Shown one piece after another: positions 1 through 48,349 of a stretch of 48,349 bases of DNA. The translations under genes and the position numbers were made by a program. Each line of letters begins with the position of its first letter. The stretch's first letter is position 1. The notes beneath the pieces are model-generated. The model saw nothing but the letters and a program-made list of their open reading frames with translations. It was not told the DNA's origin and made no database searches. Origin of the DNA: an uncultured Verrucomicrobiota bacterium (lineage in GTDB: Bacteria > Verrucomicrobiota > Verrucomicrobiia > Limisphaerales > CAIQOK01); the NCBI GenBank assembly GCA_903873415.1, contig CAIQOK010000183.1:1-48349 (forward strand), read 5' to 3'.

Positions 1-285
1 CCTGATCAGGAAATCTGCGCGCCCTGAGGCGTGGATCCGCCGGTCGGATACTATTAGCCGGTGAAGGAGGCACTTTTCCGACATGGCCTTCCAATCGAGA
101 CCGAGGTCGGAGGCCGGAATTCGCATTTTTGGTCGACGATGTTATGGGTCACCTGCACCCCGGTTTTTTGCGCCTTGCTGCTCTTGGCAGCTTTTGAGTG
201 GGCGCGGGCTGTTTTTAGAGACCGTCTTTTTCAAAACAGTGTCTCTGGCGGTCAATGTGCGGCCGCTGCCACCGTGCAGGGCCGT

Positions 286-747
286 TTACAGGCGCAGCCA
301 CTCGGTGTGGAGAACGCCGGCATCGCAGTGCAGAATTGCCGCCGTGCGAGCCAGTCCAAGCCGGGGTTTTCCGGAATAGCCGGGATTGAAGAATAAGATT
401 TTGCCGATGCGCTCATCGAAGGCCCGGTGCGAATGCCCGAAAACGACCACATCCGGACGGTATTTGGCGATCTGTTGCTGGAGTGTTTCTGACGGTGTCC
501 GGGGATTGACGATGTGATGGAGCAGGAATTTCAGGCCTGAAAGCGGAACGATTTCCGTCTCCTTGAGCGCCAGAAAATCGTCGTTGTTGCCCAGCACCGC
601 GGTCACCGGAGCGATTTGCTCCAGCTCAAAGAGAATGATCGCTGTGCCCACGTCGCCGGCATGCAAGATGTGATCCACCCCGGCAAAGAGGTCGGGGATT
701 TTCGGGTCGAGAAAATCGTGGGTGTCGGAGATGACGCCAATTTTCAT
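286..747 (-). CDS. YfcE/MJ0936-family metallophosphoesterase
   Basis: A 153-residue protein with the full metallophosphoesterase motif series: GVISDTHD at the N-terminus, HAGDVG near residue 30, GNND near 53 and FGHSH near 104. These supply the two-metal site. Length and motif order fit the small YfcE/MJ0936 phosphodiesterases, cytosolic enzymes that hydrolyse phosphodiesters; the natural substrate is often unknown and cannot be told here. It has an ATG start. The next gene upstream on the same strand ends about 35 bases before the start, so the two may be co-transcribed. The family call is firm, the substrate open. Confidence 0.9.
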   Translation of the reverse strand: MKIGVISDTHDFLDPKIPDLFAGVDHILHAGDVGTAIILFELEQIAPVTAVLGNNDDFLALKETEIVPLSGLKFLLHHIVNPRTPSETLQQQIAKYRPDVVVFGHSHRAFDERIGKILFFNPGYSGKPRLGLARTAAILHCDAGVLHTEWLRL

Positions 748-782
748 CGGGCGGTGGCTGGTTATGGAGGTCGGGGATGGAG

Positions 783-1442
783 TCAGGCCTTGATTTCCGC
801 GGGTTCCGGTTCGCCAGTGGATTCCGGTTCAGTGGAGGCGCCGGCCACTTTGTCCTGGGGGGATTCCTGGGAGGTGGTGAGTTTGAGGGCGCCTGCGAAC
901 AGGGCGGTGAAGAGCCCGCCGCTGAGCAGGGTGTTGCGAAAAAAGTGCCATGTCTCAGGCCAGCCACCTGTGCCTTTTGTCAAGGCGGTGATCCAGCCGA
1001 GCAGGGTTTTGGTGTATTCGGGATTGTGAAAGGGGTTGAAGAGCCAGGATGCCGTGTTGGTGAGCAGGTAGAAGAGGAGTGATCCCAAGATGCCGCCGCC
1101 CACCAGGGAGGTGAGGGAGGAGGTGGGTTGGTGGCGTTTGCCCAGCCAGATCAGAGCCGCATAGGACAGATAGTTGAAGGACATTTCCGCCAATTGCGGA
1201 AGCTGCCAGAACTCATAGCCGTAGCGCAGCCAGTAAAAGAGGTTCAGGCCAAGATCGGTCAGGATCAGAGTGGTGAGAGGAAACCACCAAGCCATCCGTT
1301 TGGGGAAAAAGACTCCGGCGCAAAAGGCCACAGCGTAGGCGGCGCTGAAGTTCGCAAAGCTTAGCGACAGCATTCCCGGGATCCGGGATGCGGCAAAGAC
1401 CAAAACGAACGCCAGTGGCAGCGCTACTTTCTTCCAGTTCAC
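783..1442 (-). CDS. DUF6580-type integral membrane protein
   Basis: A 219-residue protein with about five hydrophobic segments, at roughly residues 5-22, 28-45, 52-70, 85-100 and 115-135, and a weaker one near 170-185. The C-terminal tail of about 30 residues is Glu/Pro/Ser-rich and probably cytosolic. Segments such as SFANFSAAYAVAFCAGVFFP and the paired Leu/Asp turn (LILTDLGLN) match the DUF6580 family, which resembles the substrate-binding subunits of ECF transporters. The substrate is unknown. The start is GTG; no in-frame ATG lies near enough to replace it. It lies just upstream of the phosphoesterase on the same strand. Confidence 0.7.
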   Translation of the reverse strand: MNWKKVALPLAFVLVFAASRIPGMLSLSFANFSAAYAVAFCAGVFFPKRMAWWFPLTTLILTDLGLNLFYWLRYGYEFWQLPQLAEMSFNYLSYAALIWLGKRHQPTSSLTSLVGGGILGSLLFYLLTNTASWLFNPFHNPEYTKTLLGWITALTKGTGGWPETWHFFRNTLLSGGLFTALFAGALKLTTSQESPQDKVAGASTEPESTGEPEPAEIKA

Positions 1443-1565
1443 CGCGCCATCATAGCGGGGCGGGGGGACAAGTTCAAACCGTGAATTAAATCAAAAAACG
1501 GGGCGGTCCAAGCCAACATGATTTTTACAACCAGAGTGCATTATGAATGACGTTAAATGGATGAA

Positions 1566-1866
1566 CCTAGAACCCGAAGTTGGAGTTCAGCCGGATCGGG
1601 TGGGCGGGGCATACGACGGGATCATCAGTGGTTCGACGGGGGATTTGCCGCAGAAAGTACCTGGGGACAAGGGTTGCTGCGCCCGGGACGGGCGTAGTCT
1701 GCAAACCAAAACCGTCGCCTTGGGATTCCAACTGCTGCGCAGTTGTCGCAAACCACGTCCGCTCGTAGCGGCCTTTCAACACCTGCCACCATTCCGCTTT
1801 CACCGCCAGCTTGAGCGTGCGTTGCCGTCCACTTATTGACCACCACTTCAATTGCGGACATTTGGG
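1566..1866. repeat. Dispersed MITE-like element, internally deleted copy
   Basis: About 300 bp related to the 587-bp element at 17917-18503 but in the opposite orientation. The CCTAG end at 1566 matches the CCTAA end of the other copy, followed by a shared GTTGGAGTTCAGCCGG block at about 1579-1594. A core of some 135 bp (about 1630-1765) is roughly 85% identical by eye, including the hairpin CGCCCG-GGA-CGGGCG at 1680-1694. The other end (ACCACTTCAATTG, about 1840-1853) matches the opposite terminus of the full copy. About 290 bp of the full element are missing from the middle. No clear target duplication is visible, so the outer limits are approximate. Confidence 0.75.
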
Positions 1867-1939
1867 CCAATGGTGTCTGGTGCATTTATTGTCCGATGTC
1901 CGGTGCGGCGCAATGCTTGGATTCTCTGAATTGGGGAGA

Positions 1940-4009
1940 CTAGCGGGCGGTGCTTGGGGAAGGTTGGTGGAATGCTTGGTTGGAGCGGTAGAGGGATTGC
2001 AACTCCCGGTTTGCCGCGCTGAATTGCCGGTCTCCTGCGGCATCGGCAAGAGCCGCCGCCTTGCCGGCCAGATCCACGGCATCGCCGAAACGACCCGCTT
2101 CGGCGCAGGCTGCGGCCAGTGTTCCCAGCGGTCCGGCCTGTTGCTGCTTCGTGATGCGACAGGCCTCTTGCGCCAGAAGAACGGCATCGGGTCCATTGCG
2201 AACCGATGGATCCGGGCAGGTGGCCAAGAGCCAGGACAGATTATTGAGCACCTCCACCGAATCCGGTTGGAGGAGCAGGATCTTCCGGTAATGGAGGATA
2301 GCGCCGGCATAATCGGCCCGCTCATAAAGCAGGGAAGCCAGTTGTAAGCGGTTGTCTGGTTGCGGGTTCAACCGGACGGATTCCTGCAGTTGTGCAAGGG
2401 ACTCTTCTGGCAGGCCCTGTTCCAAAAGTCCGGAAGCGTAAGCCTGATGGATGTCCGCGCCGGTCGGCTTGATTTTCAGGGCCGCTTGGAAATGCCGGTT
2501 GGCGCCGGGCCAGTCGTGTTTCAGTGACAGGGCGCGAGCAAGATTGCAGTGGGCATCGGCGTTTTGAGTGTTTATTTCAAGGGAAGCGGTGAACTGGTCC
2601 ATGGCCCGATCCAATTGGCCTTGTTGCGCCAGGAGGCAGCCGAGGTTGTTGCGGGCGGTCCATGCCGCCGGGTTTTTGCCCAGAGTGTCGCGCCAGAGGG
2701 ATTCCTCGTTGCAGAAGGCGTGGGCCCGCTGCCAGCTCAACATCGAAAGGCCCAATAGAATTACGGCGGCGGCGGCCTTGAATTTTTTAGGCCTCAGATG
2801 GGATTGCAATCCTGCGGCAACCAGCGCGACCACTGCGATCATTGGCAGGTATTGAAAGTGGTCTGAGACCCGGGACAGGGTCAGGAAATACATGTTGAAA
2901 AAGCCCAATGCGGGGAAAAGGGTGGCGGTGAAACAGCTCAGTGCCAGGAAGGTTGGCAGTCCGCAGCGGCGGGGGAGCCGCAGGCAAAGTCCGAGCGCTC
3001 CGCACCAGAGCAATCCAGGCAGCTAGGCCGCAGGGGCCAGAGCGTCGATTTTCCAGAGTGGATAAATCAGGTTTAACCGCAGCGGGAACAATATCTTTCC
3101 AAGGTAAAACCAGAGGGCCCAACCCGCCGCCGCCAGCCGGCCGGGGAAATTCTCCGTCTGCACAATGGCGGTGCCGATGGCCGCACTTTGGAACCGGATG
3201 GTCAGGCAGCCGAATATGAGGGCGAGCAGGAAAAACGGGGTGATTTGCAGCCAGTCACGGCGTGTGATTGCTCGGCGCCGCCAGGCTGCCAGGGCAAGAA
3301 ACACCACCGGGAGCATGACCGTGGTGGTTTTGCTCAACAGGGCCAAAAGAAAGGCGGCGAGGGAGATGGTATGGAGAATTTTCGCACGGCCGCCGGTGCC
3401 GGGTTTTTGCGGCGGATCGAGAATGGGGTTTTCAGCAGTGGCACCGCAGGAATCAAACGAGCGGAAAGGTCTGAGAGAGCAGGCATCCCCGTCTTCGGCC
3501 GCTAAAAAACAATTTAAGCTCAACAGGAAAAACAGCAGGGAGAGCGTGTTTTTCATCTCCGCAATCCAAGCCACCGATCCGACGCAGACAGGATGGACAG
3601 CGAAGAGGGCTGCGGCGAGCCAAGCGCCCGGGATTTTTAGTCGGAGGAGGATTTTCCAGAGCAGGGCGCAGTTGGCGGCGTGAAGCAGCTGGTTAACCAG
3701 ATGGAATCCAAGCGGGTGGTTGCCCCAAAGACGCCACTGGGCCCAGAGAGCCAGATTTGTCAGGGGAAAGTCGGTATGGAACCAGATGGAGAAGAGGTTG
3801 AGTTTTGCCAGAACGAGGGGGTTTTTGGTGACGAGCAGGGCGTCATCCCAAACAAACTGTCCGTTCATTGCCGGCCAATAGACCGCAAAGACCAGAAGGA
3901 AAAGGGCGGCGCCCGGCGCCCAGCGCGCGCGAACCAAGGGATTGACTGATTGTCCCGTGGTTTGGGGCGGCGTGCCGGACAGGCCGTTGTGCGGATCGGA
4001 TGGCATCAA
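1940..4009 (-). pseudogene. GT-C-like membrane/TPR protein interrupted by amber codon
   Basis: Two open stretches in one frame, 4009-3026 and 3022-1940, are separated only by a TAG at 3023-3025 (codon 329 of about 689). The first half carries a GT-C-type multi-pass domain with the early acidic motif FVWDDALLVTKNPL near residue 50, a glycine/histidine-rich loop and many hydrophobic segments. The second half continues with more membrane segments and then at least four TPR units to the C-terminus. This layout (membrane GT-C domain plus TPRs, about 600-700 residues) is that of bacterial TMTC-like proteins. The only start near the second half is a TTG inside a membrane segment, so it is not a natural gene. 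Either an inactivating point mutation or a base error explains it; a single change at the TAG would restore the whole protein. It diverges from the pseudouridine synthase gene with 14 bases between starts. Confidence 0.8.
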
Positions 4010-4023
4010 GTTGACCCCATGCT

Positions 4024-4857
4024 ATGCTCACGACGAGGAATGACAAGACACGGTCATTAGCCCACACTGGCGGGGTGGACAAACTTTTTGACGTCATTCA
4101 TGAGGACGCCGAGTTGCTGGTGATCAACAAACCTGCCGGACTGGTGTGTCATCCCACCAAGACGGACGCATGGTCCAGCCTGATCAGCCGGGTGCGGCTG
4201 CATTTGGGCGAAGAGTCGCATCCGCACATGGTGAATCGCCTGGATCGTGAGACCGGCGGGGTGACGTTGGTGGCGAAGACGGATGAGGCGGCGCGCGAGC
4301 TGCGCCGACTTTGGGAAAAGCGGGAGGTGCAAAAGGAGTATCTCGCCATTGTCCATGGGCGCCCAGCTCAACAAAGCGGTTTGGTGGACGAGCCGCTGGG
4401 CAAGGATGAGTCCAGCCGTGTCGCCATCAAGGACTGTGTTCGGGCAGACGGGTTGGCATCTCAAACGCACTTTGCCGTCGAAAAAACATTTTCCCGGCTG
4501 GAATGGAATATCGAAGGGAAGCCGTTCCCGCTGTCTGAGGGCGTTCCTGGCGCAACGGGCAAGGTGGATACGGATTTCTCCTTGCTGCGGGTCGCGCCGC
4601 GCACCGGGCGCAAGCATCAAATCCGGATCCACCTGGCGCATCTGGGCCATCCGATCGTGGGCGACAAGATTTACGGGCATGACGAGGATTTCTATCTTGC
4701 TTTGGTGGAGGGGCGCCTAACGCCTACGCAGCGGCAGGTGCTGATCCTGCCTTATCACGCGCTCCATGCGGTTGGGCTTCGTTTTATCTGGCGCGGTCAA
4801 CCGGTGGAATTCCTGGCCCCACCGGAACCCTGGTTTGCCGGGTTTGCCGCCGGGTGA
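4024..4857 (+). CDS. RluA-family pseudouridine synthase
   Basis: A 277-residue enzyme that isomerises uridine to pseudouridine in RNA. The catalytic block HMVNRLDRETGG carries the aspartate at residue 74, followed by the family motifs KEYLAIVHGRP and the RTGRKHQIRIHLAHLGHPIVGD block near residue 195. No S4 domain precedes the catalytic domain, so it resembles the shorter RluA/RluC-like tRNA or rRNA synthases; the target base cannot be told. The ATG at 4024 is used, but a GTG at 4075 (VDKLFDVIHED...) lies closer to the conserved part and is possible. It is convergent with the alcohol dehydrogenase. Confidence 0.9.
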   Translation: MLTTRNDKTRSLAHTGGVDKLFDVIHEDAELLVINKPAGLVCHPTKTDAWSSLISRVRLHLGEESHPHMVNRLDRETGGVTLVAKTDEAARELRRLWEKREVQKEYLAIVHGRPAQQSGLVDEPLGKDESSRVAIKDCVRADGLASQTHFAVEKTFSRLEWNIEGKPFPLSEGVPGATGKVDTDFSLLRVAPRTGRKHQIRIHLAHLGHPIVGDKIYGHDEDFYLALVEGRLTPTQRQVLILPYHALHAVGLRFIWRGQPVEFLAPPEPWFAGFAAG

Positions 4858-5220
4858 TCCTGAAACATTGGCTGTGCGCCGGGGTAAAGCATTTTGTCGG
4901 TGTGGCGCTAAAACATACCGGTCCAATTAGTTGCAGGGGCGGTCGTTCCATGCTCGAAGGCGGAAAATTAGCCGGCCATGCGGTGGCTGCCATTGATTGT
5001 TGGAACGCAGTTTGGATTGAAGGAGGGCGGCAAGCCACCTTGTGCAGGGTTGGTTTCCGGTCTGTTCTCTGCGGACGGCCTCAACCGGGAAGGATAGGTT
5101 TAGATTTTATGACCTTGTTGATTAGATTTTGGGATGGGCGATGGGAGTTTTAAAACCGGGATGAGGGCTGGGTTCCGAGCCGGCAAGAGAGGCCGACGCC
5201 TTGCGCGTTTTAGAATCCGG
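4858..5220. other. Intergenic region, no gene recognised
   Basis: Convergent gap between the pseudouridine synthase and the dehydrogenase. Open frames are short, rich in Arg/Cys/Trp and resemble no family I know. I see no clean terminator hairpin with a T run. Confidence 0.6.
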
Positions 5221-6300
5221 TCAGTGGTGGGAACCGCCCACCAGAATTTTAAGGGAGTCGGGCGTCGGGTTTGCGGCCAGAGCCACAGCCTGAGCGGTTT
5301 GTTCCAGAGTGAACCGGTGGGTGATCAAGGGGCGCACATCCATTTTGCGGGAAAAGACCAGCCGGGCAACTTCGCGCTGCAGGGTGAAGTCGGCTGAATA
5401 GCTGCCGATCAGGTCTTTCTCATCCACGCAGACGGAGGCCAAGTCCAGCTCCGTGAGTGCGCCGCGTTTGGTGTGGGCGAAGAGCAGTATCTGGGCGCCG
5501 CCGCGCACTTGGCTGAGCGCCTGATGCAATGCGGCGTCGGAAGGCACGGCCAGCACTGCGGCGTCGAGTTGCCGTTTTGCGGCAGACGACGTGCCTAGGC
5601 TCGGGCTTGATTTGGGATTGGATGGTTTTTTCTCGCCGGGTTGTTGCGTGGGATTGAAGGTCCACTCGGCCCCGAATCTTTTGGCAAGCTTGAGCCGTTT
5701 CTCCAGCAAATCGCTGGCAAGCACCCGCATGCCGAGCAGCTGCAGCAGGCGGGTGAACATGAGCCCGATCGGGCCCTGTCCGGCGACCAGCACGCTGTCA
5801 CCGGGGAGCAGGGTCAGGCGCTTGACGGCTTTAAGAACCGTGTTGACCGGTTCGAGCATTGCGCCCTCTTCAAAGGAGTTTTCGGCTGGGATTTTCACCA
5901 CGCCCGGCTGGACAAAGGGCAGGACACGGACGAATTCGGCAAAGCCGCCGCCGGCCGGTTCGAAGCCGGCAGTGATGCCGGTGCGTTTGTAGGTTGCGCA
6001 TTGGGCAAAGGCGCGATGCCGGCAGGCATGGCAGTCCAGGCAGGGCACGTGATGGTGAAGGGCCACGCGGTCGCCGACGCGCAAGTTGTGGACGCGTTTG
6101 CCGATGCGCACGATGGTGCCGGCGGTTTCATGGCCGAAGATGCGCGGGGGCGGGACGGTGCCGTAGTGGATTTTTTTAATGTCCGTGGGGCAGACCCCGC
6201 AGACCGATACCTTGACCAGCAGGTCATCGGGACCGGGGCGGGGGACGGGAACCGTTTCGATGCGCAGGTCGTTGGGGCCGCGATAGACTGCGGCTCGCAT
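5221..6300 (-). CDS. Zinc-dependent alcohol dehydrogenase (MDR family)
   Basis: A 359-residue medium-chain dehydrogenase. It has the N-terminal catalytic zinc region (VCGVCPTD, then GHETAG), the structural zinc site CxxCxxCx7C near residues 93-107 and a Rossmann fold with GQGPIG near 175. These fit NAD(P)-dependent zinc alcohol/polyol dehydrogenases such as sorbitol or threonine dehydrogenases; the substrate is not determinable. A hydrophilic, Pro/Ser/Lys-rich stretch of about 25 residues (near 215-240) sits inside the cofactor domain where related enzymes have a short loop. The ATG at 6300 (MRAAVYRG, typical for the family) is preferred to an in-frame GTG at 6321. Confidence 0.88.
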   Translation of the reverse strand: MRAAVYRGPNDLRIETVPVPRPGPDDLLVKVSVCGVCPTDIKKIHYGTVPPPRIFGHETAGTIVRIGKRVHNLRVGDRVALHHHVPCLDCHACRHRAFAQCATYKRTGITAGFEPAGGGFAEFVRVLPFVQPGVVKIPAENSFEEGAMLEPVNTVLKAVKRLTLLPGDSVLVAGQGPIGLMFTRLLQLLGMRVLASDLLEKRLKLAKRFGAEWTFNPTQQPGEKKPSNPKSSPSLGTSSAAKRQLDAAVLAVPSDAALHQALSQVRGGAQILLFAHTKRGALTELDLASVCVDEKDLIGSYSADFTLQREVARLVFSRKMDVRPLITHRFTLEQTAQAVALAANPTPDSLKILVGGSHH

Positions 6301-6421
6301 GGTTTTAGGAATGCTCAGCACGTCCTGAGTCTAGCTTCCGCGAAGGGGTGATGAAACAAGGTTTTTACGCGCAGCATCATCGAAGCATCCGCATCTTCGG
6401 AGGTGGATTTGGCAGACCTCA

Positions 6422-6789
6422 ATGGCAGCCTTTCGCATGAGCGGCATGGAAATTCTGGAATCCATCGGCAGGAACGAAGTTCGTTGGCGTGGGCGCAGCC
6501 TGTTACATTTCTCCGGTTGCGATTATTTCCGGCTTGCGCGCGACCCGCGGCTGACTGGGATATTGCCGAGACGCCTGGGCCTGTTGTGTGGTTGCCAGCC
6601 ATGCCTTGGGCGGTGGCGGAGCGCTTGAAGGTCCGGCTGCTTTCCGCCGGTGTTTGTCCGCCCTTTTTGACCTATGGGGCGCTATCCTCGCAGGGGGTTT
6701 TCCGATTCGTGATTTCAAGCGAGCACTCCCGGCGGCGGCTCTCCGAGGTGGTCTCTGTGCTGTCGGAATCCGGCCCGCTCACGGGCTGA
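6422..6789 (+). pseudogene. BioF-like PLP aminotransferase remnant, centre deleted
   Basis: Two pieces of one protein family lie next to each other in different frames. From the ATG at 6422 to about 6553 the frame encodes an N-terminus typical of 8-amino-7-oxononanoate synthase-like enzymes (LESIGRNEVRWRGRSLLHF, then SGCDYFRLARDPRL). From about 6556 to the stop at 6787-6789 another frame encodes the matching C-terminus (PVVWLPA, AERLKVRLLSAGVCPPFLTY, FRFVISSEHSRRRLSEVV). The intact family is about 380 residues; only about 115 remain. The centre, including the PLP-binding lysine, is gone and the junction is out of frame. It cannot encode a working enzyme. No other biotin gene is nearby. Confidence 0.7.
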
Positions 6790-7005
6790 AAACCACCCGT
6801 GCGTGCGACGTCTATGCCCTCCGACTATTTGCCTGAAACCGTGGAAGGCGCCGGGCTAAAGTGGTTTTGCGGCCGGTTGGCAGAGCAGCGCTGAGTTCTT
6901 CAACCGCGTCCGCCAAATGAAGTTGCAAAGCTGCCGCAGAGGATTCACTGTGCCATCGGTTGGTAATCGCGGTGAATTATTCCAGGTTGATTCCATTTTT
7001 TGATT

Positions 7006-7770
7006 ATGCAGGATAAAACTAAAATCGCACTCATCACCGGCGGCAGCCGGGGCCTCGGAAAAAACATGGCACTGCGGTTGGCTGAAAAAGGGCACGACGT
7101 CATCCTAACCTATCACACCCAAAAAGCCGCGGCCGAGGCCGTGGTCACGGCCATTGAAGCTGCCGGCCGAAACGCCGCCGCCCTCCAATACGATGCCTCG
7201 GAGATCGGGGGGCTTGATTCATTTGTGGTTGCGCTCCAACAGCTGTTGCAACGGAAATGGGGCTGTGCGGCTTTTGATTTTCTTGTCAACAACGCCGGCA
7301 TTGGCGCCACCATTCCATTTGCCCAGGTGACCGAGGCGGACTTTGACCGCTTTTCGAACATCCATTTCAAGTCGGTGTATTTCCTCACGCAAAAATGTCT
7401 GCCCCTGATCCGGGACCAGGGACGGATTATCAATATTTCCACCGGCACGACCCGGTTTTGCGTGCCTGGATATTCAGTCTACGCGTCGATGAAAGGCGCC
7501 ATTGAAACCTTCACCCGTTACCTGGCTAAGGAAGCCGGCGTCCGCGGTATCACGGTCAATGTCGTGGCACCCGGTCCCATCGAGACGGATTTCAACCAAG
7601 CGGCCATCCGGAGTAATCCTGAGCGCAAGGCCGCGATGGGCGCCCAAACCGCTTTGGGTCGCGTGGGCCAGGCGGAAGATATCGGAGGCGTTATCGCCTT
7701 CCTGTGCAGCCCGGAGGCAGGCTGGATTAACGCCCAGCGTATTGAGGCGTCGGGGGGAATCAATTTGTAG
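7006..7770 (+). CDS. SDR-family oxidoreductase (FabG-like)
   Basis: A 254-residue short-chain dehydrogenase/reductase. It has the cofactor motif TGGSRGLG near residue 10, NNAGIG near 91, and the catalytic YASMK with Tyr159 and Lys163. A C-terminal segment (EASGGINL) closes the fold as in 3-oxoacyl-ACP reductases. It reduces or oxidises a hydroxyl/ketone with NAD(P)H; the substrate is not evident and no fatty-acid gene is nearby, so it need not be FabG itself. The ATG at 7006 is chosen over a TTG at 7000. It stands alone on its strand between the aminotransferase remnant and enolase. Confidence 0.88.
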   Translation: MQDKTKIALITGGSRGLGKNMALRLAEKGHDVILTYHTQKAAAEAVVTAIEAAGRNAAALQYDASEIGGLDSFVVALQQLLQRKWGCAAFDFLVNNAGIGATIPFAQVTEADFDRFSNIHFKSVYFLTQKCLPLIRDQGRIINISTGTTRFCVPGYSVYASMKGAIETFTRYLAKEAGVRGITVNVVAPGPIETDFNQAAIRSNPERKAAMGAQTALGRVGQAEDIGGVIAFLCSPEAGWINAQRIEASGGINL

Positions 7771-7984
7771 CCGAGCCGTCAAGTCGCAGCCCGGCGGGCT
7801 GCGGTGCGGTTCATCGGGGTGGGGTTTAATTCGGCAGGGCATGGAAACAAATTGGTTTTCAGGAAGCATAACCGTGGTTCGCAGAGGGTCCTGATATCAG
7901 GAATGGCCGCCGTCTGGGCTGATATTCCGGTGGATTTCGGATCCTTGGAGTTATAGGTAGAGCGGCGTGTTCCGAAGGGCTGTC

Positions 7985-8012
7985 TTGACTCCATTGAGGC
8001 GGGTCTTATCAT
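7985..8012 (+). promoter_or_regulatory. Probable sigma70 promoter of eno
   Basis: TTGACT (7985-7990) and TATCAT (8007-8012) are spaced by 16 bases, about 40 bases before the enolase ATG. Both boxes are close to the sigma70 consensus, and the region just downstream is AT-rich relative to its surroundings. Confidence 0.6.
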
Positions 8013-8049
8013 CCAATTACTTTTGGTTAACCTAAGAAATTGAAATTAA

Positions 8050-9345
<1,296 letters not shown>

Positions 9346-9377
9346 TGCTGCCGGATGGTCCCGGTCATCGTCCTGAA

Positions 9378-9417
9378 AACAACCCCGGAAGCCGGAAGAC
9401 TGGTTTCCGGGGTTGTT
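9378..9417 (+). terminator. Intrinsic terminator of eno
   Basis: A perfect 13-bp stem, AACAACCCCGGAA (9378-9390) with TTCCGGGGTTGTT (9405-9417), and a 14-base loop. It is followed by a T-rich stretch (GTTTATTTG) and starts 32 bases after the enolase stop. Confidence 0.8.
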
Positions 9418-10027
9418 GTTTATTTGCAAGCCTTTGTAAAACTGCGTCGGGACACTTGAAAGGTGGACTGCCGAGCCGTCGGATTCATGCTCAATCCTCA
9501 ATTGGCGCGGGGGCGACTTGATGGTTATCACCGGGGATAGTTGCTCGGGCTCAATTCCCTTTTCTATGGAGGACCAGAGTGAGGGGGCGCCGAATATTTG
9601 GAAGCTCGCTGATGTGCTTTGTTTCAGGACCATAGAAATCCCCAAAATATAGATGCCCGGCGGATGTCGGCGGCAGAATTAAAAACGGGCAAAGCCCCAT
9701 CCGTGCCGGGTCATCCCGAGATGCTTTTCCGCCGGGCTTTGTCCTTTGCGAAGTTCGTGTGTGATTTGGTTGAGCGGCCATTTATTCTCAAACCCCGCGT
9801 CACAATAGGGGGAGGATCAAACCTATTACCTCGCACTTCCCCCCGCTAGGAGGGGACAACTTGTCATAGTCTCAGTGGGGCCGGTTTTTCCCTGAAAGGG
9901 GATGGAATTCCCCGAAAGTCTTGTCGCGCTTTGCCCCCTGGCATCTCGATATGCGCAGCTGCTTAATACCCAAGCGGGCGATCCTGAGGTTTTGACCAGA
10001 TGTCGGGCACCCCGGGATAGATGTGGT
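9418..10027. other. Intergenic region, no gene recognised
   Basis: About 600 bases between the eno terminator and the PHP phosphatase. No open frame resembles a known family. A weak inverted pair, CAAAGCCC near 9692 and GGGCTTTG near 9735, could form a hairpin, but it lacks a clean T run. Confidence 0.55.
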
Positions 10028-10834
10028 TCAGAACCGGACGGAAAACCGCTTTCGGCCTTCAAATCGGCAGCAATCCTCATAGCCGACGGCCTTCGCCAAT
10101 TGGATCGCTTCGCCAAAATTCATCCCCACCTCCTCCGGCGCGTGGGCGTCGGATCCGAAGGTGATGAGCACGCCTTTTTTGCGGGCGAGCTCAAGGATTT
10201 CCCGGCTGGGGTAGATCTCGTTGCAGTCCTTGCGCAGCCCGGCGGTATTCAGTTCGATGGCGCACTGGAACTTGGCCGCCGTTTCTAGCAGCGGTTCATA
10301 AAGCGCACGGCAACCCGGAGGCGGCTGATGCCCGAACTTTTTCGGCAAATCCAGATGCCCCAGAATCTCGAAGAGCCCGCTCTGGGCGGCCATTTTCAGC
10401 CGATCAAAATACACCGACCACACTTCATGCGGATCGCGGTGCTTCCATTCGGAGAGCTTTTGCGGATCGTCAATCGCCCAAGCCTCGGAGACATAATGCA
10501 CGGAACCGATCAAATAATCCCATGGATGCCGTGCGGCCAGGTCGCGGATCCATTCCTCGTGGCCGGGGATATAATCGACTTCGAGAGCAAGGCCGATTGT
10601 CAGCCCGGGGACTTCATGCCGGGCGTGGAGAACCTTATCCACGTATTCATCCAGCTGGTCCAGCCGCATACGCCAGTTGTCGAAGTCGTCCTGCGGCATG
10701 GGGGAGTGATCGGAGAACCCGATCTCGGTCAATCCCGCAGCCAGAGCCCGCCGTGCGTAGTCCACCGGTTCGCCTTGTGCGTGGCGGCAGAGAGGCGTGT
10801 GCATGTGCAGGTCGGGCGGCAAACTCATGGCCAT
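10028..10834 (-). CDS. hisJ: PHP-family histidinol-phosphatase
   Basis: A 268-residue PHP-superfamily metal-dependent phosphatase. The first metal motif DLHMHTPLCRHA is at residues 8-19, GFSDHSPM near 43, a GSVHYV segment near 115, then ILGHLDLPKKFG near 170 and GSDAHAPEEVG near 230, in the order seen in HisJ-type histidinol-phosphatases (histidine synthesis, L-histidinol phosphate to L-histidinol). Start at ATG 10834 (MAMSLPPD) or 10828; longer upstream forms lack family support. It lies 102 bases downstream of metH on the same strand and may be read from it. No other his gene is in the window, so a different phosphoester substrate is possible. Confidence 0.78.
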   Translation of the reverse strand: MAMSLPPDLHMHTPLCRHAQGEPVDYARRALAAGLTEIGFSDHSPMPQDDFDNWRMRLDQLDEYVDKVLHARHEVPGLTIGLALEVDYIPGHEEWIRDLAARHPWDYLIGSVHYVSEAWAIDDPQKLSEWKHRDPHEVWSVYFDRLKMAAQSGLFEILGHLDLPKKFGHQPPPGCRALYEPLLETAAKFQCAIELNTAGLRKDCNEIYPSREILELARKKGVLITFGSDAHAPEEVGMNFGEAIQLAKAVGYEDCCRFEGRKRFSVRF

Positions 10835-10936
10835 GATTTTCCGGTTTTGGCACCCGCGTGGCAAGTGCAGAGTCTTTCTCAGCAGAACCGGCGCCGCTAT
10901 TGGACCTTTTTCTCGCTGGTGTTTCCCTGTCCCGCC

Positions 10937-13900
10937 CTATTGCTGGGGGGCGGGGCTGGAGTCGTAATTTAACCATGGCCCCAGCCAGCGTTCCGCCTCC
11001 GTCACGCTGAATTTTTTTCGCCGGGCAAAATCCTCGATCTGGTCCCTGCCGAGTTTGCCGACGGCAAAATATTTCGATTCCGGGTGGGCGAAATACAGCC
11101 CGCTGATGCTTGAGCCGGGATACATGGCGAAATTCTCGGTCAGCTTGATTCCGGTATGAACTTCCGCATCGAGCAGGTCCCAGAGCACTGCTTTCTCCGT
11201 GTGATCGGGGCAGGCGGGATAGCCAGCCGCCGGACGGATCCCACGATACTTCTCGTGGATGAGTTCGTCGGGGGTGAGTTTTTCCAGGCGGCCGTAGCCC
11301 CATTCGTCCCGGACGCGCTTGTGGAGGTATTCAGCAAACGCTTCCGCCAAGCGATCGGCAATCGCCTCAGCCAGAATGGCATTGTAGTCGTCGTGATCCG
11401 CTTTGAATCGCTCGACGATTTCTTTCAAGCCATGTCCGGAGGTGACTGCGAACGCGCCGATATGGTCCGGTGCCGGTAGCCGGTTCGCATCTCCCTTGGG
11501 GGCGATAAAATCGGCCAGACACCAGTTGGAAGTGGCGTCGTCTTTCTGGATCTGCTGGCGCAGGAAACGGAAGGTGGTGCGCAGATGCCGTCGCGCGCCG
11601 TTGGTGTAAACCTCCACATCGTCTCCGACCGAGTTGGCCGGGAACAGGCCGTAGACGGCGCGAAGTTGAAGGGATTTGTCGGCGATAAATTGCGCCAGTA
11701 ACCGCTGCGCATCGGCAAACAGCTTTCTCGCTTCTTCCCCGTGCCTCTCGTGATTGAGGATCGACGGATAAACACCGCGCAGTTCCCAGGTGTGAAAGAA
11801 GGGGGTCCAATCAATGAAGGGTACGACCTCTTCTAAAGTGATGCCGAACGCTCCGGCATGGCCATGGGAGGAGCCGCATTCGCATTTCCCCGGATTGAAG
11901 CTGCCGGAGGAGAGCGTCCGCATGCCGGTGAATTCGGGCTTTGGCACATCGGTGTAGGACAGCGTCGGTGCGTTTGCGCGGGCGGCCTCCAGCGGGAGGA
12001 GTTTGGCAACCTGGTTCGAGTGCTGTGCCCGGGCCTTTTCATAATCCTGGCGGAGCTGCCTTATGAACGGAGCCTTGCCATCCTTGCTGAGCAGGCTGCT
12101 GACCACCGGCACGGCACGCGAGGCGTCCAGCACGTGGACCACCGGTTCGCTGTAGTGATGCGCGATTTTCACTGCCGTATGCGCCCGGCTGGTTGTGGCC
12201 CCGCCGATCAGCAGCGGGATTTTCAACCCGGTCCGCTCCATTTCCCGCGCCACATGGGTCATCTCGTCCAGCGACGGGGTGATCAACCCGCTCAGGCCGA
12301 TGATGTCGGCGTTTTCCAGACGGGCCCGGTCCAGGATTTTTTCGCATGGAACCATCACGCCCATGTCGATGACCTCGTAATTGTTGCAGGCCAGGACGAC
12401 GCCCACGATGTTTTTGCCGATGTCGTGGACATCGCCCTTGACGGTGGCCAGGACGATTTTCCCCTGGGCTTTGACCGTCTCGCCCCGAGCGGCCATTGCA
12501 GCCTTTTCGGCTTCCATGAACGGGGTGAGGTAGGCGACGGATTTTTTCATCACCCGGGCGGACTTGACCACTTGCGGGAGAAACATTTTGCCTGCGCCGA
12601 AAAGGTCGCCTACCACGCTCATGCCGGCCATTAGCGGTCCTTCGATCACGCTCAGGGGCTTGCCGTATTTGGCCCGCGCTTCCTCGGTGTCGGCATCGAT
12701 GTGCAGATCGATGCCCTTAACCAAGGCGTGGGTGAGGCGTTCCTTCACAGTGCCCCTGCGCCATTCCTCCTCGATTTTCTTGTCGGTGGCCGTTGTGCCT
12801 GCGCTGGCAGCCTTGAGTTTCTCCCCAAACACGACCAAACGTTCCGTTGCGTCGGGCCTGCGATTGAGCAGCACGTCTTCGACGAGTTCCTTGAGCTCCG
12901 GCTCGATCTCCTCGTAAACCTCCAGCATTCCGGCGTTGACGATGCCCATGTCCATCCCCGCCTGGATGGCGTGATAGAGGAAGGCGCTGTGCATGGCCTC
13001 GCGCACCGGGTTGTTTCCGCGGAATCCGAACGACACGTTTGAGACCCCGCCGCTCACCTTGGCATGCGGGAGATTGGCCTTGATCCAGCGGGTCGCTTCG
13101 ATGAAATCCACCGCGTAATTGTTGTGCTCCTCGATCCCCGTGCCCACCGTGAGGATGTTCGGATCGAAAATGATGTCCTCAGGCGGAAAGCCCACCTCGT
13201 CCACGAGGATCCGGTAGACGCGTTCGCAGATGCGGATTTTCTCGGCAAGTGTGGCGGCCTGGCCCTGCTCGTCAAAGGCCATCACGACCACCGCCGCGCC
13301 GTATTTGAGGACTTTGCGGGCATGTTCTTTGAACTTGGCTTCGCCCTCCTTGAGCGAGATTGAGTTCACGATGCCTTTGCCCTGAACGCATTTCAGGCCA
13401 GCCTCGATCACCTCCCATTTCGAGGAGTCCACCATGAAGGGCACCTTGGCCACCTCCGGCTCGCTGCCCAAAAGCTGCAGAAAACGTGTCATGGCGGGAG
13501 CTCCCTCGATCATGCCCTCGTCCATGCAGATGTCGATGACGTTGGCGCCGTTCTCCACCTGCTGACGGGCGATGGCCACAGCCTCGTCGTATTTGTTTTC
13601 CTTGATCAGCTTGGCGAATTTGGGCGATCCCGCCACGTTGGTGCGCTCGCCGATGAGAATGAACTGTCCGGGCTGCTGGGTGAAGGGCTGGGAGCCGCCC
13701 AGTCGCAGGGGGATGGCTGCGCCGGTGGAAAATTTGGTTTCGGCGGGCACGCTGCGCGGAGGCTTGTTCTCCAGCGCCTTGGCGATGGCCGCGATGTGTT
13801 CGGGCGTGTTGCCGCAGCAGCCGCCGGCGATGTTGATCAAGCCGCTCTGGGCGAATTCACCGAGGAATTGCCCCATGTCCTCCGGCTTCAAATCAAAGCC

Positions 13901-14821
13901 CGTGGGCGAAAGCGGATTGGGCAGTCCGGCATTGGGATAGCACGAGATGGCCGTGTTCGACTTCTCCGCCAGCTCCGCCAGAAAGGGCCGCATCAAATCC
14001 GGTCCCAACGAGCAGTTCAGCCCGATGGCGATGGGCTTCACATGCTTCATCGCATTCCAGTAGGCCTCTATGGTCTGGGCGGAAATCATGGTCTCTCCGC
14101 CGCGTCCCACCGCCGCCGAAATCATGATTGGCAGGATGACCTTGTCCTGTTCGAACACCTCCTGGATGGCCACCAGGGCCGCCTTGGCGTTGAGCGAATC
14201 AAAAATGGTTTCCACCAGCAGCAGATCCGAGCCGCCCGCAATTAGCGCGCGGATCTGGCTTAGGTAGGCGGTCTTCACCTGGTCGAAGGTGCAGACCCGA
14301 AACCCGGCATCGTCGGCGTCGGGGGAATTGGAAAGGGAAACGGTCAGCGGTCCGATGGCGCCGGCGACAAAGCGCGGCCGGCCGGTCTGGTTGGCAATGC
14401 GGTCGCACCATTCGCGGCATTGGCGGGCCGATTGCTCGTTGATTTCCCAGGCCAGGTCGGTGAGGAAGCGGTTTTCGATGACGCCTTGATAAAAGGCGGG
14501 ATCCTTGCGTCCGCCGTGTTCGCGGGGGTCGTCCACGAAAAACTCGCTCTGGCCGATGCTGGTGGCCGAAAATGTGTTGGTCTCAATGATGTCCGCTCCC
14601 GCTTCGAGGAAGCGGCGGTGGATGTCGCAGATTGTTCCCGGCTGAGTCAGGGAATAGAGGTCGCCGTTATTCTTGAGATCTTTCTTGGAATCCTTGAAGC
14701 GTTCGGCGCGGATCTCCGCCTCACCCAGTCCGTAGGTGCGGATGGTGGTGCCCATGGCGCCGTCGATGATGACGATGCGTTCGCGGAGGGCTTTTTGCAG
14801 TGCTTGAGCCGGATTCGACAT
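10937..14821 (-). CDS. metH: Cobalamin-dependent methionine synthase
   Basis: A 1294-residue, complete four-module MetH that moves a methyl group from methyltetrahydrofolate through cobalamin to homocysteine. Module 1 (about 1-345) has the zinc cysteines C270 (GLNCSLGPD) and C335/C336 ([10 protein letters not shown]). Module 2 (about 385-650) is the pterin-binding barrel with [12 protein letters not shown]. Module 3 (about 690-920) carries the cobalamin ligand H799 in DVHDIGKN. Module 4 (about 970-1290) is the reactivation domain with [15 protein letters not shown], which binds S-adenosylmethionine. All key residues are present. The start is ATG. It diverges from ppdK across 208 bases. Confidence 0.97.
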
Positions 14822-14863
14822 GCCGCCATACTAGGGGGATTCTCGGGGGAGTTCAAAGCCAAA

Positions 14864-14879
14864 ATCAACGTATCCTGAT
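14864..14879. promoter_or_regulatory. Inverted repeat upstream of metH, possible operator
   Basis: ATCA-N8-TGAT, about 43 bases upstream of the metH start, followed by more TGAT units. Short AT-rich dyads of this form are used by ArsR-type repressors of methionine-cycle genes in some bacteria. No regulator gene is in the window, so this is a weak guess. Confidence 0.2.
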
Positions 14880-14956
14880 GTGATGATATGAGTGTTCCAG
14901 TCGTGTGTGGCGGGGCCGGCCGGGGCGGCCGGGGGCTATTTTTGGCGCCAGATGGA

Positions 14957-14984
14957 TTGACTCGGCGGCGGTTTTGGCTATTTT
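14957..14984 (+). promoter_or_regulatory. Probable sigma70 promoter of ppdK
   Basis: TTGACT (14957-14962) and TATTTT (14979-14984) with a 16-base spacer, 45 bases before the ppdK ATG. The arrangement is nearly the same as upstream of eno. Confidence 0.5.
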
Positions 14985-15029
14985 CAAGGTTTGTTTTCAA
15001 CGAAAAACTGATTCGGTCACAACCAATTT

Positions 15030-17777
15030 ATGGCAAAAGCTAAATCCACCAAATACGTCTACACCTGGGGCAACAACAAAGCCGACGGCGACGGCTCGAT
15101 GAAGCCGCTGCTCGGAGGCAAGGGCGCAAATCTCGCTGAGATGACCCGCATCGGTCTGCCCGTCCCTCCGGGATTCACCATCACCACCGAGGTCTGCACC
15201 TATTTCTACGCCCACAAGAAGACCTACCCCAAGGAACTTCAGGCGCAGATGGAGGCGGGCATCGCCAATATGGAGAAGATCATGGGCTGCAAGTTCGGCA
15301 ACGCCAAGGGCATGCCTCTGCTGGTGGCCGTCCGTTCCGGCGCCCGGGATTCCATGCCCGGCATGATGGACACGATTTTGAACCTCGGTCTGAACGATCA
15401 GACCGTGCTCTCGTTGGTGGCGGCGACCAACAACGAGCGTTTCGCCTGGGATTGCTACCGCCGCTTCATCCAGATGTATGGCGATGTGGTGCTCGGCGTG
15501 CAGAAAAAAGAGGGGGAGGATCACGAGCCGTTCGAGACGATCATCCACGAATTCAAACACGAGAAATATCACAAGGACATCATCGACAGCGAGCTGACCG
15601 CCGCCGATCAGGCGGAGTTGGTCAAGCGTTTCAAGGCGCTGGTCAAAGAGCGCACCGGGCATGTCTTCCCCAACGATCCGTGGGATCAATTGCGCGGGGC
15701 GGCCAGCGCCGTGTTCGGCTCCTGGATGAATGACCGCGCCAGCGTGTATCGCCGCAAATACAACATCCCCACCGAGTGGGGCACCGCCGTCAACGTGCAG
15801 GCGATGGTTTATGGCAACACCGGCGAAACCTCCGGTTCCGGCGTGGCATTCACCCGTAACCCGGCCAACGGCGTGAACGAATTCTACGGCGAGTTCCTCA
15901 TCAATGCCCAGGGCGAGGACGTGGTCGCCGGGGTCCGCACCCCGGAACCCGTGGCCCGCTTGAAGGCGGAGATGCCCAAGGCGTTTGCCGAACTCATGAA
16001 GGTCCGCTCCATTCTTGAAAAGCATTTCAAGGATGTGCAGGACGTCGAGTTCACCATTCAGGAAGGCAAGTTGTTCATGCTTCAGACGCGCAACGGCAAG
16101 CGCACCGCGATGGCCGCGCTCAAGTTCTCCATGGACATGGTCAAGGAGAAGCTCATCGACTGGGAAACGGCAATCCTGCGCAACCCGGCCGACCAGCTCG
16201 ACCAGTTGCTGGCTCCCGTGTTTGATCTGGCTGAAGTCAAGAAAGCCAATCCCATCGCCACGGGCCTGCCCGCGGGTCCCGGGGCGGCTTCCGGCAAGAT
16301 TTATCTCAACGCCGACCGCGCCGTCATCGCGGCCGAACGCGGTGAAAAGGTCCTGCTGGTTCGCAACGAGACTTCCCCGGAAGATTTGCGCGGCATGATC
16401 GCCGCCGAAGGCATTCTCACCGCCAAGGGGGGAGTCAGTTCGCATGCCGCTCTGGTCGCCCGCCAGATGGGCAAGGTCTGCGTCTGCGGCGCCAGCGCCC
16501 TGGAAATCGATTACGGCACCAAGACCGTCAAGGCCTCGGGCCAGACCTTCACCGAAGGCGATGACATGTCCATCGACGGCACCAGCGGTATTGTCTACGG
16601 CGGCGCCATTAAGACGGCCCCGTCGGAAATCATTGCGGGCCTGTTGAACGGCGACAAGGCCGCGCAGGCCACCGAGAAGTTCAAGAGCTTCCTGCAGTTG
16701 ATGAAGTGGTGCTCCAAGGTCACCCGGCTGCAGGTCCGCACCAACGCTGACACGCCTGAGCAGACCCAAAACGCCATGGCCTTTGGCGCCACGGGCATCG
16801 GCCTGACCCGCACCGAACACATGTTCTTCGAGGGCGACCGCATTGATGCCATGCGCGAAATGATTCTCGCCGAGACGGTGTCCGACCGGAAGAAAGCCCT
16901 GGCTAAGCTGCTGCCCTATCAGCGCGAGGATTTCACCGGCATCTTCAAGGCGCTCAAGGGCTATCCCGCCACCATCCGTTTCCTCGATCCGCCCCTGCAC
17001 GAGTTTGTTCCGCATGAAGTCAAGGCGCAGGAAGCCTTGGCTGCCAAGCTCGGAATGACGGTTGAAAAGATCGCCAAGCGAGTGGCCGCCTTGCATGAGT
17101 TCAATCCTATGCTCGGCCATCGCGGCTGCCGCTTGGGAATCGCCTATCCCGAAATCACCGAGATGCAGGCCCGCGCGGTGTTTGAAGCGGCCGCCGATGT
17201 CTTGAAGAAGAAGATCAAGGTGAAACCCGAAATCATGATCCCGCTCGTCGGGTTCAAGAAGGAGCTCGATCTGCAGGTTGAGATTGTCCACCGCGTCGCC
17301 AAGGAAGTCATGGCGGAAAAGAAGATCAAGTTCGCCTACATGGTCGGCACGATGATTGAAGTGCCCCGCGGCGCGCTCACGGCGGACGAAATCGCCCAGA
17401 CGGCCGAGTTCTTCAGTTTCGGCACCAACGACCTCACCCAGACTGCGCTGGGCATCAGCCGGGACGACATGGGATCGTTCCTCATGCCCTACGTGGAAAA
17501 CGAGATCTTCAAGAAGAACCCGTTTGCCACCCTAGATCAGGTTGGCGTCGGCCAGCTGATTCAGATGGCCATCGAGAAGGGCAATGCCACTCGTCCCGGC
17601 ATCAAGCTTGGCATCTGCGGCGAACACGGCGGTGATCCCGATTCGGTTAAATTCTGTCATCGCGTGGGCCTGACCTATGTGAGCTGCTCGCCGTATCGTG
17701 TGCCGGTGGCTCGCCTCGCGGCGGCCCAAGCGGCCATTGAGGACAAGCGCAAGGCCGCACCGGTCAAGAAGAAGTAG
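15030..17777 (+). CDS. ppdK: Pyruvate, phosphate dikinase
   Basis: A 915-residue enzyme that interconverts pyruvate, ATP and phosphate with PEP, AMP and pyrophosphate. The N-terminal nucleotide-binding domain opens with [12 protein letters not shown], the phosphohistidine domain carries His472 in [15 protein letters not shown], and the C-terminal PEP/pyruvate barrel has Cys863 in [10 protein letters not shown] as its acid/base residue. Length and domain order are those of bacterial PPDK rather than PEP synthase. Glycolytic or gluconeogenic direction cannot be read from sequence. It has an ATG start, a nearby promoter and a strong terminator, suggesting single-gene transcription. Confidence 0.97.
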
Positions 17778-17797
17778 TCCGCCTCTGAAAACTCAAG

Positions 17798-17830
17798 AGC
17801 CGCCTGGAGCAATCCGGGCGGCTTTTTTTT
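17798..17830 (+). terminator. Intrinsic terminator of ppdK
   Basis: Stem AGCCGCCTGG (17798-17807) with CCGGGCGGCT (17814-17823), one G-T pair, a 6-base loop and a run of eight T (17823-17830), 20 bases after the stop. Confidence 0.9.
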
Positions 17831-17916
17831 CAGTTTTGGTAAACAGTTTGGTAAACGGTTGGCGATTGTCAGGGGCGGTTTTTGGCCTCATGGACTTCAT
17901 GATCTACAGGCTTGAT

Positions 17917-18503
17917 CCTAATCTCCACAATTGAAGTGGTGGTTAAGGAGTGAAGGAGTGAATAAAACCGGGGGCGATGAGCGTTTTTGCTTCGTTGGTT
18001 TCGGTTCGCCTGGCGGGTGAAGGAAAGGATGAGAGTTCCTTGGACAACTTGCCGGGTAAATTCACGGTCAAACGAACAAAAGAGGTCCTCACGCCTTGTG
18101 GCGGCCTGGCTGCGTGGAGCGGCTTTCTCGAGCACCCCGGGATCACCCGCACGATCAGTTCCGGAAGCGCCCGGGAATGAAATCGCGGTGTATGTGCGGA
18201 CCCGGATCAGGGCGTGGCGACGCCAGAACGGGTGGCACTGCTCTATGGCGGTGAATGGGGAGTGGTGGCAGATGTTGAAAGGCTGCCACGAGTGGCTGCG
18301 GACGTGGTTGGCGACAACTGCGCCGGAGTTGCAATCCCAAGGCGACGGTTTGGGTTTGCGGGGTGCGCCCGTCCCGGGCGCAGCAACCCTCGTCCCCGGC
18401 GGCTTTCTGCGCCAGATCGCCCGCAAAACCATTGATGTGCCCCTCGAATGGCTTGCCCGCCGCGCCCGCTCCGCCCGGCTGAACTCCAACTGCGGGTTTT
18501 AGG
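17917..18503. repeat. MITE-like dispersed element with target duplication
   Basis: A 587-bp unit bounded by CCTAA (17917) and TTAGG (18503). The two ends form imperfect terminal inverted repeats of about 23 bases (15 of 23 matching, including CCTAA and a TTGRAGT core). TTGAT occurs directly outside both ends (17912-17916 and 18504-18508), as expected for a 5-bp target duplication. A related, internally deleted copy in the opposite direction lies at 1566-1866. An 85-codon frame (18245-18502) ends with TAG inside the right terminus. No transposase domain is recognisable, so if mobile it would be non-autonomous. Confidence 0.7.
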
Positions 18504-18707
18504 TTGATTCACTTGGGAACGGCAATAATGGAGGGCATGAATGGGAAAGCGGAAAATGGAAAGGGCCGTGAATCCTGCAGCCGGACGGATTGATTCGTTT
18601 TTTCTAAACATCAGTAGCAAGAGAGAACCGCACGCATTCCGATGACTAAGGGATTTGTGGATTTCGCGCACCGATGAGGGAATGTGGCCAATGCGGGATG
18701 GTAGTGG

Positions 18708-18795
18708 CAGGGCGAGCCACTCCGTGCGCGCCGTCGCGGCGGAATAGAAAACGAGGTTTGGCAATAGCGGCTGGCAGTGGATTGCCCGCCCTGCC
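18708..18795. repeat. Short inverted repeat, possible structured intergenic element
   Basis: GGCAGGGCG (18708-18716) pairs perfectly with CGCCCTGCC (18787-18795) across about 70 bases. Intergenic modules built on GGCAGGGC/GCCCTGCC arms occur repeatedly in PVC genomes. Only one copy is in the window, so the repeat status is inferred. Confidence 0.35.
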
Positions 18796-18879
18796 AAGGC
18801 GTTTTTTAAATTTGCTGTCCGGGATTTTTGTCTGGGATTTTTTTTGCATCTTTGAGGGGATTGCGATTAAATAAAAGCT

Positions 18880-19284
18880 ATGCCTGAAATAGCAGCGTTC
18901 GTGAATCGCGGCGCCTCGGCCATCACGCCGACGGTGGTGGAAAAAATGCTCCACTCTCTACCCCAGTGGACACTGGAATTCACACAGATCCACGAGCCTC
19001 TTTTTCCGCACCTCAGCGAGCAACTCGGTTTTCTGGCCAACGCCGTGGAGGATGCTGCAGAGGGGGCTTACAAGGATTTGCCCTATTACGCTGTGGCGCA
19101 GGCTACTTTCGCCCTTATCTATGCCCACAAAAGGGTGGGAATCATTCCCGACATCTTGCTTAGCCTGGGGCGCGCGGATGATTCGAGTGTGGTGCGGGCG
19201 GCGCTCATTCAGAACGAGAAAGCTTTCGCCATCTACGCCGCAGCGCAGGACGTGGACTGGTCGAGAATCACCAGTCAACCCTGA
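18880..19284 (+). CDS. DUF1232 (YkvA-like) protein
   Basis: A 134-residue protein whose middle contains the DUF1232 signature: a hydrophobic helix (LPYYAVAQATFALIYAHKRV, residues about 68-87) leading into IIPDILLSLGRADDSSVV, the proline/double-aspartate turn that defines the family. Its function is unknown; members are often small membrane-associated proteins. The start is ATG with no strong ribosome-binding site. It is convergent with the debranching enzyme gene. Confidence 0.65.
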   Translation: MPEIAAFVNRGASAITPTVVEKMLHSLPQWTLEFTQIHEPLFPHLSEQLGFLANAVEDAAEGAYKDLPYYAVAQATFALIYAHKRVGIIPDILLSLGRADDSSVVRAALIQNEKAFAIYAAAQDVDWSRITSQP

Positions 19285-19371
19285 TTCCGTTGCGCGTCCC
19301 AATTCTTGGGGGCGTGACGGCAGGGTGGTTGGGTTCCAGGAACGAAGTCTGGTGGATGGGATTCCTCCTAT

Positions 19372-22300
19372 TCAGGACAACATCTTCCATACCCGCAATG
19401 CTTCCGTCACCCCCCAAGCTTGGGCATCGCAGCCGCGCTGGGTGTGCGGAGCGTCCCCATCGAGGAGTTCCGGGATTTGCCCTAGGCATCCTTCATTCAT
19501 GAGGGACTCCATGCCTCCCAGATAAGCCTTTGCGGCGGCGGCGGCGGCCGGTGAGAAATCCCAGGCCCGCAGCAGCGCCTCGCAAAAGAACGGGAAGGTC
19601 CAGGTCCACGCGGTGCCGTTGTGATAGGCGGGTTTGCGGCGCGTGTCCTCGTCTCCTTCGTAACGGCCCCAGTAGGGTTCCAAGGGATTGTTGAGCAGGT
19701 GGCCGTCGCGGTAGACGGGCAGGGGCACGGAGACGGGTAGGGGAGCCAGAGATCGGAGAGCGCCTGGGACGACCAGATGGCGGCGAGCGGTTTCCACGCA
19801 GCGTTGGGCGCGTGCGCCGCTTACCAACCCCAAGCTGACCAGAAAAAGGCAGTTGCAGCGCAAGGCGTCGCTGGCGCCGGCTTGGGCCGCCGACTGGCCC
19901 GGTCCGGCAATGAGCACGTCGGCGTAAAAACCTTTGGATTCGAGCCAGAACCATTTTTCAACCGAGGCCTGGGCCCGGGTCGCGAGGTCGCCCCAGTGGC
20001 GGCGTTGGGATGTTTCCCCCACCGCTTCCAGAAGCCGCAACAAACGAATCCATAGGGCTTGGATTTCAACCGGATATCCTTCGCGCGGAGTGCCGGCCGG
20101 GTGGTTGGTATCCATCCAGGTGAAATGGCTCGGGCTCCAGATCAGGGCCGAGTCGGCATCCATGCGGATGCCGTTGGGTGTGCCCCGGGAATAATTCACG
20201 GCGATGCTCTGCAACACATCGCGGATGGTGCGTCCGGATTTTTCTACCGGTGTCGCGTAAAAATCCCCGCCGCTGGTCTGGGTGATCGCCGCCATCTCCT
20301 CGCAAACGATGCCAAACCAGAGCGGGGCGTCCGAGGTGTCCCGGTTGGACGCGTCGTCGCCATGGATGGTGTTGGGCAGGGTGCCGTCCTTTTCAAACCG
20401 GGCGAAGGTCAGCAGGATTTGTTTGACCTCGTCCACCAATCCGGCTGCGAGCAGGCCGCGGGCGCAGATGAAGGTGTCGCGGCCCCAGTCCAGAAACCAA
20501 GGGTAGCCGGCGATCACGGTTTGGCCCGGGCCGCGGCGCACGACAAACTGGCGCGCGGCAAAGAGGAGCCGTTCGAAAAAACCCGCAGCTGTGGCGGGTT
20601 GGCGCATTCCTGATTCCAGCTCGCGCGCCGTTGGATGGGTCTTGTCGGCTGTGATCACCAGTCTGACGGTGGTTTCTTTTGTGAGCGGCAGGTCGAACCA
20701 ACCCGGGCTGAACGCGTCGCCCGACCCGGTCTGTCCGCGGCTTTTTTCAATGGGATGGGGCAGGTTTTCGCACCACTCGGGCTGCGGATAATATTCGCCG
20801 CGGTCGGCGAACACGTGCAAGTGTCGCTCGCTGGCGGCGGTGAAGGCGAAGCCGGCCTGCCCCTTGAGCGGATGGGTGTGTTTGGAGAAATGTTCTTCGG
20901 CGCCGCCGTTGCGCCGGGTCTCCCAATGAAAATTGCGGTCTTCTATGTCCACCCGCACCGTGAGGGACACCCCGGCGGCAGCGGGCAATTCTTTGCCGTA
21001 TGCCTGCTCATGGGGCGGACGGCGGAATTCGAACACCGTTGTATTCCGTTCCGTCAGCAGACTGGCATGCAATTCAACCCCCACGGTTTGTCCGTCACCT
21101 GCGTTGGCCACAAATTTCCAGACGGCGGGCTGTCCCGGATGGAAGGAGGCGAGGTTGCGGAAATCCAGCGGTGAGATGAAGCCGTTGGCATTGACCCAGA
21201 CCCGGATTCGTTTGGCCAACACGTGGCGGTCCACCGGCAGGCTGGCATGGAGGTTGGCACCGAGAACACAGTCGTATTTGGACTGGACCCGGCCCAGATC
21301 CACGCCCAAGCGCGCCATGGCGCCCAGACCATTGGTGAGCAGGATCAGGTCGTGCGGATGCGCCGCGGGCGGCGTATCCCGGGGCTCGGAGGCTAGCTGG
21401 CAGAGCCGGGCTTCCACGAGTGGATCGCCTCCGGCATGCCGGTCCAGAGTCAGTCGCAACGCCCCGGAACCGGGGCCTGGAAGGAAACAGGCAATGTGCA
21501 TCCGGCCGGCCGCAATGGATTGAACGTGGGTGGCAGGCGATTCGGCTGAAATGTCCCCGCCCGCGTCGGGCCCTTGCAGGGTTGCCCGGAAGGGCGAGGT
21601 GTCTTCAATCAGCAGCCAGTGTTCGGGCGGGATGGGCGTGACCCTATGCTGGTCTTGGAGGTGCCAGAGGATGACCTTGGGATAGCCGTTGTCGGCAAAG
21701 GCTTTATCCAGAGCGGCCAGAAGATCCGTCCGGGCAAGATGCGGATCCATCCGGGAGGTTGCGCGGAGAAAGCCGGCTGGGGAATCATCGACCCTTTCGG
21801 CCAGTTGCCGCCAATCGAAGCGGCCGAGCGCATCGGGTGAGAAGCTTTTTCCCAGAGCCTGCAGCGCCCAAGCGGCCCGGGCCCGGGCGCGGCGGTAGGC
21901 ATCGCCTGCAAGTCCCAAGGGTCTTTCCGTCGGGGCCAGGCAGTAGGCGGCTCCGGGGTCCAGTTGACAAATGTTTTTTTGATGCGCACTCGGATCCCCC
22001 GGGGGCGTCTGGCCCAGCAGTTCAAATTTGAAGGCGGAGAGTTGTTCTTTCAGCTCCAGCAGCTCGAGGGTCCTGCTTCTTTCAACATCGGTGTTCACCA
22101 TTACCAAGACCGCATCGTTGCCTTCGGCTGACTCGCGGAGCAGGGCCAGAATGGGGGAATCCAAGGTGCTGAGGCGGGTGATCCGGGCGCCATCCAGAAA
22201 ACAGGGATGGTCGGCGATAAGGCGGTTGAGCCGGGCCAGTTCGGGTATGAGGTTTTCGCGGCTGCCCCAGTTCAGGCCGGTGGAGCCGTGGACCTGGATT

Positions 22301-23682
22301 TTTTCGGGGGCCAGCCACTCGCCGCCGCAGGTGAAACCAAAGCCCCCGCTCGCACTGGTCAGGGCGCAGAGGCGGTGGCGCAGCAGCGCCCAAGTGCGGC
22401 CCCGCTTGGCCAGGCGTTCGTTGTCGTGGGTTTCGCTGTAATGAACGTAAAGGCCGACCTGCTCGGATTGGCGGTTGGAATAGTCGAGGTATCGGGCCAC
22501 CTCGGTGCCGGAGTAGTTTTGAAACAGCTCCGAGTAGGCCCATTGCATCCCCCCTTCGGTGAGCAGGGCTTCGGTGGTTTCAAGCGCTCCGCCCAGTCCC
22601 TCCAGCAGAAAGAGCGTCTCGGGGAATTCCTGCTGGACCCGGGCGATGATGTATTGCCAGGCGGCCAGCGGCACCTTGTAGCCGGCATCACAGCGGAACC
22701 CGTCCACTCCGCGCCGGCACCAGATGAGCAGGGTTGTGGAGATTTCGTCCCATAGGGCGATATCGTGCTGCTCCAGTTCGACCAAATCCTCCCATGTATT
22801 GCCCCAGGCCCCCGGACTGGCGAAGGATCCGTCTTTGTTGCGCAGGAACCACTCCGGATGGTTTTCCTGAAGGGTGGAACCCCAGCCGGTGTGGTTGATG
22901 ACGATGTCCAGAAACACCCGGCCCCCGAGCCGGTGGGTGGCGCTGGTCAGTTCCCGGAACTGGTCCACGCCGGTGGAGCGTTTGTCGAACACGACCAGCG
23001 CCGGATCAATTGCGGTGAGATCCTGTGCGGCGTAAGGGCTGCCGAACCGGCCGAATCGGGCGTAGGTGGTGGGCGTGGGATTCACGGGCAACAGATGAAG
23101 GATTCGGCAGCCCAAGGTTCCCAGAATATGGGGGAGTTGCGCCACCAGATCGCGCAACTTGCCGGAGGGCGGGATGACGGTATAACCGAGTTGATCCAAG
23201 GGCTCGAGCCGGGCCGTCAGGGCGGGGTTGGCCGTGCTTGCCGCTTCTTTGCCGGGGCCAAAGAGCCGTGGGAAAGCGCAATAGATGGTGTTGGCGGACC
23301 GGTAGGTATCGGGATGAACGGCTAGTCCGAAGTCCGGGCCTTCGGGCCAATGCTGCCAGCCCCGGGGATCGAGCAGGTAGGCTTTGGCCTTGAAGTAACC
23401 CGGTTCGGTGAGCGGCAGTTCGAGCGACCAGCCGTCACCGTCTTTTGGCATGGGGAGGTCGCGCCAAGAAGCGCCTGCCAGCGGAAGGCCCCGGGTATGG
23501 GCGTCGAAAATTTCACGACGGAGCAGGTCGCCCCGGCCGAGGTTGGTGCGGAGCCGGGCCTGCCAGCCCGCCGGCCGGCCGCGCGGATCGCCGCTGCGCA
23601 CGGTGAACCGCAGTTGATCGCCGACGAAGCGTTGTAAACGTCCTCCCGGCGCCGGTGTCATCAAGGGAATGGGTGTTTCCAT
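19372..23682 (-). CDS. Bifunctional glycogen debranching enzyme (GH13 + GDE C-terminal)
   Basis: A 1436-residue protein combining two catalytic modules. After a beta-rich N-terminus comes a GH13 alpha-amylase-like barrel (about 120-560) with region I DIVINH (259-264), nucleophile Asp332 in GFRCDAGYK, acid/base Glu361 in LLEGLGG and Asp420 in ETHDNER. After a long linking region, the C-terminal third (about 1070-1430) is an amylo-1,6-glucosidase-type (alpha/alpha)6 domain with YPWFLDWGRDTFI, NGIRMDADSALIW and YWGRYEGDEDTRRKPAYHNG. This order is that of eukaryotic debranching enzymes, which transfer maltotriosyl units and then hydrolyse the 1,6-linked glucose. Start ATG 23682; a GTG at 23703 is possible. 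No other glycogen gene is adjacent. Confidence 0.85.
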   Translation of the reverse strand: METPIPLMTPAPGGRLQRFVGDQLRFTVRSGDPRGRPAGWQARLRTNLGRGDLLRREIFDAHTRGLPLAGASWRDLPMPKDGDGWSLELPLTEPGYFKAKAYLLDPRGWQHWPEGPDFGLAVHPDTYRSANTIYCAFPRLFGPGKEAASTANPALTARLEPLDQLGYTVIPPSGKLRDLVAQLPHILGTLGCRILHLLPVNPTPTTYARFGRFGSPYAAQDLTAIDPALVVFDKRSTGVDQFRELTSATHRLGGRVFLDIVINHTGWGSTLQENHPEWFLRNKDGSFASPGAWGNTWEDLVELEQHDIALWDEISTTLLIWCRRGVDGFRCDAGYKVPLAAWQYIIARVQQEFPETLFLLEGLGGALETTEALLTEGGMQWAYSELFQNYSGTEVARYLDYSNRQSEQVGLYVHYSETHDNERLAKRGRTWALLRHRLCALTSASGGFGFTCGGEWLAPEKIQVHGSTGLNWGSRENLIPELARLNRLIADHPCFLDGARITRLSTLDSPILALLRESAEGNDAVLVMVNTDVERSRTLELLELKEQLSAFKFELLGQTPPGDPSAHQKNICQLDPGAAYCLAPTERPLGLAGDAYRRARARAAWALQALGKSFSPDALGRFDWRQLAERVDDSPAGFLRATSRMDPHLARTDLLAALDKAFADNGYPKVILWHLQDQHRVTPIPPEHWLLIEDTSPFRATLQGPDAGGDISAESPATHVQSIAAGRMHIACFLPGPGSGALRLTLDRHAGGDPLVEARLCQLASEPRDTPPAAHPHDLILLTNGLGAMARLGVDLGRVQSKYDCVLGANLHASLPVDRHVLAKRIRVWVNANGFISPLDFRNLASFHPGQPAVWKFVANAGDGQTVGVELHASLLTERNTTVFEFRRPPHEQAYGKELPAAAGVSLTVRVDIEDRNFHWETRRNGGAEEHFSKHTHPLKGQAGFAFTAASERHLHVFADRGEYYPQPEWCENLPHPIEKSRGQTGSGDAFSPGWFDLPLTKETTVRLVITADKTHPTARELESGMRQPATAAGFFERLLFAARQFVVRRGPGQTVIAGYPWFLDWGRDTFICARGLLAAGLVDEVKQILLTFARFEKDGTLPNTIHGDDASNRDTSDAPLWFGIVCEEMAAITQTSGGDFYATPVEKSGRTIRDVLQSIAVNYSRGTPNGIRMDADSALIWSPSHFTWMDTNHPAGTPREGYPVEIQALWIRLLRLLEAVGETSQRRHWGDLATRAQASVEKWFWLESKGFYADVLIAGPGQSAAQAGASDALRCNCLFLVSLGLVSGARAQRCVETARRHLVVPGALRSLAPLPVSVPLPVYRDGHLLNNPLEPYWGRYEGDEDTRRKPAYHNGTAWTWTFPFFCEALLRAWDFSPAAAAAAKAYLGGMESLMNEGCLGQIPELLDGDAPHTQRGCDAQAWGVTEALRVWKMLS

Positions 23683-23942
23683 GGTCACAGCCGAATTTGG
23701 CACACTTAAAAAACCAGTTTTCGCCCCAATTGCAATGCCTTAGTTGCGCCTGAGGGCCTTTCGCGGCGGCGCTCAAAAACAAGACAGCGGTGTCTTGACC
23801 CTGCCGGCGGGGAAGAGGGCTTTGCGGGTTATCGCCGAAAAAACCTCCATTTGCCACATGGCCAGCGATTTGCTTGATCGGCCTTGTCCGGTTGGAAGTC
23901 CTGCCCCGGTCGGGGCGGGTTTTGACCGGTTAAAAATACGAT

Positions 23943-24797
23943 ATGGCGAGCACACTCAGCCCTGGTGAGGAAGCCCAATTGGCCCAGACCATTGAGATGT
24001 TTGAGGTCATCACGGAGTCCCAGCCTCAGGATTATCAGTCACTGGAAATTCTTAAGGAGGCCTATTCCAAGGCCGGGCGCGAGCCCGATGTCGTCAAGAC
24101 TTCCAAGCGCATCGCCCAAGCCTATGTGGACATGGGCCAGTTGTCGTCGGCGATTTTGGAATATGAGACCATCCTGCAGCGTTTGCCGCAGGACCTTGAC
24201 GCCCAAGCCGCTTTGGCAGGGATTGAAACCCGGGCCAATCAGTTTGCCCAGAGCCCGTCTCTTGCGGAGCCAGCCCCGGCCCGCGCCGCTGCGGAGGCTT
24301 CCGGATCGCCCCGGGGCAGCGTCACCGGCATGGCAGTGCCCGGCCGGGGCGAGGATGGCCGCGACAAGATGAGCAACGCCTTTGTTGAGAGCAAGGTCAT
24401 CAGCGCGGGTGATTTCGACCTGTGCTGGGTCACGCCGGATTTCTCCCGGCCCCCGCAGTCCGTGGCCGAGCCGTTCATTCAAATACTGGCGGACAAGGGG
24501 ATTTTGCCGGTTGAGAAGTCGCTTAAGCTGCTGGCGGACAAAGCGCGCACGGCATATCTGCCCTTGGAACGTTATGAGACCGACATTGATCTGGCCCGGA
24601 CTTTCCCGGCTGCGGTTTGCCAGCGCTGGTGCGTTCTACCCTTTGACCGGATGAGCAAGTCTGTGCTGGTGGCGACGGCAAATCCTTTCAACCAGCAGGC
24701 GGCCCGGGAACTGGCCCAGGCCACGCGCTGCCGCATCCTCTGGTATCTTGCGTCGCCGACCGAACTTATGGCCCATCTCCGCAAAGCTTTTCGTTAA
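23943..24797 (+). CDS. TPR protein with MshEN/GspE N-terminal-like domain
   Basis: A 284-residue protein in two parts. Residues about 5-100 form paired helices of TPR type (QDYQSLEILKEAYSKAG, YVDMGQLSSAILEYETIL). After an Ala/Pro/Gly-rich linker (about 105-145), residues about 165-284 resemble the N-terminal domain of type II secretion/type IV pilus ATPases (GILPVEKSLKLL, CQRWCVLPFDRMSKSVLVAT, ANPFNQQAARELAQAT). That domain binds partner platform proteins and, in some members, cyclic di-GMP. No ATPase domain is present. It stops 4 bases before the GspE-type ATPase start, so the two are almost certainly translated together. Confidence 0.75.
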   Translation: MASTLSPGEEAQLAQTIEMFEVITESQPQDYQSLEILKEAYSKAGREPDVVKTSKRIAQAYVDMGQLSSAILEYETILQRLPQDLDAQAALAGIETRANQFAQSPSLAEPAPARAAAEASGSPRGSVTGMAVPGRGEDGRDKMSNAFVESKVISAGDFDLCWVTPDFSRPPQSVAEPFIQILADKGILPVEKSLKLLADKARTAYLPLERYETDIDLARTFPAAVCQRWCVLPFDRMSKSVLVATANPFNQQAARELAQATRCRILWYLASPTELMAHLRKAFR

Positions 24798-24801
24798 AAT
24801 C

Positions 24802-26541
24802 ATGCCTCCCCTCAAATCTTTTGGTGAACGGATTGCCGATGCCTTGGTTGAAGACGGTCTTTTGACCCCGCAGCAGGTGACGGAGTTGCTTGAGCAGCAG
24901 AAAAAGGGCGGCACACGCCTCTTCAAGCTGATTCTCGAGAAGGCCTACGTCAGCGAACAGGATATGGCCGTGTCCATGGGCCGGGTTCTCAACACCCCGC
25001 CTGTGAACCTGGCGCGCCTGACCATTCCCCCCGATATCGCCGAGCTGATCCCCCGCGAAATTGCCCTGAACCACAAAGTCATTCCCGTCTGGCGCCTGGA
25101 CAACAAACTCTTCGTCGCCACAGCCGATCCGCTCAATGTGCTCGCCTTGGACGACGTGCGGCGAATCACCCGGCTGGAGGTCACGCCGTTGATCGCTCCG
25201 GAAAAGGCCATCCTCGACAAGCTCAGCGCGCTGGACTCCGCCAAGGGCGGCAGCATGGAGGATCTTATTGCCGACGCCCAAAAAAGTGCGGAGGCCGGCG
25301 AGGAGGATGAAAAAGTGGAGTTCGCCCGGGAATCCGTCGAACAGGTCAGCCTCGACCAGTTGGCCGCTTCCAGTGAGGAGGCCCCGGTGATCAAGCTCGC
25401 CAACCTCATTCTCGTTCAAGCCATCAAGGATCGGGCCAGCGACATCCACATTGAGCCTTTTGAGAAGAGTGTCCGCCTGCGCTATCGGGTGGATGGCGTG
25501 TTGATGGATGCCACCCCGCCACCCAAGCAGATGCAACTGGCCTTGGTCTCCCGCTTCAAGATCATGAGCAGTCTGGACATTGCCGAGCGGCGTCTGCCTC
25601 AGGACGGACGCATGCGGGTGCGGGTGGGGGGCAAGGACTACGATCTGCGCGTTTCCATCATGCCCACCGTGCATGGGGAGAAAATCGTGCTCCGCGTTTT
25701 GGACAAGTCCAATCTCTCGGCGAGTCTGGACAAACTCGGGCTGGATGCGGGGACCTTCAAGCAGTTCAAAGCCGCCGTTGATGCCCCGCATGGTTTGATT
25801 CTCGTCACCGGTCCCACCGGTTCGGGTAAGACCACCACCCTCTATTCCGCGCTTAACGAGCTTAATAGCCCGGCTTATAACATTGTGACCGTAGAGGATC
25901 CTGTGGAATTCCAGATCCCGGGTATTAATCAAATTCCCACAAAAAAGGAGATCGGCCTTACCTTCGCCAACGCCCTGCGCTCCATCCTGCGCCAGGACCC
26001 CGATATCATCATGATCGGGGAAATCCGTGACACGGAGACGGCGGAGATCGCCATTGAGGCCGCCTTGACCGGCCACCAAGTGCTTTCAACCATGCACTGC
26101 AACGATGCGGCGGGAGCCATCGCACGGCTTGACGACATGGGGGTTGCGCCATTCTTGATTTCGTCCTCGGTGATTTTGTCCTGCGCCCAGCGCCTGATGC
26201 GCCGCATCTGCTCCCACTGCAAGGAGCCCGTCAATTATCCGGCCAAGATGTTTCAGGATCTTGGGATCGATCCGCGCTTTTTCGACGGAGTGACGCTGCA
26301 CCGGGGGCGCGGATGCGACCGCTGTAAAAACTCCGGTTACGCCGGCCGGCTGGCGATTATTGAGGCGATGCCCATTACCGATGAGATCCGGCGGCTGATC
26401 ATTGATCGATCCAACACGCAAGAGCTGAGCAAGATGGCGGTCAGCCAGGGCATGAAGACCCTTCGCATGGTCGCTCTGGACCGGGTCCGTGAAGGGGTCT
26501 CCACCTTGGAGCAGGTGCTGGTATTGACTTCCGCGCATTGA
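24802..26541 (+). CDS. GspE/PilB-type secretion or pilus ATPase
   Basis: A 579-residue hexameric assembly ATPase of type II secretion or type IV pilus systems. The N-terminal MshEN-like domain (about 1-150) is followed by the core with Walker A GPTGSGKTTT (Lys343), the acidic Asp box, Walker B DIIMIGEIRDTETAE and the His box LSTMHCNDA. A four-cysteine zinc module follows (CSHC near 472 and CDRC near 505). All catalytic elements are intact. ATG 24802 is chosen because it follows the upstream stop by 4 bases; a longer frame would overlap that gene. No pilin, secretin or GspF gene is in the window, so pilus and secretion remain equally possible. Confidence 0.93.
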   Translation: MPPLKSFGERIADALVEDGLLTPQQVTELLEQQKKGGTRLFKLILEKAYVSEQDMAVSMGRVLNTPPVNLARLTIPPDIAELIPREIALNHKVIPVWRLDNKLFVATADPLNVLALDDVRRITRLEVTPLIAPEKAILDKLSALDSAKGGSMEDLIADAQKSAEAGEEDEKVEFARESVEQVSLDQLAASSEEAPVIKLANLILVQAIKDRASDIHIEPFEKSVRLRYRVDGVLMDATPPPKQMQLALVSRFKIMSSLDIAERRLPQDGRMRVRVGGKDYDLRVSIMPTVHGEKIVLRVLDKSNLSASLDKLGLDAGTFKQFKAAVDAPHGLILVTGPTGSGKTTTLYSALNELNSPAYNIVTVEDPVEFQIPGINQIPTKKEIGLTFANALRSILRQDPDIIMIGEIRDTETAEIAIEAALTGHQVLSTMHCNDAAGAIARLDDMGVAPFLISSSVILSCAQRLMRRICSHCKEPVNYPAKMFQDLGIDPRFFDGVTLHRGRGCDRCKNSGYAGRLAIIEAMPITDEIRRLIIDRSNTQELSKMAVSQGMKTLRMVALDRVREGVSTLEQVLVLTSAH

Positions 26542-26690
26542 TGGGGCCGGTGACCGGCTCAAGAGTGGGGGGATTGCAGCAAAACAGGAATGTAAGCCGG
26601 GAATTCAAGGCCGGGCTTCCCTCCATTGGTTTGTTGACTCGCTCACCAGGCACCCATGCCGAACGGGTTGGCGTCACTTGGAAGCCGGTG

Positions 26691-27689
26691 TCAGAAATTG
26701 CGGGTCGGTGCCGTGAATGGCGGGGGGGGCATTTGCCGCGTTGGCGTCGGAGCAAGCAGTGCCGGTGCCAGAGTGGGGGCTACCGGGGCCGCAGGGGCCT
26801 TGGGTGCCGCCGAAGACCCGGTGTAGAGGGTTCCGCCAGCGGGTGATGCATTCGGGTGCTGGGTCGAGGGGACGGAGAGGATGGAGCTGTTGAAGCTCGC
26901 AGGCTTGGAAAGCGGAGCGATTTTCGCTGCGGTCAGGGTGACGGGTTGTTCAAAATCGATGATGCGTTTGAACTCCGTGATTTGGGCCTCGTGCTCCCGG
27001 CGAGCCCGGAGTTGTTCTGGGCTGATTCCGCCGGTGCCCGGCAGGAAGTTGCCCGAGGAGACGGGTTTTCCGGGGTTTAGTTCAGGGGCGATAAGGGCCC
27101 GCAATGAGGCGGGCAGGGCATTGAGCGGGTTGGCTGCCGGATTGGCGGACCAATCGGATTTGCCCGCCTGCTCGCCGCCGGAGGTGTCGGTAGTCTTCAG
27201 GCTTCCGGGGCTTCGATTGGCTTGGTCGCCCGTGTGGGTCAGTCTCTGGTAATAACGCTGCATGACCGTTGTCGGAGCGCTCTCTTTTCCATCGGCATTA
27301 TGTCCGGATGGCTTCAAAACGTTTCCGGAAAGTGGTCCCCGCATCAACTCCTCCGGCGTGGCGAAAATCCAGTTGCGCTGCAGGTCCAGACGGTCCTGGG
27401 TCTGCCGGTCCACTCTGCGGGGCGGGGGCGAGGGGAGCATTTGTTCGGGGTGCGATTCGCGGCCGGAGCTCTCGAGAAAGGATTGGGGTTTACCGAAATT
27501 CTTTTCCCAGTCCTTCAGGTTTACTCCCTTGGTGCCCAGACGCGGGGCCGGTTCGACTTGGGTTGTGGAGGGAGACTTGGGCTGCGCCACGACCGGGTTT
27601 GCCGGCTCCGCCGCCTGCAGCCGTCCCCAATACAGGACGAGCGCCAGCAACCCTGCAATTCTCCGGTGATGCACGATTCCCAGATTCAT
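26691..27689 (-). CDS. Proline-rich exported protein of unknown function
   Basis: A 332-residue protein with a likely signal peptide (positive start MNLGIVHHRRIAG, hydrophobic LLALVLYWG, cleavage near LQAAEP). The rest is poor in hydrophobic residues and rich in Pro, Ala, Ser and Thr, especially in the last 90 residues; a charged segment near 230-245 (QLRARREHEAQITEFKRI) may be helical. I recognise no domain. It follows lpxA on the same strand after 68 bases, so it may be co-transcribed and could act in the periplasm or outer membrane. Confidence 0.6.
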   Translation of the reverse strand: MNLGIVHHRRIAGLLALVLYWGRLQAAEPANPVVAQPKSPSTTQVEPAPRLGTKGVNLKDWEKNFGKPQSFLESSGRESHPEQMLPSPPPRRVDRQTQDRLDLQRNWIFATPEELMRGPLSGNVLKPSGHNADGKESAPTTVMQRYYQRLTHTGDQANRSPGSLKTTDTSGGEQAGKSDWSANPAANPLNALPASLRALIAPELNPGKPVSSGNFLPGTGGISPEQLRARREHEAQITEFKRIIDFEQPVTLTAAKIAPLSKPASFNSSILSVPSTQHPNASPAGGTLYTGSSAAPKAPAAPVAPTLAPALLAPTPTRQMPPPPFTAPTRNF

Positions 27690-27757
27690 GATTAGGGGAG
27701 TTTAGCGTGAAATATCCGCGCCGTCAAAAAATTGCCGCGCATCTCCGCGCAGACGAT

Positions 27758-28564
27758 TCAGTCTGACTCTAATTCCGCCCCGGTCCGGTGCACCGCGGTG
27801 ATGTCGGAGCAGACCCCGCGCTTGGAGGTTTCCACAAAGGTGAGAAGGGTTTGCGCCGGCGCGCCGGTAAACTCGGATCGTGCCGCCGCCACCGCCGTGC
27901 GCAGGTTTCTTCCGCCCCGGAACAATTCCCGATACAGCCGTTTCAATTCCAGTCGCTGCGCGCCGCTAAAGCCGGCCCGGCGCAACCCGATCACATTGAG
28001 CCCGCAAATCTCGTTGACCCGCAGCGCCACGCAGTAGGGGGGGAGATCCTGGCTGATGGCGGCGCAGCCCTGCATGAGGGCCAGAGTGCCGACCCGGCAG
28101 AATTGGTGTACCGCGCAGTTGCCGGAAATGAACGCGCGATCCTCCACCACCGCATGGCCGCCCAGCAACGCGCCATTGGCCAGAATCACGTGCCAGCCCA
28201 CCACACAGTTGTGAGCCACATGCGACCCCGCCATCAGGAAATTGTGCGAGCCGATCAACGTCTCGCCCTCCGGCTTGGTGGCCCGGTGGACTGTGACATG
28301 TTCGCGGAAAACATTGTTGTCCCCAATCCGCACCCGGGTCGGCGCCCCGTTATATTTCAAATCCTGCGGCGCATCCCCGATGACGCATCCGGTATGGAAC
28401 TGGTTGTGGGCGCCGATGGTGGTGGCGCCGGTCAGATGAACGTGGGGACCGACAACGCACTGCGGGCCGAGCTCCACGCCCTCGTCGATCACCGCATAGG
28501 GTCCGACGCGGGCGGTGGTGTCCAGCTTGGCTTTGGGATGAATCAGGGCGGTTGAATGAATCAT
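27758..28564 (-). CDS. lpxA: Acyl-ACP--UDP-N-acetylglucosamine O-acyltransferase
   Basis: A 268-residue protein made mostly of left-handed beta-helix hexapeptide repeats (IHSTALIHP, VGPYAVIDEGVELG, HVHLTGATTIG), with a helical C-terminus of about 75 residues. The active-site segment AGSHVAHNC places histidines at 115 and 118, matching the catalytic pair of LpxA, which adds the first acyl chain in lipid A synthesis. ATG 28564 is preferred: it is preceded by a strong GGGGG Shine-Dalgarno and begins with the standard LpxA start; a longer frame to 28708 has an unrelated N-terminus. It implies an outer membrane with lipid A. No other lpx gene is adjacent. Confidence 0.9.
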   Translation of the reverse strand: MIHSTALIHPKAKLDTTARVGPYAVIDEGVELGPQCVVGPHVHLTGATTIGAHNQFHTGCVIGDAPQDLKYNGAPTRVRIGDNNVFREHVTVHRATKPEGETLIGSHNFLMAGSHVAHNCVVGWHVILANGALLGGHAVVEDRAFISGNCAVHQFCRVGTLALMQGCAAISQDLPPYCVALRVNEICGLNVIGLRRAGFSGAQRLELKRLYRELFRGGRNLRTAVAAARSEFTGAPAQTLLTFVETSKRGVCSDITAVHRTGAELESD

Positions 28565-28610
28565 TTTATCCCCCGAAGATAGACACAATATAAAGCGGAA
28601 GAAAACTGCT

Positions 28611-29382
28611 TTGTTGCCCGGTTGCAATCTCTTTTTACGTGCATACGAAGGCTGGTCCAATTTTAAGACGACTCTGAAGCGGCTCACAAAAAAGATTGCT
28701 GGTTCCACCTGCGACTGGATATCACTGAGGAAGTCTCCACTCGCGCGGACAGCTGCTCATGGATGTCTGGAACCGCCTCGCCAAGATCGATCGCATCAAT
28801 CGTCGGAAACGGCTGACCTCGGGCTTTGCCTCGATCGCTTTTATGTCTCCGATCATGCCGGGTTTTGCTTCCGGGACTTCGTCGAGCTGGTTGGGCTGGC
28901 CGAGTGCGCCGATCAAAGCGCCTTGGGTGAATGGCTGCAGGCTCAATCCCCCAAGAGTGTTGAGGCGATCATGAGTGTCAACTGGGACTTGGTAGCTGAA
29001 GTGGATTTCTTGGAGCTCCAGAAGGGTGATCTGTCTATAGCAACCCCGGTCCAAAACAAATTCCAAGCTCCGAAGGAGCGGCGCAAAAGGCAGATGAGCA
29101 ATCCCGGCAAATTTAATTTATTTTGCGCGTGTTCTTCGCCATCGCCGCTTTGCCGCACTGTGTCGCCCCTACCGGGGCTGCGGATCCATAGACAGACCGA
29201 GATGGTGGGGCTGCGCCTCCGGCTCTTGAAAGCAAGGCAAGAGGCCAATGGATAACGGACAGGGGGCAGGGGGATTCCGGTGCGAAGGACGGAGTGTGCA
29301 AGGAAAGCCCAAAGCAATGTTGCATGAGGAGGCCTTTGAGGCGCAATTGGCCGGCTATGATCTCAGAATTCTGGAAAAATAA
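28611..29382 (+). other. Decayed intergenic region with possible gene fragments
   Basis: No intact gene is recognisable between lpxA and the LamG gene. One plus-strand frame contains a protein-like stretch at about 28815-29040 (FCFRDFVELVGLAECADQSA, then LGEWLQAQSPKSVEAIMSVN and more). Another ends at 29382 with MLHEEAFEAQLAGYDLRILE. Neither matches a family I can name. They may be pieces of one degraded gene split by the REP-like repeat at 29065. Chance open frames are also possible. Confidence 0.3.
29065..29180 (+). repeat. REP-like intergenic repeat, copy A
   Basis: Starts with the hairpin AGCTCC-GAA-GGAGC and contains a TTTTGCGCGTGTTCTTCGCC block and a CGCCCCTACCGGGGCTG hairpin near the far end. 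A clearly related copy lies on the other strand at 38676-38805. Dispersed modules with GCTCCGAAGGAGC and CGCCCCTACGGGGC hairpins are common in PVC intergenic DNA. Confidence 0.7.
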
Positions 29383-29480
29383 AAGCCAAGAGCATTAGCA
29401 GCCATATCCTGACAAAGTCGGATTAGTCTGCCGGCGGTTGGCTAATGATTGGGGTTCTGCGGGATTCAGGAATTGAGGGG

Positions 29481-29509
29481 TTGACAAATGCCGGTTCCCT
29501 AGTCATAAA
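29481..29509 (+). promoter_or_regulatory. Probable sigma70 promoter of the LamG gene
   Basis: TTGACA (29481-29486, consensus) and CATAAA (29504-29509) with a 17-base spacer. It lies about 60 bases upstream of the ATG at 29571, which supports that start over upstream alternatives. Confidence 0.6.
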
Positions 29510-29570
29510 TAGATCCGGAACCATCAAACACTCAAAAAAGTTCCAGCAAACCCCGCAACCTCACAAAAAC

Positions 29571-32291
29571 ATGTATAAAGCACTCCTCACAATTGGTCTG
29601 ACGGCTTGCGCCATTTCGGGCGCGCGCGCCGACTACCAGTCCACGGTCTTGGCCGACGGCCCAAAGGCTTATTATCGGCTCAACGACGACACCAGCCGCT
29701 CGCTGGTCAATCTGAACAGCGGCACCTTGGGTGCCGTTGGAAACGGCACAAACGATCTCTCGGGTGTGTTCGGTGGCGCGGTGCATCCGTTCCCCGGTGC
29801 CATCGCCGGAGATCCGGATCGGGCTGAGTTTTACGATTACACCACCCGCACCGAAATCCCTTTCAATGCGGTGTTGAACCCTGCCAATAACAAGCCGTTT
29901 ACCGTCGAAGCCTGGCTTTATCCGGCCACGGACCAAGCCAACGTTGGCATGGGTGCTCTCTGTAATCGCTGGACCAGTAATGGAAACCGGCAGGGCTGGG
30001 TGATGTATCAGCGCGCTTCCAACACCAACAATGCCGGCTATGCCGGCAACGGGCTGGGCTGGGAGTTTAGAATGTATGATGATTTGTCCACCAGCACGCG
30101 ATTAGATGTGCTGAGCAACGTGCCTTTCCAGTTGGGTAAATGGCAGCATGTGGTCGTCGTGTATGATCCCGTGCTGGTCACCAATGCGATTCTCTCCATC
30201 TACATTAACGGGGTGAAAGCAAACCAAGCCGTCTGGAGCGGACCTACCCAAGGCTACGGCCCCTGCACCGGGGATCATGCCACGGCACCCAACGGGCAAC
30301 CGGCCATGTCGATCGGAGGCTACAATAACGCGAACAGCGGGACGGCCGGCTTTGCCAACCCCTGGTTCGGCGGCGCGGACGAGTTTGCTTTCTACACCAA
30401 CAAACTCACCGACGCCCAGATCCTGGCCCACTATCAGAACGGCACCAACGCCAACCGCGGCCAGTCCTACGATTCACTCGTTAAATCGGCAAACCCCGCG
30501 GTGTATCTGCGCCTGGATGAAATTGCGCCCAACTCGGACATCGCCAACAACTTCGGCGATCTCCGCAGCGCCGCCATCGCGACCAATTCCCCCGACGTCA
30601 AGCATCCGGCAGCCGGCTCCCTGCAGGGGCGCTCGGACAGCGGCGCGGCTTCTTACCACCGTCGGAATGGCGGTGCCACCACCGACCTCCCCTATCAGCT
30701 CAGTAATAACCCTGACTGCAGCGTTCCTTTCACTTTCGAGACTTGGGTGCGTCCGACCAGCGACAACCAGAATCCCGGCGCGGCGCCGGTATGTAATCGC
30801 TACGTTAAATCAGGGCATCGCACCGGCTGGGCGATTTTTCAGCGTGCGCCCAATGCCAGCTATTCGGGCGTTTCGGGCTACTCCGGCGTCGGCTGGAATT
30901 TCCGGATGTATGATGGCCTGAGTACCAGCGGCCAGGACGTGACTACCGGGGTTCCTTATACCCTGAATCAGTGGCAGCATTTGGTGTTCACTTGGGAACC
31001 CTATTTTCAGCAGGGTGGCGGGTATGGAAACAACGAATACACAGGCGTGCTGACTGCGTATTTTAACGGTGTGCCGGTGGCAACCAATACGGCTGCGAAT
31101 TACGCCTCGAATGTCAACCCGACCGAGGACGGCTCAATGCCCTCGGACTTTGCCGTGGGTGCCTATAATGCGGCTTCGGGACTTGGCGGTAATCCCTATG
31201 AAGGAGACGTGGATGAACTCGCTTTTTACAACGCCATTGTGCTCACACCGGCACAAATTCTGGCACACTATCAGGCTGCCACCAACCCGAGTTACGGCAC
31301 CAACTATGAGACTCTGGTTTATACTGCCGGGTTGCTAAGTCAAACCATACCAGCGGCGGAGCGCACCGGGCTTCCGACCACTTATCTTAGGCTCAATGAT
31401 CCGGCCTATTCCCCGGCTAATAACAGCGGGACGGCCGGGTTCGTCGCCAATGGGAGCCTGGTAATGACCACTAATATTCAAGCCGGTCCGCAAACTCCAA
31501 GCTATGTCGGCTTCGACGCATTGAACTCGTCGTTGCCGCTGGATGGGGTTAAGCAGTGGGCCAGTCTTGGAAATCCGCCCGCCCTAAACATTTCCGGCCA
31601 GATCACTCTGGAAGCGTGGATCCAGCCTGGCACTCCGGGACTTCCCATGGAGCGAATTGTCTCCCACGGTCCTGACACCGTCACCACCTATCCGGCTCAG
31701 GGTTTCCCCGGTGCCATCACCAACACGAGCGAGGTGTTTTTGAGTGTGGACGGTTATGGTGCCGCCTACTCTGTGGGTTGCGCGCAATACAGCGCCGCAA
31801 CGGAGGTCACCACGACTTATGAAGCAAGCGCGGCGGCATCGGTCCTTGATTTCGGATCCTCGGCCTGGGTGCATTTAGTTGGAACCTACGATGGGGCCTA
31901 CTGGAACCTTTACACCAACGGGGTGCTTGCCGCCAAGCAGGCAGCCGCCACGGGTGCTTTGGCGGTGAATAGCGGTGACTGGGCGATTGGCTCCACCGGA
32001 AACGGTTGGGCGGATAACTTCACCGGTAACATTGATGAGGTTGCTGTCTATTCCAAGGCGCTAAGTCCGGCACAAGTGGCCAGCCATTATCTGGCGGGCA
32101 AATTGGGCAGTTCGGCCATCAGCATCGTGCCCACCACGGGTGGTCGGGTGATCATCACATGGCCGGCTGGAACGACTTTGCAGCAGTCGAGCACGCTCAA
32201 CGGTTCTTATACTGCGGTTCCCGGTTCACCAGTTTCGCCGCTAACGGTTTCCGCTGCTGGCAATAAGTTTTACCGCTGGTCGATGCCCTGA
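29571..32291 (+). CDS. Exported protein with three LamG-like domains
   Basis: A 906-residue protein with a signal peptide (MYKALLTIGLTACAISGARA). It has three concanavalin A/LamG-like domains, about 30-285, 300-570 and 590-855. Each opens with a YYRLND or YLRLDE/YLRLND motif, includes a PFTVEAWL- or TLEAWIQP-type strand and, before the next, an AQILAHYQ or AQVASHYL helix. A C-terminal cap of about 45 residues (IITWPAGTTLQQSSTLNGSY) is the short sorting-like domain common at the ends of verrucomicrobial exported proteins. Such domains bind carbohydrate or protein; no catalytic domain is seen. ATG 29571 is chosen because the promoter lies upstream and the signal peptide begins there. Confidence 0.85.
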   Translation: MYKALLTIGLTACAISGARADYQSTVLADGPKAYYRLNDDTSRSLVNLNSGTLGAVGNGTNDLSGVFGGAVHPFPGAIAGDPDRAEFYDYTTRTEIPFNAVLNPANNKPFTVEAWLYPATDQANVGMGALCNRWTSNGNRQGWVMYQRASNTNNAGYAGNGLGWEFRMYDDLSTSTRLDVLSNVPFQLGKWQHVVVVYDPVLVTNAILSIYINGVKANQAVWSGPTQGYGPCTGDHATAPNGQPAMSIGGYNNANSGTAGFANPWFGGADEFAFYTNKLTDAQILAHYQNGTNANRGQSYDSLVKSANPAVYLRLDEIAPNSDIANNFGDLRSAAIATNSPDVKHPAAGSLQGRSDSGAASYHRRNGGATTDLPYQLSNNPDCSVPFTFETWVRPTSDNQNPGAAPVCNRYVKSGHRTGWAIFQRAPNASYSGVSGYSGVGWNFRMYDGLSTSGQDVTTGVPYTLNQWQHLVFTWEPYFQQGGGYGNNEYTGVLTAYFNGVPVATNTAANYASNVNPTEDGSMPSDFAVGAYNAASGLGGNPYEGDVDELAFYNAIVLTPAQILAHYQAATNPSYGTNYETLVYTAGLLSQTIPAAERTGLPTTYLRLNDPAYSPANNSGTAGFVANGSLVMTTNIQAGPQTPSYVGFDALNSSLPLDGVKQWASLGNPPALNISGQITLEAWIQPGTPGLPMERIVSHGPDTVTTYPAQGFPGAITNTSEVFLSVDGYGAAYSVGCAQYSAATEVTTTYEASAAASVLDFGSSAWVHLVGTYDGAYWNLYTNGVLAAKQAAATGALAVNSGDWAIGSTGNGWADNFTGNIDEVAVYSKALSPAQVASHYLAGKLGSSAISIVPTTGGRVIITWPAGTTLQQSSTLNGSYTAVPGSPVSPLTVSAAGNKFYRWSMP

Positions 32292-32332
32292 TTTTGAGGG
32301 CGGATCTGGTTTGCCAGTTTGATTCAGTAAGC

Positions 32333-32363
32333 AAGGGGCCGGACTATGTCCGGCCCCTTTTTT
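32333..32363 (+). terminator. Intrinsic terminator of the LamG gene
   Basis: Perfect 11-bp stem AAGGGGCCGGA / TCCGGCCCCTT (32333-32343 with 32349-32359), 5-base loop and six T, 41 bases after the stop. Confidence 0.9.
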
Positions 32364-32884
32364 GTGCGCCTGGCAGGGCGTATTGACTTTTTGGTTAAAG
32401 TCCGATGCATACTCGGCAAGGGAAAGTTCTAGCCAAACAGTAGAGGTCTCCACCGCGAGGTTTAACCCGAAGACATTTGCAGGCGAAACGCTGGTCTGAC
32501 GAACAGGAATCACATCTGAGGCAGTCGCGGCGGATGAGGAGGCCACGAGACTCAAACTTCAGTGGTTGCACGGAAGCTGCGGAGGTATCGGATACGTTCG
32601 GGCCTTTTGCCGCTTGGTCTGTTTTGCGGAACCTGCAACCAAGAACCACGCCAAACCGGATAATGTTCAACTGTTTTGCTGTTCGCTTTACCGTTTGCCG
32701 CTTTTGTCTCCTTGGGCGGCGCTGCGCGTCTGTCGATCAGCTCTGATCTGTGGCAGCGCTCATAAAGCGGCAGCCCGGTTTTTTAAACGCACTGCGGTCA
32801 TAGGCCGCCGGGACAGGGTGGGGCGGTGACACGGAAGGCGAGGGATGTTTGTTCTGATCGTTTTCAAAAGGGGGTTGTTTTTTA
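32364..32884. other. Intergenic region, no gene recognised
   Basis: About 520 bases between the LamG terminator and the M14 peptidase. Short open frames have an arginine/cysteine-rich composition and no family likeness. I see no repeat or clear promoter in it. Confidence 0.5.
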
Positions 32885-33706
32885 TTGCCCTCTCTGGAGA
32901 ATCATTCCGTGCAGAAGCTTGGTAAAAATCAGGGGGCCTATCATGGGGAAACCATTGAGCTTTTAACGTTGTTGGGGCAACTCACGGCGGCGGCCCAGGC
33001 TCGCGCTTGGTCGATCGAATCGTTTTTTCAAGTCGGGGATTTGAATTGGTATGCCCTGCAGCGCAACATTCCGCCCACCGCTTGCTCCGAGGCGTTCCGG
33101 CGCATTTACATTTCCGCCGGGATCCATGGTGATGAGCCCGCCGGTCCGCTGGCGGCCTTGCGCCTGATTGAAGCGGATCAATGGCCCGGGAACTCTCAGG
33201 TGTTCCTCCTGCCCTGTCTTAATCCGATCGGATTCCTAGGGAACCGGAGAGAGAATGCGGAAGGAAAGGACTTAAACCGTGATTACAGGCACTTGCACGC
33301 CGCCGAGGTGCGCGCCCATATCAGCTGGCTCGAACGCCAGCCCAAGTTTGATCTTTATTTCTGTCTCCATGAGGACTGGGAATCGCCCGGGTTTTATTTG
33401 TACGAGCAAAACCCGGATAGACAAACCGCCTTGGGGCGGGGGATGATTGATGCCGTTCGAGAAGTTTGCCCGATCGACTGCTCTGAAACAATTGAGGGAC
33501 GGCGGGCGGAGCTGGGGGTGATTCACCCGGCGCAGGAGCCCGGGGAACGAGCCGACTGGCCGGAAGCTTTTTATATGATCACCCACAAAGCGCGGCTGGG
33601 TTACACATTGGAGGCCCCTTCGGATTTTCCGCTCGCGACCCGTGTGAACGCCTTGGTCAGAGCCGTTCATGCTGCGCTGGGCGTTCCTGCCGGAACAACC
33701 GGGTGA
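32885..33706 (+). CDS. M14-family zinc carboxypeptidase-like protein
   Basis: A 273-residue M14-type metallopeptidase. Zinc ligands are in HGDEPAG (near residue 80) and in CLHEDWE (near 162). The substrate-arginine region NRRENAEGKDLNRDY and the late catalytic glutamate segment YTLEAPSDF complete the set. It is a compact catalytic domain without a signal peptide, so probably a cytosolic peptidase or deacylase. Two starts compete: TTG at 32885, and GTG at 32909 with a GGAGA 8 bases upstream; the latter gives 265 residues and is quite plausible. It stands alone on its strand. Confidence 0.8.
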   Translation: MPSLENHSVQKLGKNQGAYHGETIELLTLLGQLTAAAQARAWSIESFFQVGDLNWYALQRNIPPTACSEAFRRIYISAGIHGDEPAGPLAALRLIEADQWPGNSQVFLLPCLNPIGFLGNRRENAEGKDLNRDYRHLHAAEVRAHISWLERQPKFDLYFCLHEDWESPGFYLYEQNPDRQTALGRGMIDAVREVCPIDCSETIEGRRAELGVIHPAQEPGERADWPEAFYMITHKARLGYTLEAPSDFPLATRVNALVRAVHAALGVPAGTTG

Positions 33707-33836
33707 GCCTGCGCGCGGCTCATGCCCAGGGACCCGGAGGTGTTCAGGGCCCTGCCGGTGGTTCGAGATCTAAGCCGGCGCTGCCAATGGTTCAGGGGCG
33801 TCCGGCTTTCGGGCTGGGAGGTTTATGGTCACTCGC

Positions 33837-34283
33837 TCAGGGGTGAAGCCGGGCGTCGCGTTGCTTGAGCCAGGCTTGGCCCATTTCCGAGAGCGTTCTG
33901 GCCTTCAATACCCGTTCGGCCATGGGGAAGACGATGCGCTCCTCTTTGTCGAAGTGCCGGCGGCAGGCGGTCATCGCTCCAAGCAGGGTTTTCTTCGCTT
34001 CCTGAAGCGTCCGGGCCTTGTAAACCCTGGTTAGCATCGCTTCGATCTGTTCATGCTCGGCGTGGAAGTTTTCGTTCTGGCCCAGCTGCTCAAAGCAATG
34101 CTCCAAGGGCTGTAGGAAAAGATCGTCCTCAGTCCGCGAATGGGGCTCATGCAACCGCTGCACCACGGTTGCAAGGGTTTTGACCTCAGCCAAGGTTTTC
34201 AAGCGCGGTGCCACCGACTCGATGTGGTCGAAGAGGTTGTGGAACACGGCGTGTTCCGCCATCAGGATTTCGGTGATTTTCAT
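33837..34283 (-). CDS. Hemerythrin HHE-domain protein
   Basis: A 148-residue four-helix hemerythrin-like protein. Its iron-binding residues appear as H-x3-H in AEHAVFHNLFDHIE, LHEPHSRTEDD, FHAEHEQIE and RRHFDKEERIVFP, matching the usual two-iron pattern of HHE domains. Such proteins bind oxygen or nitric oxide or act as iron or stress sensors. Start ATG 34283 begins directly with the first helix (MKITEILMAEH); the longer upstream frame overlaps the terminator of the kinase gene and is rejected. It follows the kinase gene on the same strand, beyond that terminator. Confidence 0.85.
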   Translation of the reverse strand: MKITEILMAEHAVFHNLFDHIESVAPRLKTLAEVKTLATVVQRLHEPHSRTEDDLFLQPLEHCFEQLGQNENFHAEHEQIEAMLTRVYKARTLQEAKKTLLGAMTACRRHFDKEERIVFPMAERVLKARTLSEMGQAWLKQRDARLHP

Positions 34284-34382
34284 GGGCGTTTTATTTGGTC
34301 CAGTCTTCAGTTTCCGGCCCCGGTAGGCCACCCGTTTTTTGCTCTTTTCCCACCCCGGCGCAAAGCTCCGGGTGGAGAACGC

Positions 34383-34430
34383 AAAAAACCGCGCGGAACA
34401 GGATCGCATACGATCCCGTCACCGCGCGGT
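34383..34430 (-). terminator. Intrinsic terminator of the kinase gene
   Basis: On the minus strand, stem ACCGCGCGG/CCGCGCGGT (outer arms at 34422-34430 and 34388-34396) encloses an inner hairpin GGATCG-CATA-CGATCC and is followed by six T (34388-34383), about 33 bases after the stop. Confidence 0.88.
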
Positions 34431-34463
34431 CTGAGCCTGCACCGCAAGCCCGGGTTGCTTGAA

Positions 34464-35636
34464 TCAGGCCTTGCCGCAGAACTCCTCGACGACCTGTCGG
34501 AAGTTGTTCTCTCCGGGCTGGACGATGCCGATTTCGCGGCGGGCGTTTTCCTCTGAATCGCTGGCGTGGGCGGCGTTGACCATGATGGTCTGTCCGAACT
34601 CGCGGCGGATGCTTCCGGGTGGCGCCTTGGACGGGTCGGTCGGTCCGAGCACGTCGCGGATTTTCCGCACGGCTTCCACTCCCTCATAGACCAGCGCGAT
34701 GCAGCGCTCGCTGCCCGGTTTGGCCCAGTCCGCTTCGGGAATCTCCGAGGGTGCCTGGCCGGACATGAACTTGACGATGTTGTCGAACTGGTTGTCGCCG
34801 AAAGCCGGTCCGAGCAGCTCGCCGAGTTGGCCTTCTTTTTCGGCGGGAAGCTTGAATCCGAATTCCTTTTCCAAGGCGGCTTTGGCCTTGGCTGCCACCA
34901 TGTCCTTGAGCTTGGTGCGGAGGACTTCGCGCACCGGCCCGTAGAACTCCATGGCCTGGGCCACGCTCATCCGGTGCACCTTGATGCCCACGATGAACAG
35001 GCCGGTACGGGAAAAGAAATCGATCACATTGCCCGGCCGGCCGGAGGGGAAGCGGAAGTTTTCGGGTTTGATGAGCACCAAGGTGCGCTGGGTCTTTTCC
35101 CCCGATGGGTAGCCGATGGTGTCTTCCAGAATGCCTCCGTCGGAATCGGAATAGCGGGTCCACAGCTTGAGCTTGGCCTCGCATTCCTCCGCGGTGGGCG
35201 GGGCCAGCACGGCCGGCTCGAAGTAACGCACTTGGTTGTCCTCGCCGATGATCAGGTCGCCGTAGGTGTCGCGGATTGTCTCGCCGCCGCGGCGTTCGGT
35301 GGTGATGTTGCCCACCACGGAGCGGGTCTTGCGCACGGCATCTTCGCCCTTGAAGAGCAGCACCATCGCCCGACGGCGGCGGCCGGTGGCGGGATCCGGG
35401 GAGAGGTTTTGAAGAATGTAATCGTGGATCAAGCTTTGAACCCGTGAATCCTGCGGGTCGTTCCGGGAAATGATCGCTTGGGAATACTGGTTCACCAGTT
35501 TGGAGCTGGGGGCGAACATGCGCGCTGCAACCAGTTCCAAGCCGGTGCGCGTGATCAGCCGGCTCAGGATCCCGCCAGTGCGGGATTTGTGCAGGGAATA
35601 AGGGGTGATGATGACGTAGGAGAGCTGTTGAGACAT
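34464..35636 (-). CDS. Tandem nucleoside diphosphate kinase, first domain degenerate
   Basis: A 390-residue protein holding two nucleoside diphosphate kinase folds in tandem. The second (about 183-390) keeps the strand lysine in VLIKPENF, a C-terminal NAAHASDS motif with the phosphohistidine His357, and the EGVEAVRKIRDVLGPTDP block. It contains an insertion of about 60 residues near 235-305. The first (about 5-180) aligns in order (VIITPYSL, KGEDAVRKTRSVVGN) but has Thr for the lysine and no NxxHxSDS motif, so it is probably not catalytic. NDK normally has about 140 residues and equalises NTP pools. It starts 4 bases after the upstream zinc-ribbon gene. Confidence 0.85.
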   Translation of the reverse strand: MSQQLSYVIITPYSLHKSRTGGILSRLITRTGLELVAARMFAPSSKLVNQYSQAIISRNDPQDSRVQSLIHDYILQNLSPDPATGRRRRAMVLLFKGEDAVRKTRSVVGNITTERRGGETIRDTYGDLIIGEDNQVRYFEPAVLAPPTAEECEAKLKLWTRYSDSDGGILEDTIGYPSGEKTQRTLVLIKPENFRFPSGRPGNVIDFFSRTGLFIVGIKVHRMSVAQAMEFYGPVREVLRTKLKDMVAAKAKAALEKEFGFKLPAEKEGQLGELLGPAFGDNQFDNIVKFMSGQAPSEIPEADWAKPGSERCIALVYEGVEAVRKIRDVLGPTDPSKAPPGSIRREFGQTIMVNAAHASDSEENARREIGIVQPGENNFRQVVEEFCGKA

Positions 35637-35640
35637 ATTT

Positions 35641-35820
35641 TTATTGGACTGACGGGGGAGTGGAGGAGGCTGCGGTCTTGCCGTCCAGGATTTTGAACAG
35701 AACCGTTCCGCAAGTCGGGCATTTACCCTTGATCGCCGTGCGCCCGTTTTTCATGACCTCCTCGATGGCGTGGCTGATTTCCTTCTTGGCCTTGCATTTG
35801 ATGCAATATCCTTCAGGCAT
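35641..35820 (-). CDS. DUF5679-type zinc-ribbon small protein
   Basis: A 59-codon gene. The protein begins MPEGYCIKCKAKKEI and has a second pair in KGKCPTCGTVLF, giving two CxxC knuckles for one zinc. This is the layout of DUF5679 small proteins, of unknown function. It starts at ATG 35820, stops at 35641 and leaves only 4 bases to the tandem kinase start. Tight spacing suggests a shared transcript. Confidence 0.8.
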   Translation of the reverse strand: MPEGYCIKCKAKKEISHAIEEVMKNGRTAIKGKCPTCGTVLFKILDGKTAASSTPPSVQ

Positions 35821-35871
35821 AAATGTTTGTTTTCGCCGGACGCATCATGCCCCCGGTCAACTACTGAAAAG

Positions 35872-35901
35872 ATCTTACGGGGACGGGGCTCCCAGCGTCA
35901 A
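35872..35901 (-). promoter_or_regulatory. Probable promoter for the zinc-ribbon/kinase pair
   Basis: On the minus strand, TTGACG (35901-35896) and TAAGAT (35877-35872) with an 18-base spacer, about 50 bases before the zinc-ribbon start. A second TTGACC lies downstream without a good partner. Confidence 0.4.
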
Positions 35902-35959
35902 CTGTGAAATGGTCTTTTACCTCATAAGTGCTTCATCTTAAGACTCATGTGCGGCTGCG

Positions 35960-37117
35960 CTACCGCGCCTGCCGGAGCGCGCGCCGCAGCGGGGGTTCCA
36001 TCTCCTGCGCCATCCGCAGGAAACCCAGATCGGAAGGGTGCACCCGGTCAACGGTTCCCTCGCCGTCGTCGCCCAGGAGGTGGCTGCCCGGGATATAAAA
36101 GAGGTTGTGGTCCCCCGCACGGCGGCACTGCTCGAAAATATGGCGCAGTTCCCGGTTCGACTGGGCATAGCTCGAACGGCGCGATGGGGTCACCTGCGCG
36201 TCACCCACCTCGAGATTTTCCACGAGCAGGATGGGGGTTTTGGGGTGGGCCGCGCGCAAGGTTTTGAGCAGCCCCGGCATGCGCTCAGCTACGGCCTGTG
36301 GCGTCATGTTCGGCAAAGGGTCCAGCACGTAAACCGCCGGGTCCAGTTCCGCCAGCAGCGTGCCGATCTCCGGTTCGCAAACCGCATTGCCCGAGAAGCC
36401 CAGATTGATGAACGTGCAGTCCACATGCCGGCTCAGGATCGCCGGATACGCCATGCCCGGGCGCGAGGCGGAGCAGCCCTGAACGATGGAGGTCCCATAG
36501 AAAGCGATGGGTTTGCGGCCCTTGGATCGGGGCGGTGGCGCCTCACACCGGGCTTCCCGGGGCACTCCAATCTCCAGCTTCTCCACCCCGTTGTAGAGGG
36601 GCAGGTAAAGCAGGCACTCGCGCCGCTCCGCACTCATCCCGGTGGTCAGGTGCTTCTCAGGCGTCATGGTTCGTTCGGGTCGGGCCGCACCCAGCCAGCG
36701 CCATCCCCCATTGAGGTGCACATACAGATCCACCCCGCTCACGCCGCTTTCAGCCATGTTCGGCCTGGCGAGCACCTCTTTGCGCAGCGTCCACCGCGCC
36801 GACAGTGCGGTGGCATCGGTCACAAAGCGGATGGCCAGACCGGCAGAATCATGGCTCAGGTTCCAAACCGCATCGCGCACCAAACCTTCGGCCTTGGCGG
36901 GCAGACGGTCGTAAAACTGCCGGGTATCGGCCCAGCCTTTTCCTTCAACGCAAAGCTCGCGGGCATCGATCCAGCGAAAGGGCGGCGCGCTGTTGGTGGT
37001 CTGATCCGCGGCCCTCAATTCGGCTCCGGGGCGGAGCAAAGCGAGCAGGCATAAGAACGCCGCCAGACCGGGTTGGTTTTTGGATGCGCGCGCTTCGCGA
37101 GATTCAAGCTTCAGCAT
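35960..37117 (-). CDS. Exported SGNH/GDSL-type hydrolase
   Basis: A 385-residue protein with a signal-peptide-like start (about residues 15-37), a beta-rich N-terminal domain (about 45-195) and a C-terminal SGNH hydrolase domain. The nucleophile Ser210 lies in YGTSIVQG, the glycine block in NLGFSGN and the catalytic Asp/His pair in DRVHPSDLG near residue 360. Such two-domain hydrolases are carbohydrate or acyl esterases. ATG 37117 is preferred; an earlier frame to 37231 would overlap the upstream gene. It is the last of six minus-strand genes for exported proteins. Confidence 0.75.
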   Translation of the reverse strand: MLKLESREARASKNQPGLAAFLCLLALLRPGAELRAADQTTNSAPPFRWIDARELCVEGKGWADTRQFYDRLPAKAEGLVRDAVWNLSHDSAGLAIRFVTDATALSARWTLRKEVLARPNMAESGVSGVDLYVHLNGGWRWLGAARPERTMTPEKHLTTGMSAERRECLLYLPLYNGVEKLEIGVPREARCEAPPPRSKGRKPIAFYGTSIVQGCSASRPGMAYPAILSRHVDCTFINLGFSGNAVCEPEIGTLLAELDPAVYVLDPLPNMTPQAVAERMPGLLKTLRAAHPKTPILLVENLEVGDAQVTPSRRSSYAQSNRELRHIFEQCRRAGDHNLFYIPGSHLLGDDGEGTVDRVHPSDLGFLRMAQEMEPPLRRALRQAR

Positions 37118-37203
37118 GAGGCCAATGGTAAGCCCATGCGCCGGGGCCGCAACTCCAAGTTCAGCCAAGTTTAGCAGGGTCTGCATCCCCCGCCCGATGC
37201 GCC

Positions 37204-38583
37204 TCAAAGTGCGGATTTGGTTGTCGGCCAAAGTCCTTGGCGAAATTCCGGGTGGGTTTGTCTGAGGATTTTTGCAATCCGGCTCCGCTCTTCCGGGGGC
37301 AGGTAGGCGTAGCGCGGATCGGGTGCCGTTGGACTCAGGGCGCGGCTGAGCCGGACAACAATGAGTTGCTTCAATTCAGGAGGCAAAGTGCGGAAACAAT
37401 CCGAATAGATGAGGTGGCTGCACCGGTTTTTGAACAGACGCCCCGCCAGTTGGAAATCCTTGAGGGAACCCCCGTCTTCACTTCGGGGCCCGCGCTCGCA
37501 AAAGGCCTTTTGAAAGGACTTGTCTCCCGCAAGTCCCGCCGGCAAGGGGGCTTCATTCCTCGAAAGCAAATTGTCCACCACGTCCTGGGCCGCCCCGTCA
37601 AAGACGTGCCGCACGCTTTCGTAGGCCGGTTCTCCGGTCACCGGCTCTTTCAATTCAAGTTGGAGGTTTTTCTGGTAGGCCAGCATCCGGCGACAGTCCA
37701 TCCCGGCCCGGGTGAGGCTGTTTTGCACTGCCGTCTGGTGCTCGAAAACCAAGAGCGCAACGATATCGCTGCCCTCAGCCAGATAGGACTCCGTCGAAAA
37801 GAACTTGGAGAGGTGGAGTGTGTTGGCTCCGCGTTTGAGATCCACCACCAGCCGGTCATCTTTATCCTGAGCGGTGACATTACCGCGATGCAGGCTTTTG
37901 CCGTGCCTGCCCGTCACATACCAGCCCGCCCAGCGGTTCGTGAAGGGAGTGCGGAAATCCACCACCTCCGAACCGAACCGAAACAAGGGTTCGCCCGTTG
38001 TATCCGTGTAGACCGAGCGGGTGAAAACACCCGGAATCCCCCGCACAAACATCCCGCCATGACAGGTCATGCAATTGCCGTCCCGGACAAAGTCCGGTCG
38101 GGCCGCGTTCGGATCGAAGCTGTAAAAGACCGGACCGAGTTGCGGGTCGATGGCACAGATCTCAATCAGGCCTCCGGGCACCCAGCCCACATAGCAGGAG
38201 TCGGAAAAATAGAGGGCCCGGGGACGATGCGGTCCGATGGCTTCACGCTGGAAGCTGGTTTTGGAGAAAACGAGCAGCTGACTCTCCACCGGGATCCCAA
38301 GCTCCAGCAGGAGGCGGCGCACGATTTCTTTTCCGCCTCCCGTCCATTTCAATTCGCCTGATGCCATCCTGGCCTGTAACCTCGTCACCGCATCCTTGGC
38401 ATGGGTGGTGGAGTAGCTCACGGGCGCTTGGTCATACTCTTCCACGCCTTGAGCCCCGGATGGAAAAGGGTTCAACAAGGCGAATGCCAGCAGCGCAAAC
38501 ATCGACAGAGGCCTCACCAAAGCGCGGTCTTTACCCGCCACTCCCAGGCCTGCCTGCCACCTGAAGCCGGATAGCTGTTGCAT
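37204..38583 (-). CDS. Exported monoheme protein of unknown function
   Basis: A 459-residue protein with a signal peptide (hydrophobic MFALLAFALLNPFPSGAQG near 28-46) and one covalent heme motif, CMTCH (Cys171, Cys174, His175), inside a longer domain that resembles no common cytochrome family. A nearby segment GVFTRSVYTDTTGEPLFRFG follows. Such proteins occur in planctomycetes and Verrucomicrobiota as unassigned cytochromes. ATG 38583 is used; a TTG at 38595 is possible and has an AAGGGAG close by. Its surroundings suggest periplasmic electron transfer. Confidence 0.65.
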   Translation of the reverse strand: MQQLSGFRWQAGLGVAGKDRALVRPLSMFALLAFALLNPFPSGAQGVEEYDQAPVSYSTTHAKDAVTRLQARMASGELKWTGGGKEIVRRLLLELGIPVESQLLVFSKTSFQREAIGPHRPRALYFSDSCYVGWVPGGLIEICAIDPQLGPVFYSFDPNAARPDFVRDGNCMTCHGGMFVRGIPGVFTRSVYTDTTGEPLFRFGSEVVDFRTPFTNRWAGWYVTGRHGKSLHRGNVTAQDKDDRLVVDLKRGANTLHLSKFFSTESYLAEGSDIVALLVFEHQTAVQNSLTRAGMDCRRMLAYQKNLQLELKEPVTGEPAYESVRHVFDGAAQDVVDNLLSRNEAPLPAGLAGDKSFQKAFCERGPRSEDGGSLKDFQLAGRLFKNRCSHLIYSDCFRTLPPELKQLIVVRLSRALSPTAPDPRYAYLPPEERSRIAKILRQTHPEFRQGLWPTTKSAL

Positions 38584-38675
38584 CAGGTCGATCAATTCTC
38601 CCTTTTTAAAAAGCCTTGAATCACAATTAAAACTTATAATCTAAAAACTGTGGGGAAGCAATAAGGAACGCAAGA

Positions 38676-38805
38676 AACGCCCCAGTCCCGGCAGGGGCGG
38701 CACGGTGCGGCAAGGAGCAACCGGCAAGGGCGAAGAACACGCGCAAAACAAATTGGATTTCCCTGGATTGCGCGTCTGCCGTTTGTGCCGCTCCTCCGGA
38801 GCTTC
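38676..38805 (-). repeat. REP-like intergenic repeat, copy B
   Basis: Read on the minus strand it starts with AGCTCC-GGA-GGAGCGG and includes GCGCAATCC, TTTTGCGCGTGTTCTTCGCC and a CCGCCCCTGCCGGGACTGG end. The order and spacing match copy A at 29065-29180. Confidence 0.7.
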
Positions 38806-39223
38806 TAGAAAGACAATTCAGGCACGAAGTCCCGGTTGACACTCATGATCATGACCGCATCAACCCTCTTGGAGGATCGGGCCCGCAGTCATTCGCCCAA
38901 AGTGCCTGGACTGGCGCACTTGGCCAGCCCAATCAGCCCGGCGAGCACTTGGTCTTGCCCCAGCCGAGTCCGGCCAAGAGCTGCTGTTAGTGAAGGGGGA
39001 AATGCCGGCAGCTAAGTGACTGGTTGCAAGAGCGGAGTGTGGGGCCGGGTTCCGGGGCGTGGGATTTGTGCTGCGCCAGCTCCCGCAGCGGTCTAACCGC
39101 CGCATGGTGGGCGGGTGGGCGGCGAGGGAGATCAGGGAATTTAGGGCGGCGGCGAAGCATTGCCCCACCTTTGGCACCGGGGAGCGGATTAATAGGCTTA
39201 TCAATCCGCCCCCGTGGATGGGG
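38806..39223. other. Intergenic region, no gene recognised
   Basis: Between the repeat and the ThuA-like gene. Open frames are arginine/serine-rich with no family likeness. A hairpin-capable segment near 39190-39215 (GGATTAATAGGC... to ...ATCAATCC) lies just after the ThuA-like stop and could help termination. Confidence 0.45.
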
Positions 39224-40231
39224 TTATTCCAAATCCGCCGGTTTGACGCCCGTCTTGAACTTTCCAAAGCCGAAGGGGCTGGGATGGTATTCGCCCACGT
39301 AATCCACATTCGCATGTGCCGGAATCTTTTTGCCCAAGCCGGTTTGCCACAGGCAGGCATTGACCACCAACCGCCTTAGTCCGGCGCTCTGCAAATCCGT
39401 CGCCGCTCCCATCGTGGTGGTGAGGATCTGGTTGGTCTTGCCTCCGCTGCCCTCGTAATTCCGAATCCAGACCAGCGGCATCATAGGATTGTTTTTCGGG
39501 CCGTCTAGCGGGGCGTCTGTCGGATTCATGCCGGTCAGAACCTGTCCTCGGACAAGCACCTGAGTGGTGGCGGGAAGATGGGTGACGCCGTAGACATCGG
39601 TTGGCCCCCAGATATCTGTGACGCCGCGGAGCAGGGGATGGGATTTGAATTCAGGGGAGATGATGCCGCGGGTGCTTTGGTGGCCGTGGTCGCCGTGGTG
39701 GTTGATCCACGTTTCGCCCAACACCTGCTGGCCGAAGCCGCCGGGCCAGGTCTTGCTCTGCCAGTCGTAGTTGGCGAAGGGACTCTGCTTGTTGCGGCTG
39801 TAGGCAAAGGCATGCGTGCTGGTCCGCAGCCCGATGACCGGCTTGCCGGCGTTGACATAATCCACAAAGTGTCTCATTTGCTCGTCGGGCAGCTCCCGGA
39901 AACGAAGCAGCATCACACACAAGTCGGCCGAGTCGAGCGCCTCCATCCCGGGAATGTTGGTCTGCAGGTTGGGGTCGATCGCGCCGTCCTTCGGGTTGAT
40001 GGCAAATAGCACGGTGCAGTTGAACCCGTAACGCGCTGCAAGGATCTTGGCCAGCATGGGCAACCCCTCTTCGGAGCGGTATTCCTCGTCCCCGCTCAGC
40101 AAGACGATGCGTTTGCCATTGGCCAGATGGCCTTTGCCTTCATAGGTGGCCCAGTCTTTGGCGGTGGCCTCGGGCGCGGCGGTCAGTGTCAGAAAGGCGG
40201 CGAGCGTGAGGCAATGGAATTTCTTGATCAT
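39224..40231 (-). CDS. Exported ThuA-like (class I glutamine amidotransferase-like) protein
   Basis: A 335-residue protein with a signal peptide (MIKKFHCLTLAAFLTLTAAPEATA). The body is ThuA-like, a flavodoxin-like fold named after trehalose utilisation: VLLSGDEEYRSEEGLP, LCVMLLRFRELPDEQM, GLRTSTHAF, a His-rich WINHHGDHGHQ and VTDIWGPTDVYGVTHL. Its start overlaps the stop of the upstream gene by 4 bases (ATGA), so the two are translationally coupled. In PVC bacteria ThuA-like proteins often sit beside sugar oxidoreductases and heme proteins, as here. The exact reaction is not known. Confidence 0.8.
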   Translation of the reverse strand: MIKKFHCLTLAAFLTLTAAPEATAKDWATYEGKGHLANGKRIVLLSGDEEYRSEEGLPMLAKILAARYGFNCTVLFAINPKDGAIDPNLQTNIPGMEALDSADLCVMLLRFRELPDEQMRHFVDYVNAGKPVIGLRTSTHAFAYSRNKQSPFANYDWQSKTWPGGFGQQVLGETWINHHGDHGHQSTRGIISPEFKSHPLLRGVTDIWGPTDVYGVTHLPATTQVLVRGQVLTGMNPTDAPLDGPKNNPMMPLVWIRNYEGSGGKTNQILTTTMGAATDLQSAGLRRLVVNACLWQTGLGKKIPAHANVDYVGEYHPSPFGFGKFKTGVKPADLE

Positions 40232-42120
40232 GGTTGGTGCTGGTGTTCGTGGGTGGGGATTGCTCCGCCGGATTTCAAATAGGCGAGCAGGTTGGAGATT
40301 TCCTCTTTCGAGAGGGCGTTGAGCAGGCCTGCCGGCATCATGGATGAGGAGCGGGCTTTCCGGGTTTTGATATCGGCCTTTTTCACCGATTGCATCAGCG
40401 TGGCTGCCGGTCCGGTTTGCAACATTAGGGATTCAGCGCTTTCGCTCAGGATCATTCCCGCGACTTCGTCGCCGTTGTTCAGTTCAAAGTCGAAGGCTTG
40501 GTAGCGATTGCTGATGATCAGCGAAGGTTCGAGGATCTGCTGTAGAACCAGGGTGGCGTTGTTCTGGTAACGCTGGAAAACATCGGTCAGTTCCGGCCCG
40601 TAATCGACTCCTTCCAGGCCGAGCTTGTGGCAGGTGATGCAGGCCAGACTGGAGAAAAGCTCCTTGCCGCGCGGGATGTTGCTGGCGGAATCCGCTTTGG
40701 CAGGGTCCTCCGAGAAGTCTGAAATTTTCCACTCGGTCATCTTCGGTGCCTTCGCGGCATGCCTGGCCAGATAGGCGTCCACATCCGTGACCACCGCCAG
40801 GGTGCCAACCATCCGCCGCCAGTGACCCGGAAAGGTGCAGACGTATTGGTAATCGCCCGGTTCCGTGGGGGCCACAAAGCTCAGCCGGGCCTGGTGTCCG
40901 GGTTCGACCAGCTTCATGGACTGGAGGATTTTCGGGGATTTCGGGGTGTAGAGTCGTCCTTGAGCGTCCGGTTCGGCCGTCATTTTTTCCGCCGCCAAAC
41001 CGATCTCCTCCACCGCTCCGGGTTTGACCACCACCAGGTTGTGCGGCATGGAGTCTTCGTTGATCAGGACGATTGTCAGCGGTTTGCCGGCCTCGACCAC
41101 GATCAGCGTTTTGTTATAGAGCATCTGTTCCTGAATGGTGCGGATCACGAACACACTTACCCCCAAGGCGCGCAGTGTTTTATTGAAGTTCGCGGCCCGG
41201 TCTGCCGGCAGAAGCGTCGTCAGTTCGGTGGCCATTTGGAAGGCCGTGACCGGCCCTGTTTCGGTGCGCCCCTCAACCGGTATATTCTGCAGGTATGACA
41301 CCAGGCTTTCCACCAGACCTTGGGCGCTTTCCTTGGGCCAAAGTCCGCGGGGAATCCGCTGTAGACCGGCCAGAGCCGTCTCGCGCTCAACCCCGGATTT
41401 GAGCAGTCCGGCCAGCGTGGTGAAGGTTTCCACGTCATGGCCGGGGATCGATGGGATGGAGCTCATCGCGGCGCGGCGCAGTCCCGGCGGATCGGCCAGA
41501 TGCAAGAGCGGTTCGACTTTGCCATAAAAGGCGGATCTCAGCTTTGCATCGCGGATCAGAGGCAGGCTTAGGATCAAATCGGCCTGCTGGTCTGGGTTGG
41601 CGGTGGTTTCTTTCCACACCCGGTCCCCTCCATTGTCCGCGAGGATGAGGCCCGCGAAGGCGATCTGGCGGGTCAGAGGAAGTTGGGACGCGGCGGCGGT
41701 TTTTTCCAGCGCGGCGCGTTTTGCCGCCAGATCGGCGGGTGGCGATTGGAGCACGAGGGTGGACAGATCGCGGAGGACATCCTGAGAGGATTCACCTTTG
41801 TTATCCAGGACTGCCAAGGCGTTGAGCAATTCAGTCAGCGCATCCGAGTGATGCAGTTTGGCCAGGCCCTCCACTGCTTCCGCACGGTATTTCCGGTCCA
41901 GTCCCTTGCGCTGCAGCAGGGCCGCATAGACGAACTCTCCCCGGGGCGCCTCTGAGAGTTCCTTTGTGGACAGGCGTCCCAGAACATAGGCCGCTGCCAC
42001 CGGGCTCTTTGGCAGGAAGAACGTTTTGTTGGTTGTTTCCTCAGCCCGGGCCGGCTGCCCCACCGTGGTGGAGAGGCAGGCGGCCAGAAACAGATTGCGC
42101 AAGGATCTGCAGGTGCTCAT
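40228..42120 (-). CDS. Exported HEAT/cupredoxin/PVC heme-binding protein
   Basis: A 630-residue protein with a signal peptide. The first 300 residues are helical repeats of HEAT type. Then comes a type 1 copper domain (about 330-445), with ligands His360 (MPHNL) and Cys428, His433 and Met437 in CTFPGHWRRM. The last domain (about 480-625) is the PVC-type heme-binding domain with the motif CITCH (Cys494, Cys497, His498) and the downstream SRYQAF/MPAGL-like segments of that family. It should move electrons in the periplasm, perhaps from the neighbouring beta-propeller protein. It is coupled by a 4-base overlap to the ThuA-like gene and begins just after the next gene upstream ends. Confidence 0.88.
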   Translation of the reverse strand: MSTCRSLRNLFLAACLSTTVGQPARAEETTNKTFFLPKSPVAAAYVLGRLSTKELSEAPRGEFVYAALLQRKGLDRKYRAEAVEGLAKLHHSDALTELLNALAVLDNKGESSQDVLRDLSTLVLQSPPADLAAKRAALEKTAAASQLPLTRQIAFAGLILADNGGDRVWKETTANPDQQADLILSLPLIRDAKLRSAFYGKVEPLLHLADPPGLRRAAMSSIPSIPGHDVETFTTLAGLLKSGVERETALAGLQRIPRGLWPKESAQGLVESLVSYLQNIPVEGRTETGPVTAFQMATELTTLLPADRAANFNKTLRALGVSVFVIRTIQEQMLYNKTLIVVEAGKPLTIVLINEDSMPHNLVVVKPGAVEEIGLAAEKMTAEPDAQGRLYTPKSPKILQSMKLVEPGHQARLSFVAPTEPGDYQYVCTFPGHWRRMVGTLAVVTDVDAYLARHAAKAPKMTEWKISDFSEDPAKADSASNIPRGKELFSSLACITCHKLGLEGVDYGPELTDVFQRYQNNATLVLQQILEPSLIISNRYQAFDFELNNGDEVAGMILSESAESLMLQTGPAATLMQSVKKADIKTRKARSSSMMPAGLLNALSKEEISNLLAYLKSGGAIPTHEHQHQP

Positions 42121-42142
42121 GGAGTGCGTGGCTGGCAGTCGC

Positions 42143-44830
42143 TTAAGGCTTGGTATACTTGTCGAGCTGCTTCATCGTTTCATCGAGGCAGTATTTGATG
42201 TAATAATCCGGCTTGTTCGGATCGGTTTCCTTATCCAACGCCGACAGGGCAACCTCCGCCGCCTTGGCGGTTTTGAAGAAACTGCAAGCACGGATCGCTT
42301 CCAGACGGACGCGGGGGCTTTCGTCCTTGACCTGCACTTCGAGCAGGGTCAGGGGGTCTTTGACCCGGTCGCGCCAGTAGCACAGGACACGGGTGGCCGC
42401 CGCGCGGGCGTGGTAGTCGGGGGAGCGGAGCATTCGCTGGAGAAAAACCTCATCCACAACGTTGTGCCATTGATGCACCCAGAGCGCCTCGGTCAGGTGA
42501 TGCTCATAGTCCTTGTCCTTTGGATCGAGGCCTGCGACCCATTTTTTGAGGGCGGCAATCACTTCCGGGCTTTCATGCTTGCTTAGTTCGATTTTGGCGC
42601 GGGTGCGGACGTCGTTTTCCGGGGTCGTGAGCAGGTCGAGCAGTTTGCCGACCGGTTCCCCGTCCACCTTGGCCACCTTGAGCAGGGGACGGCCTTCGTA
42701 GGTTATCCGGTAAATCCGGCCGTGCGACTTGTCACGATGGGGATCGCGGATGTGATGTTGCATGTGGCCGATCAGGGGTTTGGCCCAGTCGGCAAAATAG
42801 ATGGAGCCGTCGGGGGCCACGCAGACGGCGCTGGGGCGGAAGTTGGGGTCATCCGAACTTACCAGGCCCTCGATTTTTTCAACGTCTTTGCCGGCGGCAT
42901 TCTGGACGCGGGTCACGCCCAGAGTTTCGCCCTTCAGGCCGGAACCCTCTTCGGTGACTTTGACGCGGTAGATGCCCTGAAATCCGATGACATTGCAGTT
43001 GAGGAAATTGCCTTGAAACTCCTCCGGGAAATGGCGGCTCGAGATCAGGCCCGTGCCGGGGCAGGGGCGGGAAGGCCGTTTCCAGAATTGTTTCATGCCC
43101 GCATGCTTTTTCGGATAGTCGATGAACCCGCTGAAGGCCGGGCCGAAGAAGCTCTCGTTGCCGGTCGCGTCTGTGATGAAGTCGTTCCCCCAGTAATCAA
43201 AGACCCGGCCGTGCGGGTTGGCAAAACCATACGCCACGTAACGCTCGAATTTCCCCGTCAGCGGCTCAAGCCGGTAGATGCAACCATCCTCGTTTCGCAC
43301 AGGCCCGGTGGCCGTCTCCACTTGCGTGCGGTGGAACACGCCGTCGCTCAAATACGTCGCGCCGCCCGGATCCATCACCAGTGCGTTGGCCGTGTGGTGC
43401 GAGTCGGCCGAATCCATTCCCATCAGCACCCGCTCCTTCCAGTCCGCCTTCCCATCCCCGTTCGTGTCGCGGGCAAACCACAGGTCGGGTGCCTGCATCA
43501 CCAAAACCCCGTCCTTGTAGAAGGTGAAACCCGTCGGGCAGTTCAGGCCGTCCAGAAAAGTCGTCATCTTGTCCGCCTTCCCATCATGGTTGCGATCCTC
43601 GAACACCAGCAGCTTGTCGGTCACCGTATCCGTCGGCGTCAGCTCCGGATAGCTCGGCCAGGCCGCAACCCAGAGCCGGCCCTTGGTGTCGAAGCCCATC
43701 TGCACCGGGCTGACCAGCTCGGGATAGTTTTCTTCGCTGGCGAAGAGCGTCACTTTGCAGCCCGGCGGAACCGTCATGTGTTTAATGGCATCTTCCCCGC
43801 TGAGAAAAGGGGCAATCTGCGGCTTGTTCGAGGCAATGCTCTTTACCGGGGGCAGGTTGGAGTCGTCCACCTTCAGATCTCCACCCTTGGCCACAGCCCA
43901 GATGCGCGCATCCCGGTTGGCCGTCTTCACGTCCCGCTGCGCCATCTCATCCTGCATGATGTCGTAGTTTGAAATCTCCGGACCGCTCTTGCCGTCTTTG
44001 GGGAACTTGAGCTGCGAACGGCCGCCATACACGTTGAAGCCGTCCACGGTGCGGTAACGGGCGTGCCACTCGGCATTCTTGTCCAACACCGCGGCGCGCA
44101 GCTTCTCAAATCCGGACGTGGGCGCTTTCTGGCCAATCAGTTTGGCGAAGATCGCCTGCGCCAGCAGACGGTCGCCTGCATCGGTCAGGTGCAGCGTGTT
44201 GAAGGTCAGATGGGTGTCCAGCTTGGCTACCTGAGTGTAGAGCTGCTGCGAAATGTGGAACAGGTCGACGAAGGGCACGTCGTTGGACTGAGCCACCTCG
44301 GCCATCACCGCGGTGTATTTTTCCAGGTTCGCATTGTTGGCCGCCGGATCAGGCATGTTCGGATCCTTGAGCTTTTCATTTGCGATGGGCGCGAATAAGA
44401 CGACGCGCGGGGCCCCTTTGCCACTATAGTTCTTTGTCTTCGCATCCTTCAGGAATTTGTCCACGTCCTGCTTGAACTTGTCCAGCCCCGCTTCGCCGGC
44501 GAAGGATTCGTTGCATCCGAAAAACGCAAGGATCACATCGGTCTTGGTCTTCGTCAGCCACTGGTCGGGGGAGCCGAAGTTTTCCGACCGGCGCCGCAGG
44601 GCCACCTCATCCCCGGCCACGGCCAGGTTGCGGAAAACCAGATCGTGTTTGGGGAATTGGGCGACGAGGTAGGTTTCCAGCCAGCCATCGTGCTGCATGC
44701 GGTCGGCCAAGGTGCCGCCAATGAGCGAGAGGTGGTCGCCCGGGTTGAGTTGGAGCGCCGCGCCCAAACTCCGGAGCGGAGCGGCGGCGCAACAGAAGAG
44801 GAACAGGGCTAGGAACAGGTGTTTTTTCAT
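42143..44830 (-). CDS. Exported SGNH-like plus membrane-bound-dehydrogenase-type protein
   Basis: An 895-residue protein with a signal peptide (MKKHLFLALFLFCCAAAPLRS). Residues about 28-240 are SGNH-like, but the nucleophile motif reads LIGGTLADR (Thr40 instead of Ser). An N-x-E motif lies at 107 (GCNES) and the last block is NTLHLTDAG. Residues about 330-700 form the beta-propeller 'membrane-bound dehydrogenase' domain common in PVC bacteria (PPGCKVTLFASE, VSPVQMGFDTKGRLWVAAWP, CVAPDGSIYFADW), and the C-terminus is HEAT-like. No CxxCH is present, so the heme is presumably supplied by the next gene. The gap to that gene is 22 bases. Its substrate is unknown. Confidence 0.85.
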   Translation of the reverse strand: MKKHLFLALFLFCCAAAPLRSLGAALQLNPGDHLSLIGGTLADRMQHDGWLETYLVAQFPKHDLVFRNLAVAGDEVALRRRSENFGSPDQWLTKTKTDVILAFFGCNESFAGEAGLDKFKQDVDKFLKDAKTKNYSGKGAPRVVLFAPIANEKLKDPNMPDPAANNANLEKYTAVMAEVAQSNDVPFVDLFHISQQLYTQVAKLDTHLTFNTLHLTDAGDRLLAQAIFAKLIGQKAPTSGFEKLRAAVLDKNAEWHARYRTVDGFNVYGGRSQLKFPKDGKSGPEISNYDIMQDEMAQRDVKTANRDARIWAVAKGGDLKVDDSNLPPVKSIASNKPQIAPFLSGEDAIKHMTVPPGCKVTLFASEENYPELVSPVQMGFDTKGRLWVAAWPSYPELTPTDTVTDKLLVFEDRNHDGKADKMTTFLDGLNCPTGFTFYKDGVLVMQAPDLWFARDTNGDGKADWKERVLMGMDSADSHHTANALVMDPGGATYLSDGVFHRTQVETATGPVRNEDGCIYRLEPLTGKFERYVAYGFANPHGRVFDYWGNDFITDATGNESFFGPAFSGFIDYPKKHAGMKQFWKRPSRPCPGTGLISSRHFPEEFQGNFLNCNVIGFQGIYRVKVTEEGSGLKGETLGVTRVQNAAGKDVEKIEGLVSSDDPNFRPSAVCVAPDGSIYFADWAKPLIGHMQHHIRDPHRDKSHGRIYRITYEGRPLLKVAKVDGEPVGKLLDLLTTPENDVRTRAKIELSKHESPEVIAALKKWVAGLDPKDKDYEHHLTEALWVHQWHNVVDEVFLQRMLRSPDYHARAAATRVLCYWRDRVKDPLTLLEVQVKDESPRVRLEAIRACSFFKTAKAAEVALSALDKETDPNKPDYYIKYCLDETMKQLDKYTKP

Positions 44831-44919
44831 CGTAGCAGGTTTGGTTTTATGGATTAAAGCGCAAAGCAAAGGACGGCCTGGCCGTCTTTTTATTCATCCG
44901 CCCGTTCCCCGGGCACGGG

Positions 44920-46275
44920 TCATTTCCAAGCATCGGTGCGGAACGGCGAGGCTGGAAGCCCCGCGCCGTTGTAGAGATTGCAATCCGGATTGTCCTGCCA
45001 GGCGTAACGCACGGCGGCAGGGTTCTTCACTGCGGGATTGGATACAACCACCGTTTTGCCGGCAATCTCCGCCCGGGCCGGCAGCCATTGGCGATCGGCC
45101 CCGGCAATGGTAAATCCTCTCAGGTCGCCTTCTTTGGACATTAAGCCCCCGTCGGCGTGCGTGAATTTAAGCACCACTTCGCCGGCCCGAAACTCCTGAC
45201 CCGCCGGGAGTGGACCGGAGGTGGACCCGACTGGTTTTCCGTAGACCGTGCCCAGAGCCCACAGTGAGAGACGCCGGGCCGTTTCCTGCTTGTTCTTGGG
45301 ATGAATGTTGCCCGCCTCACCGATATCCACCGTGATGGCCATGCCGGTTTTGGGCAGTTCAAGCGCCTTGAGCTGGCCTTCGCGGACCAAGCACCAGGCT
45401 TCGGCGCGCTCCTTGTAGTTCGGCAGCTGCGCCCAGCCAAACGGAAAATCAATTCCCCAGCGCTGACGCCAATCTTTCACCAGCAGCATCAGCTGCGAAT
45501 GATAATTAACCGACTGCTCAATGCTCCGCGCATTGGCCTCGCCCTGATACCAGATCACCCCGGCAATAGAGTATGGGATCAGCGGAGAGATTTTGCCGTT
45601 GAACAGGTCGCCGCGTCCGTCGCCGGGTTTCGCCTGCTGCGCCTCGGGCGAAATCCATGATTCGATGGATGTCGCGCCCACCGAAGAGTTGATCAGTCCG
45701 ACGGGCACGTTCAGCGCCTTGTGCAGTTCGCCCCCGAAGAAATACAGCACGGCAGAAAAACGTCCGATCGTCTCCGGATTACAGACCTTCCAGGTACCGA
45801 CGCAGTCGGACTGGGCGTTGGTGGCACCGCGGGATTCGACCTTGAACATGCGGATGCGGGGCTGGTCCGATTCCGCTTTGGTGGCGGGAAAGTTTCTGGC
45901 CTCCTGGGCGGGTTGGGCCATGTTGGATTGCCCGCTGCCCAGCCACACTTCCCCAACCAGCACATCGTGCACGATCAGAGTGTTGCTTCCCTGCACCTGC
46001 AATGAATAGGGTCCGCCGTTTGGCAGGGGCGGCAGTGAAATCATCCATTTCCCCCCGGGCGTTGTGCGGGTCGTCTTGGTTTTTCCGGCGATGCACACGC
46101 TCACGCGCTCGCCCGGCGCGGCCCAGCCCCAGAGCGGGGCCTTGCGATCCTGCTGTAAAACCATGTGATCTGAAATGATCGACGGCAGTCGCACATCGGC
46201 CCTGACGCCAGAGGTGGCGGTCCAAAGTAGCCCGGTGCCCAAGGCCAGGCGCAATGCTGTAGAAAAAGAGTTCAT
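44920..46275 (-). CDS. Sialate O-acetylesterase-like exported protein
   Basis: A 451-residue protein with a signal peptide (cleavage near VRADV). After a beta-rich domain (VRLPSIISDHMVLQQDRKAP) comes the SASA esterase domain. The nucleophile Ser117 lies in GSGQSNMA, the middle motif is GVIWYQGEAN and the Asp/His region is DIGEAGNIHPKNK. It is likely to remove acetyl groups from carbohydrates, such as sialic acid or plant polysaccharides. It is the first of the six exported minus-strand genes and lies about 89 bases before the beta-propeller gene. Confidence 0.88.
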   Translation of the reverse strand: MNSFSTALRLALGTGLLWTATSGVRADVRLPSIISDHMVLQQDRKAPLWGWAAPGERVSVCIAGKTKTTRTTPGGKWMISLPPLPNGGPYSLQVQGSNTLIVHDVLVGEVWLGSGQSNMAQPAQEARNFPATKAESDQPRIRMFKVESRGATNAQSDCVGTWKVCNPETIGRFSAVLYFFGGELHKALNVPVGLINSSVGATSIESWISPEAQQAKPGDGRGDLFNGKISPLIPYSIAGVIWYQGEANARSIEQSVNYHSQLMLLVKDWRQRWGIDFPFGWAQLPNYKERAEAWCLVREGQLKALELPKTGMAITVDIGEAGNIHPKNKQETARRLSLWALGTVYGKPVGSTSGPLPAGQEFRAGEVVLKFTHADGGLMSKEGDLRGFTIAGADRQWLPARAEIAGKTVVVSNPAVKNPAAVRYAWQDNPDCNLYNGAGLPASPFRTDAWK

Positions 46276-46778
46276 GGCCGGTTTTTATGACTGAGAGAGA
46301 ATACTGCCATCCGTGCCGCAGGCCTCCAAATAGAGTTTTCGAAGAGGCTGTAGTTCATTTGTGTCGGGTCCACCCTTTGGCCTGCCGTAGTCCGGCAAAA
46401 TTCAGCCGTTTCCCCACGCCGGGTTGGCCGTCTTTGATTCCACATCAGCATCGGTCACTACCCCGGGTCTTGACGTTCCCTTAAGGTCTGTCCGCGTAGG
46501 ATATTTGCCTGGGGTGGGGAACACTTTTGGCACCGGGGTAGGCGGGCCGCAATTTGGGATCTTCAAGCTGTTTTTCGCCAGGGGCGGTCGTCCACTGACT
46601 TTTTCAGGAGACGGAGAATTGAGGATCCTTTGTTTTGGGTGCGGGCAATGATGTGTGAATCAGCTGCGAAAAATCTTGCCCGATTTTCTTCCTCTGCCAT
46701 AATTTGATTCTGCGCTGTTAACTGGCGCAGCGTTCCTTGTCCTCGATCACTTTCCGGTCGGGGTCAAAGTAAACAGTA
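46276..46778. other. Intergenic region before the tRNA, no gene recognised
   Basis: About 500 bases between the esterase and tRNA-Lys. I see no convincing gene or strong promoter. It shares a 13-base word (TTTGGCACCGGGG) with 39171, which is not long enough to define a repeat. Confidence 0.45.
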
Positions 46779-46854
46779 GCCTCGGTAGCTCAATTGGCAG
46801 AGCAGTTGACTCTTAATCAATTGGTTGACGGTTCAAGTCCGTCCCGAGGCACCA
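46779..46854 (+). tRNA. tRNA-Lys (anticodon CTT)
   Basis: A complete cloverleaf. Acceptor GCCTCGG pairs with CCGAGGC, D-arm GCTC/GAGC, anticodon stem GTTGA/TCAAT with loop CTCTTAA (anticodon CTT), T-arm GACGG-TTCAAGT-CCGTC. The CCA end is encoded (46852-46854). It lies about 180 bases before a tyrosine integrase gene on the same strand, which makes its 3' end a likely attachment site. Confidence 0.95.
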
Positions 46855-47001
46855 CTTCTCCCACCCTTCCAAACTACCAGAAAATGGCTGTTTTATGGCA
46901 TTTTTGAGGTGTTTTAACGCTTTTTTGCCTCTTTTTTAAGTTAGATCGGCTTATTCATAGCATTCGATCGGTATGCCAGAAGTGGCCTTATAATGCCTTG
47001 A

Positions 47002-47023
47002 AATACTGTAATAATACTGTAAT
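47002..47023 (+). promoter_or_regulatory. Tandem 11-bp direct repeat upstream of the integrase
   Basis: AATACTGTAAT occurs twice in a row (47002-47012 and 47013-47023), about one helical turn apart, ending 10 bases before the integrase ATG. This fits a regulator or recombination-arm binding site. Confidence 0.5.
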
Positions 47024-47033
47024 CTGGAGGTCG

Positions 47034-48161
47034 ATGAAGGTGTCCAAGATCAAAATTACGACCAAGTCCGGCAAGAAGGAGGATCGTTGGAGGCTGTCCT
47101 ACTACAGCGCTCTACTGCGTGGAAATGTCCAGCGCCGGTTTCGCACAGAAGAGGACGCACGGGCAGCCTGGAAAGAAGTGGTCAAACGCCGGGTTAAGGG
47201 TTTGCCCGCACCCGTTGTTCAGGCGAACGCATACGAATTGGCAGATATTGCTGCCGCCCTAGACATCTGCCGGCTGCACAACACCCGGATCATTGATGCG
47301 GTGAATGGGTTCTTCTCAGGAAAGGCTGCAATGACTGAGGCCAATCGGAAGAACGCCGCTATCCCCGGTCTGGATGATCTCATTGCCTCTTTCGTCGCTG
47401 AAAAGTCTTTGGCCGGTTGTCGGGAAGCCACACTCAAGTCTTACCACGCCGCGATCAAAGGGATGGCCAGATGCTTGAAAGTTTCGCTGCCGAGCGCCAC
47501 CACCGCAGACATTGACCTCGGAATGGGCACGGCAGACATAAGCTCGGTCTCCAAGAACACCTACCTGCGCAATGCCCAGGTCTTTTATGGCTGGATGATC
47601 AAAGCCGGTCATCGCACAGACAATCCCTGCGATTCGGCCCGCAGCTATAAGGTGGAAGACTCCGACCCCTGCATCTACACCGCCGCACAGACGGAGACGC
47701 TAATGCGCACTGTGGCCCGTGTGGCCCCTCAGTTCGTCCGGGTCTATGCCATCGCCCTGTTCACCGGTATCCGCCCCGATGGCATCGCCAAGCTCACGGA
47801 GGCAGACCTGCTGCTGGACGAGAATCTCATCAAGGTTGGCTTCGAGCAGGACAAGACGGGCCAAAAATACTACGCCGAGATCCCGCCCAACTGTATGGCG
47901 TGGATCAAAGCCTACCCAGACAATCAGGAAATGGTCATTAACCGTTACAGCCGCAGCAAGATCTGCAAGGATGCCGGCGTGGAGCATGGGCATGATATTT
48001 ATCGCCATACCTTCGCCAGCCATCATCTGGCCGCGCATGGAAACGTGGAAAAGACCGTCCAAGCCCTAAATCACCGCAGCAGCGACATGCTTTTTAGGCA
48101 CTACCGTCATGCCGTCAAGCCGGATGAGGGTAAGGCTTATTTTTTGATCAGCCCCAAATGA
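47034..48161 (+). CDS. Tyrosine recombinase/integrase
   Basis: A 375-residue site-specific integrase. The N-terminal part (about 1-200) includes a core-binding helix region; the catalytic domain (about 205-375) has Arg247 in FTGIRPDGI, His320 and Arg324 in HDIYRHTFAS, a third-box histidine in LNHRSS and the nucleophile Tyr357 in FRHYRH. All active-site residues are present. ATG 47034 is chosen; GGAGG lies only 3 bases upstream, which is short, so GTG 47040 is an alternative. The longer frame from TTG 46998 would include the direct repeats and is unlikely. Proximity to tRNA-Lys indicates the edge of an integrative element whose other end lies outside the window. Confidence 0.9.
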   Translation: MKVSKIKITTKSGKKEDRWRLSYYSALLRGNVQRRFRTEEDARAAWKEVVKRRVKGLPAPVVQANAYELADIAAALDICRLHNTRIIDAVNGFFSGKAAMTEANRKNAAIPGLDDLIASFVAEKSLAGCREATLKSYHAAIKGMARCLKVSLPSATTADIDLGMGTADISSVSKNTYLRNAQVFYGWMIKAGHRTDNPCDSARSYKVEDSDPCIYTAAQTETLMRTVARVAPQFVRVYAIALFTGIRPDGIAKLTEADLLLDENLIKVGFEQDKTGQKYYAEIPPNCMAWIKAYPDNQEMVINRYSRSKICKDAGVEHGHDIYRHTFASHHLAAHGNVEKTVQALNHRSSDMLFRHYRHAVKPDEGKAYFLISPK

Positions 48162-48180
48162 TTTTTTTGGGGGTGGACAG

Positions 48181-48212
48181 CCAATGTATTATCCATCTGG
48201 ATAGTATATTGG
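48181..48212. promoter_or_regulatory. Imperfect palindrome before the last small gene
   Basis: A 15-base arm (48181-48195) pairs with 48198-48212 around a 2-base centre, with two mismatches. It ends 4 bases before the ATG at 48217, where it could act as an operator or mask the start. Confidence 0.45.
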
Positions 48213-48216
48213 AAAA

Positions 48217-48349
48217 ATGAATCACGAGGTTGAAATTGAGCAGGATATAATGGAGCTGCTCGCGGGAATGACAGACGAGGAGAAGGAAAAGGCGGCCTCC
48301 AACATGGAATCCACAGCCAGAGCCATCAGGAGGCTGATTTCCCGGCAGC
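48217..48349 (+). CDS. Small acidic protein, partial (runs off window)
   Basis: An open frame from ATG 48217 continuing past the window end; 44 residues are visible, starting MNHEVEIEQDIMELLAGMTD and then Glu/Lys-rich and probably helical. It shows no domain I recognise. Its place behind the integrase and the palindrome suggests a small accessory protein of the element. It could equally be an unrelated open frame. Confidence 0.45.
   Translation, partial: MNHEVEIEQDIMELLAGMTDEEKEKAASNMESTARAIRRLISRQ

Follow-up and report, generated by a model that had tools for sequence, protein, structure and literature searches.

Insertion sequences of the IS1380 family (NCBIfam NF033539), among them IS1247, ISPme1, ISEcp1 and the verrucomicrobial members in SXTU01000053.1 and JAHCLO010000075.1, have CCTAA...TTAGG ends and make a 5-bp target duplication, a length reported for IS1247 (PMC3281130). 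ISPme1 and ISEcp1 also mobilise the DNA adjoining their 3' end, using a downstream end that resembles their own (PMC9330008). The family also serves as the outgroup for the eukaryotic piggyBac superfamily (PMC10813416). The other systems relevant here are the bacterial MITEs derived from insertion sequences (IS) and similar deletion derivatives, which keep the ends, lose the interior, occur in many copies and must depend on a transposase acting in trans. In a search of the open literature, titles and abstracts revealed no IS1380-derived MITEs.

The element considered here lies in the window, i.e., the whole 48,349-nt stretch of DNA that was analysed. It has the ends, the 5-bp duplication and the target preference of the IS1380 family, and its transposase remnants stand in the same order; unlike an intact member, it is non-autonomous, its transposase gene being lost or disrupted over two thirds of its length, and it has an extra 57-nt hairpin insert. 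The IS-derived MITEs are similar in their general plan, from which this family differs in its size, large by MITE standards, in having long coding remnants and several size classes, and in having its parent identified only in other genomes. We believe that the element is non-autonomous and almost certainly arose by internal deletion from an insertion sequence of the IS1380 family; the deleted forms were presumably multiplied by a transposase in trans.

The element and its intact relatives

The initial annotation described a 587-bp element flanked by TTGAT on both sides and ending in imperfect inverted repeats; both points are borne out, as are its boundaries (Table 1). When the 24 bases at the left end are compared with the reverse-complemented 24 at the right end, 15/24 positions match, a value reached in 0.025% of trials with the shuffled element, and the chance of a perfect 5-bp duplication at fixed boundaries is about 1/1024. 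The left end CCTAATCTCCRCA and the right end GCGGGTTTTAGG are also the ends of the elements in genomes G174, G148 and G100.

Table 1. Features of the element, its second copy and their surroundings (window positions; IS, coordinates of the intact relatives)
Feature	Position	Strand	Basis
Left target-site duplication TTGAT	17912..17916	.	sequence; fits NTNAN
Whole element, 587 bp, almost certainly a non-autonomous internal-deletion derivative of an IS1380-family insertion sequence	17917..18503	+	collinear BLASTN match to the intact elements of G148 (1578 bp) and G174 (1581 bp)
Left terminal inverted repeat, CCTAATCTCCACAATTGAAG...	17917..17940	+	same end as CCTAATCTCCGCAGTTGAA of the intact relatives
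Transposase N-terminus remnant (MSVFASLVSVRLAGEGKDESSLDNLPGKFTVKRTKEVLTPCGGLAAWSGFL...), then frameshift and stop	17977..18150	+	60% amino acid identity to the G174 transposase; 72% DNA identity to IS positions 1-224
Degenerate piece of the transposase from the part preceding the catalytic-Glu region (IS ~1029-1130), joined by deletion to the N-terminal piece	18146..18245	+	68% DNA identity; junction common to at least 7 copies
Remnant of the C-terminal part of the transposase (..EWWQMLKGCHEWLRTWLATTAPELQ..), IS ~1376-1473	18246..18343	+	83% DNA identity over 98 bp; preceding junction common to 6 copies
In-frame 57-nt insert with G+C-rich hairpin (core 18365-18381), between GGCGAC and GGCGGC	18347..18403	+	alignment; intact relatives lack the insert
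Transposase C-terminal tail and right terminal inverted repeat R_A (CTGAACTCCAACTGCGGGTTTTAGG)	18404..18503	+	77% DNA identity over the last 44 bp
Right target-site duplication TTGAT	18504..18508	.	sequence
Second copy, 300 bp: left end fused to IS position ~1355 onward, same hairpin insert, R_A end	1566..1865	-	alignment
Start (44 nt) of the B segment, the ~390-nt stretch found after R_A in composite copies	1522..1565	-	82% identity to the B-segment query

No transposase had been recognised in the initial annotation, and the family had been taken to be undescribed. Neither point is supported: what fills the element is an IS1380-family transposase gene, degenerate and with internal deletions, and two verrucomicrobial genomes from the host's order contain intact elements that share its ends. 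Frameshifts, stops and deletions leave no intact transposase ORF in the window element, and a Pfam scan of its own reading frames gave no match; the family was recognised only through consensus remnants and intact relatives. The sister copies are more legible and yield two consensus pieces, MSTFASLVSVHLAGEGKDEISLDTLPGKFTVTRTKEVLTPYGGLAAWSGFLKHLGI and DLFRETPGDEIAVYVTGLDRGEATPEQVALLYARRADTETVFDELKNQWGFRGYCSRKTVVSQLA, the second of which is a transposase DDE domain (Pfam DDE_Tnp_1, 8.5e-6). In these copies the catalytic-Glu-proximal piece continues to ..YARRADTETVFDELKNQWGF, and the catalytic-region remnant, extended by a few residues of another copy, matches the NCBIfam IS1380 model at 3.8e-10.

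Among the 196 genomes of the order that were searched, G174 (513 codons) and G148 (512 codons) have both pieces in a single ORF. The consensus remnants have about 70% amino acid identity to these intact transposases; for the remnants of the window copy, identity to the G174 protein is 60% and 41%. The G174 protein scores above the cut-off of the NCBIfam IS1380 model (183.5 bits vs 180) and also matches Pfam DDE_Tnp_1_4. The two intact elements end in TTTAGG, and that of G174 lies within a perfect ATAAA duplication. Four stretches of the window element follow the parent collinearly, at IS positions 1-224, 1029-1130 (a match obtained via the G174 copy), 1376-1473 and 1535-1578. A direct BLAST comparison of the element with one batch of PF13701 loci yielded no convincing match; these loci represent other IS1380 groups.

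The hairpin insert (19 codons) stands between the last two parent-matching stretches in all type-A copies that keep this part; it is bordered by GGCGAC in most copies and is absent from five intact or partial relatives.

The copy at 1566-1865 was correctly described as shorter, internally deleted and in the other orientation; it did not, however, arise from the first copy simply by deletion, since it has insertion-sequence bases (GGACGGCAACGCACGCTC...) that are missing from 17917-18503; it is thus the outcome of a separate deletion in a longer parent. Its flanks, TTGGC and TTCAT, form no target duplication.

Copies in the host genome and the second right end

The host assembly is a 3.8-Mb draft in 189 contigs. 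The two copies of the initial annotation are not the only ones, a finding that would have counted against it: in the search of the host's own genome the element matches 48 stretches, and the left end is found 21 times with at most 3 mismatches, compared to 0 for the reversed control pattern. Together with the tails of a second right end, R_B (43 matches), the family pieces merge into about 61 places, or roughly 0.5% of the genome. This count is probably too low, since for 14 of the places a contig end is less than 700 bp away. When the host and 38 relatives (39 genomes in all) were searched at the DNA level, copies appeared in the host alone; the relatives gave no more than short matches, most of them to the hairpin.

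R_B is similar to R_A. All or part of one noncoding segment of about 390 nt that ends in R_B (the B segment) directly follows 11 of the 20 R_A ends examined, so that composites of R_A, B segment and R_B occur in the genome; in the window the start of the segment is visible at the second copy, not at 17917-18503. Other copies (C176, C172 and C21) span from the left end to R_B without R_A. Near-duplications seen at copies of this left-to-R_B form are TTCAA/TTTAA, TTAAA/TTGAA and CTCAA/TTCAA.

Considering the precedent of ISPme1 and ISEcp1, it is tempting to propose that an IS1380 derivative captured about 390 bp of 3' DNA closed by R_B as a surrogate end, and that the use of both right ends gave copies ending at R_A, such as the window element, along with copies ending at R_B. 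The adjacency of the segment to R_A, the approximately 40 R_B tails in the genome and the near-duplications of the copies ending at R_B all agree with this proposal. On the other hand, R_B is closer to R_A than a chance surrogate end is expected to be, the nesting of one family member beside the right end of another explains the arrangement equally well, and R_B tails with no recognisable left end are common. We consider such a capture possible but hold it with reserve. The composite copies do resemble the transposable modules of ISPme1 and the ISEcp1 units in having 3' DNA bounded by a second, similar right end; in contrast to those modules, the window copy has no extra segment, there is neither a passenger gene nor an autonomous transposase, and the second end of the family is better conserved than a typical surrogate. 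The composite copies form a natural series for the study of right-end choice by IS1380 transposases, the step whereby ISEcp1 and ISPme1 acquire neighbouring genes.

A repeat of about 100 nt at 18709-18807 (reverse strand GGCAGGGCGGGC...GCGACGGCGCGCACGGAGTGGC...CGCCCTGCC) is also a part of the B segment of composite copies; a stretch close to the C150 copy has 83% identity to it.

Movement, target sites and origin

One deletion junction is identical in six copies (C183, C140, C77, C85, C176 and C177) and another in at least seven. The flanks of ten copies have nothing in common except one unrelated repeat of about 100 nt, which is a separate element. Junctions shared in unrelated flanks are what the transposition of already deleted forms would produce. 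Amplification of whole elements with subsequent parallel decay does not account for them. Another possibility is that full-length copies decayed separately in place and the deleted forms never moved. The copies are indeed degenerate, and some, such as 1566-1865, have private deletions; nevertheless, identical junctions at six and at least seven loci contradict decay in place for the main group, and we regard it as very improbable as a general account, although single copies may have arisen in this way.

Transposition is also supported by target duplications. When the 5-bp flanks on the two sides of 14 copies are compared, 48 of 70 positions match, vs 40.6 on random re-pairing (P = 0.005), which indicates duplications beyond a shared target preference. 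The window copy, with TTGAT on both sides, is the only one in the host genome with a 5/5 duplication; the others match at 4/5 or less, and decayed duplications occur among them. An empty site was sought at the orthologous ppdK locus of the only congener, G001: ppdK is present (77% DNA identity) and the element is absent, but the intergenic flank is not alignable and no exact empty site emerged.

The initial annotation read these copies as a classical MITE family, one that would have no relation to a known transposase gene. The small size, the many copies, the inverted ends, the target duplication and the lack of an intact ORF speak for this reading; it is refuted by the homology of the element to intact IS1380 elements, which is collinear and covers most of its length except the hairpin insert, and we give it practically no credence. 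What remains of that reading is that the element is non-autonomous and multicopy, has terminal inverted repeats and a target duplication, and has transposed, as its constant ends and shared junctions indicate. A MITE would have a short and essentially non-coding interior; at 587 bp, most of it remnants of a transposase gene, the element is better called an IS internal-deletion derivative.

As to the preferred origin from an IS1380-family parent, the following course of events is suggested. An element of about 1.58 kb with CCTAA...TTAGG ends and one transposase of about 500 amino acids would once have been resident in this verrucomicrobial lineage. One copy would have gained the hairpin insert and then lost internal parts of the transposase gene, first from the N-terminal to the catalytic-Glu-proximal part and next from that point to the C-terminal part. 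The deleted forms, having kept both ends, would have been amplified by transposase in trans, each insertion duplicating 5 bp at an NTNAN site (mostly TTNAA); one product of this process is the window element.

Such movement presumably took place before the last transposase died. All copies seen are degenerate, and no functional transposase of the group was found in the host draft, where its intact gene was sought and only 29 fragments were recovered; because of this the family is probably extinct, or nearly so, in the host, and judging from the sequence its present-day mobility is unlikely. A locus at C158:51065-52270 (L050) contains an intact frame of 557 codons whose transposase domain is distantly IS1380-like. 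It was set aside as a partner, the sequence being distant and no matching left end being seen; the frame is possibly a different or immobilised IS1380 member.

What is new here is that the repeat now has, as far as sequence comparison can tell, a known parent, an IS1380-family insertion sequence. The 60-odd pieces of the family can be annotated as IS1380 derivatives, which gives this repeat of a verrucomicrobial genome a named identity.

The target of the family is NTNAN, mostly TTNAA. Among 45 full-length IS1380 relatives, whose boundaries were picked partly by duplication and not by base identity, 21 have an exact 5-bp duplication, and all 21 (five of them insertions of one Dechloromonas element) have T in the second and A in the fourth position (loci L125-L204). 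Our literature search found no paper linking IS1380 with TTNAA; the NTNAN (TTNAA-like) target recalls the TTAA target of piggyBac. The rule is a simple, testable property of the IS1380 family. The combined proposal, namely that the present family is a miniature transposable module derived from an IS1380 element, in which transposition uses either of two right ends, and that IS1380 transposases as a group insert at palindromic NTNAN (TTNAA-like) sites, seems to us rather unlikely to hold as a whole.

Minor observations

The hairpin insert GGNGTGCGCCCGTCCCGGGCGCAGCAACC also stands alone elsewhere in the host genome (e.g., in C107), and the hairpin unit is likewise found by itself in further genomes of the order. 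Its folding is no better than that of shuffled sequences (z -0.91), and no Rfam RNA family was matched. Of 78 genomes from the order, 16 contain the core with at most 1 mismatch, vs 0 matches of the reversed control pattern; the unit may be a small mobile palindromic repeat. The window also contains an inverted-repeat pair at 28967-29150 and 38719-38850, about 9.6 kb apart, with 82-85% identity over 56-86 nt.
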